A stretch of 64,000 nt of DNA from Stieleria maiorica (GTDB lineage Bacteria > Planctomycetota > Planctomycetia > Pirellulales > Pirellulaceae). Position numbers and translations under genes: made by a program. The DNA lies in the NCBI RefSeq assembly GCF_008035925.1, contig NZ_CP036264.1, positions 5,144,402 through 5,208,401 on the forward strand, given 5' to 3'. The notes under the pieces were generated by a model. It did no database searches. It was given only the letters and a program-made list of their open reading frames with translations, and was not told the origin of the DNA. Positions 1 through 64,000 of the stretch are shown here, in pieces. Numbering within the stretch: position 1 is the first letter of the stretch; each line of letters starts with the position of its first letter.

Positions 1-1512
1 GTCGCTGACTCCGATCGTGCCCCACGATTCGTGGTGATCGGCACTTTCGATATTGACTCGGGTGCTGGCCGCGGTGCCGGCGCCGTTGTCGACCACACGC
101 ACCTTGTAATCGACCAGGCGCATGTCGCGCAATTGGGGATAGGACGGCAGCAGGGTTTCGCGGAGAGCGGTGTCGAGCGCGTTGACCGGGCCGTGGCCTT
201 CGGCGGCATTGAAACAGTCCTGGTCGCCGACGCGGATCTTCAGAATCGCCTCGGCATAGACGTCCTTTTCGTCGGCCGAGGTTTCTCCGGCAACGACGCG
301 GTACTTGATCGGACTGAAGTGCGGGGTAAAGGTTCCCAGCACCCGTTTGATCAGCAGGTCGAACGAACCGCCGGCGTTTTCGAATTGGAACCCTTGGTTT
401 TCCAGACGTACGACCTCGGCCAGGATTCGGTCTTGGGTTTCTCGGTCGTCTTCGATGCTGTGCTTGTTGGCGACGGCAACGATGTTGCTGCGACCGGACA
501 GTTCGCTGACCAGGATCCGTCGCTCGTTGCCGACCAATGTCGGATCGATGTGCTCATAGGTCGACGCGGCCTTGTTGATCGCGTGGACGTGCATGCCGCC
601 CTTGTGTGCGAACGCGCTTTGACCGACAAACGCCTGCCCGCCGCGCCACTGCAAGTTGGCCGTTTCGTAGACGAACCGACTCAGCTCGGTCAGCGACTGC
701 AAGCTGCGGCCGCCCAGAACGCTGTAGCCTTTTTTCTTGAGCGCCAGATTGGCCATCACGGAGATGAGATCGGCGTTGCCGCAGCGTTCTCCGATGCCGT
801 TGATCGTGCCTTGCACCTGGGTCGCCCCGACGTCCACGGCGGCCAGCGAATTGGCGACCGCCAGTTCGCTGTCGTTGTGGCAGTGAATGCCGAAGGTCAC
901 GTCGGGGTAGTCACGCAGCGATTCGATCGCGGCGGTGGTGATTTCGGCGATCTGTTCGGGCAGCGATCCGCCGTTGGTGTCACAAAGCGACATCACAGTC
1001 GCCCCGCCGCTGGCGGCCGCCCGCAGGGTTTGCAAGGCATATTCGGGGTTGGCCCGGTACCCGTCGAAAAAGTGTTCGGCGTCGTAGATCACGGCCGCGT
1101 TGCCGGCCAGGAACTGGACGCTTTCGCCGATCATCGCCAGGTTTTCTTCCAACGAAACCCGCAACACTTCGGTGGCGTGGTAGTCCCAGGTTTTTCCGAC
1201 CACGGTGATCACCGGGGTCTGGGCGGCGACCAGGGCCTTCATGCCGGGGTCTTCGGACGCGTCGATCCCGCGTCTGCGGGTCATTCCGAAGGCACAGACC
1301 TGGGTGTCGCCCAGATCATGTTTCCGGATTTCCTCGAAAAACGCCACGTCTTTTTCGTTGCTCAACGGGTAACCGCCCTCGATAAAATCGACGCCCGTTT
1401 CGGCCAATCGCAGCGCGATCTGCAGTTTGTCGTTCAGCGAAAAACTGACGCCTTCTCCCTGGGATCCGTCCCGCAGCGTGGTGTCGTAAATTTGGATCGG
1501 TTTTGAAGTCAT
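1..1512 (-). CDS. cimA: Citramalate synthase (partial, C-terminus beyond left edge)
   Basis: The gene reads leftward from ATG at 1512 and is still open at base 1, giving 504 visible residues. The N-terminus has the DRE-TIM metallolyase motif [12 protein letters not shown], followed by [10 protein letters not shown], a GIHCHND metal-binding stretch near residue 205 and [11 protein letters not shown]. The region from about residue 380 belongs to a LeuA-type regulatory domain ([12 protein letters not shown], later DYKVRVV). This combination fits the citramalate synthase family (CimA type, TIGR00977), which condenses pyruvate and acetyl-CoA in a threonine-independent route to isoleucine; 2-isopropylmalate synthase is the main alternative. 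A strong intrinsic terminator lies only about 18 bases upstream of the start codon on the same strand. leuB lies 13 kb away. Function is inferred from motifs; identification is firm at family level. Confidence 0.9.
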
Positions 1513-1530
1513 GGCTGGTTTTCAAGTACG

Positions 1531-1563
1531 AAAAAACCCCCGGAGCTGGAAAGCCACGGGGGT
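1531..1563 (-). terminator. Intrinsic terminator or attenuator just upstream of cimA
   Basis: Read on the minus strand this is a CCCCCG ... CGGGGG stem with an inner TGG/CCA pairing around CTTT, followed immediately by six T residues. It ends about 18 bases before the cimA ATG. It could simply terminate the upstream membrane-protein gene, which ends at 1841, but its position inside the cimA leader makes transcription attenuation possible. Confidence 0.75.
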
Positions 1564-1840
1564 AAAAGTTTCTTCCAAAGGCTGTGCTTGAAACGACTCA
1601 GCGGCCGGGCGGTGCGTCGCCGGGCCAAGGAGCGGTCTCGTTCCCCCGCGTCATCGCTGGCAAACGGTGCCAGGGACGCGGCAAATAATGACAGATTGAA
1701 TTTGCACAGTGATCGTCGTGGATGGAATGATCGGGGGGGCGAATTGAGAGAAATCGCTCGATTCACCCAGGAATCGAGAGAATACGGCGTCACGTATCAT
1801 CCGTCAATCGCGGCAAGCGACAACCCACCCAGGCGGCCCG
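1564..1840. other. Intergenic leader region, no supported gene
   Basis: This stretch lies between the small membrane-protein gene and the cimA terminator. Reading frames here have no recognisable domain. On the minus strand an 18-codon frame from GTG at 1707 to TGA at 1651 contains a Val-Ile-Ile run, which is a weak candidate for an attenuation leader peptide. No promoter could be assigned with confidence. Confidence 0.4.
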
Positions 1841-2230
1841 TCAGGGGGAAGGTGCCGACCGCCGACCCCGCTGCCGATGCGACGGCGCGAGCGACCACAG
1901 GTAGCTGACCGAAAACACGATGCAGATCGCGACCATCAGCGAGACAATTTGGGTCGAGTGCAGGTTCACCACGCCCTGGGCCCGCCAGATGGAAAAGAAG
2001 TGGAACAGCTGGCCGCAACCGATCACGCCTCCGAGTGCCCCGACAATCGCCGCGGTCGCCAACGCCTGGCGACGGCGGTGCGGGTTGAGCGCCACGACGC
2101 CGAAAAACAGGATCGGAATCCCCAGCATCATCGGAATAAACAGCAACGGTGCCTTGTTCAGAGATCCGAACAGGGCGATCGCCGTGTCGATGCACAGCAA
2201 TAGACCAGAAACAATGCCAAATCGAGCCAT
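1841..2230 (-). CDS. Small multi-pass membrane protein, unknown function
   Basis: A 129-residue product with four strongly hydrophobic segments (about residues 5-24, 27-48, 57-76 and 88-113) and a basic tail (SHRQRGRRS). No family was recognised. The ATG at 2230 was chosen; an upstream in-frame TTG at 2257 would add nine residues (VPLFRKRL) but has no clear ribosome site. The gene lies downstream of, and on the same strand as, the TPR/exosortase/kinase cluster, separated by 268 bases that include a 105-bp repeat, so co-transcription is uncertain. The hydrophobic pattern makes a real gene much likelier than the overlapping alternative frames. Confidence 0.65.
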   Translation of the reverse strand: MARFGIVSGLLLCIDTAIALFGSLNKAPLLFIPMMLGIPILFFGVVALNPHRRRQALATAAIVGALGGVIGCGQLFHFFSIWRAQGVVNLHSTQIVSLMVAICIVFSVSYLWSLAPSHRQRGRRSAPSP

Positions 2231-2369
2231 CAATCGCTTTCGAAAAAGGGGTACCAACGCCGCCTGACCTGGGAGAATCCTAGCTCGCTTCGGCTCGCAA
2301 TGTCAGCCCAAACGTTGCAGCCAACCGGCCCCCTGCAGGACGGGGCCCTGCCCGACTCGCGAACGGCTT

Positions 2370-2474
2370 GTTGACTCAGTAGACCGCAGCGGGAGCAAGG
2401 GGCGCAGCAGATCCACTCGCGTGCGTTTCGGGCGATTCCCGTCCCGTTCATTCATCGAAAACGATTCAATCAAC
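2370..2474 (+). repeat. 105-bp palindrome-ended dispersed repeat, copy 1
   Basis: Begins GTTGACT and ends TTCAATCAAC. A second copy of identical length lies in opposite orientation at 12516-12620. Shared internal blocks include GATCCACTCGC and CGTCCCGTTCATTCATCGA. The ends match those of the 117-bp family found elsewhere in the window. Confidence 0.8.
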
Positions 2475-2498
2475 ATGCCGCTTACCGGGATCGCTGCT

Positions 2499-4049
2499 TT
2501 ACCTGCCTTCGGCATCATCCGCCGGCTGGTCGGCCGATCCCTGCCCGCCTGTTTCCATGGCGGAGGTTTGTTCCTCGGCCAGCTTTTCGGCGGCCTCTCG
2601 GTGCCCTTGCGCCAGGTCTTGATCGCCGACCTTGTCATAGCAATCGGCGAGCATCTGATGTGCCTTGGACGCCAAGCTGGGCTCGGTCAAGGCGCGTTCC
2701 AGATCGCTGATGGCGTCGCGGAACCTTCCCATGCGGAACAGAATCTGGCCCCGCGTTTCAAAGAAGTGTGGGGTCGCCGTGGGGACATTGTCGATCGCCG
2801 CATTGGAAACCTGCAGCGCTTTCTCGTACTCGGGCTCGTCCTTCATCGCCAGCGCGACGGCCAGATTGTTCAGGATCGCGCCACTGCGCGGCATCTGTTC
2901 GGCCGCCTTTTCCAGGTGCAATTCGGCCATCGGCTGGTCCTGTTTCATCAACGCCGCAGTGCCTTTGATGAAGTGGGCGATTCCGGCCGGTGAACCGGAG
3001 ATCAACGCCTCGCGGACGCTGGTGATTTGCGCATCGCTCTCGTTCAGATTGCTCAACACATGGTCGGCAACCATTGTGACCACGCGGGGGTTGTTCGGTG
3101 CGATCTTGACCGCCGCGTCGAGCATTCGCAGCACTCGCAGTCGTTCTTGCACGGTGTTGGTGGGCGATTTTTCGATGTAAGTGATGTATGCGATGATCGC
3201 GTCGCCCAGGGCCTGGGTCAGCACGCGTCGCTCATCCGGCGTTTTGGCCACATCAACGCTCCGCTTCAACGTGCGGATCGCATCGCTGTGACGTTCCAGG
3301 AAGATCTGGTTGCGGGCGATGCTCATCGCATAATACGAATTCGTCGGGTCATCCTTGTGCATCTCTTCGACGCGCTCCAAAGCAGTCGATGCGTAACGCT
3401 CGGCTGCATCCATTTCGTTCAGTTGACGCGCGAGTGCCGCCGCCTGCAAACCACGCATCGGCTCGGACTGGGACAATTCGATCAAGACGGGAATCGCCGA
3501 ACTGAGACGCTGGCGATAGACCAGGTACTCGGCGTACATCCGCTTGACGCCCAAGTTGTCGTTTTCGCTTTCGGTGATCAATTCCAACACCGTGCCGATC
3601 TCGTCCAACTCCTCCGGCTCGAAATCGTTCAGTTTCTTGCCGATGATCTGGTTCTCCAACAACCACTTCGCGGCCGGAAGATGGCGACGCGTCAACAGAC
3701 GCCGCATCAAGACTTTCGCTTCCTCTTCAAACGACTGAGCTTCGCGGACGAGCGCGAAACGGTGGATCAACTGCACGTTGCTCGGATCTGCTTCCAATTG
3801 CCGTCGGATCACGATCTCCGCGGTCGGAAAGTCTTCGCGGTCCAACGCGACGCGTAGCTGACGTTCCAATTGGCGATTTCGCCAACCCGCCCCACCGCTG
3901 AAAGCGATGAATCCGGTGGTGAACAAAACCAGTGACAGGATGATGGCCGGGATCGCTTTGGGGGCATCACGCCAGGGAATCCCCAGGAACCAGCAACGAA
4001 CGAATTCGCCCATCCAACGAAACCAGGCCAGCGGGTTGAGGAAATGCAT
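2499..4049 (-). CDS. TPR-repeat membrane protein of the exosortase/kinase cluster
   Basis: 516 residues. An N-terminal cytoplasmic stub is followed by one membrane segment (about residues 34-52, IPAIILSLVLFTTGFIAF) and then a long helical region of tetratricopeptide-like repeats, for example around residues 385-470 (GAILNNLAVALAMKDEPEYEKAL and HFFETRGQILFRMGRFRDAI). The tail is acidic and Gln-rich. The start codon lies one base after the exosortase stop (TAA-G-ATG), so translation is probably coupled. In proteobacterial XrtA loci a TPR protein (PrsT) accompanies the exosortase; the role here is inferred to be similar scaffolding of a secretion or polymer-assembly complex. A membrane protein of similar plan begins at 63388 beside the second exosortase. 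Confidence 0.85.
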   Translation of the reverse strand: MHFLNPLAWFRWMGEFVRCWFLGIPWRDAPKAIPAIILSLVLFTTGFIAFSGGAGWRNRQLERQLRVALDREDFPTAEIVIRRQLEADPSNVQLIHRFALVREAQSFEEEAKVLMRRLLTRRHLPAAKWLLENQIIGKKLNDFEPEELDEIGTVLELITESENDNLGVKRMYAEYLVYRQRLSSAIPVLIELSQSEPMRGLQAAALARQLNEMDAAERYASTALERVEEMHKDDPTNSYYAMSIARNQIFLERHSDAIRTLKRSVDVAKTPDERRVLTQALGDAIIAYITYIEKSPTNTVQERLRVLRMLDAAVKIAPNNPRVVTMVADHVLSNLNESDAQITSVREALISGSPAGIAHFIKGTAALMKQDQPMAELHLEKAAEQMPRSGAILNNLAVALAMKDEPEYEKALQVSNAAIDNVPTATPHFFETRGQILFRMGRFRDAISDLERALTEPSLASKAHQMLADCYDKVGDQDLAQGHREAAEKLAEEQTSAMETGGQGSADQPADDAEGR

Positions 4050-4050
4050 C

Positions 4051-5922
4051 TTATTTCAGCTCCTTTTTCGTGGCGCCATCCCCGGACGCCGCCAACGAAG
4101 ACTCGGCCGACGGGGACACGGCCGACGCAGAATCACCCCGCAGGGCTTGGGCCGGCAGTTTTCGTCCAGCATTTTCAACAATCGCATCGGCGACGCGGGC
4201 GCGCGCTGCGATGAACTCCTCCTGCATTTCGATCAATTGACGAGGCTTCAATTTGTCCGGCGATGTGATCCACATCTGCAACATGATGACTTCGTTTTGG
4301 TCCCAAACACCGGTCGTATCGATTCGGTTCCAAACCCGGTGAGTGAACGCAGACAAGCTGTCCGGTGCATCGACCAATGTCCCATCGCTGCCGATTCCGG
4401 CAAAAATCAAATAGCCGTGCTGGGTCGGGCCGCGCTTAAACCGGGCCACGACGTAGGTGGAACTCAGCGCGTCGGGATTCTTTGCGATGATTTCAAAGTC
4501 TTCGAATTCATCGGGGGACCGAATGTCGCGGTCCAGCAACGCCCAATCCAACCGCTCGTAGCAGTTGCACAGCTCGTGCCAACCCTGGTGCGGTTGGCTT
4601 AACACAAACTGAACCGTCACCTCGTCCCAGCGACATTCCCAGACATCGGAATTCGCTCCCAAGCGAGGCTCTTCGTAACCTCGGTTCGCCCTATGGCCGA
4701 CGACCGTTAAAATATCCAGCGAATCATTGATCAGATCCGACGGCGGATCAAAGACCAATGACTTGTCGCTTTCAACCATGTTGGCCGGGCGGCGCGATCG
4801 GACCACCTGAGCCAGCGACGCCAGGCAGATCACGCCTGCGAGAACGGCAAAACTGATATGCGCGATCCGATTGTCGACCAGTCGCTGTGCCCACCGGGAT
4901 GCGCCGCTGCGGCTGTCCCGGTCCAACAGGTCCGTGACGCTCCGCTGCGTCCCTCGCCCAGCGCCCTCCTCGGCGTCTCGCAACGACAGGTAATTCCACG
5001 CCGACACCAACGGATTGAATTCGGATTCCTGGGGGACGCGGTGCAGCAGTGTCGCGACGAGGTAGTCGAAAGAAAGCAGAAAACCGAAGGCCATCGCCAA
5101 CGCGATGTAGCCCAACAACTCGTGGGGCCACCCCACCGCCAAATCGAATTCATACGAATTGGCGACCAGAGCCACCACGGTGACTCGGACCACATTGGCG
5201 AAAATGGCCAGCACGCAAGCGATCGCGATGTAGAGCGGGGCCATCCAAATCCGACGCCGCCGCCAGGCGATCATCAAAAATGCCAGAAAGCTGAGCGTGA
5301 AGACCGACTGAATGCCGCTGCACGCTTCGGCCACAAACAGCTCTCGGTCGGCGAGCTGGATCACGTTGTTGGTGACCGCGTGTGGTATCGCCAGCGTGTC
5401 CAACAAGACGCTCGACATCCATGTCGTTACGTTCTGCAGCCAAAGCACCAGTAAGGTGTCGGCACGAATCAGCTGGACGGTCGTCAGCAGTGGCAACACG
5501 ACGACCAGCAGCGTCTCGTCATCCGGTCCACGCATCGCGTACAGCATCGCCGCACACAGGATGGACAATGCCACGGCCGCGAACCAGGGAAACTGCAGCA
5601 CGGTCCCGAACACGATCAGAAACAACGAGAAACCGATTGCCGCCCAACTGAGCCAGCCACGCGGCGGATAGAAATGGCCGTCGCTACGGACATAGGTCAA
5701 CCAGGCCACCGCTGCGATCGCAAAAGGGAAATAGCGATACGTCGGCTTTCCCCACATGCTGATGAAGTACGGCACCAGCAATGGCAAAACGGCCAGCAGG
5801 AGCCCGAGCCAAAACCATCGCCAATTCGGATTGGGTTCGATCTCTGAACTCGTCGCAGAGACACCCGTTTCGGCCCCGTCGATCATCGACGTGTACAAAC
5901 CAGTCGAGTCGGTGGTCGACAT
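4051..5922 (-). CDS. Exosortase with C-terminal EpsI-like extension (XrtU-like)
   Basis: 623 residues with about eight to nine membrane segments in the first 360 residues. The exosortase triad is visible: Cys201 in EACSG, Arg246 in NVVRV and His267 in WPHELLGY. This is a membrane transpeptidase-like enzyme expected to cleave PEP-CTERM-type tails. A further membrane segment near residues 352-370 leads to a soluble domain of about 200 residues with HQGWHELCNCYERLDW. It resembles the EpsI domain that accompanies some exosortases. The fusion and length fit the planctomycete exosortase U type, a family name given from memory. The gene follows the BY-kinase gene by 66 bases and is coupled to the TPR gene downstream. 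No strong ribosome site precedes ATG 5922. Confidence 0.85.
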   Translation of the reverse strand: MSTTDSTGLYTSMIDGAETGVSATSSEIEPNPNWRWFWLGLLLAVLPLLVPYFISMWGKPTYRYFPFAIAAVAWLTYVRSDGHFYPPRGWLSWAAIGFSLFLIVFGTVLQFPWFAAVALSILCAAMLYAMRGPDDETLLVVVLPLLTTVQLIRADTLLVLWLQNVTTWMSSVLLDTLAIPHAVTNNVIQLADRELFVAEACSGIQSVFTLSFLAFLMIAWRRRRIWMAPLYIAIACVLAIFANVVRVTVVALVANSYEFDLAVGWPHELLGYIALAMAFGFLLSFDYLVATLLHRVPQESEFNPLVSAWNYLSLRDAEEGAGRGTQRSVTDLLDRDSRSGASRWAQRLVDNRIAHISFAVLAGVICLASLAQVVRSRRPANMVESDKSLVFDPPSDLINDSLDILTVVGHRANRGYEEPRLGANSDVWECRWDEVTVQFVLSQPHQGWHELCNCYERLDWALLDRDIRSPDEFEDFEIIAKNPDALSSTYVVARFKRGPTQHGYLIFAGIGSDGTLVDAPDSLSAFTHRVWNRIDTTGVWDQNEVIMLQMWITSPDKLKPRQLIEMQEEFIAARARVADAIVENAGRKLPAQALRGDSASAVSPSAESSLAASGDGATKKELK

Positions 5923-5988
5923 GCTTACAATCTGTGGAATCGGTGTGTGTTCGGATCTTTAAGGTTCAATTCATCGCGGCGAGGCGTT

Positions 5989-8613
5989 TCAATCGTCGAA
6001 CTTTGGCTCGACCGAGGACGCTCCCTGCGAGCCACCTGGATCACCGCCCGATTGCGGCTTGGCCGGTTGGCTCGGCGGGTCGACCAGCAGTGTCCCGGAG
6101 CCGCCCGACGAATACGGGCGTCCTTGGCTGGCCACCGCCCCCCGGGACGAAGCAGTCCCGTTCTTCACCCCCGACGCGGCACCCTTGCCGCTGGGGCCGC
6201 CCGCAGGATTCGTCGGGGCCGATCGAGAGACGCGGATGGAATTATTGGACGTCACGGCCACACTGGTGCCGGAGGCTTGACCGTTGCGTCGGTAGTATCC
6301 TCCGTAGCGGCCGTACTTGTAATAACCGTAACCGCGGTAACCATCGCTGGCATTGGCTTCGTCGGAGTTATTGATCACCACACCCAAGACGTTCGCGCCG
6401 ACCCCGTTGAGGATGTTCAAGGCTTCGCGTGCGTTCGGCTTGCTCTTGCGACGGATACGCAGGGTCAAGATCAGAGCGTCGGCCATGCTTGCGGTGATGC
6501 TGGGGTCGGTGACGACCAACAGCGGCGGCGTGTCCAAGATGATGTAGTCGTATTGCTCTCTCAGGACTTCGAGCAACTCGTTCATCACCGGCAACGAAAG
6601 TGCTTCGGCGGGGTTGCTGGGGATCGGGCCACAGGGCATGATCGAAAGTTTCGGCAGCGGCGTGGCATGGGCGGCATCGAGCGGCTCGCATTCGCCGTTG
6701 AGCACGTTGGTCAGCCCCAACTTGTTGTCACAGTCGAAGTTGTCGGTCAGTTGTGGCCGCCGCAGGTCGCAGTCGATCGCCAACACACGTTTGCCGCTCT
6801 GTGCGATCGAGCAAGCCAGGTTGCAGGCGATCGTACTCTTGCCGTCACCCGGCAGCGGGCTGGTGATTTGAATGACCTTGCCGCCATCGATGTTATTGGT
6901 GTCAAAGAACACGCTGGTCCGGAGCGCGCGGATCGCTTCCGCCGCCGACGAAGCCGGTTGGTGCACGACGGTCAAGTCGGTCGACAACGTCTTGTAGGGA
7001 TCGATCTCGCCTTTCTTCGTTTTGCGTCGCTTGCCGCGGAAGAATGGGATGTGCGTCAGAATCGCAACGCCCAGCATCGAGCAGATTTCTTCGGGGTCGC
7101 GGAACGTGTTCGCGTTCTTTTCCAACAGCAGCGCCAATCCGCCACCGAGCATCAGGCCGAGCAACGTGCCGAGCCCACCGAGTTTCAAGATGCTCGGTCC
7201 GACCAGGTAGGCTTTGGTCGGTTTCATCAACTCGACCACCTGTGTCACGCTCTCGTCGTCGGACAGCTTTGCCTTGCCCAAGTTTTCTTCGAGCTGTTGC
7301 ATCAGCTGACGGTACTGTTCCATCTCGCGAATCATGGCTTCGTTTTCGAGTTCGAAGCGCGAGATTTCGGCGGCCGCCACTTTCTCGGTTGCGATCTGTT
7401 CGTCCAACTCTTTGATGAACCCTTCCAACATCGCCACCTTGGCGCGGTGCGAATACACCACCGCTTGAACGGTTTCCTTGGCCCGTTCGACGGGATCCCC
7501 CAGGTCTTCGAACCATTCTCGTCGCAGCTTGGTGATCCGATCGGCCTGCTCTCGCACCAACCGCAACAGCTCTTCGCGGGTGGTTTCCAGTTCTTGGTCG
7601 AGGGCTTTGACGGTCGGGTGTGACGGCCCGAACTGAGACACGTTTTGATTCTTGGCAACGATCAGCGGCAGCAGTTTCTTTTCCAAATCGATTTCCGCGA
7701 GCAGACTGTCACCGATCAACGGGTCCGGCTCACGAGCGTCGCCCACGGCGCTGACTTTGACTCCCAGCAACTGGCTCATCACGTTGAGCGCGATCCGCGG
7801 GTCCTTGGTTTGCTTGGCGACCTCCTCCATCGACTTGAGCACTTCCTGTTCGCGACGCAATTCCTCGTATTGAGACGAGCGTCGTTTCGTCAGAAATTGT
7901 TGTTGCTCGCGGTGCGGGTTCTGGGCCCGACCGTCGGCGTCCCAGGTCAGCGGCGCGTCGCGACGGAATTCGCTGTAGCGTTGTTCCAATTGAGACAGCT
8001 TGGGGCCGATCGACGTCATGGCGACGTTGATCAATCGTGTCAGATCGGCCTGGGCGGTTTGATGCCGTTGGTCGTAGTATTCCTGGAGCGCCTTGCTGTA
8101 GGCTTTGATCGCCGCTTCACACTGTTCGGTGCTGCCGCTGTCAAAGTGCAGCAGCGTGATCAGCGACTGGGCGGTTTTGACGTCGGTGACTTCTGGTTCA
8201 AGTTCCAGTTGCTCTTGGACTTCGACGATGAACCGTTCGATGCTGTTGCCATAGAACTCCCGATGGGGGGCCATGTCGGGATCGTTGAAGGCCATCGTCG
8301 CGACGGTGTCGCTGAACAATTGGGCCTGCAAGACTTCGATGTCCGGGACGCCGCCGACGACTTCGCCGGTCAACGCGTCAAAGATCGGCGGACGATTCGA
8401 TTCGACCATCAACCGCGTGCTGCTGCGAAAGGTTTCCGGGGTCCGCAGGTAAACCAAAAAGCCGACCACCCCGAACAGGAAGGCCGGCAAAATGACCGCC
8501 CATCGATAGCGCCAAAGCGCTCCGAGGACGTCCAGCGGTTGCGTCGACCCCGTCGCCGCGATCTGGCGGCTGCGTCGTTGGGAAGTTGGTGTCGAAGTTT
8601 GTTCTGCAATCAT
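5989..8613 (-). CDS. Polysaccharide co-polymerase/BY-type tyrosine autokinase (Wzc-like)
   Basis: 874 residues from ATG 8613; an upstream in-frame TTG at 8664 would add 17 residues. There is a Wzz-like membrane segment near residues 37-55, a long helical periplasmic region (about 100-460), a second membrane segment near 470-495 after a Pro-containing KPTKAYLVGPS stretch, then a kinase domain. The kinase shows Walker A (GDGKST, Lys592), Walker A' (VLAIDCDLRRPQ) and Walker B (YIILDTPPLL). A tyrosine-rich cluster (YRGYGYYKYGRYGGYY) near the C-terminus is the expected autophosphorylation site, and a Ser/Gly/Pro-rich tail follows. Family role: control of exopolysaccharide chain length and export. 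It heads a minus-strand cluster with the exosortase and TPR protein. A paralogue lies at 60959-63304. Confidence 0.92.
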   Translation of the reverse strand: MIAEQTSTPTSQRRSRQIAATGSTQPLDVLGALWRYRWAVILPAFLFGVVGFLVYLRTPETFRSSTRLMVESNRPPIFDALTGEVVGGVPDIEVLQAQLFSDTVATMAFNDPDMAPHREFYGNSIERFIVEVQEQLELEPEVTDVKTAQSLITLLHFDSGSTEQCEAAIKAYSKALQEYYDQRHQTAQADLTRLINVAMTSIGPKLSQLEQRYSEFRRDAPLTWDADGRAQNPHREQQQFLTKRRSSQYEELRREQEVLKSMEEVAKQTKDPRIALNVMSQLLGVKVSAVGDAREPDPLIGDSLLAEIDLEKKLLPLIVAKNQNVSQFGPSHPTVKALDQELETTREELLRLVREQADRITKLRREWFEDLGDPVERAKETVQAVVYSHRAKVAMLEGFIKELDEQIATEKVAAAEISRFELENEAMIREMEQYRQLMQQLEENLGKAKLSDDESVTQVVELMKPTKAYLVGPSILKLGGLGTLLGLMLGGGLALLLEKNANTFRDPEEICSMLGVAILTHIPFFRGKRRKTKKGEIDPYKTLSTDLTVVHQPASSAAEAIRALRTSVFFDTNNIDGGKVIQITSPLPGDGKSTIACNLACSIAQSGKRVLAIDCDLRRPQLTDNFDCDNKLGLTNVLNGECEPLDAAHATPLPKLSIMPCGPIPSNPAEALSLPVMNELLEVLREQYDYIILDTPPLLVVTDPSITASMADALILTLRIRRKSKPNAREALNILNGVGANVLGVVINNSDEANASDGYRGYGYYKYGRYGGYYRRNGQASGTSVAVTSNNSIRVSRSAPTNPAGGPSGKGAASGVKNGTASSRGAVASQGRPYSSGGSGTLLVDPPSQPAKPQSGGDPGGSQGASSVEPKFDD

Positions 8614-9188
8614 CGTGGGGCGTGAATCTGTTTCGGCAGAGCGTGGGGAGCACCGACAAATCAAGCATGTCGGCCAAATCGTGCGTGTGGGCCGTGCGCG
8701 AGCAGTCTGGTCGCGGAGCAGGTTATAAACAAGGATCCGTTGACCGAATCTGTCACGATGGGGGAAAACCGACAGCGCCGCAAGGCAACATGTCGAATCA
8801 ACGGCTCAAACGCCAGTGGGGCAATTGTCAGGGAAAACGCGTTTTCCCGAAGGCCGATCGATGGAGATCTTGCTCAACACCTACCGGGAAACCGTGCCAA
8901 TGTAGTTTAACCCTCATCCGATTCCGTCCATAGCGATTTCGCAAATCGATGGCCCCAAAAACGTTCCCTGGTCGGAAGAATCCGCGTCATCGACAGAATG
9001 TTGGCGGTTTTCGGACACCTGCCCCGCTGGAATAAACACTCGTCTGACTTTAGGAAATCTGGATGGTTCCGTAAATTCTGGACGCCCCGGAGCTTTTTTG
9101 CGCAAGAGTTCTTTGCCGTCGCTCGCGGCCACAAGATCCACCCGATGCGCCGCTATTTTGATACACCCGACGAAATAAAGTTTTCTTC
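8614..9188. other. Divergent intergenic region, no gene seen
   Basis: 575 bases between the leftward BY-kinase and the rightward epimerase. Short frames are present but show no domain, signal peptide or ribosome site. The region presumably contains the two divergent promoters; none could be placed confidently. Confidence 0.5.
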
Positions 9189-10175
9189 ATGTTCGATCCC
9201 ATCACGCTTCCCGACAACGCGCATCCTCTAGCCGGTACGACCTGTCTGGTCACCGGAGGGGCCGGATTCATCGGTTCGCACTTGGTCGATGCCCTGCTCA
9301 GCCAAAAGGCCTCGGTCCGTGTTCTGGACAACTTCAGTACCGGGTACGAATCCAACTTGCAGCACCTAAGCGACCATCCCGGGGTCGAGATCATCCGCGG
9401 CGACGCGGCGAATGCGGAGGTGACGGAAAAGGCGGTGGCGGGTTGCGATGCCATTTTTCATCACGCAGCAATGGCCAGCGTCCCCCGCTCGATGCGCGAA
9501 CCGGCACGGTGCCACGCTTGGTGCGCGACGAGCACCATCAATTTGCTGGCGGCGGCCGAGTCCGCCGGCGTCCGCCGCATGGTCCTGGCCAGCACCAGCG
9601 CCGCCTACGGGGATTCTCCCTACGTCAGCAAACGCGAAGAAGACACCCCCGCCCCGCTGTCTCCTTACGCGGCGTCCAAGTTGGCCGCCGAAGCGTACAT
9701 GCAATCGTTTTCGCGAACCGCGACGATCGAAACCGTGATCCTGCGTTACTTCAACGTCTTCGGCCCACGGCAGGATCCGCAAAGTGAATACAGCGCCGTG
9801 ATCCCCCGATTCGTTTCGATGATCTTGTCGGGGCAACGCCCGGTGATCTACGGCGATGGATCGCAATCTCGCGACTTTATCTTCGTCCGCGATGTCGCCA
9901 AGGCCAATCTGTTGGCCGCGACCATGCCCGGCGTCAACGGCGGGGTCTTCAACATCGGACAAGGCCAACGCACGACGCTGCTGGAATTGCTGACGATGCT
10001 CCGCAAGATCCTGGGCCAGGACATCCAGCCGATTCACGATCCGCCTCGACTGGGAGACGTCAAGGACTCGCTGGCCGATATCACCCAAGCCCGAACGAAG
10101 CTGCACTTCGAACCCGACGTCGACATGAAAACCGGCTTGGAGCAAAGCGTCGACTACTATCGAACGATTTGCTGA
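9189..10175 (+). CDS. NAD-dependent sugar-nucleotide epimerase/dehydratase (extended SDR)
   Basis: 328 residues. The Rossmann glycine motif TGGAGFIGSH is at about residues 21-30, the catalytic serine lies in ASTSAAYGD and the YxxxK pair in SPYAASKLAAE near residue 152. The RYFNVFGPRQDP and RDFIFVRDVA motifs are typical of UDP-hexose 4-epimerases, especially WbpP/Gne-like UDP-GlcNAc epimerases; a UDP-glucuronate decarboxylase is less likely. It probably supplies an activated sugar for exopolysaccharide or O-antigen synthesis, in keeping with the adjacent BY-kinase cluster, from which it diverges. The stop lies one base from the convergent methylmalonyl-CoA epimerase gene. Substrate is not determinable from sequence. 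Confidence 0.88.
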   Translation: MFDPITLPDNAHPLAGTTCLVTGGAGFIGSHLVDALLSQKASVRVLDNFSTGYESNLQHLSDHPGVEIIRGDAANAEVTEKAVAGCDAIFHHAAMASVPRSMREPARCHAWCATSTINLLAAAESAGVRRMVLASTSAAYGDSPYVSKREEDTPAPLSPYAASKLAAEAYMQSFSRTATIETVILRYFNVFGPRQDPQSEYSAVIPRFVSMILSGQRPVIYGDGSQSRDFIFVRDVAKANLLAATMPGVNGGVFNIGQGQRTTLLELLTMLRKILGQDIQPIHDPPRLGDVKDSLADITQARTKLHFEPDVDMKTGLEQSVDYYRTIC

Positions 10176-10176
10176 A

Positions 10177-10593
10177 CTACATCGGGCCGGTCATTTCCCA
10201 CACCACGCCGCGGGTCGTTTCCGGGTCGATGAAACCGGCCTTGCGCCCGCGGGGCGCGTCGTGCGGCGTCTCGGACTTCGCCCGCATGCCCCGCGTCGGC
10301 AATTCGGCCAACGACTCGGCGACGTCGTTGGTTTGGAAACACAGGTGGTGCAACCCTTCGCCGTGCTGGGCCAAATGGGCATTCAGCGGGTGATCGTCAG
10401 TCAACGGCTGGACCAGTTGCAGATGAACGTTGCCCATGTCCAAATGCGTCAATCGCACGTTGCCGCTGGGGATTTCCTCGCTCAACACGACGGGCAACCC
10501 CAGCTGGTCACGATAAAACGCCAACGCATGGTCGGTGTCTCGCACCACGATTGCGATATGGTCCAGTCGATTGAAAAGCGGTGTATCCGTCAT
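10177..10593 (-). CDS. mce: Methylmalonyl-CoA epimerase
   Basis: 138 residues, the usual length, forming a paired VOC (glyoxalase-like) fold. The N-terminal LDHIAIVVRD carries the first metal-ligand histidine. GEGLHHLCF carries the second. The C-terminal GVVWEMTGPM supplies the glutamate ligand. The family interconverts (R)- and (S)-methylmalonyl-CoA in propionate and branched-chain breakdown. It stands alone between convergent and divergent neighbours, and no mutase gene is in the window. Another VOC enzyme is possible, but the length and the HHLCF/WEM pattern favour epimerase. Confidence 0.85.
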   Translation of the reverse strand: MTDTPLFNRLDHIAIVVRDTDHALAFYRDQLGLPVVLSEEIPSGNVRLTHLDMGNVHLQLVQPLTDDHPLNAHLAQHGEGLHHLCFQTNDVAESLAELPTRGMRAKSETPHDAPRGRKAGFIDPETTRGVVWEMTGPM

Positions 10594-10712
10594 TCGAAGT
10601 CTCTTTTGTTATGCTTTGATCCGCCGATCGAACCAGAAGGAGCTATTCGATCGATCTTTCTCAATCATAATGGATCCGACACGCCCGCTTCACGCCCACC
10701 GGTACCGATTTG

Positions 10713-11417
10713 ATGATTCGTGCAGACGTTCACCAACCGTTTTTTCGCAAATTCCTGTACGTCTTTCTGGGTTGCACGGCATTTGCAGGTTGGTGCCTGT
10801 ACGACGGGCTGATCGGCTATCCGAAGAAGCTGACGATCGCCGAAGCCTACGAGAGTCTGCCAGAGGAGAACCGCCGCGACGCCTGGAAAGAGCTTGCCGG
10901 CGAAAACGGATGGCCGACGATTACGCCGGCCAAGACCGCCGATGACGTTCGCCACGACATCGGCAGCCAATTCATGATGGTCGTGCTGTGCATGCTGTTC
11001 GGAATCCCGGCGTTGTTGATGTTCATGTCCGGCCAAGGCACCTGGGTCGAAGGCGATCAGACGTTGATCCGCAACAGCAAAGGCCAGGAGGTGCCGATCG
11101 ATGCGATCTCGAAAATCGATAAACGAAAATGGGAAGCCAAGGGGATCGCCAAAATCCACTACGAAGTCGACGGCAAGAAAATGAAGTTCGTGATGGACGA
11201 CTTCAAATACGAACGTGAGCCGATGGGCCAATTGATGCAATTCGCCGAAGCAAACCTGAGCGAAGAACAGGTCACCGGCGACTTCCTGGAACGCGACAAA
11301 GAACGCATCGCAAAGCAGCAAGCCGCCGAGGAGGAATCGTATGACGACGAAGCGGACTACGAGGGCGAAGCGAGTTACGAAGACGCCGCCGATGCGGAAT
11401 CGAAGTCGAACTCATAG
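10713..11417 (+). CDS. Two-pass membrane protein with acidic tail, unknown
   Basis: 234 residues from ATG 10713; a TTG directly upstream at 10710 is in frame. A membrane segment lies near residues 12-32 and another near 88-110 (MMVVLCMLFGIPALLMFM). The following soluble domain (EGDQTLIRNSKGQEVPIDAI to FKYEREPMGQ) has a beta-rich, PH-like appearance. It ends in an acidic Glu/Asp/Tyr/Ala-rich tail. No family or function was recognised. The gene diverges from mce, and nothing nearby suggests a pathway. Confidence 0.75.
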   Translation: MIRADVHQPFFRKFLYVFLGCTAFAGWCLYDGLIGYPKKLTIAEAYESLPEENRRDAWKELAGENGWPTITPAKTADDVRHDIGSQFMMVVLCMLFGIPALLMFMSGQGTWVEGDQTLIRNSKGQEVPIDAISKIDKRKWEAKGIAKIHYEVDGKKMKFVMDDFKYEREPMGQLMQFAEANLSEEQVTGDFLERDKERIAKQQAAEEESYDDEADYEGEASYEDAADAESKSNS

Positions 11418-11607
11418 GCCGGCTGCTGAAACGTAGCTGCCTTCGCCAGAAGGTGGTTCGCGGTGTGATTCACGCCGACGATGCACCGACGAAAGACGTG
11501 GAGTTCGCAACAACGCCCTCCTCCCAGGCTCGTCCCGATAGGCACCAGGTTAAGACGCAATTCGCCGAACTCCTAAAGCAACCCTTTCTGCCAGGGTGGC
11601 TTTTGTC

Positions 11608-12486
11608 TTAACTTGATGCATACGCCCGCAGGGTTTGGCGAAACGATTCCAACAGACGGCTTTGATACCGATAGGGATTCCAGACGGCGACGATGGTGCG
11701 TGTCGGTCGGACACCGCTGAGCGAACGATAGACCCGGCGGTCGGATTGATCCAAGCGGCGGGCCATCATCGGGATCATGGAAATCCCATGCGAAAGTGAA
11801 ACGAGCTCTTGGACCGTCGCCATCTGGCTGGTGCGTTCGACCGACACCGGATGAAAGGATTGCTGTTTGCAAAACGAGACGATATTGTCGGACAAACAAT
11901 GCGCTTCGCCGAGCAAGACGAAGGGAATCTGTTCGATGTCAGAGAGCACGATCGATGGTTTGGACACCAGTTCGTGATCCGGCGGCAACACTAACATCAG
12001 TTCCTCGTCCAACAGCGTTTCGATCTCCAAATACTTTGCCTCGATCGGCAACGCCAGGATTGCCAAGTCAACCTTGCCATCGGCACAGTCTTTCAACAAC
12101 GCATCGGTCGTTTGCTCTTGGACCACCACGGTGGCATCGGGATAATCCGTCGCGAACCGGCGGAGCAATTCGGGCAAAAAGAACGGGGCAATCGTCGGGA
12201 TGGCCCCGACACGTATGCGTCCGGAGCGTCCATCGTCGACGATCTCCGCCAACGTGTCTTCCAAGATCACCAACACTTCTTTGGCGCGCCCCTGCAGCAA
12301 CCGGCCGGCATCGGTCAGCGCGACACAGCGGGCCTGGCGTTCGAACACCGGTTGACCGAGTTCCTCCTCCAGGCGTCCGATCGATCGGCTGAGTGCGGGC
12401 TGAGAAATGCCCAGGTGCTCGGCCGCCCGAGTGAAGTTGCCGTCGCAAGCGACCTGCAAGAAATAGCGAAGTTGGTCCAGTTCCAT
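11608..12486 (-). CDS. LysR-family transcriptional regulator
   Basis: 292 residues. The N-terminal winged helix-turn-helix begins [13 protein letters not shown] and contains [20 protein letters not shown], a classic LysR HTH (about residues 18-37). A linker helix precedes the periplasmic-binding-type effector domain (from about residue 90, [20 protein letters not shown]). Such proteins bind a small-molecule co-inducer; CysB/OxyR-like subtypes cannot be separated by eye. There is no divergently oriented target gene immediately upstream: the preceding 220 bases hold a 105-bp repeat and a short tandem repeat, then tatD on the same strand. The regulated gene is therefore unknown. Confidence 0.93.
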
Positions 12487-12515
12487 GGTGCAGGAATCCC
12501 GTCGAGAAGTGCCCT

Positions 12516-12620
12516 GTTGATTGAGTCATTCTCGATGAATGAACGGGACGATACTAGCCCGAAGCGCATGCGAGTGGATCAGCTGCGTCACTTGCTTGCG
12601 CTGCGAGCTTGTAAATCAAC
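12516..12620 (-). repeat. 105-bp palindrome-ended dispersed repeat, copy 2
   Basis: Inverted counterpart of 2370-2474 with the same length. On the plus strand it begins GTTGATTGAGTC and ends GTAAATCAAC. It lies between the LysR and tatD genes. Confidence 0.8.
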
Positions 12621-12675
12621 CGGCCCCAAGCGAGCGAGTTTCCGCTTTTGGCGCGTCGATCCATGCAACGCACGA

Positions 12676-12717
12676 TGCTATGGCAACTGTGCTATGGCAA
12701 CTGTGCTATGGCAACTG
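12676..12717. repeat. Three tandem 14-bp units overlapping the tatD stop
   Basis: Three exact copies of TGCTATGGCAACTG lie head to tail. On the minus strand each unit contains CAGTTGCCATAG, so the array supplies the last residues (QLP) and stop codon of tatD, with further copies of the stop downstream. Confidence 0.9.
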
Positions 12718-13485
12718 AAACAACTTCCGGGCGTTCTCGGTGGTGGTTTCGGCGAGCGACTCGGGAGACACGCCGCGGACTTCGGCCAGACAGCGCAGCG
12801 TATGCTCGACGCGGGCCGGTTCGTTGGGACGCTTTCCGCGAAACGGTTCGGGGCTCAGATAGGGCGAGTCGGTTTCGACCAACAACCGATCCGTGGGAAC
12901 CCGCTTTGCCACCGCTCGCAATGCGTCGCTTTTTTTGAACGTCACCATCCCGGCAAAGCTGATGTGCAATCCGAGGTCCAAGCACGTTTCGGCGCACTGC
13001 CAATCGCCGGTGAAGGAGTGCATGATGCCCGGCGGAACGCTGCTTTGCCGTTTCAATTGATCGACGATCAATTCGCCGCTTTCCCGCATGTGAATCACCA
13101 TCGGCAACGCGGTCTGGCGACAAAGTTGCATGTGCCGGTCGAAGTAGACGTGTTGCAGTTCGATCGGAGTGTCGTCCCAATAGCAATCCAATCCCGTCTC
13201 GCCGATCGCGCGGACACCGGGGTATCCGGCCAACGCTTCGATGATGGCGAAATCGTCGACGTCGGCTTCGGCGGCCGAATTCGGTTGAATGCCGACCGCG
13301 GCGTACAGATAGCCCGGGTACTGGGCGGCCAGATCACAGGCGCGTCGGCTGGTCGCGACATCGATTCCGATCACCATGATCGCTTCCACGCCGGCCTGCC
13401 GCGCGCGGTCAACGGTCTGATCCAATTCGTCGGCAAACGCATCGACGTTCAAGTGCGCGTGGGTGTCGAATAATCGCAGCGTCAT
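12706..13485 (-). CDS. tatD: TatD-family metal-dependent DNase
   Basis: 259 residues from ATG 13485. The metal-binding motif FDTHAHLN is at residues 5-12, GETGLDCYWD at about 95-104 carries the conserved Glu, VIHMRESGE holds a histidine ligand, MHSFTGDWQ follows, and ETDSPYLSP near residue 205 supplies the last Asp. The family comprises TIM-barrel hydrolases with 3'-5' exonuclease activity. The start overlaps the cdsA stop by one base (TGATG), indicating translational coupling in a leuB-cdsA-tatD operon. The extreme C-terminus and stop lie in a 14-bp tandem repeat, so the reading frame may have been trimmed or extended by repeat expansion. An upstream start at 13539 inside cdsA was rejected. 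Confidence 0.92.
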   Translation of the reverse strand: MTLRLFDTHAHLNVDAFADELDQTVDRARQAGVEAIMVIGIDVATSRRACDLAAQYPGYLYAAVGIQPNSAAEADVDDFAIIEALAGYPGVRAIGETGLDCYWDDTPIELQHVYFDRHMQLCRQTALPMVIHMRESGELIVDQLKRQSSVPPGIMHSFTGDWQCAETCLDLGLHISFAGMVTFKKSDALRAVAKRVPTDRLLVETDSPYLSPEPFRGKRPNEPARVEHTLRCLAEVRGVSPESLAETTTENARKLFQLP

Positions 13486-14525
13486 CAGGCGGAAAAGAAA
13501 TAGCGAGTCAAGTGATAGAAAACCGGTGCCGCGAAACAAATGTTGTCGATCTGGTCGAGCACGCCCGCGTGACCCTGGACCAGTGTCCCCGTGTCGGTGA
13601 CGCCGCGGTCACGTTTGATCGCGCTCATCGTCATTGCCCCACCGCAGGCCATGGTGGTCACGACGGCGGCCAGCACGCCGGCCTCCCAAGGGTAAAACGG
13701 GGTCGCCCACGACAGTGCGGCCGCAATCAATCCCGTGGTCACCATCGACCCCAGCACGCCTTCCCACGTTCGTGACCCGTTGATTTTTTCGGCGATGACG
13801 TGGCGCCCGGCCAACTTGCTCCAGCCGCGTTCCAGAACCGCCGCCAGCTGCGCGATCACGACTAAAAAGATCAACACGCTGACGTTGCTGCCACGCCAGG
13901 GTTCGCCGCCGGTTCGCACCAGTTGCAGATCCAACAGTGCCGGCGCGTAGCTGAGCGCATAGACACAGATCAGCAACCCGGCTTGGATCTTGGCACTACG
14001 TTCCAGGAACCGTTTGTAGTCGCCCGCGATCGCGGCGCGGGCCGGAATAAACAGGCTGGCGTACACCGGGATCATAATGCTGTACAGGCCGTAGTAGTCG
14101 TTCTGCGGCACATAGCTGGGCGGATGGCTGCCCAGGGCGATCAAGATGTACTGCAGCGGCGTGAACACAAAGAACACCCAAAACAAGGTGCGGTGATCAC
14201 CGCGCCGCGTCGGAGTCATCGTGATGAATTCACGCAACGCCCAAAACGACACGAATCCGAACAGCACGACGACTCCGATTCGCTGCAACAGAAAACCGAA
14301 CACGAAGATCGCCGTCATCAACCACCAGACGCGCAGTTTCTGGTTGTAGCGCCGGACGAGCGCCGAATCGACGCCCATCGTTTCACGGCGCGACAGCAGG
14401 AACCCCACCAGTGACGCGATCCCCAGTGCGGACAGGATCACGGCAACGAGAATCATTGCCCGCGTGGACAACCAGACGGTGCTCGCCAGCATCCCTATCT
14501 CTGGTCGAAGAAGAGTGTCGTTCAT
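13485..14525 (-). CDS. cdsA: Phosphatidate cytidylyltransferase
   Basis: 346 residues with about eight membrane segments, in the second position of the leuB-cdsA-tatD operon. The C-terminal signature SAIKRDRGVTDTGTLVQGHAG...DQIDN corresponds to the CdsA signature, but with Thr-Asp in place of Lys-Asp, GHAG in place of HGG, and Gln in place of the Arg of DRID. The enzyme makes CDP-diacylglycerol from phosphatidate and CTP in the inner membrane. The departures are concentrated at the signature, yet the catalytic Asp residues are retained, so the protein is probably an active member of a divergent subfamily. A CDP-alcohol phosphatidyltransferase at 20228 could use its product. Confidence 0.88.
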   Translation of the reverse strand: MNDTLLRPEIGMLASTVWLSTRAMILVAVILSALGIASLVGFLLSRRETMGVDSALVRRYNQKLRVWWLMTAIFVFGFLLQRIGVVVLFGFVSFWALREFITMTPTRRGDHRTLFWVFFVFTPLQYILIALGSHPPSYVPQNDYYGLYSIMIPVYASLFIPARAAIAGDYKRFLERSAKIQAGLLICVYALSYAPALLDLQLVRTGGEPWRGSNVSVLIFLVVIAQLAAVLERGWSKLAGRHVIAEKINGSRTWEGVLGSMVTTGLIAAALSWATPFYPWEAGVLAAVVTTMACGGAMTMSAIKRDRGVTDTGTLVQGHAGVLDQIDNICFAAPVFYHLTRYFFSA

Positions 14526-14563
14526 CAGGGTTCCCGATTCACTGCGATGTCATCGCAAACCAA

Positions 14564-15637
14564 TCACTGCTTGATTTGATCGACGACCGCATCCCCCATC
14601 GCATCGGTGCTGACGGACGGACCGCCGCGGGCGATGTCGGCGGTTCGCAGTCCGGCGGCCAACACGTCGGCGACCGCTTTTTCGATCGCCGCGGCTTCGG
14701 TTTCCGCGTTCAACGAATGACGCAGCAACATCGCGGCGGCAAGAATCGTCGCCAACGGATTGGCGATGCCTTTGCCGGCGATGTCCGGAGCCGACCCGTG
14801 GATCGGTTCATACAACCCCGGGCCGCCACTGCCCAACGACGCGCTGGGCAGCATGCCCAACGACCCCGGCAACATCGACGCTTCGTCGGTCAGGATGTCG
14901 CCGAACATGTTGCCCGTCACCACGACGTCAAAATCAGACGGGCGATTGATCAAGTGCATCGCCATCGCATCGACCAGCACGACGTCGTACTGCACCTCGG
15001 GAAACTCTTCGGCCATCACCCGGGCGGCGGTTTGACGCCACAACCGACTCGGCTCCAACACGTTGGCCTTGTCGACGCTGGTCAATCGGTTGCCGCGACC
15101 CTTGGCCGCCTGTGCCGCCAGTCGGACAATGCGTTCGACTTCACGAACACTGTATACCATCGCTTGACTGGCGGTTTCATCGGGCCCGGATCCGGTCCTG
15201 CTCGATTCGCCGAAGTAGATTCCGCCGGTCAATTCACGCAAAAACAGGATGTCGGTGCCTTCGATGATCTCGCGGCGGAGCGGTGAAGCATCGATCAGCT
15301 GGTTGAACAATTTGATCGGCCGCAAATTGGCGAACAGCCCCAGTTCCTTGCGGATCTTCAGCAAACCCGCCTCTGGACGCGTTTTCGCCGACGGGTCGTC
15401 CCATTTGGGGCCGCCGACGGCACCCAACAGAATCGCATCCGAATCCCGGCACGCTTGAATAGTCGCCTCCGGCAGCGGATCACCGGTTTCGTCGATCGCG
15501 ATTCCCCCGATCAACTGCGATTGAAACGTGAATTCGTGGCCGAAACGATCACCGATCGCTTCGAGCACACGTTTGGCTTGCTGCGTGATTTCGGGGCCGA
15601 TGCCATCACCGGGCAATAGAACGATGGAAGCTTTCAA
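14564..15637 (-). CDS. leuB: 3-isopropylmalate dehydrogenase
   Basis: 357 residues, the normal length. Motifs: [11 protein letters not shown] at the N-terminus, [11 protein letters not shown] near residue 75, the substrate arginines in [32 protein letters not shown] with the catalytic Lys, [21 protein letters not shown] with metal-binding Asp residues, and [13 protein letters not shown] for NAD binding. It catalyses oxidative decarboxylation of 3-isopropylmalate in leucine synthesis and may also act on 3-methylmalate from the citramalate route. The only workable start is TTG at 15637, since no in-frame ATG or GTG lies close upstream; this may lower translation. cdsA follows after 38 bases. 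Confidence 0.97.
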
Positions 15638-15862
15638 GGTAACTGAGCTGGTAAGGGGGAGGAATGATCGGGATGCGAAGGAAACGCGTACTGTAGCCGA
15701 ATCCTTCCCTTTTCCCCAGAGGCGCTGCGGACGAATCGAGTGGCCGAATGACCGGATTTAGCCGCAATTTCGTTCCCGCCAGAACTCGGCTTGGTGCGGG
15801 TTCCCACGCGGCGGGACGAATTGCCCGTGGCGGGGGGCAATCGCGACGCAACTTGTTGAACG

Positions 15863-15885
15863 GCCTGTTGATTCAATCAACGGGC
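15863..15885. repeat. Solo palindrome matching the ends of the 117-bp repeat family
   Basis: GCCTGTTGATT joined directly to CAATCAACGGGC. These are the terminal sequences of the 117-bp repeats with no interior, as if an element had been internally deleted. It lies in the 285-base divergent gap between leuB and the glycosyltransferase. Confidence 0.65.
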
Positions 15886-15922
15886 TGAGAACTGTTTCGT
15901 TCAATAGGCCCCCGACGACATC

Positions 15923-19713
<3,791 letters not shown>

Positions 19714-19766
19714 TTGGCTTCCAGGCTTGTCAGGGTAGGCGGGCTTTGGCATACTGTGCCGCACTT

Positions 19767-19840
19767 GGCGAGGTAGCTCAGTCGGTTAGAGCGGTGGCTT
19801 CATAAGCCATAGGTCGCTGGTTCAAGTCCAGTCCTCGCTA
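19767..19840 (+). tRNA. tRNA-Met (CAT anticodon), elongator type
   Basis: A complete cloverleaf of 74 bases: acceptor GGCGAGG/CCTCGCT with a terminal G-U pair, D stem GCTC/GAGC, anticodon stem GTGGC/GCCAT with loop TTCATAA giving anticodon CAT, variable loop AGGTC, T arm GCTGG-TTCAAGT-CCAGT, and discriminator A. The 3' CCA is not encoded. The lack of three G-C pairs at the base of the anticodon stem argues against the initiator; a lysidine-modified tRNA-Ile cannot be entirely excluded. It lies 53 bases after ligA. Confidence 0.95.
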
Positions 19841-19965
19841 CTTCTTTCCGCGGTCCGCAAGTCGACCGCCTCTCTCAGGCCCCCTTCGATCGGGGCTGCC
19901 CGCCCATCATGCTGCCGTTCTCCACACGCAAGCAGTTGCCCCACGGGCCGCTCGCTGGCCGGCCT

Positions 19966-20082
19966 GTTAATTTAATCCGATCACACGTGGGATCAGCCGT
20001 TTCGCGCAAGCGTACGGGCCTCCAACACCAAGAAAACGCACTGTCGCCCGTAGGCTCGCGCCAAACGGCTGATTCAATCAAC
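19966..20082 (+). repeat. 117-bp palindromic dispersed repeat, copy A
   Basis: Starts GTTAATTTAATCCGATC and ends GATTCAATCAAC. Two inner arms, GATCAGCCGTTTCGCGCAAG and its near complement ending CCAAACGGCTGATT, can form a long imperfect stem. Three other copies of exactly the same length lie at 54308, 54514 and 55227. The flanks match a 28-bp motif (GCCGCTCGCT...CCCGCTGGCAT) seen uninterrupted elsewhere. Confidence 0.88.
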
Positions 20083-20227
20083 AGACCGTGACGCTTCCCG
20101 CTGGCATTTCTATCGTTTCGCTGATCTCTCCTGTCGGATTTGCCCGCTGAGGTATGCTGGGGAACGACCGCGTTGCCGCGTCTTCTGAGCGCGTGTGCCG
20201 CACCGAAATTGACGGGGGATCGCGACC

Positions 20228-20818
20228 TTGCTGTATGAAACTGACCGCTGGCTGACGCTCCCGAACCTGGTCACCGGCGCACGCATCGTCGGATCCCCCG
20301 CCTTGATCCCGTTGGCGATCGGGCGGCACATGACCTTGCTGGCGGCGCTGGCGCTGTTTCTGGTGTTCACCGAGTGGCTGGACGGATTCCTTGCCCGGCG
20401 ATCCCACATGACCTCCTCCGTCGGCGCCCGCTTGGACACCGTGGCGGACGCGGTCTTCTACCTTTCGCTACTGGGGGCCTTGCTTGCCCTTCAAGGCGAT
20501 CAGGTTGCCAAAGAGAAGTATTGGATGCTGGCCGCCATCGCGAGCTATGCGTTGAGCTGGTCGGCATGCTTGGTCAAGTTTCGGCAGTTGCCCAGTTACC
20601 ACACGTGGGCCGCCAAGGGCGTGTGGCTGATCATTATCCCGGCAACGATCTTGTGGGTCGCCGGCGTCACTCCCTGGCTGGTGCGTGTTTCCATGGTTTG
20701 CGTGACGCTGGCCAATCTCGAAGCCATCTACATCACCCATGTCCTTTCCCAGTGTCAGGTCGACGTTCCGTCGCTGTGGCACGCCAAGCGGATTGAAAGA
20801 CTGCGCTCGATGACATGA
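20228..20818 (+). CDS. CDP-alcohol phosphatidyltransferase family membrane protein
   Basis: 196 residues with about six membrane segments. The family motif DGx2ARx8Gx3Dx3D is visible in LDGFLARRSHMTSSVGARLD followed by TVAD (residues about 51-75). The first Asp of the extended DxxDG form is a Glu here (EWLDG). The family transfers a phosphoalcohol from CDP-alcohol; phosphatidylglycerophosphate synthase-like activity is possible but unproven. The only in-frame start after the upstream stop at 20210 is TTG 20228, preceded at good spacing by GGGGGA (20214-20219). The neighbourhood (tRNA, repeat, small secreted protein) is uninformative; CdsA at 13485 could make the substrate. Confidence 0.85.
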   Translation: MLYETDRWLTLPNLVTGARIVGSPALIPLAIGRHMTLLAALALFLVFTEWLDGFLARRSHMTSSVGARLDTVADAVFYLSLLGALLALQGDQVAKEKYWMLAAIASYALSWSACLVKFRQLPSYHTWAAKGVWLIIIPATILWVAGVTPWLVRVSMVCVTLANLEAIYITHVLSQCQVDVPSLWHAKRIERLRSMT

Positions 20819-20959
20819 GGGACACTCCCGTGATGTGGGCGGAATGACAGGAAAATGGGTGACAAGAAAATGGCATCATCCTTGAGCCGACCACTGAGGC
20901 CCCCCCTATAATCAGCGCTGGTGTTGTTCTGTCATTTCGATCTGGTGGAGGTCGGTACG

Positions 20960-21418
20960 ATGCGAAGGCTGCTGATTGGACTGTTGGTGATCGGGTTTGT
21001 TTTCCAATCTGGTGTTGGGGCGGACGAGGACAGCAACGATGCGGTCAAGAAGGAGCGAAAGCGACTGGAAGGCACCTGGCAAGTCACCTCGCTGGTGGTC
21101 GGTGGCAACAAGTCGAAAAAAGAAGACGTGCAAAAGCTGACGGTCGTCAACGGTGACGACGGGACTAGGAGCGTACTTTCGGAAGGCAAAGTGGTCAGCA
21201 AAGGCACCAGCACGCTCGCGCCGATGGCCGAACCCAAGACGATCGACTTCACCGCCACCGAAGGCGGGGGCAGCGGCGATCGCTTTGTCGGAATCTATCA
21301 ACTGGGCAAGAAAAAACGAAAACTCTGTTTCGTGCGCGCCGACCAGGAGCGTCCCACGGAGTTCACATCCACGGCTGAGAACAAATACATTCTGGTCGCT
21401 TACAAACGCGTCGAGTAG
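20960..21418 (+). CDS. Secreted TIGR03067-like planctomycete protein
   Basis: 152 residues from ATG 20960, preceded by a good ribosome site (GGTGGAGG, 20944-20951). A signal peptide (MRRLLIGLLVIGFVFQSGVG) is followed by a small beta-rich domain starting KERKRLEGTWQVTSLVVGG. The LxGTWQV opening is typical of the TIGR03067 lipocalin-like domain that is abundant in planctomycetes and of unknown function. Expected in the periplasm or outside the cell. It converges with the alpha/beta hydrolase gene, the two stops being 13 bases apart. Confidence 0.85.
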   Translation: MRRLLIGLLVIGFVFQSGVGADEDSNDAVKKERKRLEGTWQVTSLVVGGNKSKKEDVQKLTVVNGDDGTRSVLSEGKVVSKGTSTLAPMAEPKTIDFTATEGGGSGDRFVGIYQLGKKKRKLCFVRADQERPTEFTSTAENKYILVAYKRVE

Positions 21419-21431
21419 CAAACAACGCGTT

Positions 21432-23519
21432 TCACGGCATCCAGCGTTCGTTAAAGAACCCCGCCGCTTGGACCTTGCCGGGATCACGCATCGTCGCACC
21501 GTCGGTGATGTCGATGATCGCCCAATCGGGTAATTTTGGCGTTTGGCGGGCGTTGTTCAGGTAGTCATATTCGCGAAACGTAAACCCACTGTTGATAACG
21601 ATGTAGCGATCGGGATTCAGCGGATTGGGATAAACCATCGCGACCGCATGGCCGCGCCGAGAGAAGCTGCGCCCGCCAAGCTGAATCGAATCCTCGCCCC
21701 ACCTGACCGGCAACGAATCGGCCAGTCGTGCGATCACGGAGTTGGATCGGGGATCACCGAACAGGATCAGGTTGTGCGATTCGATCTGCTGCTTGGTCAG
21801 TTCGCGATCGGACACGCTTTGAATGTCGCCGCGAAAGTGTTTGCGCCAATGCAATTGTGCGTGCTCCGCTTCCGACGCCGCCCAAGCATCGACGTCGCCG
21901 TCATCACCGCTGGCTGACGGAAGCACAAACAAAAACGAATCCATGAACGCATCATCGATCGGCCCCTGCATCCCGGGACGTTTGCGAAGCTCGGAGTCGT
22001 CGATCGATCCCAATTCCCACCGGCCATTGTCGCGGATCAGTTCGGCCGTCCAGGAGCGATCCGATCGGATCGGCGGTCCCTGAATTTCATTCCCATCGAT
22101 TTCGACGACGGGGCGTTCGGGGAACGAGGCCGGCCATTGACCGGGGGCGAAATCCAAACGCAGGTGGGTGACGTTCGAGGTTTCGACCACGAGTCGCGAC
22201 GGTGCGGCGTCGGCATCAAGCCGCGCTTGGACGCGCGCGGTTTCCCAGTGGTTAACCAATCCATGCACGGACACCCAGTGCATTCGGTTGTAACGCAGTG
22301 TCTGGGTCGTCAAGTCGATCGTTCGCGGCACATCGGGGCGAACCGCGGCGGCAAGCGCGTTCATACGCCGTTCGATTTCGAGCTTGGAATCTTCGTGGAT
22401 TTTGTGTGCCGTTTGCGGACCGATGATGTGCACCAAATCGATGTCGTGTTGCGTCAGTGCCTGTTCCATCACATCGGCCGCCTGTTTTTGCCGATCGATT
22501 TCGCCGCTGTAGGCGACGGTCGGGCAGTGGATCAGGTTGCGTGCCCAGTGGGGGCAATCATAAAGCCGCCACAATGTACGCTGGTAGTCCGGCGTGGAGG
22601 TCAGATCTTCGCCTTGGAATGACTTCAAGAACTCGGGGGTTTCGGAGAAACCGGCGCCGGGGTTTGCCGCGAAAAATCGATCCGCATAGTGCGTCGCAAA
22701 CTGCCAACACGCCGCGCCGCCCATGGAAAAACCACGAACGCTGATGCGGTGATCATCAACGGGAAGTTGGTTGCTGACGTGGTCGAGTGCTTCCAGGACG
22801 TCGACTTCGCCGGCAAACTTGAACGCGTTGGCGTAGCGACCATAGGGATGCAACACGAACGTGTCGTCGGGCGTGTACTGGCCGGCGGAGGTTCGCCCCT
22901 TGGAAAGGAAACCGACTTCGCTGAGTGTTTCGCCGCGTCCGTGGAACCAGATGTCCAAGCGCCGTGGACGTGAGTCACCATGTGCGTACCCGGCCGGAAC
23001 CACCAACGCATAGGGTTGATAGGATTGGTCGATTTTTGACTGGTAGCCACCGATGATCAATCGCTGCGTCTCGCCGTCGCCGATGCCGACCACGCGGCTC
23101 CAACTGGGCGTGACCGCTGCAACTTCGATCCGCCGCTGTGCCTCGTCGAGCAACGTGACGGCGGCGTCGAAATCTTGCGGCTTGTAGAATTGATCGAACT
23201 CCAAGGCGAGTTCGACCGCGCGGGGAAAGACCAGGATTTCGGGCGTCAACCGCGACAACATTTGGTAGGCCTGTTGATGCTGCGCCTGCTGCCATTTGTT
23301 GCCTGTACGCGTTTTCTGTTCCGCGCGATTGAGCATTTCACTCCAAATCCGACGGACCGCTTGGCAACCGTCATTCAGTTGCCGCGACTGTGCGTCCTCC
23401 AAGGCTTCACCCAGAGGCGGGATTGGCCGGACCGAATCGGGGCGGTTGTCGGCGGGTCCATCCGCAACAGCGATCGACGTCAAACAGAAACCAACAACGA
23501 CCAGCAACAGACACTTCAC
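21432..23519 (-). CDS. Secreted alpha/beta hydrolase (prolyl-oligopeptidase/esterase-like)
   Basis: 695 residues starting at GTG 23519, with AAGGG about six bases upstream. A signal peptide (about residues 1-19, ending AVADG) precedes a helical segment. The alpha/beta-hydrolase core follows: LDIWFHGRGETLSE (oxyanion region), VRGFSMGGAACW with nucleophile Ser265, and a later histidine in GPQTAHKIHED as candidate catalytic His. The C-terminal third (from about residue 440) holds a beta-rich domain and a segment, LILFGDPRSNSVIARLADSLP, seen in planctomycete dienelactone-hydrolase-like or prolyl oligopeptidase proteins. Likely hydrolyses an ester or peptide bond outside the cytoplasm; substrate unknown. 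Confidence 0.85.
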   Translation of the reverse strand: MKCLLLVVVGFCLTSIAVADGPADNRPDSVRPIPPLGEALEDAQSRQLNDGCQAVRRIWSEMLNRAEQKTRTGNKWQQAQHQQAYQMLSRLTPEILVFPRAVELALEFDQFYKPQDFDAAVTLLDEAQRRIEVAAVTPSWSRVVGIGDGETQRLIIGGYQSKIDQSYQPYALVVPAGYAHGDSRPRRLDIWFHGRGETLSEVGFLSKGRTSAGQYTPDDTFVLHPYGRYANAFKFAGEVDVLEALDHVSNQLPVDDHRISVRGFSMGGAACWQFATHYADRFFAANPGAGFSETPEFLKSFQGEDLTSTPDYQRTLWRLYDCPHWARNLIHCPTVAYSGEIDRQKQAADVMEQALTQHDIDLVHIIGPQTAHKIHEDSKLEIERRMNALAAAVRPDVPRTIDLTTQTLRYNRMHWVSVHGLVNHWETARVQARLDADAAPSRLVVETSNVTHLRLDFAPGQWPASFPERPVVEIDGNEIQGPPIRSDRSWTAELIRDNGRWELGSIDDSELRKRPGMQGPIDDAFMDSFLFVLPSASGDDGDVDAWAASEAEHAQLHWRKHFRGDIQSVSDRELTKQQIESHNLILFGDPRSNSVIARLADSLPVRWGEDSIQLGGRSFSRRGHAVAMVYPNPLNPDRYIVINSGFTFREYDYLNNARQTPKLPDWAIIDITDGATMRDPGKVQAAGFFNERWMP

Positions 23520-23660
23520 GGTGGGACCCTTAACGGCAAGGTGATTCGGCGGGGAAGCGGAAAGTATAGTTGGTTGCGAGTTTCAAGTTCCAAGTTTCAG
23601 GTTCCAAACGACATGATCCTGCCAAGTGATAACTGACTCGAAACCTGAAACTAGGTTTTG

Positions 23661-23787
23661 TCCGAATGGCACGTGCTTAAGCCAATACGCTGAGCCGTAG
23701 GCGCTAGCCTCGGGCCTTCCAAGTCTCGAAGGGCAATCCAAGGCCCGCGGCTAGCGCCGTCGGCTCACTAAGCCCGTGCCATTCGGC
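23661..23787. repeat. Imperfect inverted repeat, about 127 bp
   Basis: The left arm begins TCCGAATGGCACGTGCTTA and contains GAGCCGTAGGCGCTAGCC. The right arm is its near reverse complement, ending TAAGCCCGTGCCATTCGG. The unit is a long imperfect hairpin lying in the gap between the hydrolase and CBM9-like genes, with no coding support. Confidence 0.75.
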
Positions 23788-23914
23788 TTTGTCCCTAAAC
23801 CCAGCCAGGGTCGTAGGTGGTAGCGGAATTCGCCAAGAATTTCCGCTTTTCCCGTGTGAAGTGCCGCGAATCGAAAGCCTTGGCGGCTTCCGCGACGGGT
23901 TTGGGGACAAAGCC
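23786..23914. repeat. Second inverted repeat abutting the CBM9-like gene stop
   Basis: Ends GGCTTTGTCCCTAAACCC (23786) and GGGTTTGGGGACAAAGCC (ending 23914) are complementary over 17 of 18 positions. An inner pair, AGCGGAA and TTTCCGCT, adds a small hairpin. It reaches the stop codon of the following minus-strand gene, so it may act as a transcription end. Confidence 0.7.
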
Positions 23915-24582
23915 TAATTCAACACGGCGTCGGCCCACAGGCTGGGATCTTCGGTGACAGGGTATTCGGGGCCGGCGCCGAGGGTTTGCCAGCCGAGTTC
24001 GCGGTCGATGACGGCGTAGTAGAGTGCCAGGCGAGATTGCTCGGCAGGGTCGAACCCCGTCAGTGCGGCGGTGGGAATCAGACCACGGAGTTCGTAGCCG
24101 TCGTGCCGCGCGAACGTCTTGATCGACAGCGCGTCGGGGGCGATCGGTTTTGGGTTTCCGCGGGCGCGATGGATTTCGATCAGGGATGCGATCGGGCGTT
24201 CGCGTCGTGGTCCGCCACCGGCAGGCATGAACAGGAAACGGTGGCAGTACTGCGTCGCGCGGTGGATGTTGGGGCTGCAACGGGTATCGATCCAAAGATG
24301 AAAACCGTCGCTTTCGTCCAGCCGAGTTTCGCGACACCAAGGGACCTGCCGTTTGCCATTGACCAGCACATGGACGCCGAGCCCGGCTTCGGACCACCCC
24401 AGCCGCACGTCGGCAAAGACCTTGCGTCCGCCGAGAGCCCCGAACGATGGCATCCGACACGTCTCCGGAAGCTGCAGGCCCTTGGACGTCCATTCCAAAT
24501 CCGCTTTCTGAACGTCGACTTCAAAACGAAACAGAAACGTCGGATCGATGAAGTCTTTGGTCTTGGAGTTTGAATTGGCCAA
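23914..24582 (-). CDS. CBM9-like (DOMON-type) beta-sandwich protein
   Basis: 222 residues with no clear signal peptide. The pattern LFRFEVDV...VFADVRLGWSEAGLGVHVLV...SDGFHLWIDTR...CHRFLFMP...YELRGLIPTAALTGFDP is characteristic of carbohydrate-binding module 9-like domains, which in other proteins bind sugar ends. The only start available near the family N-terminus is TTG 24582; upstream of it the frame runs into short GC-rich repeats without an ATG. Function here is unknown. It is the last gene of a loose minus-strand run after ychF, the DMT-like protein and the small helical protein. Confidence 0.72.
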   Translation of the reverse strand: MANSNSKTKDFIDPTFLFRFEVDVQKADLEWTSKGLQLPETCRMPSFGALGGRKVFADVRLGWSEAGLGVHVLVNGKRQVPWCRETRLDESDGFHLWIDTRCSPNIHRATQYCHRFLFMPAGGGPRRERPIASLIEIHRARGNPKPIAPDALSIKTFARHDGYELRGLIPTAALTGFDPAEQSRLALYYAVIDRELGWQTLGAGPEYPVTEDPSLWADAVLN

Positions 24583-24606
24583 GGAGGCGTCCGTCGTGTT
24601 TGGGAT

Positions 24607-24818
24607 GAATTCCTCGTTCCGCGGCTCCGCCTTGGAACGCGCTGTGAATTCCTCGTTCCGCGGCTCCGCCTTGGAACGCGCTGTTTGTGTGGCTCCGCCA
24701 TTCCTCGTTCCGAGGCTCCGCCTTGGAACGCGCTGTTTGTGTGGCTCCGCCTCACGTCACAGTCAGTCCGCGAGGCGGAGCCTCCGATGCATTGTGTTCC
24801 CAGGCGGAGCCTGGGAAC
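24607..24818. repeat. Cluster of short repeats ending in a GTTCCCAGGC palindrome
   Basis: Two adjacent 39-bp copies (24607-24645 and 24646-24684) share TCGTTCCGCGGCTCCGCC and TTGGAACGCGCTGT; a third, slightly diverged copy begins at 24700. GTGTGGCTCCGCC occurs twice between and after them. The block ends with the palindrome GTTCCCAGGC-GGA-GCCTGGGAAC at 24796-24818. There is no coding support. Confidence 0.85.
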
Positions 24819-24929
24819 AAGTGGATGCCGGCTGCGAGGGCTCCTCGCCTCGTCCCCGCCGGATTACAGGGGATGGACTCCTCGCGTCGTCCACTACCGT
24901 TTGCCCGAATCTTAAGGCGAGACGAAATA

Positions 24930-25307
24930 CTATCGGTCCCGCGGCACGACCAACTCGCTGATTCGATCGAGTGCCAGTCGCAGCGACTTGGCAGCCATCA
25001 CAAAATTGGTGTGCCCGCTGACTTCGGGTTGGATTTCCTCGTACAGCTCGGTGGCTTTACGCAGTTTGGAAAGCTTCTTTTTGGCCATCTTTAGGTAGCC
25101 GGCATCGTCCTGCACTTGGTCGATCGGCCCGACCGCCAGGATGAAGTCGTAGATGTCTCGAACCACGCTCCGCAGTTCTTCGTCGTCCTCGGCTTCGTCG
25201 GCATGTTTCAGGAACGTTCGAACCATCCACAGGTGGGCGACTTGGCGGTCGATCGCTTCGACCCGGTCATGGGCATCGGGCCGGTCGTTTGCATCAGGCA
25301 CAGTCAT
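24930..25307 (-). CDS. Small soluble helical protein, unknown
   Basis: 125 residues with no signal peptide or membrane segment. The sequence is rich in charged amphipathic helices (RQVAHLWMVRTFLKHADEAEDDEELRSVVRDIYDF; YLKMAKKKLSKLRKATELYEE). No family was recognised; its compact, well-structured composition suggests a real, conserved protein. It starts 26 bases after the stop of the membrane-protein gene 25334-25960 on the same strand and is probably co-transcribed with it. Confidence 0.75.
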   Translation of the reverse strand: MTVPDANDRPDAHDRVEAIDRQVAHLWMVRTFLKHADEAEDDEELRSVVRDIYDFILAVGPIDQVQDDAGYLKMAKKKLSKLRKATELYEEIQPEVSGHTNFVMAAKSLRLALDRISELVVPRDR

Positions 25308-25333
25308 TGGCGTCGGTCACGGGAGCGTTCATC

Positions 25334-25960
25334 TCACAGCGTTTCGGCGGCGGATTCCGGTTGGTGTTCGGAGTCCGATTCGTCGCCGGGTTCCGCGACC
25401 GCCGCGGCCGGTTTTTTCGGTGCGTGACCGTGGGGCGTGTTCATCGCGACCAAGACCACGCCGACGACAGTCAGCCCCATGCCGACCCACAGCAGCGGAT
25501 TGATTTCCAGCGGACCGTGCCCGCGCAGTTTGATGATCGAAACGATCGCGGTGACCGAGACGGCGCCGCCGAACACGATCGGCATCACCAGCAATGCGTT
25601 TCCGCGGCTGGTCATCATCGCCGTGGTCAAGCACAGGGCTCCAAAGGCGCCCAGGGTTCCGGCCAAGAATCCCCATTTCGCCGGCAGGAAGTGCGTCATT
25701 CCCTCCACGCCCGGCACCGGGCCGGCGTAGCTGAAACTGTCGCCTTTGACCTTCATCATCGCCAGACCGCCGGCGATCGCGATCACCAAATAGGCGATCC
25801 CGATGAACACGTAGGGTTTAAACGGCGTCCAGCCATCCGGCGGAAGCAACGGTTTGCCATCGACCCGCGGTGTTTGCGCATTTCCGATCGTCGGGCCGTA
25901 GCAGCCCCAGAAGATTGCAGTGCCGAGGGCAAAGAGGATTGGAATCAACATCTTGTTCAT
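25334..25960 (-). CDS. DMT-like (EamA-type) membrane protein
   Basis: 208 residues with five membrane segments (about 5-23, 49-68, 93-114, 119-139 and 156-176). The sequence MLIPILFALGTAIFWGCYGP and the repeated small-residue helices resemble drug/metabolite transporter halves. The C-terminal tail is Pro/Ala/Glu-rich. No substrate can be inferred. It lies 45 bases downstream of ychF and 26 bases upstream of the small helical gene, forming a likely three-gene minus-strand unit. Confidence 0.75.
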   Translation of the reverse strand: MNKMLIPILFALGTAIFWGCYGPTIGNAQTPRVDGKPLLPPDGWTPFKPYVFIGIAYLVIAIAGGLAMMKVKGDSFSYAGPVPGVEGMTHFLPAKWGFLAGTLGAFGALCLTTAMMTSRGNALLVMPIVFGGAVSVTAIVSIIKLRGHGPLEINPLLWVGMGLTVVGVVLVAMNTPHGHAPKKPAAAVAEPGDESDSEHQPESAAETL

Positions 25961-26005
25961 GAATACCTAAGCGGAAGTGCTTCGTGGTGGTGGGGGGGGG
26001 CCGAA

Positions 26006-27097
26006 TCAGATTTTGTGAAGGAAATGACAAATGTCGCCATCTTGCATGACGTAGTCCTTTCCTTCCACGCGTAGTTTACCGGCTTGGCGAATCTCTTTTT
26101 CGCTGCCGTAGGTTTCCAGGTCTTCCAGTGTATAGACTTCACAGCGAATGAAACCCTTTTCAAAGTCGGTGTGGATCACACCCGCCGCTTGGGGAGCGGT
26201 CGCACCGACGGGGATTGTCCAGGCCCGGACCTCTTTTTCTCCGGCGGTGAAGTAGCTTTGCAGCCCCAGTGTCTTGTAGGCCGCTTGGGCGATCGTACTG
26301 AGTGCCGGTGCGTCCAACCCGACGTCGGCCAACATCTCTTCGCGATCGGCTTCGTCCAGCTCCGCCAGCTCCGCTTCCAGTTTCGCGCTGACGCAGACCA
26401 CGTTGGCCCCGGATGCCTGGGCGTGCTTTCGGACCTTGTCCACCAGCGGATCTTTGCCTTCCAGGTCGTTTTCGTCGACGTTGGCGACATACAGAATCGG
26501 TTTGGCGGTCATCAATCCAAAACTGTGGATCGACTTGGCCTCCGGTTCGGTCAGGTTGAGGGTCCGCAGGGGCTGTTCCGATTCCAAGTGCGCGTTGCAT
26601 TTTTCGATCGCCGTCACCCGGATTTTGGCCTCCTTGTCACCGCTGCGGGCGGTCCGCTGGGCTTTGGCGAGCGCGTTTTCCAGCGTTTGCAGGTCGGCCA
26701 AAACCAATTCGGTTTCGATCGTGTCGATATCGGCCACCGGATCGACGTTGCCCGAGACGTGAATCACATCGGCGTCTTCGAAACAGCGCACCACTTGGAC
26801 GATCGCGTCGACTTGGCGGATATGGCTGAGAAACTTATTGCCCAAACCCTCTCCGTCGCTCGCACCTTTGACGATTCCCGCGATGTCCACCAACTTCAGT
26901 GCCGCTGGAATGGTCTTTTGCGGGGTGATGTATTTCGTGATTCGGCCCAAACGTTCGTCGGGAACGTTGACGATCCCCTCGTTGGGTTCGATCGTGCAAA
27001 ACGGGTAATTCTCGCTTTGGGCGGCCTGCGAGCTCGTTAACGCGTTAAAAAGCGTGCTCTTGCCAACATTGGGCAATCCGACAATCCCGGCTTCCAT
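26006..27097 (-). CDS. ychF: Ribosome-binding ATPase YchF
   Basis: 363 residues from ATG 27097, matching the family length. It begins [20 protein letters not shown] (G1), then [12 protein letters not shown] (G3), and NVDE in place of the usual NKxD (G4), which is the change that gives this Obg-related family its ATP preference. The C-terminal TGS-like domain runs from about residue 280 and includes [29 protein letters not shown] and [18 protein letters not shown]. An upstream frame extension to 27169 was rejected because the family starts at MEAGIVG. Confidence 0.97.
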
Positions 27098-27388
27098 GGC
27101 TCTGTTCAAACAGGGGGCGTGGGTGAAACGGGAAAGCGTATCATCGGACGCCGGGTTTTCGTAGGCCACGAAGCGGAACCGCTAGCCCTTTCCCAGCCGC
27201 TAAAACCCGGCGGCCGGTCGCCTTGTTCGCTCACATTTGCGCCATTCCACTGGTTGCCCCGTGCCCTGTCTGACGAAAGGATCTAATCGCACGACGCGTC
27301 TTGATGCTTCAGGGAAGAAACTGGCCGAGCCGCCCCTTTCAACGGGTGGATCCCCCCCTTCGTTTCCTTTCCATCCCCAGGTTTTCGC

Positions 27389-28120
27389 GTGCGACGCATC
27401 TCTCTCGGAATTCTCATTCTGGGCGGCGGAATCCTCTTCTCCCTGCCGTTTCGCAAATCGAAGCTGCCTGATCCCTCGACCGTCCAAGAGGGTTTGAAGG
27501 GAACAAGACCGACTTCATTTGACGACGCGTCGATCGAAATGCTGGTCCGCGAGGTGACCGAGGAAGTTCACGTCCCCGTCGTGTACGATCCGCAGACAGA
27601 CTATTGTCCGCCGGCCCAACCACAACAAACACGACAACTGCCGCTGACCTACCAGGACCTGGCGGTACCGGTGGACCGCGATCCATTCTACGAAAGCCAC
27701 TTCAACGCAACCGCAGATGTCGCCGCCGGCAATCACGACGCGGATGAATCGCAACGACTGGCCGAATTGGAGCGTCTGTTCGCCGAAACAAAGTACGTGG
27801 ACCAATCCATCGCAGCGGCGCATCACCACGCGGGACAGCCGGATCAAAGCCCGCCACCGGTAATCGCCCCCGATGGCAAGCAGTGGACGTTTCAGAACGC
27901 GATCGGTGAACCCCCGTCGTTAGCGACGCGCTCGTCGAATCCCGCCGGACCACCCTCGATCGTCGGCGCTCAACTGGCCAGTTCCGATTCGATCGGGAAG
28001 CCGGTCGGCGAATCCCAGTCGCGTGAGGCTTCGGTGCTCTCGCCCCTGCCGCCACCGGATGATCGCGCCGATGGAATCGACGTCGACCGTCCTCGTCATT
28101 GGATTCAACAGCCTGACTGA
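27389..28120 (+). CDS. Exported or membrane-anchored low-complexity protein, unknown
   Basis: 243 residues starting at GTG 27389. The basic/hydrophobic N-terminus MRRISLGILILGGGILFSLPF is a signal peptide or anchor. The rest is polar and Pro/Gln/Asp-rich (PPAQPQQTRQLPLTYQDL; PSLATRSSNPAGPPSIVG) with no recognised domain. It lies upstream of lpxK in the same direction, separated by 114 bases. It is probably a planctomycete-specific envelope protein; no function is assigned. Confidence 0.65.
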   Translation: MRRISLGILILGGGILFSLPFRKSKLPDPSTVQEGLKGTRPTSFDDASIEMLVREVTEEVHVPVVYDPQTDYCPPAQPQQTRQLPLTYQDLAVPVDRDPFYESHFNATADVAAGNHDADESQRLAELERLFAETKYVDQSIAAAHHHAGQPDQSPPPVIAPDGKQWTFQNAIGEPPSLATRSSNPAGPPSIVGAQLASSDSIGKPVGESQSREASVLSPLPPPDDRADGIDVDRPRHWIQQPD

Positions 28121-28234
28121 CGCCGAGGTCGCGTGCGTCTTGTCACCGCCTCGTTGAATCCAGGCTGCGTAGCGAGATTGGCACCGAGCGTGTAAAACAC
28201 CGGAGATACTGCTTTCGGCGAATGTCACAACGTG

Positions 28235-29332
28235 ATGAACGCCGATTCCCCACTCGGCCACCACCACCTGACGCGCCCCTTGGACTATCGATCGATCATG
28301 AGCGGCCACCGCCGCGGCATCTCGGCCGGACTGATGCGTGCCGGACTTGCACTCGCGGCCGTGCCGTATCGCCTGGTGGTGGCGCAACGAAACCGGGGCT
28401 TTGATCGTGGCCAGGGTGTCGAACGTTGTGCGGCGACCGTGATCAGCGTCGGCAACTTGACCACCGGAGGCACAGGAAAGACACCGATCGTTGCGGATCT
28501 GGCGCGCCGGTTTCGCCGACACGACATCCGAGTGGCAATCGTCTCGCGTGGCTACGGTCGTGGCGACGCCGATCAAAATGACGAAGCGGCGGAATTGCAT
28601 CAGCGATTGCCCGATGTCCCCCACGTGCAAAACCCCGACCGAGTCGAAGCGGCTCGCATCGCCGTCGAAGAATTGGAATCGCAGCTGATTCTGATGGACG
28701 ATGGCTTTCAACATCGGCGACTGCATCGCGACCTGGACATCGTCTTGGTCGACATGACGTGTCCGTTCGGTTATGGACACCTGTTGCCGCGCGGCTTGCT
28801 GCGCGAGCCCATCAAAAGCCTCCGCCGCGCCCAGGTCGCAATCCTGACTCGCTGCGACCAAGTCGACGAGCCGGCGATCGATGACGTGATCGCCACGATC
28901 CGCTCGGCGAACCCCGCCATCGTGATCTTGCGTTCCAGTCATCGACCGAGCGGTTTGTTGCAATTCCCCGATCAACAGACTGCGGTTGAGGACCTGCGTG
29001 GTCAGCGAGTCGGACTGATCAGCGGGATCGGCAACCCGGCTGCGTTCCGAAGAACCGCTGAAGACGTCGGCGCTATCGTGGTCGCGGAGAAGATCCTGCC
29101 CGACCACGCTCATTACGACCGTGAAACCGTCGAACGGCTGCGCCAATGGGCGACCGATTTAGGGGACGCCCGCCAATTGATCTGCACGCAAAAAGACCTC
29201 GTCAAATTGCAAACCGATCGGATTGCCACCCTACCGCTGTCGGCGCTGACGATCGACGCCGAAATCGAACCGTCCACCGAATTCGATGCGATGCTGCAAC
29301 AGATCGCTACGGCGATTCACACAACGGAATGA
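28235..29332 (+). CDS. lpxK: Tetraacyldisaccharide 4'-kinase LpxK
   Basis: 365 residues. An N-terminal amphipathic/hydrophobic helix (about 30-50) is followed by [14 protein letters not shown] with Walker A at about 78-84, VSRGYGR, and the conserved [13 protein letters not shown] with catalytic Asp residues, then [21 protein letters not shown]. The family phosphorylates the lipid A precursor at the 4' position on the cytoplasmic face of the inner membrane, so the organism makes lipid A. ATG 28235 was chosen; a GTG sits immediately upstream at 28232. The 3' end overlaps the convergent Rrf2 gene by 26 bases. Confidence 0.95.
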
Positions 29333-29729
29333 TCTCGCTGGTCGATTCAACCAATTCCTTGATCGTCACGCCGGCGAACGCAGCTTCGGTCGCCGCGTAG
29401 GCTTTGTCCAACTCGGCATGAAGCGGGCATAACTTGTGGTGCGACTTTAAACCCAACGGGCAATGACGAATCCGCTCGATCGGAGCGACAACGCTGACGA
29501 CGTCCAGAATCGTCAACTCGTCGGTGGTCCGACTCAACTCATAGCCGCCCCCGGGCCCCGGACGCGATCGCACCAACCCGGCCGCGGCCAAATCCTGCAG
29601 CACACGCGTCAGATAGCGACGCGGCACCTTGGTCTGCTCCGCCAAACGGTCGGCCGACGCCGGTTCCCCAGGCTGGCTGCCCAGGCATGCGACGGCCCGG
29701 AGCGCATATTCGGCGGTTTTGGAAAGCAT
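29307..29729 (-). CDS. Rrf2-family transcriptional regulator
   Basis: 140 residues. The N-terminal winged helix [17 protein letters not shown]...[30 protein letters not shown] is typical of Rrf2/IscR/NsrR proteins, followed by [14 protein letters not shown]. The sensor region contains [16 protein letters not shown], two Cys separated by ten residues, plus a Cys near the C-terminus. This spacing is compatible with an Fe-S or redox/NO sensor but differs from the exact IscR three-Cys pattern. A TGCAC-N6-GTGCA inverted repeat lies just upstream, between this gene and the divergent CXXCH gene, which makes that gene a candidate target. Confidence 0.93.
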
Positions 29730-29762
29730 GAATTTGCCCGAAATCCGAGATCGACTAAATAG

Positions 29763-29778
29763 TGCACATTGACGTGCA
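29763..29778. promoter_or_regulatory. Candidate operator TGCAC-N6-GTGCA
   Basis: A perfect 5-bp inverted repeat with a 6-bp spacer lies 34 bases upstream of the Rrf2 gene start and about 100 bases upstream of the divergent cytochrome-like gene. Position suggests binding of the adjacent regulator; the sequence does not match a known Rrf2 consensus that I can cite. Confidence 0.4.
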
Positions 29779-29877
29779 GATTAAAGCATCATAACCTGAG
29801 TGGCGGCGTCACGAGAGCCGATGCGCGCCATTTTGTCAATGATTGCGAAGTTTCCCGTGCGCCGGAGAAGATTGTCA

Positions 29878-31179
29878 ATGCGTCCCTGGTCCGCCCTCGC
29901 CATCCTGATCCCCTGTTTTGTGTCCCTCTGCGGCGTGACTCGCGCCGTCGCTCAGCAGGACAATTTCGAACGGGAGCCGATCAATTATCTTGATGCCGAG
30001 GTCAACGATCCGGTCGCCCAACTGTCCCGGCGGCTGCAATCGGGCGAGACGACGCTGCAATACGACGATCAGTTCGGGTATTTGCCCTCGGTGCTCGACG
30101 CCCTGGACGTACCGACGAGTTCTCAGACGCTTGTTTTTTCTAAAACGAGTCTCCAGCTGCATCGCATCTCACCGCGACGCCCGCGGGCGCTTTACTTCAA
30201 TGACGATGTGTACGTCGGCTACTGTCAAAGGGGCGATGTGCTTGAATTCGCCACGACAGACGCAAACCAGGGCGCGATCTTTTACACGCTGAAACAGTCG
30301 ACCTCGGAGGGCCCGCCGAATTTTGTCCGTGATCGCGGGAACTGTTTGTCCTGCCACGCCTCAAGCCGCACGCAGGGGGTTCCGGGCTACTTGGTCCGCA
30401 GCGTGTTCGCCGATCCGGCGGGCCGGCCCAAGCTGGGCAGCGGGACTTTTCTGACCGACCACACCAGCCCGTTCGAACAACGCTGGGGCGGTTGGTATGT
30501 GACGGGCAATCACGGTGCGATGCGGCACATGGGCAACACGATCTGCGAAGGCGACGAGTACACGTTTGATCGCGATCCCGGTGCGAATCAGTCAACTCTG
30601 GACGAGTACATCGACACCGACGACTACATTGCACCGCACAGCGACATCGTGGCGCTGATGGTGTTGGAGCATCAGACACAAATGCACAACGCGATCGCGG
30701 CGGCGAACTACGAGACCCGCCAGGCGTTGCACCAGTCGTATCAGATGAACGAATTGCTGGAGCGGCCGAAGGATCATATCAGCGAAAGTGCCCAGCGCCG
30801 GATCGCTGCGTCGGCCGACCGCGTCCTGCGATACCTGTTGATGGCCGACGAATTTCAGCTGACCGACACCGTGACCGGTGCGTCGGAGTTTGCCGCCGAT
30901 TTTTCAGCCCGCGCGATCAAGGATTCGCGCGGACGTTCGCTCCGTGACTTTGACCTGCAAACCCGGTTGTTCAAGTATCCCTGCAGTTACCTGATCTACT
31001 CACCCGCCTTCGACGCCTTGCCGAAGCAGGTTCGCCAGCAGGTTGTCACGCGATTGTTTGCGATTCTTGAAGGTCGCGATGATTCGCCGGACTTCGATCA
31101 CCTGTCGCCCAAAGTGCGTCGCGAGATCCTGGAGATCCTGGTCGAGACGAAACCCGAATTCTCCGAACAAGCGCCCTAG
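29878..31179 (+). CDS. Secreted protein with one CXXCH haem-binding motif
   Basis: 433 residues from ATG 29878, preceded by CGGAGAAG. An upstream frame to 29800 exists but the signal peptide (MRPWSALAILIPCFVSLCGVTRAVAQ) begins at 29878. A single CLSCH motif (Cys156, Cys159, His160) suggests covalent c-type haem in the periplasm. Other conserved-looking stretches are DDVYVGYCQRGDVLEFA, GGWYVTGNHG and MVLEHQTQMHN. The overall fold is not a standard small cytochrome c; it resembles planctomycete uncharacterised haem proteins. Likely redox or electron-transfer role, inferred from the motif only. It diverges from an Rrf2 regulator, which may control it. Confidence 0.75.
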   Translation: MRPWSALAILIPCFVSLCGVTRAVAQQDNFEREPINYLDAEVNDPVAQLSRRLQSGETTLQYDDQFGYLPSVLDALDVPTSSQTLVFSKTSLQLHRISPRRPRALYFNDDVYVGYCQRGDVLEFATTDANQGAIFYTLKQSTSEGPPNFVRDRGNCLSCHASSRTQGVPGYLVRSVFADPAGRPKLGSGTFLTDHTSPFEQRWGGWYVTGNHGAMRHMGNTICEGDEYTFDRDPGANQSTLDEYIDTDDYIAPHSDIVALMVLEHQTQMHNAIAAANYETRQALHQSYQMNELLERPKDHISESAQRRIAASADRVLRYLLMADEFQLTDTVTGASEFAADFSARAIKDSRGRSLRDFDLQTRLFKYPCSYLIYSPAFDALPKQVRQQVVTRLFAILEGRDDSPDFDHLSPKVRREILEILVETKPEFSEQAP

Positions 31180-31997
31180 CTGATACCGGCGAAGTCAAAC
31201 GGTTTCAGTTTCGCGGCGTCGCGTTGCAACCGGTTCAACCACACCGACTTGGGGACGCCGTAGTCGTCGAACAACTCGGGTCGAAACATCGCCAAGGCGG
31301 ACGAGGCGACTTCGTGGTTGGCTTGCGCGAGGGCGGACGTTTCACTGGTCCGCCGCACCAACATCTCTCGCATCGCGGCATTCATCAACCAAGTCGTCGT
31401 GTCGCGGTGAGCACACGACGCACCTTCGCGAACTTCATCGTAAAACGTTCTCGATCGCTCGATGTCAATGCTGTACTGGAACGAACGATCGCGATGGACG
31501 CTGACCCGTCCGATCAACCAATCGGTCCAGCGTTCGACGCCGTAGCGGAGTCGATTCAGCCGGACGGTGTCTTGCACCCGCGCCCCACAGGATTCCAACA
31601 TGATCTGTGCCACTCGATTGCTCGCTTCGATGTGTCCCAGATAGATGCCATGGGTGACCGCGGAAAGACTTTGGTGACTTTCATGGCTCTCCTCACCATC
31701 GACGGCGGCGGTTTCCGCCCCGATGGCCGCAACGACGCGGGTCAACAGTTCCGAAACCAGGACCTCTTCCAAGACGACCACGTGCTCGGACCACCAGTCG
31801 GCCAATCGGCCGTAGTTTCCGGCGTGCTTGGCATCGCGGTAGCGGCCCATCACTCGATGCCACAGTTCATGCCGAGAGCGCGATGCCGTCCAATAGCGCA
31901 TGATCGTTGCCGAGGGAATCCGCGGCCGCAGTTCCAATAACGAAGGGCCATGCTGGGACAAAGTGGCAGCAAGATCGGCAAGGGTAACGCAATGCAT
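31176..31997 (-). CDS. Hypothetical soluble protein
   Basis: 273 residues from ATG 31997 (MHCVTLADLAATLSQHGPSLLELRPRIP). The open frame continues upstream to 32084, but that part is Arg/Ser-rich and unlike a real N-terminus. The protein is largely helical, with SRSRHELWHRVMGRYRDA and VERWTDWLIGRVSVHRDRS. No signal peptide, membrane segment or known family is seen. Its stop overlaps that of the convergent haem protein gene (CTAG). Function unknown. Confidence 0.7.
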   Translation of the reverse strand: MHCVTLADLAATLSQHGPSLLELRPRIPSATIMRYWTASRSRHELWHRVMGRYRDAKHAGNYGRLADWWSEHVVVLEEVLVSELLTRVVAAIGAETAAVDGEESHESHQSLSAVTHGIYLGHIEASNRVAQIMLESCGARVQDTVRLNRLRYGVERWTDWLIGRVSVHRDRSFQYSIDIERSRTFYDEVREGASCAHRDTTTWLMNAAMREMLVRRTSETSALAQANHEVASSALAMFRPELFDDYGVPKSVWLNRLQRDAAKLKPFDFAGIS

Positions 31998-32229
31998 GGA
32001 TGGCAAACCGCAATCGGGGGCGAAACGCAGAGAACGCGAACGCCCAGATGCAGAAACCGTGCCCAAGACGGTTGAACCGGTCAAAGCCGGTCAAAACGCA
32101 ACACGCGTCACCCGCTGCTCGCCCAACGTCGCCCCCACCCCACAACGCCCGTTGCCGATTCGCAACAGGTGTTGGGGAAAGTTACCTGCCGGCTGAACGA
32201 GGACAGAAACTCCCAGCTCCCAGCTCCCT

Positions 32230-35200
32230 TTACCCCGCTCTTCGATAGTACCCCGGCTCGTCTTTCCCATCGCCGTCCCAGTCGCCGACGACGGGTTGGG
32301 CGTCGGCGTCGCCGGGAGGCAGTTCGATGCGGAGGTCGTTGGCGGTCATCTTTTGATCACCGTCGGAATCGATGATCCAGGTGTTGCCTCGGATCACGCC
32401 GACTTCATCGATCCCGTCGCCATCGAAATCGCCGACGATCGGTTGGTCACCGGGCTGGCCGAAATCGAAGGTCGTTTCGGTGGTCTTGCGGCGTCCGTCG
32501 CCTTCGGAATCCAGCACCCAAGTGCCGCCGCGGAAGACTCCGATTTGGTCGATCCCGTCCCCATTCCAATCGCCGGAGACCGGAGTGTCGACGTCTTCGC
32601 CGAATTGGAACACGTGGTCGACCGCGTCGGCACGCAGCTCACCCTGGTTGCCGCGGCGGAGCAAGCGGGCGCGATCTTGACCGCGCAGGTTCGTCGAAAC
32701 CAAACCGAGCGTCTTGCGGTTTTCCAGGTAGCGTCGCGATCGATTCGACGGGTCGGGCAATCCGGCGTCCAGTTTGACGCGTTGCAGGTCACGTTCCCAC
32801 TTGCGTCCGAAGATGCCAATGTCGTCCTTGCCGTCGCCGTCCCAGTCGCCAACGACCGGTTGGTCCATTTCGGTCCCCAGCAAGATCCACAGGTCGCCCT
32901 GGTCCCAGACACCGTTTCCGTTCAGATCGACGAACCATTGCCCGGCGACGTAAACGGCCGCTTCGTCATCGCCATCACCGTCGAAGTCGCCGACGAGTGC
33001 AACGGCATCTTCGGCACCCAACGTCATCTGCTGGCTTTCCTGGCGGACTTCGCCGTCAAGCGTCATCAGTTTCCATGTGCCCTCGGCGTTGTCACCTTCG
33101 GTCCAGTTCTCACTCATTTGCTGCATCGCGACGGCTTTGAATTTGCCGCTCGACGCGATCGTGCCGCGCGGGAACCCGCCGTTGATGATGCTTAAGTGCC
33201 ACGTGACCGCATCGACTTCGCCGATGAATCGGGGAACGGTTCGGTCGGCCGATTCGCCCGCGGTGAACGCAATGGCTTTCGACTCAAACGTCTCTGGCGG
33301 CGGCTGAATCACCGGCGGCGTCTCTCGATCGGGTAGCGGCAAAATGTCCGAAGGCGGTGGTTCCACGGGCGGTTCAACCGGCGGATCCACCGGAGGCTGC
33401 TCGGGCGGGAGTACGATCTCGATTTGGACTTCACTGAAGTTGTTGCGTTCGGAATCGTCCGCCGCACCGACGCGGATCGACAACAACGCGTCAAAGGCCT
33501 GCGTGCCGTCGATCGCTGCGATTAGTCGCGATTCTTCCTCGCTGTACCGATCCGCCGCGTTGACGGCCAACCCGCCGGTGGTTCCCGGCGTGTCGATCGA
33601 ATCGGTCAGCCCGTCGGGTTGACTTTGGAACAGCGTGTACGTGCCGGGCCGCAGTCCGGCAAAGACATAGGCGCCATCGCCGTCAGTGAACACGACCGAG
33701 TTTTCTGCCGCGGCGCCCGACAAGAACGCATCATCGGACAGCCGATTGCCGGCGGCGTCGCGGATTTCGATGCGGACGCCTGCGATCGGCGTGTCATCAC
33801 TGGTGAACATCCCATCGCGGTACTGACGCAACGCTTCGGGCGGAATCGGCGTTTCTGATTCAATCACCCCGCCGTCGATGAAGACGAATCCGGCGATCGA
33901 CGCGGGGGGGATTTCGGGGAAATGATAGCCCGCCGCATCCACTCCGCTGCCGATGTCGATCCCTACGATCACGTCGTCTTCGGCGACCTCCCCGCCACGA
34001 TCGCCGATCAGTTGCCCGCCGTGAAAGTAGTCGACGGGCTGTTCCTGACAGACGCTGTACACACCCGGTGGAAGTTGATCGAAAACATAGCGACCATTCA
34101 CGTCGGTTCGGGTGGTTTCTATGACCACGCCGTTCTCGTCGACCAACTTGATCGTCACACCGCGGATCGGATCTTCGTCAGCGTCTTGCACTTGATCCTG
34201 ATCACGGTCGCTCCAGACGGAGCCGGAGATCGATCCGGGTTCGAACTCGCAGAACAGGTAATCGACCGCCTCTTGCCCGGGTTGCAGCGACACGGACATC
34301 AAGTCGACGCCCAAGACAATGCCACCGGCGCTGCCGAGTACCTGGCCGCCCTGCAGGAATCCGTCGGGCTGATGTTCGAAGATCGTGTACTGGCCGCCCC
34401 GCAAGCCGTCGAAACGATAGTCGCCGTTTGCGTCGGTGATGGTCGTTGCGACGCGGTTGCCGTGGGCGTCACGAAGCTCGATCGTTACGCCTTGGATGCC
34501 GCGTTCATCGTCGTCGCGGATGCAATCGCCGTCGGTATCGATGTGCACCGAACCTTCCAGGCTGGCCGGCGGCTCTTCACAGAAGTCGTACTTCGTTGCG
34601 ACGCTTCCCGAATCCAGTTCGATTTCACTGACTCGGTTCTCTCCGGCAATTCCGCCGTGCGATCCAGCCTTGGTTCCACCGTCGAAAAACCCGGACGGTT
34701 GATCTTGCACGACGGTGTAGCGACCGGGTGCCAGATTAGAAAACCGATAGACGCCATCCGCGTTGGTCAGAACCGAAGCGACTTCGGTCCCGTTTTCGTC
34801 CATCAAGCGGATCGTCACCCCGGCCAATCCGACTTCATCGTCGTCGCGGATGCAGTCCCCGTCCAAGTCGACGTGCACCATGCCGGCCAGCGACGCGGGC
34901 AGCAGTTCGCCAAAGTTATACTCGGTCCCCGAAAGGCCTTGTGGCAGATCGATCCGCTGGAAGCGGTCGTTTGAGGCGACGCCGACCGGCTGGCCATCGA
35001 CTTGCCCGATCGAATCGATTCCGTCCAGGTAACCGGCCGGTTGCGATTGACGAACTTCGTACACCCCTGGTGGCAGATCGTTGAACTCATAGCGTCCGTT
35101 GGCATCGGTGCGTGTGGTCGCGACCACCGCACCGTCTTCACCGACCAGCGTCACCAGCGCGCCTTCGATTCCGTCTTCTCCCGTGTCTCGGCGTCCATCA

Positions 35201-37086
35201 TTGGACTGATCGTGATAGACGTAGCCCGAAAGCGAGACCGGAGCGATCTCACAAAAATCGTACTGCACGCCGATGCCACCGGGCGTCAGCGTGATGTTCT
35301 GGATCATCGTCCCGTCGATCGCGCTGCCGCTTTGAATCCCATCAATGGTGCCGACATGCGATTCACCATCCAGCAGTCCCGATGGCGTGTATTGCACGAT
35401 CCGATAGGTGCCGGGCGGAATGGCATCGAAACGGTAGCGGCCCATGGGCGTCGTCGTGACTCGCGAGATCACGTTGCCGTCGGGCGTTTGTAATTCGACG
35501 ATCACGCCGCCGAGCGGCTGGTCGGATCCCGGCGTGAAGACGCCGTCACAGTCCTCACCCGGTGCGACCAGGAACACATTGCCGGACAGTTCGCCGAGGG
35601 CGAGTTCGCCAAAGTTGTAATTGATCCCGACGTCACCGCCGTCCAAGCGGATGCCGTGAATCCGATCGCCGGGATTGACCGCCGTGCCCACGATTTGTCC
35701 GTCGATCGTCCCCGCCGCGTCGCTGCCGTCGACAAAATCCGCCGGCTGGGTGACCTCGATGATTTCGTATTCACCCGGTGCGAGGCCATCAAACGAATAG
35801 GCTCCGGTCGCGTCGGTGATTGCCGTGAGGATGCCCTGGTCGGCGATCGCATCGACCGGAACGATGCGTACGGTCACGCCGGCGATCCCAGATTCTCCGG
35901 GGTCCCGAACGCCGTTGTCATTATCGTCGGCATAGACCGATCCGCTGAGCGATGCCGGCGCCGCTTCGGCAAAGTTCATTTCGATCGCGTCGGTATCTCC
36001 CAGCGGGATTTGAATCGACGACAAGACATCCAGGCTGGATGCCACACCGGTGGTTTGCCCGGCGACGGTTCCGGGAATCGCCGCAACGCTGTACAAACCA
36101 TCGGGCTGCTGTTGCACGACGCGGTATTGTCCGGGCATCAGATTCAGCGAGCGGCCGAATTCGTAACGCCCGTTGCTGTCGGTGCGCACACGATGTCCGG
36201 TGTCGACATACTGGCCGTTCTGGTCTGCGGCGAACAAAGACAGCTCGACATCGGACAATCCCGATTCGCCGCTTTGCCAGATGGCATCTAGATTGTTGTC
36301 CAACCAGACCCCGCCGCTGATCGAAACCGGTTTCGGCGTCTGGACGGTCGATGCGACTGCAGCGGCGCTGCGGTTGGGTCGGCTGTCGGGACCGGAGCCT
36401 TCGTCCGGCGGCAGGTTCAATCCGTAATCGACGCCGGGGCTGCCGTAATCATTCAGAAAGATCGCGTCCGCAGTCACGGATTCGTAGTGCGGTGCTTCGA
36501 ACACCGCTTCCAAAATCGAATCCTGGAACTCCTGACCGGAGGTGATGACGTCCAAGCGATCGTTGAAAACCTCCAAGTCCAGCGAGTTGCGCAGGACTTC
36601 GTCGACGTCGATGGTGAATTCCAGTCGGTCGCCGGCGCGAAAGTTTTGCAGGTTTAGGACCAACTCTTGTCCGCCGTCGGCCACGCTGGCCTGGGCCGTC
36701 GCGATCCGTCCGTCGGCGGTGACGATTCGAATGATCTGGAAATCATGCGCGTTGCTCTTCCCGCGCCCGCCGAGCTGGGTGTCAAAGATCGGATCGCCGA
36801 CCGAAATGCCGTCGCCATCTTTGTCGGTGCGGATCCGCAATTGCTGGAGCTCGGTGTCGGGAGCGCCGCCGGTGAACGACAGGATGAATCGATCGCCCTG
36901 GGAATCGCTACCCACATCGTTGTCGGACTCCAAGTAGTCCGTTTCCAGATAAACCACACCGACATGGATCGGATCGGCGGCCAACAATTCTCGTCGTTCC
37001 AATTGCTGCGGCCGCGGCGCACGTCGTTTGACGTCCGACGGCTGTTTCCGCGAAGAACGGCGAGTACGTTTGGGTTTCCAAATCAC
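32230..37086 (-). CDS. Giant SdrD-like/FG-GAP surface protein with LEPR-type N-terminus
   Basis: 1618 residues starting at GTG 37086, preceded by a strong ribosome site (AGGGAGGTG). The N-terminus is very basic and contains PQQLERRELLAADP, the planctomycete LEPR-XLL-type export or processing motif, in place of a classical signal peptide. Eight SdrD B-like (carboxypeptidase-regulatory-like) repeats of about 115-125 residues follow, each opening with S(L/I)SGxVxxDxxxDGxxDxxE and ending with a GxYxxxQxQPxGxxDG block. A Pro-rich linker (about 1245-1265) leads to five FG-GAP/VCBS-like repeats with Ca-binding DxDGDGxDE loops. Expected to be a calcium-stabilised adhesin or cell-envelope stalk. No PEP-CTERM or LPXTG tail is seen. 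Confidence 0.9.
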   Translation of the reverse strand: MIWKPKRTRRSSRKQPSDVKRRAPRPQQLERRELLAADPIHVGVVYLETDYLESDNDVGSDSQGDRFILSFTGGAPDTELQQLRIRTDKDGDGISVGDPIFDTQLGGRGKSNAHDFQIIRIVTADGRIATAQASVADGGQELVLNLQNFRAGDRLEFTIDVDEVLRNSLDLEVFNDRLDVITSGQEFQDSILEAVFEAPHYESVTADAIFLNDYGSPGVDYGLNLPPDEGSGPDSRPNRSAAAVASTVQTPKPVSISGGVWLDNNLDAIWQSGESGLSDVELSLFAADQNGQYVDTGHRVRTDSNGRYEFGRSLNLMPGQYRVVQQQPDGLYSVAAIPGTVAGQTTGVASSLDVLSSIQIPLGDTDAIEMNFAEAAPASLSGSVYADDNDNGVRDPGESGIAGVTVRIVPVDAIADQGILTAITDATGAYSFDGLAPGEYEIIEVTQPADFVDGSDAAGTIDGQIVGTAVNPGDRIHGIRLDGGDVGINYNFGELALGELSGNVFLVAPGEDCDGVFTPGSDQPLGGVIVELQTPDGNVISRVTTTPMGRYRFDAIPPGTYRIVQYTPSGLLDGESHVGTIDGIQSGSAIDGTMIQNITLTPGGIGVQYDFCEIAPVSLSGYVYHDQSNDGRRDTGEDGIEGALVTLVGEDGAVVATTRTDANGRYEFNDLPPGVYEVRQSQPAGYLDGIDSIGQVDGQPVGVASNDRFQRIDLPQGLSGTEYNFGELLPASLAGMVHVDLDGDCIRDDDEVGLAGVTIRLMDENGTEVASVLTNADGVYRFSNLAPGRYTVVQDQPSGFFDGGTKAGSHGGIAGENRVSEIELDSGSVATKYDFCEEPPASLEGSVHIDTDGDCIRDDDERGIQGVTIELRDAHGNRVATTITDANGDYRFDGLRGGQYTIFEHQPDGFLQGGQVLGSAGGIVLGVDLMSVSLQPGQEAVDYLFCEFEPGSISGSVWSDRDQDQVQDADEDPIRGVTIKLVDENGVVIETTRTDVNGRYVFDQLPPGVYSVCQEQPVDYFHGGQLIGDRGGEVAEDDVIVGIDIGSGVDAAGYHFPEIPPASIAGFVFIDGGVIESETPIPPEALRQYRDGMFTSDDTPIAGVRIEIRDAAGNRLSDDAFLSGAAAENSVVFTDGDGAYVFAGLRPGTYTLFQSQPDGLTDSIDTPGTTGGLAVNAADRYSEEESRLIAAIDGTQAFDALLSIRVGAADDSERNNFSEVQIEIVLPPEQPPVDPPVEPPVEPPPSDILPLPDRETPPVIQPPPETFESKAIAFTAGESADRTVPRFIGEVDAVTWHLSIINGGFPRGTIASSGKFKAVAMQQMSENWTEGDNAEGTWKLMTLDGEVRQESQQMTLGAEDAVALVGDFDGDGDDEAAVYVAGQWFVDLNGNGVWDQGDLWILLGTEMDQPVVGDWDGDGKDDIGIFGRKWERDLQRVKLDAGLPDPSNRSRRYLENRKTLGLVSTNLRGQDRARLLRRGNQGELRADAVDHVFQFGEDVDTPVSGDWNGDGIDQIGVFRGGTWVLDSEGDGRRKTTETTFDFGQPGDQPIVGDFDGDGIDEVGVIRGNTWIIDSDGDQKMTANDLRIELPPGDADAQPVVGDWDGDGKDEPGYYRRAG

Positions 37087-37148
37087 GAGCGCGGCACCTC
37101 CCTGTGCCAGTACGAAAAAGGGGTCAGGCCTCTTTTTTTCGGGATCAC

Positions 37149-37224
37149 GTTGATGTCCAGGCTTGAGGCGGTTCCCGGTCGCTGCGATGCAGCGAGCATG
37201 GGCGGCTAAAGCCTGGACACCAAC
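37149..37224. repeat. Palindromic intergenic repeat
   Basis: GTTGATGTCCAGGCTT at the left is complementary to AAGCCTGGACACCAAC at the right with one mismatch, and adjacent GGCGG/GCGGC segments add to the stem. It lies between the SdrD-like and WD40 genes. Confidence 0.75.
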
Positions 37225-37246
37225 GGTTGCCGATTCTTCACATGCG

Positions 37247-38380
37247 TCAGCGGTCGATCGGGTTGCTGCGTTCGGCGATGCGGTCGCGAACGGCTTTCAG
37301 TCCTGTCAGTTCCCATCGTCGCAGCGTGGTGTCGTATCCGCCGGAAAACAGAAAGTTGCCGGTCGATGCCAAGGCGGCGATCGACCCGGTGTGTCCGCTC
37401 AGTTTTTCAACCGTCTTTCCGCTCGACGCGTTGACGATCCAGGTCACGTTGTTGCTGCCGGCGACGGCCAGATGCTGGTCATCCAGGATGCAGACCGAAA
37501 ACAGTTTTCCGGTGGTCACGTTGATGCGGCGGACCGGTTGTTTGATCTCGGTATCGAACATTGTGACGCAGCCGTCTTCGCCGACGCTGACGACCACCGG
37601 TGATGCGTCGTTGAATCTCAGGTCGTGGATTCGCCCGGTGTGGATCTGGTAGTCGCCCAGAAGCGCACTTGTGTTGCGGTCAAACAGATGCAGGTCACCG
37701 CTGCGGCCGGCAACCGCCAATAATTTCCCATCGTCGCGATAATCGACCGAGCGAAGGTCCGTGCAATCACACGTCGCTTGGGGTTGATCTTCCCGTTTCG
37801 TCCGCCCGATCAGATAAACTTTGTTTTCGAACCCGACCGCCGCCAATTCCTGGCCGTCCGGCGAGAACCGGACACAGGCCAGGGCGGGGGTTCCCGACAT
37901 CCGCTGTACAATGCGATACGCGGAGTTTCGATCCCAAAGAATAAGTTGCCCGTCGTTACCGGCGGAGACGAGCCGGTTGCCCGCCCGGTCGAAGTCCAAC
38001 GTCTGGATCAAGTCCGTGTGCCCCTGGAGTGTCGCGACCAATTTCAATCGACTCGCATCGTAGATCCGAATGGCATGGTCATCTCCGGCGACCGCGACCA
38101 CTTCGCCACGGGGATCCGTTGCGATCGCTTGAACGATCGTGGTGGGAAAATCCGGACTGATCGGTTGCAACTGGACGATCTGGCTGTCATTGATTTGCAC
38201 CATCCGCTCGACGGCCGGCTGAACCGACAGCTTGCCCTTGGCGACACGCTCCGGTTCGCTCGCCCGGCAAGTCAGACTGAAACGCTGCCCGGCAAGCGCT
38301 GCAAACGCCGCCGACGCGGTTAGGAACGACCGACGCGATCGCTCGCAGGCGACCCCCAGGTCCTCTGTTCGTTCTGACAT
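37247..38380 (-). CDS. WD40-repeat protein with Tat-type signal
   Basis: 377 residues from ATG 38380. The N-terminus contains SRRSFLTASAAFAALAG, a twin-arginine-type signal. The rest is a run of seven WD40-like blades, for example VVAVAGDDHAIRIYDASRLK, RLVSAGNDGQLILWDRNS, LLAVAGRSGDLHLFDRNT and FLFSGGYDTTLRRWEL, forming one beta propeller. It is presumably exported folded and serves as a protein-interaction platform. It lies 160 bases upstream of the SdrD-like gene on the same strand, with a hairpin repeat between them. Precise role unknown. Confidence 0.88.
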   Translation of the reverse strand: MSERTEDLGVACERSRRSFLTASAAFAALAGQRFSLTCRASEPERVAKGKLSVQPAVERMVQINDSQIVQLQPISPDFPTTIVQAIATDPRGEVVAVAGDDHAIRIYDASRLKLVATLQGHTDLIQTLDFDRAGNRLVSAGNDGQLILWDRNSAYRIVQRMSGTPALACVRFSPDGQELAAVGFENKVYLIGRTKREDQPQATCDCTDLRSVDYRDDGKLLAVAGRSGDLHLFDRNTSALLGDYQIHTGRIHDLRFNDASPVVVSVGEDGCVTMFDTEIKQPVRRINVTTGKLFSVCILDDQHLAVAGSNNVTWIVNASSGKTVEKLSGHTGSIAALASTGNFLFSGGYDTTLRRWELTGLKAVRDRIAERSNPIDR

Positions 38381-38692
38381 CAAGAATTACTCCCGCGATT
38401 GTCGCCGATGGTCCTTCGGCCCATTAGGGTTTTGGTTCCTACACTTGCAGGCAGCTCAACCTCAACACTCAAACTCTGCGCAGCCCGATTCTTTTCTGTC
38501 ATCGGCCATCCGACGCGTCACTCATGACCGGATCAATCGGAATCTCGAAAACCCCTTGCTAGCATTGCCGCCAGGGACCGCAAATCTGCGTGGCGGGTTT
38601 AAATCCGGCTTTCTCCAGAGCGACAGGACTTGCTACAACCGCCAGCTGCCGCAGGTTTTGACGCGGCTCTTGTCAAACGGATTGACCAATCA

Positions 38693-39706
38693 ATGACTCC
38701 AAGGATGGTGCCGCTGGCCATGGGAAAGACGTACCAACACAACAGGAAGGACGACGACGGGATCGGTTTTCGCGACCATCGCCCCACATTTCGATGGTTT
38801 GGTGCGGCGATCATCGGCTGCCTGATCAGCGCGCCGGTCACCCTCGGGCAACCGGCCGGAGCCCAGCAGGCCGCCGGCGGTGGAGCCCAAGCGGCCGCGC
38901 CGGCGCAACACCCCTTCCCTCCGCTGACCCCGCAACAACAAGCACAACTGGACCAAGTACTGAAGGCGTGGGAAACGCAGAGCCAAGGCACCAACACCCT
39001 GGAATGCAAGTTCGAACGCTGGCACTTTGATCTGATGGCGGCTCCCGCGGGGGTCCACGCGCACAAGGCCGAGGGTGAAATCAAGTACGCGAACCCTGAC
39101 AAGGGCCTGTTCCGCGTTGACAGCATGATGTTTTACAAGGGCATGCAAAACGGAAAGCCCCAATACGGCCCGAACCCCAACAAGTTCGGTGAGTATTGGG
39201 TCTGCAACGGCGTGGAGTTGATCGAATATGATCGCGGTGAAAAGAAATGCAATGTGCAGACACTGCCACCGAACATGCAGGGCCAACAGATCTTCAACAG
39301 CCCGTTGCCGTTCGTCTTCAACTTGGACGCGCAAAAGATCAAGCAGCGTTACTGGGTGACGCTGAAACCATCACCAAAACCCAACACGTTTCTGATCCAG
39401 GCGTGGCCCAAGCTGCAAGAAGACCGCGCCCAGTACAAGATGGTGCAAGTCGTCTTGAGTGCGGCCTTTGAGCCCGAGGTGTTGATCATGTACGCACCAA
39501 ACTTTCATGAGAAGTTGGCGCCACAGTGGGACCACTATGAGTTCAAAGACGTCAAGCGAAACGCGATCGGCGCGGGGCTGCAGCAGTTCATGGGGAACTT
39601 CATTCCCAAGAAGCCGCCGTCCAACTGGGAGATTACGCGGCAGAACTTCATGCCCCCTCAAATCGCCCAAGGCCAACCGGGCGCCCCTGCAGCGCCGCAG
39701 CGCTAG
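38693..39706 (+). CDS. Secreted TIGR03009-like planctomycete protein
   Basis: About 337 residues if started at ATG 38693; ATGs at 38705 and 38720 are equally possible. A membrane or signal segment (FRWFGAAIIGCLISAPVTLGQ) is followed by a low-complexity Ala/Gln/Gly stretch and then a domain starting LDQVLKAWETQSQGTNTLECKFERW. This opening, with GEIKYANPDKGLFR and WVCNGVELIEYDRGEKK, matches the TIGR03009 planctomycete domain, which has a LolA/LolB-like character. It may carry lipids or lipoproteins in the periplasm, by analogy only. It stands alone before the repeat island. Confidence 0.82.
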   Translation: MTPRMVPLAMGKTYQHNRKDDDGIGFRDHRPTFRWFGAAIIGCLISAPVTLGQPAGAQQAAGGGAQAAAPAQHPFPPLTPQQQAQLDQVLKAWETQSQGTNTLECKFERWHFDLMAAPAGVHAHKAEGEIKYANPDKGLFRVDSMMFYKGMQNGKPQYGPNPNKFGEYWVCNGVELIEYDRGEKKCNVQTLPPNMQGQQIFNSPLPFVFNLDAQKIKQRYWVTLKPSPKPNTFLIQAWPKLQEDRAQYKMVQVVLSAAFEPEVLIMYAPNFHEKLAPQWDHYEFKDVKRNAIGAGLQQFMGNFIPKKPPSNWEITRQNFMPPQIAQGQPGAPAAPQR

Positions 39707-39728
39707 GCTTACGCGCACCGGACGATAC

Positions 39729-40108
39729 TGCGCCGGCCCTCCGGGCTTCCATGAATAACAGGCCCCTATCCCGGCGGCTCACGCCGCCGGCAAGCACTCT
39801 GCCGGCCCTCCGGGCCTCCCCGCCCGGCATAGGCGACCGTCGCGCCAGCCTTCTCCTGCGCCGCTGACTGTGGCTTACACAACAGCCTGCGGCATGCCCA
39901 AGCCCGAAGGGCTGACACAGTGTCTGCCGGTGGCGTGAGCCCTCGGATCTGGGGCAACTTGGAGCGCGCAGGCCTGGAAGGCCGACACAGTCATGCGGGC
40001 AACGGGGATTACTCTGCCGGCCCTCCGGGCCTCCATAAATAATAGGCCCCTACCCCGGCGGCTCACGCCGCCGGCAAGCACTCTGCCGGCCCTCCGGGCC
40101 TCGTGCCC
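39729..40108. repeat. Repeat island, block 1 (69-bp units plus longer linker repeat)
   Basis: Contains 69-bp units near 39729-39797 and 40013-40081, each with hairpins GGCCC-TCC-GGGCC and CCGGCGGC-TCAC-GCCGCCGG, and partial units after each. Between them is a longer repeat (about 39829-40012) with CTTCTCCTGCGCCGCTGACT, GCCCGAAGGGCTGACACAG and GGAAGGCCGACACAGTCATG. The same sequences recur at 40717-40765, 42335-42890 and 44460-44530. No coding support. Confidence 0.9.
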
Positions 40109-40237
40109 GCACAAGGCCTGCAGTCGCCCAACTCGCATGCTGCGAATTCAAAATCCTTGCCAGCGCGTTCTCATTGCCCTAGGATCCAGCCCTCTCGCCT
40201 CTTCTTCTCTTCTACAGCCTGTTCGAGAGGGCATTCA

Positions 40238-40684
40238 ATGAGCCATCACCAACTGCTCTATCACATCGTTTTCAGCGTGAAGGAACGGCGCCGGTATCTC
40301 AGCGACAAGATTCGAGACGACGTGTTTTCTTACATGTCTGGTGTTGCCAAGAACCTCGGCGGGAACGCATTGAATATCAATGGCTTCTATGATCACGCGC
40401 ACCTGCTCGCTCGGATTCCAACAAAAGTCTGTGTCGCGGACTTTGTCGGTCGCGTTAAGTCCAACACAAGCAAACATATCAACGACAACAAGTGGTGCAC
40501 GAGGAAATTTCAGTGGCAAGACGGCTATGGAGCATTCACCGTCAGCTCATCGATGCGACAGGCTGTTTTTGACTACATCGACAAACAAATGCAACACCAT
40601 GCAAGGCGTAACTTCGAAGACGAATACCTCTCCATGCTGAAGAATCATGGCATTGAATATGACCCACGCTATGTCTTTGACTGA
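40238..40684 (+). CDS. IS200/IS605-type Y1 single-strand transposase
   Basis: 148 residues from ATG 40238, the usual size of TnpA Y1 transposases. It begins MSHHQLLYHIVFSVKERRR. The HUH motif is His53-Ala-His55 in GFYDHAHLLARIP. KFQWQDGYGAFTVS is the family core, and the likely nucleophile is Tyr113 in VFDYIDKQMQHH, with Gln117 nearby. Such enzymes cut and rejoin single-stranded DNA at hairpins. Here it lies between REP-like hairpin repeats, so it may be a REP-associated (RAYT-like) domesticated transposase or an ordinary IS200 relative. No TnpB or recognition-site ends were identified. Confidence 0.9.
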   Translation: MSHHQLLYHIVFSVKERRRYLSDKIRDDVFSYMSGVAKNLGGNALNINGFYDHAHLLARIPTKVCVADFVGRVKSNTSKHINDNKWCTRKFQWQDGYGAFTVSSSMRQAVFDYIDKQMQHHARRNFEDEYLSMLKNHGIEYDPRYVFD

Positions 40685-40716
40685 ATGCGCCCTGTTGCGT
40701 TCACCAGCAACTTCAG

Positions 40717-40765
40717 CATGCCCAAGCCCGAAGGGCTGACACAGTGTCTGCCGGTGGCGTGAGCC
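40717..40765. repeat. Partial linker repeat left of IS copy 1, including the target duplication
   Basis: Matches 39893-39941 and 42839-42890 (GCATGCCCAAGCCCGAAGGG...GTGTCTGCCGGTGGCGTGAGCC). The last ten bases, GGCGTGAGCC at 40756-40765, are the left target duplication of the IS element. Confidence 0.85.
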
Positions 40766-42324
40766 CTCGTTGTTATACACAATTCATTCCCCTGATCTGG
40801 TTGCATTTGGACCAAAGCTTCGCCAACAACTACTGATGTCGTAGAGTCGTTCCATGCCGCGCATGACCGTATCGGTGCCAGGCTCGTCATGTCGTGGTCG
40901 GTCGATGTAGCCGCCAAGCCGAGCGATCATGCGGACGATCTCCTTCAACGTCGGTGGTTTCTTTGGCGGATCTTCCCCGGTGACGATCTTGTATACCGGC
41001 TGCCATTCGTCGGCTACGAATACTGCTTCACAGCTGACGTCTGGACATTCGCGACCGATCCGCACGCTGTAGAACGTTCGCCACGCCAAGATCATCGAAA
41101 CAGCGAGACAACGCTCGAATCGTTCGATCTTTTCAAACCGCTTTGCTTCGATGCGAGTGCCTGATTTGAGAGTTCGGAAGAATACTTCGATCAACCAGCG
41201 AATGCAGTAGTAAGACAACACCAGCTCAATCTCTTCCTTGTTCGAAATCGGCATATTGGTCAGCAACAGCCAACTGATAGGCGTATCCCCTTCAGGCGGA
41301 TCGATCTCGTGAGCCCAAATCGCGTTGACTTTCGTGGGCCGTAGGTGTCGATCGGGCCGATAGGGGTTCTTCAGTGTCAGCGTCGTTGCACGCACCTCGA
41401 GTTCGCATTGGCGTGCCTCTCGCGGTTGATTGCGTGCTCGTTTGTCACAGGCTAACTTGGGTTGGTGCGAACGAATCGTTATCGCTTTGGTGTAGCGTAC
41501 TTTGCTCGCGGCGAGTTTTTCATGCAGATTTCCTGATGGCCGACCGTGCTGATCAACGATCGAACGGTCATAGCAACTGCGAATAATCCACCAAAAGTTC
41601 TTTGGAGAATCGGAATTACACTCGATGACTTCAAAGATGTCCGCTTCGCTGTCAGCCACGCAGACAACTTGCGTTTCGGGGTGCTCGCTAGCGATTAACT
41701 GTGCTTCGCGGTGGTTTTCAAGCCATCGCAGAGACTCCTTCTCTTCAATCGGCACTTTCTTTCGATCATCGGCTTTTGACGGACCTTCCTCGCGAGTCCA
41801 AAGTTCCGCTGCAACGGTTCCTAAGGGCGTGCCGGTGGGAGTGAACGCCATCAGCGGGTGAAGCAACTCGCCGTAGCGTGAACTGCCATCTAGCGGACCG
41901 GCCCCTTCTACTTGCGTGTTAGGTTTCGTCAAATCCAGTTCCGTCGTATCGTGAGCCAAGATGACAACTTCTTGCTCAGCAAGACGCTTATAGCAGGCAT
42001 CTATATGGGGCGCTAAAATGTCCTCAAAGCAGATCGCATCGTTATCAAAAAGTCGGTAGGCTGCCGTTGTTTCGTTGTGTCCTGCGCCGACTGCAGCAGG
42101 AATGCTCTTGCTCGGCAAACCAGCCATGGCGGAGAGCACTTCGGCAAGTCGTTCATTTCGTCTCTTGTCGCCAAGATCCACCGTTTCTAATTCGTCAATC
42201 ACCCATTGGCTCACCATCGCAAACACTCCGTTGCTACCTGTCGTGCACCTGAACTCCCTGTGAGCAACAGTTTGAGCGATTTCGCGAATCAATACATCAT
42301 CAAAAATTTGTGTATAACAACGAG
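40766..42324 (-). mobile_element. IS4-family insertion sequence, copy 1
   Basis: 1559 bp bounded by 17-bp terminal inverted repeats CTCGTTGTTATACACAA. The flanking 10-bp target duplication is GGCGTGAGCC on the left and GGTGTGAGCC on the right, one mismatch. It contains one transposase gene on the minus strand. It is the same length as copy 2 (42891-44449), in opposite orientation, and translations in all frames checked are identical between copies. Confidence 0.92.
40784..42217 (-). CDS. IS4-family (Tn5/IS50-like) DDE transposase, copy 1
   Basis: 477 residues from ATG 42217. The N-terminal DNA-binding region WVIDELETVDLGDKRRNERL is like that of Tn5 transposase. Catalytic residues are Asp90 in LAHDTTELD, Asp189 in CVADSEADIFE and Glu344 within the IS4 YREK signature (Tyr337, Arg340, Glu344, Lys351 in YCIRWLIEVFFRTLK). 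The reading frame is intact and full length, and no frame disruption is seen. A TTG at 42292 would add 25 residues but begins almost at the IS end; ATG is preferred. Identical to the product at 42998-44431. Confidence 0.95.
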   Translation of the reverse strand: MVSQWVIDELETVDLGDKRRNERLAEVLSAMAGLPSKSIPAAVGAGHNETTAAYRLFDNDAICFEDILAPHIDACYKRLAEQEVVILAHDTTELDLTKPNTQVEGAGPLDGSSRYGELLHPLMAFTPTGTPLGTVAAELWTREEGPSKADDRKKVPIEEKESLRWLENHREAQLIASEHPETQVVCVADSEADIFEVIECNSDSPKNFWWIIRSCYDRSIVDQHGRPSGNLHEKLAASKVRYTKAITIRSHQPKLACDKRARNQPREARQCELEVRATTLTLKNPYRPDRHLRPTKVNAIWAHEIDPPEGDTPISWLLLTNMPISNKEEIELVLSYYCIRWLIEVFFRTLKSGTRIEAKRFEKIERFERCLAVSMILAWRTFYSVRIGRECPDVSCEAVFVADEWQPVYKIVTGEDPPKKPPTLKEIVRMIARLGGYIDRPRHDEPGTDTVMRGMERLYDISSCWRSFGPNATRSGE

Positions 42325-42334
42325 GGTGTGAGCC

Positions 42335-42890
42335 ACCGGAAAAGAGGCACCTTGGAGCGCGCAGGCCTGGAAGGCCGACACAATCATGCGGGCAACGGGG
42401 ATTACTGTGCCGGCCCTCCGGGCCTCAATAAGTAAAAGGCCCGCTCCCCGGCGGCTCACGTCGCCGGCAATCACTCTGCCGGCCCTCCGGGCCTCCATGA
42501 ATAACAGGCCCCTATCCCGGCGGCTCACGCCGCCGGCAAGCACTCTGCCGGCCCTCCGGGCCTCCATGAATAACAGGCCCCTATCCCGGCGGCTCACGCC
42601 GCCGGCAATCACTCTGCCGGCCCTCCGGGCCTCCATAAATAACAGGCCCCTACCCCGGCGGCTCACGCCGCCGGCAAACACTCTGCCGGCCCTCCGGGCC
42701 TCCATAAATAACAGGCCCCTACCCCGGCGGCTCACGCCGCCGGCAAACACTCTGCCGGCCCTCCGGGCCTCATGCCCAACGGCGACCGTCGCGCCAGCCT
42801 TCTCCTGCGCCGCTGACTGTGGCTTACACAACTGGCTACAGCATGCCCAAGCCCGAAGGGCTGACACAGTGTCTGCCGGTGGCGTGAGCC
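42335..42890. repeat. Repeat island, block 2: five tandem 69-bp units between the two IS copies
   Basis: Five units of 69 bp start at 42407, 42476, 42545, 42614 and 42683, followed by a partial unit to about 42772. Each contains CTGCCGGCCCTCCGGGCC and the hairpin CCGGCGGC-TCAC-GCCGCCGG (one unit has a T change). Linker repeats flank the array on both sides, and GGCGTGAGCC at 42881-42890 is the target duplication of IS copy 2. The unit length is a multiple of three, so open frames run through it without evidence of coding. Confidence 0.92.
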
Positions 42891-44449
42891 CTCGTTGTTA
42901 TACACAAATTTTTGATGATGTATTGATTCGCGAAATCGCTCAAACTGTTGCTCACAGGGAGTTCAGGTGCACGACAGGTAGCAACGGAGTGTTTGCGATG
43001 GTGAGCCAATGGGTGATTGACGAATTAGAAACGGTGGATCTTGGCGACAAGAGACGAAATGAACGACTTGCCGAAGTGCTCTCCGCCATGGCTGGTTTGC
43101 CGAGCAAGAGCATTCCTGCTGCAGTCGGCGCAGGACACAACGAAACAACGGCAGCCTACCGACTTTTTGATAACGATGCGATCTGCTTTGAGGACATTTT
43201 AGCGCCCCATATAGATGCCTGCTATAAGCGTCTTGCTGAGCAAGAAGTTGTCATCTTGGCTCACGATACGACGGAACTGGATTTGACGAAACCTAACACG
43301 CAAGTAGAAGGGGCCGGTCCGCTAGATGGCAGTTCACGCTACGGCGAGTTGCTTCACCCGCTGATGGCGTTCACTCCCACCGGCACGCCCTTAGGAACCG
43401 TTGCAGCGGAACTTTGGACTCGCGAGGAAGGTCCGTCAAAAGCCGATGATCGAAAGAAAGTGCCGATTGAAGAGAAGGAGTCTCTGCGATGGCTTGAAAA
43501 CCACCGCGAAGCACAGTTAATCGCTAGCGAGCACCCCGAAACGCAAGTTGTCTGCGTGGCTGACAGCGAAGCGGACATCTTTGAAGTCATCGAGTGTAAT
43601 TCCGATTCTCCAAAGAACTTTTGGTGGATTATTCGCAGTTGCTATGACCGTTCGATCGTTGATCAGCACGGTCGGCCATCAGGAAATCTGCATGAAAAAC
43701 TCGCCGCGAGCAAAGTACGCTACACCAAAGCGATAACGATTCGTTCGCACCAACCCAAGTTAGCCTGTGACAAACGAGCACGCAATCAACCGCGAGAGGC
43801 ACGCCAATGCGAACTCGAGGTGCGTGCAACGACGCTGACACTGAAGAACCCCTATCGGCCCGATCGACACCTACGGCCCACGAAAGTCAACGCGATTTGG
43901 GCTCACGAGATCGATCCGCCTGAAGGGGATACGCCTATCAGTTGGCTGTTGCTGACCAATATGCCGATTTCGAACAAGGAAGAGATTGAGCTGGTGTTGT
44001 CTTACTACTGCATTCGCTGGTTGATCGAAGTATTCTTCCGAACTCTCAAATCAGGCACTCGCATCGAAGCAAAGCGGTTTGAAAAGATCGAACGATTCGA
44101 GCGTTGTCTCGCTGTTTCGATGATCTTGGCGTGGCGAACGTTCTACAGCGTGCGGATCGGTCGCGAATGTCCAGACGTCAGCTGTGAAGCAGTATTCGTA
44201 GCCGACGAATGGCAGCCGGTATACAAGATCGTCACCGGGGAAGATCCGCCAAAGAAACCACCGACGTTGAAGGAGATCGTCCGCATGATCGCTCGGCTTG
44301 GCGGCTACATCGACCGACCACGACATGACGAGCCTGGCACCGATACGGTCATGCGCGGCATGGAACGACTCTACGACATCAGTAGTTGTTGGCGAAGCTT
44401 TGGTCCAAATGCAACCAGATCAGGGGAATGAATTGTGTATAACAACGAG
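42891..44449 (+). mobile_element. IS4-family insertion sequence, copy 2
   Basis: 1559 bp with the same 17-bp terminal repeats as copy 1. It is flanked by a perfect 10-bp duplication, GGCGTGAGCC, at 42881-42890 and 44450-44459. A target without an insertion is visible at about 39932, where the linker repeat reads uninterrupted through GGCGTGAGCCCTCGGATC. Confidence 0.93.
42998..44431 (+). CDS. IS4-family (Tn5/IS50-like) DDE transposase, copy 2
   Basis: 477 residues from ATG 42998, identical in sequence to copy 1 and with the same catalytic Asp90, Asp189 and Glu344 and YREK signature. The frame is open upstream through the 69-bp repeats, which would give a 681-residue fusion; this is read-through of non-coding repeats, and the start inside the element, matching that of copy 1, is used. 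Two intact identical copies imply recent transposition. Confidence 0.95.
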   Translation: MVSQWVIDELETVDLGDKRRNERLAEVLSAMAGLPSKSIPAAVGAGHNETTAAYRLFDNDAICFEDILAPHIDACYKRLAEQEVVILAHDTTELDLTKPNTQVEGAGPLDGSSRYGELLHPLMAFTPTGTPLGTVAAELWTREEGPSKADDRKKVPIEEKESLRWLENHREAQLIASEHPETQVVCVADSEADIFEVIECNSDSPKNFWWIIRSCYDRSIVDQHGRPSGNLHEKLAASKVRYTKAITIRSHQPKLACDKRARNQPREARQCELEVRATTLTLKNPYRPDRHLRPTKVNAIWAHEIDPPEGDTPISWLLLTNMPISNKEEIELVLSYYCIRWLIEVFFRTLKSGTRIEAKRFEKIERFERCLAVSMILAWRTFYSVRIGRECPDVSCEAVFVADEWQPVYKIVTGEDPPKKPPTLKEIVRMIARLGGYIDRPRHDEPGTDTVMRGMERLYDISSCWRSFGPNATRSGE

Positions 44450-44534
44450 GGCGTGAGCCACCGGATCCGGGGCAACTTGAAGCGCGCAGGCCTGGAAGGC
44501 CGACACAGTCATGCGGGCAACGGCGATTACGGCC

Positions 44535-47500
44535 CTATGCCGCTTCCCCTTCGCTGATTTCGCCGTTGTCGCTGACGTCTTCGAATCGGATCGAGACGCG
44601 TTTGCTGACGCCCGACTCTTGCATCGTGACGCCGTACAGCGTGGTTGCCGCCGTCATGGTCTTCTTGCTGTGGGTGACCACGACGAATTTACTGTGATCC
44701 AGGAATTCGTTCAGCACGGTGACGAAGCGACCGATGTTCGCTTCGTCAAACGGGGCATCGACTTCGTCCAAGACACAGAACGGACTGGGACGGAACTGGA
44801 AAATCGACATCAACAAAGCGACCGCCGTCAACGCTTTTTCACCACCGGACAGCAGTGAGTTGCTGAAGCTGGGTTTGCCCGGAGGCGTCGCGACGATTTC
44901 GACGCCGGCTTCGAGCGGATCTTCGGACTCCTCCAACACCAAGTCGGCGTGTCCGCCGCCGAAGGATTTTCGATACAGCTTTTGAAAGTTCTGGCGGATC
45001 GCTTCGAGTGTGTCCAGGAACAGTCGGCGGCTGTCGGCATTGATGCGTCCGATGATCCGCTGCAGCGAGTCCTTGGCCGCGGACAGGTCTTCGTATTGCC
45101 CGCTCAAATGATCATAGCGTTCTTGCAGCCCTTCTAATTCCGCGAGCGCTTCCATGTTGACGTTGCTTGTGCGTTGCAACTGATCGCGCAGCCGGTTGAT
45201 TTCGTCGTCGATTGCGACGCGGTTTTCGATTTCCGCGAGCTCTTCGGGTGGATCGTCGTTTTCCAAGTCGATCTGATAATCCTCTTGGATCCGTTCGGCC
45301 AGTGAGACCAAACGCAACTTCGCGGCGTCCCGGCGACTGGTGATCGCGTGGACTTCTTCGCTGGCCTTGGCCGCACCCTTGATCGCTTCGTCGCTGGCTT
45401 GCGTGATCTCGCGACTCGCTTCACGAACGGCTTCGGCACTGGCGGCCAACTCCCGAAGCTCCTTCTCCTGACGATCACTCTGGACAGTCAGCGCCGCCAG
45501 TTCCTCCAGCGTTTGCTCGATCCGCTGATTCAATTCGGCCAAGCGGGCGTATCCGGCATCGGCAGCCGCCTGGGCTTCACCGACCGCCGACTCGCGCTGC
45601 ACTTGGTCACGGCGCTGCTGCTCGATCGTCGCAACAAGCGCCTCGTGCTTCTGTTCGGCGCGGGCCACTTCGACGGAAACGGTCATCACGGCACCGATCG
45701 CAGACTGCAGAGCCTGTTGAGTCTCCGAGAGCGTTTCTTCGATTTCGGCGGCTTCGCTTTCTAACTGCTCGACGATTTGTCGGTTGTCGATGATCTCTTG
45801 GGCCAGCTGTTCCGAGTCCGACTTCGCCTGAGCTTGTTCGGCTTGGGTCGACTGGACTTCTAACGCGATCGCGTCATGCGTCGCCCGGGTCGCCGCCAGA
45901 CGCTCGCCCGCGTGCCGCCGTTCGGCTTCCGCCGCGGCCAGCTCGGTGACCAGGTTGCGATGTGCGATCTCCAAACGTCCAAGCTCGCTCGCGTGCGTGT
46001 CGACCAGCTTCGCCAGTTCCGTGATCGCCTCGTCGTTTTCAAAGATCTTGAACGTGTAGTGTTCGATCTCTTCGGCCGCAGCGTTCAGCTCGCTGCGTCG
46101 ACTGACCAGTCCGGTCGCCGATGCCGCCGGACCGACCACCATCGTGCCATCGCTTTCAAGAACTTCGCCCTTGCGGGTCACGATCCGCTGCCCGGGGCCG
46201 CTGAACTTTTTGACCGTTCGCGCGGTCTGGAGGTCCTCGACCAACCAAGTCGACGAAAGCAAGTGACTGATCAACTTGACCTGCTCGGGCTCGCAATCGA
46301 TCACGCGGTCCGCGCGACCGATCACCCCCTGCAACCCTTCCAGCTGGATGCGGTTTTCTTTCGGCGGTTCAGGCAACAGGTCGCTGCGAATGATCCCCAC
46401 GCGACCGTCGGCCTGGACGGTGCCGTTACAAATTGCGTCGGCCAAGTCACCCGACCGGGCGACCAAATACTGCGATCGCTCGCCGAGGGCGGCGTCGATC
46501 ATTGGGGCGATGTCGGTGTTGGCGGTCACCAGATCCGCGACCATGCCCTCGACCGAATCGACCAACGGATGACCAGGCGCCGAGACCTGATCCAACACAC
46601 CCAGCACGCCGCCGGAGACACCCTCGTGTCGTTGCTGCAGATCCTCGAGTACCAAATACCGCTGCCGCACGCCTTCCAAGCGGGTCCGCAAGGCCGCCGT
46701 CTCGCCGCTGCGACGGTCCAGGTTGCGGCGGTGTTCATTGGTTTTGATTTCTGCCGCGCGAACATCTGCCACCGCCGATTCGATCGTCCGCTTCAGCGAC
46801 TCGACGCGTTTGGCCCACTCGGCGTCGTCCGACTGGGCGGTCTGCAGCGCCTCGGATGCTTCGGCGACCCGTTTGGTCAGATTGACCAACAAGCGACCGT
46901 ATTCCGACAGCCGGGATTGAATCCGCTCGCGACGTGATTCCAACTCGGCGACTTTGCGCAACGCCGCCAAATGGTTCCGCTGAGTCGTGTCGCGGAGCTG
47001 GACGATTCCATCGGTTTCCGCTTGGATCTTGTCACGCTGCGATTCAACTTCCGCGCTCCGCTGACGCACCGATTCCAACTCTTGCTCGCTGGCCGCCACG
47101 CGGGCCGATGCATCGGCAAGCTCCGCTGCCGCCTTCTCGGCCTGGGATCGCAGTCCACGGACTCGGCGCAACGATTGGGAAATCGAAAACCGCACGTCGG
47201 TCACCGACGATTGATCGGCATCCTTGCGGCCTTCCAGCGTCGCGATCCGCCCCAACGATTCACGCCGCTCGGCTTCGAGCCCCTGGGCGGAATCGGCGAT
47301 CTTCTGTAGCTGAAGATCAGCTGCCTGGCGACGCGTCGAGAGCTCCTCGCGCTCGGCTTGCAGCTTCTTTAACTGTTCGCTGGCGACCTCCAACTCGGCG
47401 TCACACTTGTCGACCTCTTCGTGCAAGTTCGTCCAGTCGTTCCAGGCCACAACGGTCCGCAACTCTTTCAGTCGCTCGCTTGCCTGGCGATAGCGTTCGG

Positions 47501-48131
47501 CTTTGGTCGCTTGGCTGCGGACGCTTCGCAATCGCGTTCCGACCTCCTCGACGATATCGCTCAGTCGGGTCAGATTAGATTGGACGCGAGCCAGCCGCCG
47601 CTCGGCCTCCAGCTTCTTTGCTTTGAACCGGCTGATCCCCGCTGCCTCCTCGAAGATCGCGCGGCGATCCTTCGCGTTGGCCTGCAACATCCGATCGACC
47701 TTGCCCTGCTCGATCAAACTGTACGCGTCGATGCCGATTCCCGTGCCGCGGATCAGATCCCGGACGTCCTTCAGCCGCACCGATTGCTTGTTGATCAGGT
47801 ACTCGCTTTCGCCGCTGCGGTACACGCGGCGGGTCACATGGACTTCCGGGGCGTCGACCGGCAGATTGCCGTCGGCGTTGTCGAACACGATGGTGGCCTC
47901 CGCTGCACCCGCCGCCGGGCGGGTCTGCGACCCCTTGAAGATCACATCCGACATCTCCTTACCGCGGAGACTTTTAGCGCTTTGGGACCCCAGCACCCAC
48001 TTCATCGCGTCGACGATATTCGACTTTCCACTGCCGTTGGGGCCGACGACCACCGTGATCCCGTCGGGAAAATCAAAGCGCGTACGATCCGCAAAGCTTT
48101 TGAAGCCGGCGAGTTCGAGAGCTTTGAGCAT
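44535..48131 (-). CDS. smc: Chromosome segregation protein SMC
   Basis: 1198 residues, typical length. The N-terminal ATPase half has Walker A (VVVGPNGSGKSNIVDAMKWV, residues about 28-47) and IEQGKVDRMLQ. Two long coiled coils flank a hinge (about 510-650, GGVLGVLDQVSAPGHPLVDSVEG). The C-terminal half has the ABC signature LLSGGEKALTAVALL and Walker B FCVLDEVDAPFDEAN. SMC dimers, with ScpA and ScpB, compact and segregate the chromosome; neither partner is in the window. The gene ends immediately beside the repeat island: its stop lies in a GGCAACGGCGATTACGGCC stretch that matches linker-repeat sequence. Confidence 0.97.
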   Translation of the reverse strand: MLKALELAGFKSFADRTRFDFPDGITVVVGPNGSGKSNIVDAMKWVLGSQSAKSLRGKEMSDVIFKGSQTRPAAGAAEATIVFDNADGNLPVDAPEVHVTRRVYRSGESEYLINKQSVRLKDVRDLIRGTGIGIDAYSLIEQGKVDRMLQANAKDRRAIFEEAAGISRFKAKKLEAERRLARVQSNLTRLSDIVEEVGTRLRSVRSQATKAERYRQASERLKELRTVVAWNDWTNLHEEVDKCDAELEVASEQLKKLQAEREELSTRRQAADLQLQKIADSAQGLEAERRESLGRIATLEGRKDADQSSVTDVRFSISQSLRRVRGLRSQAEKAAAELADASARVAASEQELESVRQRSAEVESQRDKIQAETDGIVQLRDTTQRNHLAALRKVAELESRRERIQSRLSEYGRLLVNLTKRVAEASEALQTAQSDDAEWAKRVESLKRTIESAVADVRAAEIKTNEHRRNLDRRSGETAALRTRLEGVRQRYLVLEDLQQRHEGVSGGVLGVLDQVSAPGHPLVDSVEGMVADLVTANTDIAPMIDAALGERSQYLVARSGDLADAICNGTVQADGRVGIIRSDLLPEPPKENRIQLEGLQGVIGRADRVIDCEPEQVKLISHLLSSTWLVEDLQTARTVKKFSGPGQRIVTRKGEVLESDGTMVVGPAASATGLVSRRSELNAAAEEIEHYTFKIFENDEAITELAKLVDTHASELGRLEIAHRNLVTELAAAEAERRHAGERLAATRATHDAIALEVQSTQAEQAQAKSDSEQLAQEIIDNRQIVEQLESEAAEIEETLSETQQALQSAIGAVMTVSVEVARAEQKHEALVATIEQQRRDQVQRESAVGEAQAAADAGYARLAELNQRIEQTLEELAALTVQSDRQEKELRELAASAEAVREASREITQASDEAIKGAAKASEEVHAITSRRDAAKLRLVSLAERIQEDYQIDLENDDPPEELAEIENRVAIDDEINRLRDQLQRTSNVNMEALAELEGLQERYDHLSGQYEDLSAAKDSLQRIIGRINADSRRLFLDTLEAIRQNFQKLYRKSFGGGHADLVLEESEDPLEAGVEIVATPPGKPSFSNSLLSGGEKALTAVALLMSIFQFRPSPFCVLDEVDAPFDEANIGRFVTVLNEFLDHSKFVVVTHSKKTMTAATTLYGVTMQESGVSKRVSIRFEDVSDNGEISEGEAA

Positions 48132-48460
48132 ACGCGGTCAGGGCAAGAAAGTCCGGGGGAATCGACTCCTTAAGAGTAGATAAAACCGGTCCGCGGGGAT
48201 AGCTGGTTTGCCGCCAAACCACGTGATCGGCGGCCCACACAGGTGGAATTCGGCTTGCGATTTCGCCGACTTTTTCGGTAACCCCGGTTCTTCCGATTAT
48301 ACCGGCCGACATGCAAATCCGATCCCCCGAACCCGAACCGAGCCGAGGCCTGGACAGACGGCCAGGGGGGAGCGCTGCGCACTGCGGGGCCGAAAATGGC
48401 GTCGCGACGCCCGCCAGAGCATGGAAAGCGTTAGGGATCGACCTTCTGGCGACGTTAGCG
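48132..48460. other. Divergent intergenic region, no gene seen
   Basis: 329 bases between the leftward smc and the rightward TPR gene. The frame of the TPR gene extends to ATG 48311, but residues encoded there are Arg/Pro/Gly-rich and unlikely to be translated. No RNA gene or repeat was recognised. Confidence 0.45.
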
Positions 48461-50512
48461 ATGGTCGTGCGGCGATTCACAATCCATCTAAATCGGGGTG
48501 AAACCGTCCAGCCAACCAGTCCTCCCCCAGGAAGGGTCGAGCACGGCGGAGGGAAGGCTCACGCGACAGCCGCTTCGCGGTTGCTCGCCCTGACGTTCAT
48601 CCTCGCGTCAATTTTGGTTCTATACGCCCCCCTCGCTACCGCCGCCCCCGCCGAACCGACGCTCCAGCAGGCCCGCGAGGCGCGCGACGGCGGCAGGTAT
48701 TCGGAGGCGGCCGAACTGCTGATTCAGCTCGACGGTCAGTCGGATGCGGATCTGTCCGTCGATTTTGTGCTATTGGCACGCGCGGCCCAGGGACAGTTGG
48801 ATTCCGATCAACTCGACGATCTTTATTTGAAAGCAATCCAATCGCTCGCGGAACACGCCCCGACGCCCGAATCGGTCAACCGGCGTCTGCTGGTTCGAAC
48901 GTCGGCGGCCAGTCATTTCGCGGCCGGAAAACAGGACGAATTGGTGGCGACGACGCTGCTGCCTGCCTTCGACGAATTGAATCACGGCGCGTCCCCGCTG
49001 CCGGCGAGTCATCTGCAGCCGCTGATCCAGCTGGCGATGCGAACGGCCTGGCAGGCACTGACGCAGCAACGGCCGGCCGACGCCGAAGCGTTGTACCGCA
49101 AGCTGGTCGACCACTTTCGGCAAGCCAACGGCGATACGGTCGACACGGACCGGGCCTTGGCGATGCTGGGTCTGGGCTGGGCGACCGCGATGCAGCCCGA
49201 CCGGACGGCCGAGGCGGCGAGACGTTTGAAACAGTTTCTCGACGCGTATCCCACGCATCCCGACGCAGCGAGCGCCGCAGGGATGCGAATCACGTGCCTG
49301 CAGCGGGGCGATGACGCCGGACAAGTCGAACTCGCGATCGCGGATTTTCTTTCGCGTTGGCCGCGGAGCCGTCGCGCCGATGAGCTGGTGTTGGAGACAC
49401 TCCCCTCGAATCCACCCGACCGGACGTCGCCGCTGTGGGACATTCTCATTCACTGGGTGGTCCGGCAGGGTCAGCCGGGGCAATGGTCCGCCGAACTGGT
49501 CGGCCGGGCGTTACTCTTTGCCGGCCCCTCACTGCCGCCGCCACGATTCGATGAGCTTTTGAAACGACTGGCTGCGGCGGACGAAACGGGGCAGCGAGTG
49601 GCAGTCTTGTTGCACGACGCGGTCGAAGAGGGAAACGCGGGTTTTGCCGAACAGATCGCGGCGACGTTGATTTCCGGAGACCTCACGCAAGCGAGCAAGA
49701 TGGCACGCGAGTCGGCGTGCCGCTGGGCTGGCAGAACCGGCCGCTGGTCGATGCTGGCGTTGGCTGCAGAATCGACGGACCTGGAAGTGGAGGACGAACG
49801 CAGAACGGCGCACGTCGACCGGCTGTTTGCCGAAGCGTTAACGCAAACCGGCCGATCCCTCAGGGCAGCCCGATGGTGGGCCTATGTCGTCGACCATCAT
49901 GCCGCGACCGACTTCGCGACGCTGCTTCGCTGTGCCGAATCGGCGGTCGCGCACGCGGACGTCGCCCAAGCGGTGCGCCGACTGGACCGCGTCCGAGTCG
50001 CCTTGGAGGGAGCCGAAGCAGACGCTGCAGGAATTCAAACCGCGCTGGTGGATTTGTTGGCGGCCGATCTGGCGGTCCGGCAAGTCGACTTCGCAACCGC
50101 CCGATCGCTGTATGAAAAAGTCGTCCGCAGCGCAGACGCCACACCGGCTTTGCGTGGGCGTGCCCAGTGGATGATCGGAGAAACCCACTTGATGCAGCGC
50201 CAGTTGACCGAAGCGATCGAGAACTACCGCAAGGTCGAAGGGCTTGATCCCGGAGGCCCCTATGTTGCCGCGTCGCTGGTTCAAGCCGGCAAGTCGTTTG
50301 AGCAATTGGGGCTGACACGCGAGGCCGGAGATTGCTACTCAGCACTGCTGGGCCGTTTCGCCGACAGTTCGTACGCGACCGAAGCACGCCGCCGGATGGC
50401 CGTTTTGCCAGGGGTGCGTCGGTCATCGGGCAAACGATCACCAAGCGGCCGCCCCCCCGTCGGCTCCCCTTCCGACGATGCGTCTTTCGATTCCCCAATT
50501 TTGCGACGCTGA
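48461..50512 (+). CDS. Secreted or anchored TPR protein of the ExbB/ExbD operon
   Basis: 683 residues if started at ATG 48461 (start uncertain; ATG 48311 is also in frame). A hydrophobic export segment, LLALTFILASILVLYAPLATAAPA, lies at about residues 41-64. The mature part is an alpha-helical repeat protein, with TPR-like units clearest at the C-terminus (RGRAQWMIGETHLMQRQLTEAIENYRKVEG; AASLVQAGKSFEQLGLTREAGDCYSALL). The tail is Ser/Pro/Arg-rich. The ExbB-like gene begins 13 bases after the stop. This resembles Tol-Pal and other energised systems in which a periplasmic TPR protein accompanies the motor; a role as periplasmic partner is inferred. Confidence 0.8.
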   Translation: MVVRRFTIHLNRGETVQPTSPPPGRVEHGGGKAHATAASRLLALTFILASILVLYAPLATAAPAEPTLQQAREARDGGRYSEAAELLIQLDGQSDADLSVDFVLLARAAQGQLDSDQLDDLYLKAIQSLAEHAPTPESVNRRLLVRTSAASHFAAGKQDELVATTLLPAFDELNHGASPLPASHLQPLIQLAMRTAWQALTQQRPADAEALYRKLVDHFRQANGDTVDTDRALAMLGLGWATAMQPDRTAEAARRLKQFLDAYPTHPDAASAAGMRITCLQRGDDAGQVELAIADFLSRWPRSRRADELVLETLPSNPPDRTSPLWDILIHWVVRQGQPGQWSAELVGRALLFAGPSLPPPRFDELLKRLAAADETGQRVAVLLHDAVEEGNAGFAEQIAATLISGDLTQASKMARESACRWAGRTGRWSMLALAAESTDLEVEDERRTAHVDRLFAEALTQTGRSLRAARWWAYVVDHHAATDFATLLRCAESAVAHADVAQAVRRLDRVRVALEGAEADAAGIQTALVDLLAADLAVRQVDFATARSLYEKVVRSADATPALRGRAQWMIGETHLMQRQLTEAIENYRKVEGLDPGGPYVAASLVQAGKSFEQLGLTREAGDCYSALLGRFADSSYATEARRRMAVLPGVRRSSGKRSPSGRPPVGSPSDDASFDSPILRR

Positions 50513-50525
50513 ACCACGCCAACCG

Positions 50526-51641
50526 ATGACAGATTCTGCAAGCCGCCAACGATCGCCCCGAAAGCAGCGTTCCACCGTTCAACTTCGCCCGCCACGACAA
50601 CCGCGACGACTGGCCGGGTTGATTTCTCACGTGTTGCCCGTGGCCGTTTTGGCGATCGGCGTGTTGTGGTGGATGTCCACCATCAGTACCGCCCAAGCTC
50701 AGGTCGCCCAGCCGCAATTCTCGGCCGGCCAGATTCCGGCCAGCCAGTACGGCGGGCAATTTCAAAATGGCCGATATGGCAACCAACCCCAATACTCAGC
50801 GACACCGGGACAACCTGCGTTTCGCACCGCGATGCAACCGGGAACAGGCCAAGGTCAGGCGTCGGCGCTGCAGGGCGGCATCCCGGCCGTCCCCGCCACG
50901 GGGCCGGCGACGGAACAGATCGGGGCCGAGGGTAGCGCCGAGGACGACGCCGAAGCCGGCTGGTTTCAAACGCCCGCGTTGATCGGCAAGGTCATGTCGG
51001 GCGGATGGCTGATGATGCCGCTGGCGATCTGTTCGCTGGTCGTGTTGTCGCTGTCGTTTGAACGTCTGGTTGCACTTCGGCGTGGACGCGTGATCCCCCG
51101 CCCGTTCGTGCAGCGGTTCACCGAATGCGTTGAAGACGGCGTGCTCAGCTATGACGAAGCGACCGAATTGTGCAAAGAGTTTGACTGTCCGGTCAGCGAA
51201 GTCTTTCGAGCGGCACTGCGCCGTTGGGGACGCCCGATGTTCGAAATCGAACAAGCGGTGCTGGACGCGGGCGACCGCGTGTCCGATGGCTTGCGGAAAT
51301 ACCTACGCGTCTTTCACGCGATCAGCAACGTCGCGCCATTAATCGGGTTGCTGGGAACCGTGATCGGAATGATCGACGCCTTTGAAGTGATCAGTGACCA
51401 GAGTTCGATCGGACGCCCGGAGACCTTGGCCAGCGGAATCAGCATGGCATTGATGACCACCGCCGGCGGACTCGCCGTCGCCATCCCGGCCTACCTGGCT
51501 TACATGTATTTCAGCAGCAAATCGGATCGCTACCTGGGCGAGATCGAACGGCTGTGCCAACGCGTGATTGATTGCATTTCCGCCGAAGGACTCGAAGAAA
51601 ACGGCGGAGCGACGCGAAACAAACGACGTAAAGCAGCCTGA
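50526..51641 (+). CDS. MotA/TolQ/ExbB-family proton channel protein
   Basis: 371 residues from ATG 50526; an upstream ATG at 50478 overlaps the TPR gene. A first membrane segment (about 34-52) is followed by a 90-residue Gln/Pro/Gly-rich periplasmic segment. The ExbB core follows: GWLMMPLAICSLVVLSLSFERL, a cytoplasmic helical loop, then FHAISNVAPLIGLLGTVIGMIDAF and SGISMALMTTAGGLAVAIPAYLAYMYF. The last two helices are the proton-conducting pair of the family. It would form a pentameric motor with the ExbD-like protein. A 301-base gap with repeats lies between the two genes. The long N-terminal extension is unlike E. coli ExbB. Confidence 0.92.
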   Translation: MTDSASRQRSPRKQRSTVQLRPPRQPRRLAGLISHVLPVAVLAIGVLWWMSTISTAQAQVAQPQFSAGQIPASQYGGQFQNGRYGNQPQYSATPGQPAFRTAMQPGTGQGQASALQGGIPAVPATGPATEQIGAEGSAEDDAEAGWFQTPALIGKVMSGGWLMMPLAICSLVVLSLSFERLVALRRGRVIPRPFVQRFTECVEDGVLSYDEATELCKEFDCPVSEVFRAALRRWGRPMFEIEQAVLDAGDRVSDGLRKYLRVFHAISNVAPLIGLLGTVIGMIDAFEVISDQSSIGRPETLASGISMALMTTAGGLAVAIPAYLAYMYFSSKSDRYLGEIERLCQRVIDCISAEGLEENGGATRNKRRKAA

Positions 51642-51753
51642 GGTGTGGGACAGGCGTCCGGACGGTCACCTCCCCATCATTCTGCATTGCTATCTCCATC
51701 GTTCTGCCCCGAATCATTCTGCCTTCCCTCACATGCAAATCTCCCCGACACGT

Positions 51754-51895
51754 GCCGCTCGCTAACGCGTCCCGCTAGCATTTCTGCCCCATCGTTTTGC
51801 CCCCATCGTTTTGCCCTCATCGTTTTGCCCCCATCGTTTTGCCCCCATCGTTTTGCCCCCTCCAACCGCCGCTCGCTAACGCGTCCCGCTGGCAT
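51754..51895. repeat. Two 28-bp motifs flanking a 14-bp tandem array between exbB and exbD
   Basis: Near-identical 28-bp motifs (GCCGCTCGCTAACGCGTCCC then GCTAGCAT or GCTGGCAT) lie at 51754-51781 and 51868-51895. Between them, at 51790-51859, are five tandem 14-bp units of CATCGTTTTGCCCC, one with a C-to-T change. A related CCCATCGTTTTGCC occurs near 54454. The 28-bp motif also occurs inverted at 55643-55670. Confidence 0.9.
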
Positions 51896-51942
51896 CATCA
51901 CCCCCTATCGACTCGCGACTCGACTCGCGCATTTCAACTCCC

Positions 51943-52377
51943 ATGGCCAAACGCAATCGATCCAACGACGACGTGACGATCAACTTGACGCCGATGATCG
52001 ACGTCGTGTTCTTGCTGGTCATCTTCTTCATGGTCGGCAGCAAATTCAGCGAATCGGAAAGCCGCATCGACGTCTCGGTCCCTTCGGTCGGGCCGATGCA
52101 AGCGATCTCGCGCGTCCCCGATGAACGTGTGGTCGAGTTGACCGCCGAAGGAAATGTGTTGCTGGACGGACAGGCCGTCACCAACGAGCAGCTCGCCGAT
52201 GTCCTGGCGACCCAATTCGCCCAGTACCCGGATCTGAAGGTGGTCGTACGCGCCGACAGCGCGGGTTCACTGCAAGGCTTCGCGGAGACGATTCACACGG
52301 TCCGCCGCTCGGGTGTGGCTCAAATCGGGATCGCCGTCAAAGTGGATTCGGGCGGAAGCGGAGGGATGCTTCGTTGA
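51943..52377 (+). CDS. ExbD/TolR-family biopolymer transport protein
   Basis: 144 residues, normal for ExbD/TolR. A short cytoplasmic N-terminus is followed by a single membrane helix, INLTPMIDVVFLLVIFFMVGS, with the essential proton-binding Asp20. The periplasmic domain (about 45-140) has VPSVGPMQAISRVPDERVVELTAEGNVLLDG and LKVVVRADSAGSLQGFAETIHTVRRSG, the family dimerisation fold. It pairs with the ExbB-like protein to harness the proton motive force. Its stop overlaps the start of the toroid gene (TTGA). Confidence 0.95.
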   Translation: MAKRNRSNDDVTINLTPMIDVVFLLVIFFMVGSKFSESESRIDVSVPSVGPMQAISRVPDERVVELTAEGNVLLDGQAVTNEQLADVLATQFAQYPDLKVVVRADSAGSLQGFAETIHTVRRSGVAQIGIAVKVDSGGSGGMLR

Positions 52378-54221
52378 ACCTGATCGGTCAAATCACGGGG
52401 CTGTGGGACGATCCACGACTGATCTATGCCGTCGCGATTGTGGCGGTCATTCTGTTGGCGATCACAATTTGGTTGTTTCGCCGCGCCAAACGCGATGGAC
52501 GTGCCGCAGGAACGATTTGCCTGGTCCTGTCGGTGGCGTTGCATGCAGTTCTGATTTACCTGGTGCCGTACCAGGCAAACGACAACGGCGGATCGGCGAC
52601 GCACGAACTTGCTCCGGAGACGGACGGAGTGGAAGCGTTGACGTTTTCCACCTTCGATCCCGACTTGGCGGTCGACGACGCATCGGGCGACAGCGACAAC
52701 CCGGCGATCGAACCGTTGCCGGTGGCGGAGCTTCAGGACTTGTTGGCCGAGCCTTTTGACACCCCGGTTTTGGAAGCACCCGCCACGGACGCCGACACGC
52801 CGTCCCCGGTCGAGTCGATTGTCGAAACGATGCCGGAGTCATTGGCGGTCCCGTCTCAAGTGGAATCCGTCGCGGCGATCGACGCGATCACTCAGGCCCT
52901 CGATGCGTCGCTTGATCAATTGCTGCAATCTCAATTGGAGGTCGCCGACAGTCTCGCCGCGGCCGAAGTCCCCGACGAAACCGACACACCCGCCGCTGCC
53001 CCTTCGGATCCCTCCGTTGCTGCCGAACCGACACAACGGACAGTCGCTACGGATTCGGCCAAACCGTCGACCGAACCGATTCGGCCATCCGAACCGGTTG
53101 AGCGCACCGCAAGCACACGTGCTGCAGCGGCGGTCGTCCCGGGATCCGAAGAAGCCGACTTTGCCAACCGAGTCGGTGCGGCCAAACAGATGGCCATTGC
53201 ACAAACCGGCGGCGACGCACAGACCGAAGCGGCCGTGAAAGCCGCGCTTCGATTTCTGGCCGCGGCACAACGACGTGACGGCGCGTGGGATCCCCAAGCG
53301 TCCGGCGGCGGTGTCGATCGGATGCCGCTGGGCGAACGTCGGCCGGGCGCGGGCAGCAAGAGCACGACGGGGCTGACGGGGCTGTCGCTGCTGGCCATGA
53401 TGGGTGCCGGCAACACGCACCTTTCCGGCGACTATGCCGAAAACGTCTATCGCGGGTTGGCGTATCTGATTCAACACCAACATCCCGACGGATCACTCAG
53501 CGGTGACGCGACGGTCTATGCGGCCAGTTATTGTCACTCGATGGCGGCGCTGGCACTTTGCGAAGCCGCGGTGATGACGCAGGACAAATCGGCGATCGAA
53601 GCCTCCCGTCGTGCGATCGCCCACACCGTCCGCATGCAGCACCCGGTCACCGGCGGCTGGCGCTACACGCGCGGCGATCCCGGCGACCTCAGCCAGCTCG
53701 GTTGGCAAGCAATGGTGCTGGACGGAGGCAAACGGGCGGGGATTGCGATCCAGCGGGAATCGGTCGCGGGAGTAGCACGATTCTTACGCAGCGTTCGCGC
53801 CGGCAATGGCGGATTGGCGTGCTATCGTCCCGGTGAAGCGGTCAGCCGAACGATGACCGCCGAAGCCTTGGCGACGCGTTTGCTGATCGGGGAAGACGTC
53901 CCGCAAATCGAGATTGATGAAGCGGAACATTATCTGCTGGAATCCCTGCCGGGGATGCGGCAAGACAACTATTACTACTGGTACTACGCCTCGCTGGCGC
54001 TCCATCAGCTACAAGATGCGGCCTGGGAGCGCTGGAACGCCGCACTGAAAAACCGCTTGTTGGCGACGCAGCGCGCCGACGGCAGCTGGTCGGCGGACAC
54101 TGTCTGGGGCGGCTATGGAGGCACGGTGTACACGACGTCAATGGCCACGTTGTGTTTGGAATCCTACTACCGCCACGCCATCCGAAACGCCAACACCCGC
54201 ATCGCGGGTCGGCCGGAGTAG
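52374..54221 (+). CDS. Membrane-anchored prenyltransferase/squalene-cyclase-like toroid protein
   Basis: 615 residues starting at TTG 52374, overlapping the exbD stop by four bases. Two membrane segments (about residues 17-36 and 46-66) precede an acidic, Pro/Thr/Ala-rich linker (about 70-265) that would span the periplasm. The C-terminal half is built of prenyltransferase/squalene-oxidase repeats, for example AALRFLAAAQRRDGAWDPQA, GLAYLIQHQHPDGSLSG, HTVRMQHPVTGGWRY and NRLLATQRADGSWSADTVWG, with the QxxDGxW motif of alpha/alpha toroids. A cyclase DxDD motif was not seen, so catalysis is doubtful and a protein- or glycan-binding role is possible. In position and topology it replaces TonB or TolA as the motor partner. 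Confidence 0.88.
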   Translation: MNLIGQITGLWDDPRLIYAVAIVAVILLAITIWLFRRAKRDGRAAGTICLVLSVALHAVLIYLVPYQANDNGGSATHELAPETDGVEALTFSTFDPDLAVDDASGDSDNPAIEPLPVAELQDLLAEPFDTPVLEAPATDADTPSPVESIVETMPESLAVPSQVESVAAIDAITQALDASLDQLLQSQLEVADSLAAAEVPDETDTPAAAPSDPSVAAEPTQRTVATDSAKPSTEPIRPSEPVERTASTRAAAAVVPGSEEADFANRVGAAKQMAIAQTGGDAQTEAAVKAALRFLAAAQRRDGAWDPQASGGGVDRMPLGERRPGAGSKSTTGLTGLSLLAMMGAGNTHLSGDYAENVYRGLAYLIQHQHPDGSLSGDATVYAASYCHSMAALALCEAAVMTQDKSAIEASRRAIAHTVRMQHPVTGGWRYTRGDPGDLSQLGWQAMVLDGGKRAGIAIQRESVAGVARFLRSVRAGNGGLACYRPGEAVSRTMTAEALATRLLIGEDVPQIEIDEAEHYLLESLPGMRQDNYYYWYYASLALHQLQDAAWERWNAALKNRLLATQRADGSWSADTVWGGYGGTVYTTSMATLCLESYYRHAIRNANTRIAGRPE

Positions 54222-54307
54222 GCCGCGTGGAATGCCAGCACGACGCGTAAGCGAGTGGCCCACGCTGGTAGCGGAGTGGGCTCACCCGCCGGTCGCTCAC
54301 GCATCCT

Positions 54308-54424
54308 GTTGATTTAATTCGATCACACGTGGGATCAGCCGTTTCGCGCAAGCGTACGGGCCTCCAATACCAAGAAAATGCACGATCGCCCGTAGGCTCG
54401 CGCCAAACGGCTGATTAATTCAAC
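54308..54424 (+). repeat. 117-bp palindromic dispersed repeat, copy B
   Basis: GTTGATTTAATTCGATCACA ... GGCTGATTAATTCAAC, same orientation and length as copy A. Followed by TCGTCACGCTTCCCGCTAGCA. Confidence 0.88.
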
Positions 54425-54513
54425 AGGTCGTCACGCTTCCCGCTAGCAATACTGCCCCATCGTTTTGCCTTCTTCTTAGACTCCACCCCCACGCGCCGCT
54501 CGCTTACCGGTCT

Positions 54514-54630
54514 GTTGATTTAGTTCGATCAAACGTGGGATCAGTCGTTTCGCGCAAGCGTACGGGCCTCCGATACCAAGAAAACGCTCGGGTGCCCGTA
54601 GGCTCGCGCCAAACGGCTGATTAATTCAAC
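54514..54630 (+). repeat. 117-bp palindromic dispersed repeat, copy C
   Basis: GTTGATTTAGTTCGATCAAA ... GGCTGATTAATTCAAC, same length. Flanked by GCCGCTCGCT on the left and CGCTTCCCGCTAGCAT on the right, so it appears to interrupt a 28-bp motif. Confidence 0.88.
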
Positions 54631-54655
54631 GGGCCGTTACGCTTCCCGCTAGCAT

Positions 54656-55099
54656 TTATTTTCCTTCCAACTCTGCGACCCGTTTCTCGAGCGACTCCAC
54701 GCGTTTGGTCAAGCGGATCACGATTTGCCGCAAGTCGTAATCATTCATTTGCGGTCTGGATTCCAGATCGGGGTGAAACGGATTCTGCGGCGGCGCGCCG
54801 ATCGCCGGTTCCCAAGCTTCTAACTGTTCTTGAATCGCTTCGATCTTCTGGTTGACCAGCGGAAGCGTCGGGTGCTTGGCGCCCATCGAATCGCGGCTGC
54901 GTTTGAGCATCCGAAGCTCCTCGGCCAGTTGCCGTCCGCGCTCGGTCAACAGCGCCGCACGCGGGACTTCGTCGGCGGACTTCGCCTTGGAATCAGACGG
55001 ATCTTGTGAACCGTTTTGCGCACTCAATTGATTCGCCAAGCAGACAGCCAGCAAAGCAACCAGGCCGACGCCGACCAGGGATGGAGTAACCTTCATCAT
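54656..55099 (-). CDS. Small exported coiled-coil protein, unknown
   Basis: 147 residues from ATG 55099, with a tandem ATG at 55096. A signal peptide (MMKVTPSLVGVGLVALLAVCLANQLSAQ) precedes a charged linker and helical segments (ALLTERGRQLAEELRMLKRSRDSM; VNQKIEAIQEQLEAW). The C-terminus is a short heptad coiled coil (IRLTKRVESLEKRVAELEGK). No family was recognised. The gene lies between copies C and D of the 117-bp repeat and is monocistronic, so repeats may act on its ends. Confidence 0.75.
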   Translation of the reverse strand: MMKVTPSLVGVGLVALLAVCLANQLSAQNGSQDPSDSKAKSADEVPRAALLTERGRQLAEELRMLKRSRDSMGAKHPTLPLVNQKIEAIQEQLEAWEPAIGAPPQNPFHPDLESRPQMNDYDLRQIVIRLTKRVESLEKRVAELEGK

Positions 55100-55226
55100 T
55101 CACCGCTCTCAGTAAAAAGTGGAAGTGTGGACAACAAGCCCGCACGCGTTGATGCCAGCACGACGCGCAAGCGAGTGGCCCCCGCTGGTCGCGGAGTGAA
55201 CCAACAGGCCGCTCGCTCACCGGCCT

Positions 55227-55343
55227 GTTGATTTAATCAGCCGTTTGGCGCGAGCCTACGGGCGCCAGTGCGTTTTCTTGGTACAGCAAGCCCGTACGCT
55301 CGCGCGAAACGGCTGATCCCACGTGTGATCGGACTCAATCAAC
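55227..55343 (-). repeat. 117-bp palindromic dispersed repeat, copy D (inverted)
   Basis: On the plus strand GTTGATTTAATCAGCCGTTT ... GATCGGACTCAATCAAC. The reverse complement aligns to copy A along its whole length. Preceded by GCCGCTCGCTCACCGG and followed by TCGCTTCCCGCGAGCAT. Confidence 0.88.
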
Positions 55344-55733
55344 CCGCCGTCTCGCTTCCCGCGAGCATCCCAACGCGCGCCCTTCACGTGCAAACCCAGT
55401 ACACGACCAGTTTCGCATACTCCCTCCCGAATGGGAAATGGGTTTCAACAATGTGACTCGGCGCGCCGGCGGCTTAAACCGAAATGTCCGCCCTTTCACC
55501 AATTTCCCGTCGGAAACACAACGTGCTGCGACGTTTGTGCGGCGACGAAGCCCGTTCCCAGTACGCGGGCCCACCGGCCATCAACGCTCGCATCAACGCG
55601 ATCGACAACGGGAAGACAGAATGATGAAGCACCGGCCAAACGATGCCAGCGGGAAGCGTTAGCGAGCGGCCCGTGGCGGCACGAGAAACGATTCGGCCGC
55701 TCGCGTTCGTCGCATACGGGCTTTGCCGCCGCG
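55344..55733. other. Intergenic region, no gene seen
   Basis: 390 bases holding only unsupported short frames and one inverted 28-bp motif at 55643-55670. No signal peptide, domain or RNA fold was recognised. Confidence 0.5.
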
Positions 55734-56762
55734 TTAGGGGATCCCGCGAACGATCGACGGACCGATCAGCTTCGTGAGCCAGACCGGCAGCTTCTGCCAG
55801 GCTTCGACCAACCGCTTCTTTCCTCCGGCGTCCGGGCGCATCTCATTCGGATCGCCCTTGCGGACATAATACTGCCAGGTGGCCGGATGCGGCTCCGCGC
55901 CCCACTGCATCTTGAACTTGTATGTCCCCGCATCTTCGCTGCTGCGTCCGAAATCAAACGTGTGGCTGCCTTTTTCAATGGCCCGCCGCAGCAGATTGCG
56001 ATACATCAACATGTTCGCACCGGTGCGATTGAACTCTCGCAAGCTGCTCGCGCTAGGCACTTCCGTCACACCGCGGCTGTGCACGATCAATCCACCCGCG
56101 ATCGGCTTGCCTTCATTGCGGACCACACAGAGTTCCGCATCGCCCGCGAAGTGATTCAAGATGCTCGAAAAAAGTTTCTTTGAGAATACCGGCGTTCCCA
56201 GGTCACGCATGTTGTGCGCGAAGACGTCGTAAAACTCACCGAGCAATTCCGCGCCGCCGAAATGCACCGTCGAACCATACGTCCCCGACTTCTTGACCTG
56301 GCTCCGCAGCTTGGACTTAAACGACTTGTCCAATTCCTCGTCGCTTCCCGGCAGCGGCAATCGCAAATGAAACTTGTCGGTCCGCTCGAAATTGAATTTC
56401 GGATGCTCGACCGGCTGTTCGTGGCGAAGTTCCAGGTACTTCACGTCCAATCGATCCGCCATATCACACGCCGCATCGATCAACTGTCCAGCGACGTTTG
56501 AATCGGTAGCCCATACTCCACCGGTATTCAGATACGGCAAGCTGACCAGGAACTTGCCAAAAATCGGCCCGCGAACGAAGACGAGGGGAAGGATGCCAAG
56601 GCACGTCGTCGAATCCTTCGCAACCGCCACGTGAACGGAATGCCCCAATCCCTGTTTCAACGCCGCAATCCAGGCGGGGTGGTGCCCGGCAAGCGCCGGC
56701 AAAGCTCCACGGTGGATCGAGGGCCAATCAATCGGCCAGGAAACGACATCAACGTCACTCAA
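55734..56762 (-). CDS. FemAB-like peptidyltransferase, PEP-CTERM-associated type
   Basis: 342 residues starting at TTG 56762. It overlaps the stop of the PEP-CTERM gene by three bases (TTGA), so the two are probably translationally coupled. It contains HPAWIAALKQGLGHSVHVAVA, then SFKSKLRSQVKKSGTYGSTVHFGG near the middle, GGLIVHSRG and FDFGRSSEDAGTYKFKMQWGAEP, patterns of GNAT-fold FemAB/FemX proteins and of the exosortase-associated FemAB family (TIGR03019). Family members add amino acids to peptidoglycan or an unknown acceptor. Proximity to an exosortase substrate and an exosortase 3 kb away supports a role in envelope attachment. Confidence 0.87.
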   Translation of the reverse strand: MSDVDVVSWPIDWPSIHRGALPALAGHHPAWIAALKQGLGHSVHVAVAKDSTTCLGILPLVFVRGPIFGKFLVSLPYLNTGGVWATDSNVAGQLIDAACDMADRLDVKYLELRHEQPVEHPKFNFERTDKFHLRLPLPGSDEELDKSFKSKLRSQVKKSGTYGSTVHFGGAELLGEFYDVFAHNMRDLGTPVFSKKLFSSILNHFAGDAELCVVRNEGKPIAGGLIVHSRGVTEVPSASSLREFNRTGANMLMYRNLLRRAIEKGSHTFDFGRSSEDAGTYKFKMQWGAEPHPATWQYYVRKGDPNEMRPDAGGKKRLVEAWQKLPVWLTKLIGPSIVRGIP

Positions 56763-57490
56763 ACGCGCGCTCCAGATCGTCGGCGTCGACGCCGAACGCT
56801 GACCGAGCCCAGTCCCAGCACGGCAAAGACCGCCAGCGACGTGGGTTCTGGGACCGTCGGCGGTCCGGGAACCGGAAACAGTTGATAACCGGGTGAACCG
56901 ATCCCACTGTTTTCAGAATCCAATAAGGCGAATCCGTGCAACGGATCCGACGTCGCCCAATTTGACGGGGCATAACTTGTCAGGTCCATCAGGAAAATGC
57001 TTTTTCCTACTTCGGGGGTCGGCCAGCCGTCGCCAAACGTATCATCGAAATCGAACATCGAGAACTCGTAGGGATTGGCGGGATCGGCCGGCGTAATCTC
57101 TGCCAGCGTAAGGCTGGGAGGATTGAGCCCCGGCTGGAGGGAACGCCAATCGGTGACAGCCAGCGATCGGATCGGCTGGGGAGGTGACCAAGAAAAGTTA
57201 GAGAACGCTCCGAGGTTATCGTTGTACAGGACGATGGTTTCCCCTGGTGCCAATTGCCCTGACAAGCTGCCAAACACCTCAAAATTGCCCGAGTGTGTTA
57301 ATTCGTAATTCGATAAGTCGACACTTGTCGCGGACGCATTGTAGAGCTCGATGTACTCGTAGTTTTCATCCGCACCTTCGGGGTTGTAATTCACCTCCGT
57401 GATCACAACACCGGCTTGCGCGAAGGCGGCGGAACAAACAATGGCAGCGAAAACAAGGTGTTGAAACGAGCGAGCAAACATTGGCTCCAT
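56759..57490 (-). CDS. Exported lamin-tail-domain protein with PEP-CTERM sorting signal
   Basis: 243 residues from ATG 57490; ATG 57481 is an alternative. A signal peptide (HLVFAAIVCSAAFAQAG) is followed by a lamin-tail domain: VVITEVNYNPEGADENYEYIELYN, VDLSNYELT and LAPGETIVLYND. The C-terminus has a PEP-CTERM signal: VPEP motif, a hydrophobic stretch (SLAVFAVLGLGSVSV) and an arginine cluster (RRRRRRSG). Exosortase is expected to cleave at or near this tail and attach or release the protein at the cell surface. It is the only clear exosortase substrate in the window and overlaps the FemAB-like gene. Confidence 0.93.
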   Translation of the reverse strand: MEPMFARSFQHLVFAAIVCSAAFAQAGVVITEVNYNPEGADENYEYIELYNASATSVDLSNYELTHSGNFEVFGSLSGQLAPGETIVLYNDNLGAFSNFSWSPPQPIRSLAVTDWRSLQPGLNPPSLTLAEITPADPANPYEFSMFDFDDTFGDGWPTPEVGKSIFLMDLTSYAPSNWATSDPLHGFALLDSENSGIGSPGYQLFPVPGPPTVPEPTSLAVFAVLGLGSVSVRRRRRRSGARV

Positions 57491-57725
57491 CCGAATGAGT
57501 ATTGAGGAAACGACGCCCCAGTGAGTTGGCGGAGAATATCACCCATTTCCCCCAATCGATCAACACCGGGTCGGACCTTCAGACCACCCGAACGAAAAAT
57601 ACTTGGATAGACGACCGACGCCCTACTCGATCCAGAGAGTCTGATGCACCCCCGTTTGTGCTAAAACGCCGGACAAAACATCGCGGGCCGCCAAGTCGAT
57701 CGGATTCGATTTCGGTTGCAGGATC

Positions 57726-58895
57726 CTAATAGCCGTAGATGGCTCGAATCGTAGGCAACATGCCCATGAACAGGATCGCGACCACCAGCAGGACAGCGAG
57801 AATCAAAAGGGTGGCGATTGCCGCAGTTTTCAAAACGCGACGCCGCAATGATTTTCGAACTCCGGCTTCGAGGACGCGATCGGTCAACGTCACTGTCAGA
57901 CATTCAGGATCGTCCTCCGATTGGGACTCACCAACGGTCAGGCGTCGCTGTGGACGGGGGACATCGGCGGCGTGATCGTGACGGCGAATCAAACCTCCGT
58001 TCATCGCATCGCCCCTTGGCGATGTCGCACCGACCGACGCCGTGGCTGGCGAATCACCCGCTGACGTCGCGGACTTCTTTAGTTTGTCGAGATCGAGCGA
58101 ATTGGTTCCTTCAACCCACAAATGGATGCCGCCGACCAGGACCGATTCGTCGCCGGGGCAGACCCGCCGAATCGTGGGCTGGTTTGGCGACAGCCGGCTC
58201 GGATGAAGTTCAACGAGCCAGACGGATTCGCCGAAACAGACGATCCCCTGATCGCAACGCTCAAGATCTGCGTTGTGCAGGCGGATGAGACTGGGGTGAT
58301 CCTCTCCGATGATCGAAACATTTCGATTGAGCGACTTGTATCGCGGCCCCCGCCCCCAATCCAAAATCAAGGTCGCCGATGGCAACGATTGCTCGACAGG
58401 GTTCGCAGCGTCTTGCCCCTCACTCACGCTACCGCCCTGCAAGGCCAGGGAGAGGACCGAATCCTGTGTGACATCGGCACTATCGTCATCGAGGTCTGCC
58501 TCTTGCCCCAAATCGATGTCCCGTTCGTCCTTAAAGAAAAACTGAATCCGGGACCTGCCCACCATCAGAACATGGTTCTTGCTGACCCGACCCCAGATCG
58601 GATAGGCAAGTGGACACGTCGGCCAAACCTCAATCCGATCACCACAGGCGACGACAAAGTACACCACTGGCGGCAGCTTTGAATCGCCGATTTGGATATC
58701 GCATCGCGGGTCGGACCCGACCAGTGCATAGGGCTGCTTTAGATCGACCCAGGTTTCCTCCCCTCGCTTACGAACCCTCGCGCCCCAACGCTTCGCTGAC
58801 CACAGATTCATACGGACGGGATTGACTGCAAGAGTGGAAGGAGCCGAGGGGTGTATGATCGAAGAGCGCGTGGAGTCTGGTGTGATGGTTTGCAC
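57726..58895 (-). CDS. FHA-like domain protein with C-terminal membrane anchor
   Basis: 389 residues from GTG 58895, supported by AAGGAG nine bases upstream; ATG 58811 is an alternative. The first half has an FHA-like domain (YALVGSDPRCDIQIGDSKLPPVVYFV, about 57-82) and a second similar region (SIIGEDHPSLIRLHNADLERC...VCFGESVWLVEL, about 195-225). FHA domains recognise phosphothreonine, so it may report on kinase activity. A single membrane helix near the C-terminus (ATLLILAVLLVVAILFMGML) puts the FHA part in the cytoplasm. It diverges from the second exosortase gene, with a 648-base gap. Confidence 0.82.
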   Translation of the reverse strand: MQTITPDSTRSSIIHPSAPSTLAVNPVRMNLWSAKRWGARVRKRGEETWVDLKQPYALVGSDPRCDIQIGDSKLPPVVYFVVACGDRIEVWPTCPLAYPIWGRVSKNHVLMVGRSRIQFFFKDERDIDLGQEADLDDDSADVTQDSVLSLALQGGSVSEGQDAANPVEQSLPSATLILDWGRGPRYKSLNRNVSIIGEDHPSLIRLHNADLERCDQGIVCFGESVWLVELHPSRLSPNQPTIRRVCPGDESVLVGGIHLWVEGTNSLDLDKLKKSATSAGDSPATASVGATSPRGDAMNGGLIRRHDHAADVPRPQRRLTVGESQSEDDPECLTVTLTDRVLEAGVRKSLRRRVLKTAAIATLLILAVLLVVAILFMGMLPTIRAIYGY

Positions 58896-59543
58896 AAGCG
58901 GAAACTCCTTGGTTGCGACAGTTTGGTTAGCCCGAAAGTTGCCCTCAACGGAAACGATCCGGCCCGTATCTTAAATCGGCCCTCTGTTTGAACGTGCAGT
59001 TTTTGCGACTTGGACTCGAAATCTCCATCAGGAGATGCGGAATCTAACGTTCGCCGCAGTCGAATCGAACACAGGTTCGTCGGCGAGGCAGCACCACTGC
59101 AATCCGGACCAGCCGTTCGATGCAGGTGTCGGCGAAGCAACGCCCACCGAATCACTGTAACGCTGATCGCCAAGAGTCGGCAGTGTGTGCTGTGACATGA
59201 AAAAGTCCAGCTAGCGAAGCACAAAAAGTGAAGGCATCAACGGCTCTGAGCCGGGATTTGGCAACACGTTTTCGAATTTGCTGATTGACGACCTCGGTGA
59301 TGAGTTTATCCTTGCTGCTGCGACGACCACCGCACGTGAAGGACCATGCGAGGGGCAGTCCGTGGTAGGGTGGTCGACGAATCTGAAGGCGGAGAATGAC
59401 TCAACGTGTCGGATCGCATCCAAGCTTGTGGGTGATCCGAGTTTTTGCTGGTCGCTGGCGTGCTGTGACCGACTCGGGAACCAATTCAGCGATCAAGTTC
59501 GACGCCTCGCTAACACGACGATCCCTGCTTCAGGCGAAATACG
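58896..59543. other. Divergent intergenic region between the FHA and exosortase genes
   Basis: 648 bases with only overlapping short frames lacking domains, signal peptides or ribosome sites. It presumably contains both promoters. No repeat or RNA structure was recognised. Confidence 0.5.
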
Positions 59544-60692
59544 ATGGGCCGCCCCAAGAAACGAAAATTGCCAGGCAGCGCGGCGGGCAAACGCGGAGCG
59601 CACGACGGCGACAGTTCGCCTCAGCAGAACAACCCGAAAAACGACCCCGGGCGAAGTCGTGTGGCGGCTCGAAAACGACGCGGCCAGCCGGACGGTCGCC
59701 TCAGTTTAGAACAGCCCTATGCACGGCCCCGAGCGGACGCCAAGCTGGTCAAGATCTCCGGTCCCAAGCAGTGGCCGACGTCCTATTGGCTGGTCGCGGT
59801 CGGACTGTTCGTCGCGTTCCTGTACAGCTACTGGCCGACGCTATGGTGGATGGCTGATTCGTGGATCAACGAACCCGACTATTCGCATGGTTGGGTCGTC
59901 CCCGTTCTCGCGGGCATGATCTGCTACTATCGCATCGAATCATTCCCTGGCGTAACGCCCAAAGCCGCTTGGGCCGGGTTGTCGCTGATCGCGTTGGCGA
60001 TCTTGATGCGTTTTGTCAGTCGTTTGGCCTATGCGGATTTCCTGGACGGCTGGTCGATCCTGCCGTTGGTTGCCGGTGTGGTCTGGTGCCTGCTCGGATT
60101 CAAGGCCATGCTTTGGTCGCTTCCGGCAGTCGGGTTTCTTATTTTTGCAGTTCCGATGCCCTATCAAGCCGAACGCATGCTCAGTTGGCGGCTTCAGGGG
60201 GTGGCGACGGAATTGAGCACGATTTTCTTGCGGGTCTTGGGGCAGCCGGCCGTCGCCCATGGCCACGTGGTTTGGATCGGTGAGGAAGAATTGTCGATCG
60301 AAGAAGCGTGCTCGGGCTTGAGGATTTTCGTCGGGATGGGAGCATTCGCCTACTTTTGGGCTGCTGCAAACGTCAGAAGTTGGTCGGACAAGATCGTGAT
60401 CTTGGTTGCGGCGATCCCGGCCGCGATCCTGGTCAACTCCGCACGAATCGTGTTGATCGGATTCGGCTACCTGCTGTTCGAAAGCGACTCGGCGCGCCGA
60501 ATGATTCACGATTTCTCTGGAATCGCAATGATTTTTGCTTCCTTCGGGATCATGTGGCTGGTGAGCGTTTATTGGCAGCATTTGTATGCACCGGTCAAGA
60601 AACTGACCGCGCGGGAGATCCTGCACGAGTCTGAACTCAGCTACCGCAGATCTTCCGGAGGGGGCGTGGACGCCCCCGCAGAAGCCGGTTAA
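59544..60692 (+). CDS. Exosortase, short form
   Basis: 382 residues from ATG 59544. A 75-residue basic, Gln/Pro-rich cytoplasmic N-terminus precedes about eight membrane segments. Family features: PDYSHGWVVPVLAG (about 111-124), then the catalytic triad Cys256 in IEEACSGLR, Arg301 in LVNSARIVLI and His322 in MIHDFSG. No soluble EpsI-like extension is present, in contrast to the 4051-5922 exosortase. It matches the general exosortase/archaeosortase family (TIGR02602-like). Downstream are a BY-kinase and a TPR-type membrane protein in the same orientation, so the locus parallels the minus-strand cluster at the left end. Likely sorts PEP-CTERM proteins such as that at 56759. Confidence 0.92.
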   Translation: MGRPKKRKLPGSAAGKRGAHDGDSSPQQNNPKNDPGRSRVAARKRRGQPDGRLSLEQPYARPRADAKLVKISGPKQWPTSYWLVAVGLFVAFLYSYWPTLWWMADSWINEPDYSHGWVVPVLAGMICYYRIESFPGVTPKAAWAGLSLIALAILMRFVSRLAYADFLDGWSILPLVAGVVWCLLGFKAMLWSLPAVGFLIFAVPMPYQAERMLSWRLQGVATELSTIFLRVLGQPAVAHGHVVWIGEEELSIEEACSGLRIFVGMGAFAYFWAAANVRSWSDKIVILVAAIPAAILVNSARIVLIGFGYLLFESDSARRMIHDFSGIAMIFASFGIMWLVSVYWQHLYAPVKKLTAREILHESELSYRRSSGGGVDAPAEAG

Positions 60693-60958
60693 AGTGACAC
60701 CGGGGATTTCTTTAAAGAATCTGCAAAGATTCACGAGCCCATTTATGATGGAGTAACCGTTCCCCTACAGACGGGGCCCATTAACGAATTTAGGGGTTAT
60801 CATCCGTGTACCGCTAATCCGCAACCGTTTGTGACTTTCAACCCCGGAGCAGAGGCACCAATCGGTTGAATTCGAACTACTGTCGCTGCTTCGGCAGACC
60901 GGCTCGCACCACTTCAGATGTTGCCGTTTCTTACGTCCAATTTCTTAGAACTACCTCA
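60693..60958. other. Intergenic region before the second BY-kinase
   Basis: 266 bases. The kinase frame extends upstream to 60866 without a convincing start. An AT-richer stretch around 60715-60815 may contain a promoter; no specific signal could be assigned. Confidence 0.4.
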
Positions 60959-63304
60959 ATGAACCAATCCGTTGTTGTTTCTGCCCCGATTGCTCGAAAC
61001 CAACCGAAGACTGAGGCGAAGGCATTCGATCCGTGGTTGCTTTGGGTCACCCTTCGGAGATGTTGGTACTGGGCCGTGCCCGTGGGGCTGGTGTTGGCCT
61101 GTTTGGCAGCCTTTTCCGTCTTGGCGACCTTCGAACCTCGGTTTCGCGCCCAGCATTTGATCGAGGCGAATCAGGATTACATTCTCTACCGTGACGTGTT
61201 CAACACCGTGCGCGACTTGGCGGGGACCGAGAAGACGATCTTTTTCGATGAGATCGTGCTCCGGCCCGTGCTGAGCGACCCCGAACTGCGGGCCGCCCCG
61301 AGTCTGAGCGACCCGGAGGAGGCCGAGCGGAACATTCGCAAGAACTTGAATATCTCGCACGGTGGTTCGCGGGCTCGAATGATCGTTTCCTACGAGGACG
61401 CCAACCGCGAGTATGCGGCAAAGGTGTGCAACGCGATTGTCGAAGCCTACATGATGCAGCGGAAAGCGTTGGACGGACGGCGGGTCGCGATTCTCGAAGA
61501 ATTGCTGGACCCCGAAATCGATCACTGGAAGGGGCAGGTCGAACAGCATAAAGCACGTGTCCGCGAGCTGACCATCGGGATGAAAGGCTACGATCCGGGC
61601 AGCCCCTTGGGATTCTCGCGCAACGAAAGCCGACTGGCCCTGCTGAACGGTTACGAAAGTCAGATCAATGATTTGCGTGTAGACATCTTCGAGCTCGAAG
61701 GGAAATTGCAGCTTGAAGAAATGGAGCAAGCGAATCATGTCAAAGAGGACGCCGGGGAGTTTGTCCCCGAGGCCTTCATTCCACCGCCCAGTGAAGTGAC
61801 ACGCAACGTGATTGGCCCCGGCGACATCGCCAACTATGTCAATTCAGACGAGAGCGTCGTTGAAGCCTTGCAGCAGATTGGCCGGTACGAGGCGCAGATC
61901 GTCCGGATGGAGGACTTGGGGACGTGGCGACTGAACCAAACGCACTTCGCCGAACTGAAAAAGAAACGCGATGAATGGGAAGCGACGCTAAAAACCGCCA
62001 AGGCCGCTGCCGAGACCAAAGCGGCGACTGAACTGGAGGCGCTTGCCGATGCCGACTACGAGCATCAACAGAAGCAGTGGGAAGAAAAGGTCGCCGCGCT
62101 GAGAGCTGCCCACGAAGAGAAGCAAAGACTGGACCGTCAGAATCGGGCTCTCGTCGATGCTCAACTGCGCACCGAAACAACGCGTCAGTACCGGCGAATG
62201 ATCACCGAGAAGAAGGAAAAAATCAAAATCATTCAGCGGCAACTCGACCAAGAGTCCGAGAAATTCACGACGTTGCTTGATGATTCTGCCAAGCTTCAAT
62301 TTGCTCAAGACGACCTCCGTCGCGCGAGCTTGCTGCTGAACAAATTGGAAGACCGAAAGGCGGCGATCAAAACCGAACGCACACAGGCCGATGCGGTACG
62401 CTCGGTCTCTCCGGCGACGCCGCCGGGACACCCGGTCGAAGATATCCCCGTCAAGAAACTGCTGGTCGCGTCCGGAGGTGCCTTTGCGATCCCACTGCTG
62501 CTCGGTTTGTTGTGGGAGTTCAAGACGAACCGGGTGACCGACACCCATGTTTTGGACTCTTCGCAAGCGATTGCCCCGGTCATCGGCGAACTCGCGCGAT
62601 CGCCCAGCACGACCGCCTCGCGTGGATCGAAAGGGCGGAGGATCTTTCAGGAAAGTGTGGACACGATGCGGGCAAATATCTTTCTGTCCAAGCATACCCA
62701 GCACTCGCGATCGATCGCGATCGTCAGCTCGATGTCGGGCGAAGGCAAGAGCACCGCGGCGTCGCAATTGGCCATTTCACTCGCAAAATCGAGCGGAAAG
62801 ACCGTGCTGTTGGTTGACGCAGACATGCGTTGCCCCGACCAGCACGACCACTTCGGGATCAGCCTGGAACCCGGACTTAGCGGCGTGCTGACCAATCAAG
62901 CGACACTCGACGAAGCGATTCAGACGGAACTCGGTGACCTGATTCATATCTTGCCGGCAGGACGTCTGAAAGCCAGCCCGCACCGTTTGATGTCGCCCGA
63001 ATCGATGAAGAGTCTCGTCAGCGACATTCTGGATCGGTACGAGTACGTCATCTTCGACACCGCACCGGTCCTGTCAGCCGGCGAAACGCTCTCGGTTGCC
63101 GCGTCGGTCGACACCACGCTCGTCTGTGCGATGCGAGACGTGACGCGCATGGACAGCGTCATTCGCACGACGCATCGGCTCGAGTCTGCCGGAGCGAACG
63201 TGGCCGGAACCATCTTCAGCGGCGTTACCCCGCGACAATACGCCTACCGCTACGGCGACTACAACTATAGCAACTTCACCAATTTGCCCGGGAGCGCGAC
63301 TTAA
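60959..63304 (+). CDS. Polysaccharide co-polymerase/BY-type tyrosine autokinase, second copy
   Basis: 781 residues from ATG 60959. An N-terminal membrane segment (WAVPVGLVLACLAAFSVLA, about 38-57) begins a Wzz-like region, then a long helical coiled-coil stretch (about 170-490, rich in Glu/Lys/Gln), a second membrane segment (LLVASGGAFAIPLLLGLLW), then the kinase. Motifs: Walker A GEGKST (Lys597), Walker A' VLLVDADMRCPDQHD and Walker B YVIFDTAPVL. The C-terminal tyrosine cluster is YAYRYGDYNYSNF. The arrangement matches the 5989-8613 protein, but the sequences differ enough to be separate paralogues. It probably controls export of an exopolysaccharide linked to the adjacent exosortase. Confidence 0.93.
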   Translation: MNQSVVVSAPIARNQPKTEAKAFDPWLLWVTLRRCWYWAVPVGLVLACLAAFSVLATFEPRFRAQHLIEANQDYILYRDVFNTVRDLAGTEKTIFFDEIVLRPVLSDPELRAAPSLSDPEEAERNIRKNLNISHGGSRARMIVSYEDANREYAAKVCNAIVEAYMMQRKALDGRRVAILEELLDPEIDHWKGQVEQHKARVRELTIGMKGYDPGSPLGFSRNESRLALLNGYESQINDLRVDIFELEGKLQLEEMEQANHVKEDAGEFVPEAFIPPPSEVTRNVIGPGDIANYVNSDESVVEALQQIGRYEAQIVRMEDLGTWRLNQTHFAELKKKRDEWEATLKTAKAAAETKAATELEALADADYEHQQKQWEEKVAALRAAHEEKQRLDRQNRALVDAQLRTETTRQYRRMITEKKEKIKIIQRQLDQESEKFTTLLDDSAKLQFAQDDLRRASLLLNKLEDRKAAIKTERTQADAVRSVSPATPPGHPVEDIPVKKLLVASGGAFAIPLLLGLLWEFKTNRVTDTHVLDSSQAIAPVIGELARSPSTTASRGSKGRRIFQESVDTMRANIFLSKHTQHSRSIAIVSSMSGEGKSTAASQLAISLAKSSGKTVLLVDADMRCPDQHDHFGISLEPGLSGVLTNQATLDEAIQTELGDLIHILPAGRLKASPHRLMSPESMKSLVSDILDRYEYVIFDTAPVLSAGETLSVAASVDTTLVCAMRDVTRMDSVIRTTHRLESAGANVAGTIFSGVTPRQYAYRYGDYNYSNFTNLPGSAT

Positions 63305-63387
63305 TCAACTTTATTGCTGTCAGAAGTTGCGGTAGGGACTGTCGCACGCTTGATTTTTTGGTTCGACAAACACACCAGTCAGATTAG

Positions 63388-64000
63388 ATGCGAAATTCGG
63401 CGCGTACCGCAGTGGAAACTCATGACGAACATTCAGATCCGGATGCAGCGGAATCAGGGGCCGAGGATTCGGCAGCGAAATCCGCTGAGCCGGTGACTTC
63501 GACTGAGCGAGATTCGGTGGCCGATTCGAGTGATGCAATGGGAACATCAACGACTTCGCCGCCAACCCCCGACTCCATCTCGGAGTTTCACGAAAAAAAG
63601 TTGAAGAACCGCCGTGAAGAGTGGCAGGTCAACCAACGCTTGGCTGTGATTTCAGCGTTGACGTTCGCGGGCATCCTGCTGTTAGGAGCGGCATCGTATT
63701 TCTACAACTCCAGAGCGATCGCGGGGACGCTTCGGATGCAGGCGGAACAAGCTGCCGCCGATGGCGATCTGAAAGAGGAGCTTCGGTGGTGGTCGCGGTA
63801 TTTAATGATCGTCCCGGATGACACCGACGTGATCCTGAGACAGGCATTCGCAGCAGATGATGCCGCGGAGAAGGCCTCAAGCGACGATTTCCCCGATGCC
63901 CTGGCCGACGCACGTCGACAACTCTCCGAATCGCTCGCGCTCCTTCCCAAAAGTCTCGCTGACGAGCAATTGGAGATTCGCAAACGGCTCATTCGCCGTC
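63388..64000 (+). CDS. TPR-type membrane protein (partial, runs off right edge)
   Basis: 204 visible residues from ATG 63388; the frame is open to the window end. A Ser/Thr/Glu-rich cytoplasmic N-terminus (about 75 residues) is followed by EFHEKKLKNRREEWQVNQRL, one membrane helix (AVISALTFAGILLLGAASYFY, about 87-107) and a helical region beginning AGTLRMQAEQAAADGDLKEELRWWSRYLMIVPDDTDVILRQAF, typical of TPR starts. Equivalent position and topology to the 2499-4049 protein support the same role beside an exosortase and BY-kinase. The C-terminal part cannot be assessed. Confidence 0.75.
   Translation, partial: MRNSARTAVETHDEHSDPDAAESGAEDSAAKSAEPVTSTERDSVADSSDAMGTSTTSPPTPDSISEFHEKKLKNRREEWQVNQRLAVISALTFAGILLLGAASYFYNSRAIAGTLRMQAEQAAADGDLKEELRWWSRYLMIVPDDTDVILRQAFAADDAAEKASSDDFPDALADARRQLSESLALLPKSLADEQLEIRKRLIRR

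Follow-up and report, generated by a model that had tools for sequence, protein, structure and literature searches.

The window, a 64,000-nucleotide stretch of Stieleria maiorica DNA, contains four genes encoding a TPR protein, an ExbB-like protein, an ExbD-like protein and a protein that ends in an alpha/alpha toroid. All four lie on the + strand, in one direction as the first-pass annotation had stated. The features are as follows, with residue numbers referring to the toroid protein unless otherwise named.

48461..50512, + strand: TPR protein, with a hydrophobic signal-like segment and a YbgF/CpoB-like C-terminal part
50526..51641, + strand: ExbB/TolQ-like motor subunit (MotA_ExbB, 2.8e-29)
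51787..51860, + strand: 14-base tandem repeat, 5.3 copies, inside the ExbB–ExbD gap
51943..52377, + strand: ExbD/TolR-like motor subunit with channel aspartate D20 (ExbD, 5e-23)
52374..52377, + strand: TTGA overlap, formed by the ExbD stop and the toroid-protein start
52374..54221, + strand: two-helix, linker and toroid protein of 615 aa, candidate force-transducing arm
52413..52481, + strand: helix 1, residues 14–36 (model helix)
52491..52571, + strand: helix 2, residues 40–66, TonB/TolA-like (model helix)
52530..52544, + strand: Ser53-x3-His57, the Ser-His half of SHLS, conserved in relatives
52572..53168, + strand: linker, residues 67–265, acidic and Pro/Ala-rich (from pLDDT and composition)
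52638..52655, + strand: strand-like LTFSTF after helix 2, where TonB/TolA have their 'motor box'
53169..54182, + strand: alpha/alpha toroid, residues 266–603, with QW-like repeats (structure model, Foldseek)

The 13-base gap between the TPR and ExbB genes and the TTGA overlap between the ExbD and toroid genes, both recorded in the first-pass annotation, are borne out by the window sequence. A gap of 301 bases between ExbB and ExbD had been omitted from that annotation. The length of this gap differs among relatives, and the TTGA overlap recurs in six of the eight relatives inspected (L039, L040, L041, L042, L044 and L045). A promoter scan returned none, against 1.1 expected.

The ExbB-like and ExbD-like proteins exceed the Pfam cut-offs for MotA_ExbB and ExbD, respectively, and possess the channel Thr/Thr/Pro and Asp residues. 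T278, T312 and P321 of ExbB are invariant in 45 of 45 relatives, as is the channel aspartate D20 of ExbD in 47 of 47, and S170 of ExbB is found in 39 of 45 relatives, with Cys in the other six. Among NCBIfam models, the motor genes fit tolQ and tolR best, with scores below cut-off (ExbB-like protein against tolQ, 9e-25). The TPR protein matches Pfam TPR_16 (6e-9) and, at 4e-15, the NCBIfam model tol_pal_ybgF, where its 56.5 bits lie below the cut-off of 90.1. The ExbB-like protein starts with a signal-like segment and carries a low-complexity extension of ~100 residues before the first core helix. The region previously described as a long periplasmic insert does exist, but our reading of the sequence places it N-terminal to that helix. 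A signal sequence combined with an N-terminal periplasmic extension has been reported for 'long' ExbB proteins such as that of Serratia, which differs in its partners, HasB and TonB (PMC9008036).

The model of the toroid protein contains helices at both 14–36 and 40–66, indicating two helices rather than a single N-terminal one. The loop following helix 1 is Arg/Lys-rich, is TRWG-like in relatives from the order, and is read as cytoplasmic. This positive-inside reading agrees with the earlier claim that the toroid is periplasmic and not a soluble cytoplasmic domain, a placement that is predicted. The first-pass annotation had suggested testing the first helix for TonB-like motor-contact residues; Ser-x3-His is present, but it is located in helix 2, and helix 1 was rejected as the motor contact, its alignment containing no Ser-x3-His column. 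Within helix 2, His57 is conserved in 25 of 25 toroid proteins and Ser53 in 24. Ser- or Ala-x3-His was found in 45 of the 46 toroid open reading frames that have a helix; once toroids had been recognised by profile, 569 control helices remained, and only nine of these contain Ser-x3-His, one being the genome's own TonB. At the level of sequence, helix 2 carries the Ser-x3-His that TonB and TolA use for motor binding. The position presumed, from the spacing in the E. coli protein, to correspond to the TonB-contacting Trp of E. coli ExbB is occupied by a plain hydrophobic residue in the window ExbB.

The SHLS motif has been defined by cryo-EM, with TonB Ser16 and His20 contacting ExbB Ser34 and Trp38 (PMC12215075). 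In the window and in the listed ExbBD-linked proteins, the Leu and the second Ser of the full motif (S-x3-H-x6-L-x3-S) are not both kept; all four residues are present in L068 and L071, which have no adjacent motor, and in L095, which has an adjacent ExbD. A profile of the helix-2 region gave no match in the PDB at E 10. The TolA matches obtained there with the whole profile (E 5e-4) were set aside as evidence, because their alignments pass through the low-complexity linker.

The linker is disordered in the model, with pLDDT values below 50 over most of its length and one helix at residues 165–194. In 16 of 25 proteins, against 5.5 expected, the strongest beta window of the linker lies among its first 45 residues; in the other nine it lies further along. 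The toroid is modelled with pLDDT mostly of ~90, with dips near residues 311–330 and 471–490, and Foldseek relates it to single-domain squalene-hopene-cyclase-like proteins (E 3e-5). Neither a TonB_C/TolA C-terminal fold nor a vWA head was detected in the protein by Pfam and structure search. Its match to Pfam SQHop_cyclase_C (PF13243; 1.3e-6, 28.2 bits) is just above the cut-off of 26.1 bits, and NCBIfam cyclase models score far below theirs (TIGR01507, 36.5 versus 431.1 bits). Consistent with the earlier observation, the window toroid shows no DxDD and has no acid at the position aligned with the cyclase acid. This position, T493, is taken as the counterpart of the second Asp in the DxDD of cyclases; at least 56 of the 57 toroids have T, A, S, P, V or G there, and 41 have M at the next position. 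Nearby, Glu is found at position 492 in 12 of the 57, and DxDD strings, unplaced relative to the cyclase site, occur in four. Assignment as a hopene cyclase was rejected, with none of the eight matches in this genome passing TIGR01507 and the cyclase acid absent at its inferred place.

Beside the QW-type repeats, Y386 (57 of 57 toroids), H388 (49), D438 (54), S440 (54), Y534 (56), Y537 (55) and T588 (56) are conserved. Such conservation, together with the presence of enzymes (AprG transaldolase and GH76 mannanase) among the Foldseek neighbours, would suit an enzyme working in the periplasm, of either the terpene-cyclase/prenyltransferase or the sugar-acting toroid type, that the motor only positions or recycles. 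This is unlikely in view of the non-acidic residue at the inferred DxDD position, near which Glu492 appears in a minority of toroids, and of the low NCBIfam cyclase scores; moreover, a soluble enzyme would have no need of a TonB-like helix.

The gene order, whose conservation the first-pass annotation had named as a check, holds in close relatives, in family and order loci and in order genomes. In 28 close relatives, every absent gene of the four falls past a contig end. ExbB–ExbD–toroid is kept in 20 of 20 family and order loci examined, with the TPR gene also kept in 16. Across 147 order genomes, an ExbD match lies at most 2.5 kb upstream of at least 119 of 124 motor-type toroids; this count omits 25 listed ExbD matches that are weaker second matches, on other contigs or far away, none of which is on the contig of any toroid scored as non-adjacent. 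In family f21 (L095–L099 and L101), ExbD alone adjoins the toroid, and at phylum level no motor gene flanks the toroid in 13 of 20 loci examined. In our tree, a single supported group of 27 (100/99) contains 21 of 23 ExbBD-linked and six of six ExbD-linked toroids. The ExbBD-linked toroids occupy three separate places in the tree, which may result from recurrent gain or from a single gain followed by losses. Because the gene order is conserved and the motif is rare in control helices, the observation goes beyond chance.

Single-helix toroids with Ser-x3-His are found elsewhere in the phylum, some of them fused to an anti-sigma-type zinc finger. This zf-HC2 domain is N-terminal in five toroid proteins of one family (two in L111, two in L112, and L113), with three of the five matches exceeding the Pfam cut-off. 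These fusions, and an ECF sigma gene downstream of the L068 toroid, would fit a sensor whose helix conveys periplasmic ligand binding to the cytoplasm and which is reset by the motor, as in TonB-linked signalling. However, the motor-linked proteins have a short interhelix loop and no predicted cytoplasmic domain, and the zinc-finger members have no adjacent motor gene, so we consider a sensor quite improbable. A passive scaffold within the motor operon, its Ser-x3-His reflecting helix packing unrelated to force, would accord with the absence of half of SHLS but is very improbable, as the same rare motif recurs in the genome's true TonB and in toroids without an adjacent motor, and ExbBD-linked toroids are spread over three parts of the tree.

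The statement in the first-pass annotation that the system could not be matched to a described one does not stand, as vWA-headed TonB/TolA-like transducers were proposed in 2025 (PMC12204202). In PVC bacteria, these are reported to be encoded downstream of TPR, tolQ and tolR genes, and they are the closest precedent. As described there, they share with the present system the upstream TPR, tolQ-like and tolR-like genes, an SHLS-type helix, a strand-like segment, a linker and a non-TonB head. They differ in having a vWA head, two tolR genes and one helix, compared with a toroid, one tolR and two helices here; the words 'toroid' and 'squalene' are absent from the main text of that report (PMC12204202). 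The genome has eight MotA_ExbB matches versus one TonB_C protein, and none of the 10 proteins checked near its other motors, one of them TonB itself, has a vWA domain.

Our comparison also reveals resemblance to Tol-Pal (TolQ-TolR-TolA-TolB-Pal-CpoB) in the best, below-cut-off models of the motor genes, in the YbgF/CpoB-like TPR protein and in a propeller fusion in one class of relatives. By comparison with Tol-Pal, the TolA C-terminal domain is lacking, the head has another fold, a helix is added, and neither tolB nor pal is among the four genes. The motor family, the Ser-x3-His helix and the disordered linker are common to TonB-ExbB-ExbD, whereas the toroid protein has no TonB_C and the genome encodes a separate TonB. 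The toroid protein lies outside the TonB/TolA membership because of its different head and extra helix. Squalene-hopene cyclase and related toroids share the fold and the QW-like repeats; the present protein differs in its single toroid without an acid at the inferred DxDD, its membrane anchor and its motor operon.

We propose that the operon probably encodes a Tol/Ton-type force transducer powered by the proton-motive force, with the toroid as its distal domain. Helix 2 would dock against the outer face of the ExbB pentamer by way of Ser53 and His57, near ExbB Ser170, and proton flow through T278, T312 and D20 would drive a movement relayed down the linker. The periplasmic toroid might then grip an envelope partner, for which an outer-membrane protein, a lipoprotein or a glycan are candidates, with its conserved aromatic and polar residues, and would therefore substitute for the TolA/TonB head; the TPR protein may tie the assembly to the cell wall. 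The most likely role is Tol-like work at the envelope, not catalysis. The conserved polar residues of the toroid are also compatible with an enzyme.

The toroid-headed arm and the conserved motor cluster point to an undescribed force route across the envelope. Planctomycetes are reported to retain no more than a largely reduced set of Tol-Pal components (PMC8871954) and to have no FtsZ (PMC5147048), and the operon bears on how their outer membrane is energised and stabilised. Being conserved and carrying a new head, this motor operon offers a direct handle, in the form of one residue (His57) and one domain, and a likely role would follow for a large group of proteins matching squalene-cyclase models.

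More tentatively, Planctomycetota may have swapped the TolA/TonB head for a toroid and possess motor-driven arms throughout the phylum, comprising one dedicated Tol-like machine and several single-helix arms that rely on a motor supplied in trans, a few of these arms being wired to anti-sigma domains. If true, proton force, envelope upkeep and transcription would converge in one protein family. No common theme was found among the seven neighbours checked beside the single-helix toroids of this genome, which comprise a YTV protein, COX3/COX4, cytochrome c, an ECF sigma factor, DHQ synthase and one protein without a match. In another class, the toroid protein of the same operon also bears a TolB/PorE-like propeller, with PD40 N-terminal to helix 1 in L104, L140, L142 and L143, and the L104 equivalent of the TPR gene exceeds the tol_pal_ybgF cut-off with 168 bits over seven stretches.

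The four-gene operon is encoded in a 9.9-Mb genome of a single contig, and its genes run in a single direction:

48461–50512, TPR protein with a signal-like segment
50526–51641, ExbB/TolQ-like protein
51787–51860, 14-base tandem repeat CCCCATCGTTTTGC, 5.3 copies, in the ExbB–ExbD gap
51943–52377, ExbD/TolR-like protein
52374–54221, toroid protein of 615 residues, in which two helices precede a long linker and the toroid

The TPR and ExbB genes are spaced by 13 bases, and the ExbD and toroid genes share a TTGA overlap. The gap between ExbB and ExbD is 301 bases long, holds the tandem repeat and differs in length among relatives. ExbB has an N-terminal extension, a feature in common with Serratia ExbB (PMC9008036).

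This operon is conserved. Among named organisms, Rhodopirellula sp. JC639 has the closest counterpart of the toroid protein (88% identity), ahead of Rhodopirellula sp. SM50 with 81% and Stieleria sedimenti with 80%, which marks the source as a planctomycete of the Rhodopirellula/Stieleria type. Searching named genomes with only the toroid gave 28 loci. Besides the toroid, present at every one, ExbD was seen at 25 of them, ExbB at 24 (once as a fragment) and the TPR gene at 23, and each absent gene falls past a contig end. ExbB, ExbD and the toroid are consecutive at all 20 loci taken from 46 family- and order-level genomes, accompanied by the TPR gene at 16. The order survey comprised 147 genomes at least 90% complete, 124 of which contain one toroid at the cut-off of E 1e-150 or better; 119 of these toroids are preceded on their own strand by an ExbD match no more than 2.5 kb away, with a median distance between matches of 67 bases. 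Among the five uncounted toroids, that of the order genome G045 overlaps its ExbD match by four bases, and we regard it as truly adjacent. The remaining 23 genomes have no toroid match at E 1e-150, and some of them (G050 and G052) have weaker ones.

By sequence, the operon encodes a proton motor whose channel residues are retained. D20 of ExbD is conserved in 47/47 aligned proteins, and T278, T312 and P321 of ExbB in 45/45. At the S170 position of ExbB, which by presumed spacing we take to be that of E. coli ExbB Ser34, 39 of the 45 proteins have Ser and the other 6 have Cys. The Trp partner of E. coli ExbB, placed by the same presumed spacing, is not conserved among them.

As judged from sequence, the arm bears a motor-contact motif of the TonB/TolA type, through which docking may occur. 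His57 is present in all 25 aligned motor-linked toroid proteins and Ser53 in 24, with Ala in that of locus L077. As a control, ORFs of at least 150 residues, taken by greedy picking and a GC filter from the window plus 55 further loci, were sorted into toroid and non-toroid by a toroid profile. Ser-x3-His occurs in 9 of 569 helices from 519 non-toroid ORFs, one of the nine belonging to the genome's true TonB (SLFVHAVGAAVL). It also occurs in 40 of 50 toroid ORFs, a figure that does not count independent events because the toroids are homologous. Of the other ten, four lack any predicted helix, those of L078, L082 and L088 carry the motif in a helix under the threshold, those of L077 and L104 have Ala-x3-His, and that of L105 has neither motif. 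TonB and TolA carry a motor box strand after the motor-contact helix (PMC12204202), and a strand-like segment follows helix 2 at this place. In 16 of 25 proteins the strongest beta window lies among the first 45 residues of the linker, where position alone would predict 5.5; in the other nine it lies later. The inter-helix loop is rich in Arg/Lys and the flanking outside stretches are acidic; thus, the loop is predicted to be cytoplasmic and the toroid periplasmic.

The AlphaFold2 model, computed from 24 sequences (window and named genomes), contains helices 14–36 and 40–66, a linker mostly below 50 pLDDT and a toroid mostly around 90, with a whole-chain mean of 69. In the PDB, Foldseek ranks single-domain squalene-hopene-cyclase-like proteins first (E 3e-5, rmsd 6–7, TM ~0.6 when normalised to the target). 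Next come AprG transaldolase, type II terpene cyclases, a fragment of complement C4 and a GH76 mannanase. Across 57 toroids of the phylum, Y386 (57), H388 (49), D438 (54), S440 (54), W444 (55), Y534 (56), Y537 (55) and T588 (56) are conserved and adjoin QW-type repeats. In 56/57 toroids, T, A, S, P, V or G occupies the position presumably matching the catalytic acid of the cyclases, and Glu stands one residue ahead of it in 12/57. The head lacks the cyclase acid at this presumed place.

The motor end seems to work like that of TonB/TolA, whereas the toroid protein has another head plus an extra helix, and these place it outside TonB/TolA membership. As far as sequence tells, it is a variant of the known PMF force transducers. 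The toroid arm would dock on the motor, force would pass through it, it may act on a periplasmic partner, and the purpose of the machine may be Tol-like. Transducers with vWA heads are described in PMC12204202. Among the matches listed in a literature search that took in no preprints and only a minority of subscription-journal papers, no title or abstract start linked a toroid protein to an ExbB/ExbD motor, and passages of the motor-evolution paper PMC12505986 do not mention squalene.

Four genomes from the class of L104 have ExbB–ExbD together with a TPR gene or its terminal part and, behind these, a protein in which a PD40 propeller comes before helix 1:

L104:6011–9820, PD40-propeller protein
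L140:7080–12176, PD40-propeller protein
L142:1541–4033, PD40-propeller protein, contig end before the toroid
L143:2–2968, PD40-propeller protein, contig end before the toroid

Helix 2 carries Ala-x3-His in all four. L141, a fragment from a fifth genome, contains the toroid, with no PD40 seen. In NCBIfam, the propellers of L104, L140 and L142 match CHU_0125- and PorE-type models best, below cut-off, and those of L104 and L140 match TolB weakly, also below cut-off. PorE is a proposed tether between outer membrane and wall (PMC12204202). The TPR protein of L104 exceeds the YbgF cut-off as a sum over 7 stretches. A propeller ahead of helix 1 would agree with an N-out topology, if it is periplasmic like TolB.

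At E 1e-80, 115 of 199 phylum genomes have a toroid match. In a sample of 20 loci from 18 of the matching genomes, L104 has the complete operon; at six loci of one family, f21 (L095–L099 and L101), ExbD adjoins a two-helix toroid with no ExbB beside it, L098 having a separate ExbB–ExbD set ~3 kb further up; the other 13 have no ExbB/ExbD adjoining the toroid. In a tree of the 57 toroids, 21/23 ExbBD-linked and 6/6 ExbD-linked rows form one set (100/99). The ExbBD-linked toroids of L070 and L104 are placed elsewhere, and their linkage may stem either from repeated gains or from one gain with losses.

L070:1600–15172 is a second TPR–ExbB–ExbD–toroid operon within the same genome as the window. 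Behind it come a DUF7450 gene, another gene for a MotA_ExbB protein and two genes that match nothing in Pfam. One single-helix toroid gene lies upstream of a same-strand ECF sigma gene (L068:5855–6577), and the single-helix toroids at L067:10065–11948 and L069:4759–6510 lie beside a YTV-repeat protein and beside COX3/COX4, respectively. The toroid protein at L103:3672–6035 has C-terminal HEAT repeats and a Glu-Pro/Lys-Pro linker resembling that of TonB, and it matches a TonB model weakly (E 0.007, under the cut-off). Five further proteins have an N-terminal zf-HC2 anti-sigma-type match, above cut-off in three, then a Ser-x3-His helix and a toroid:

L111:4176–6728 and 11288–13195, zf-HC2 toroid proteins
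L112:6760–9414 and 4130–6013, zf-HC2 toroid proteins
L113:4206–6881, zf-HC2 toroid protein
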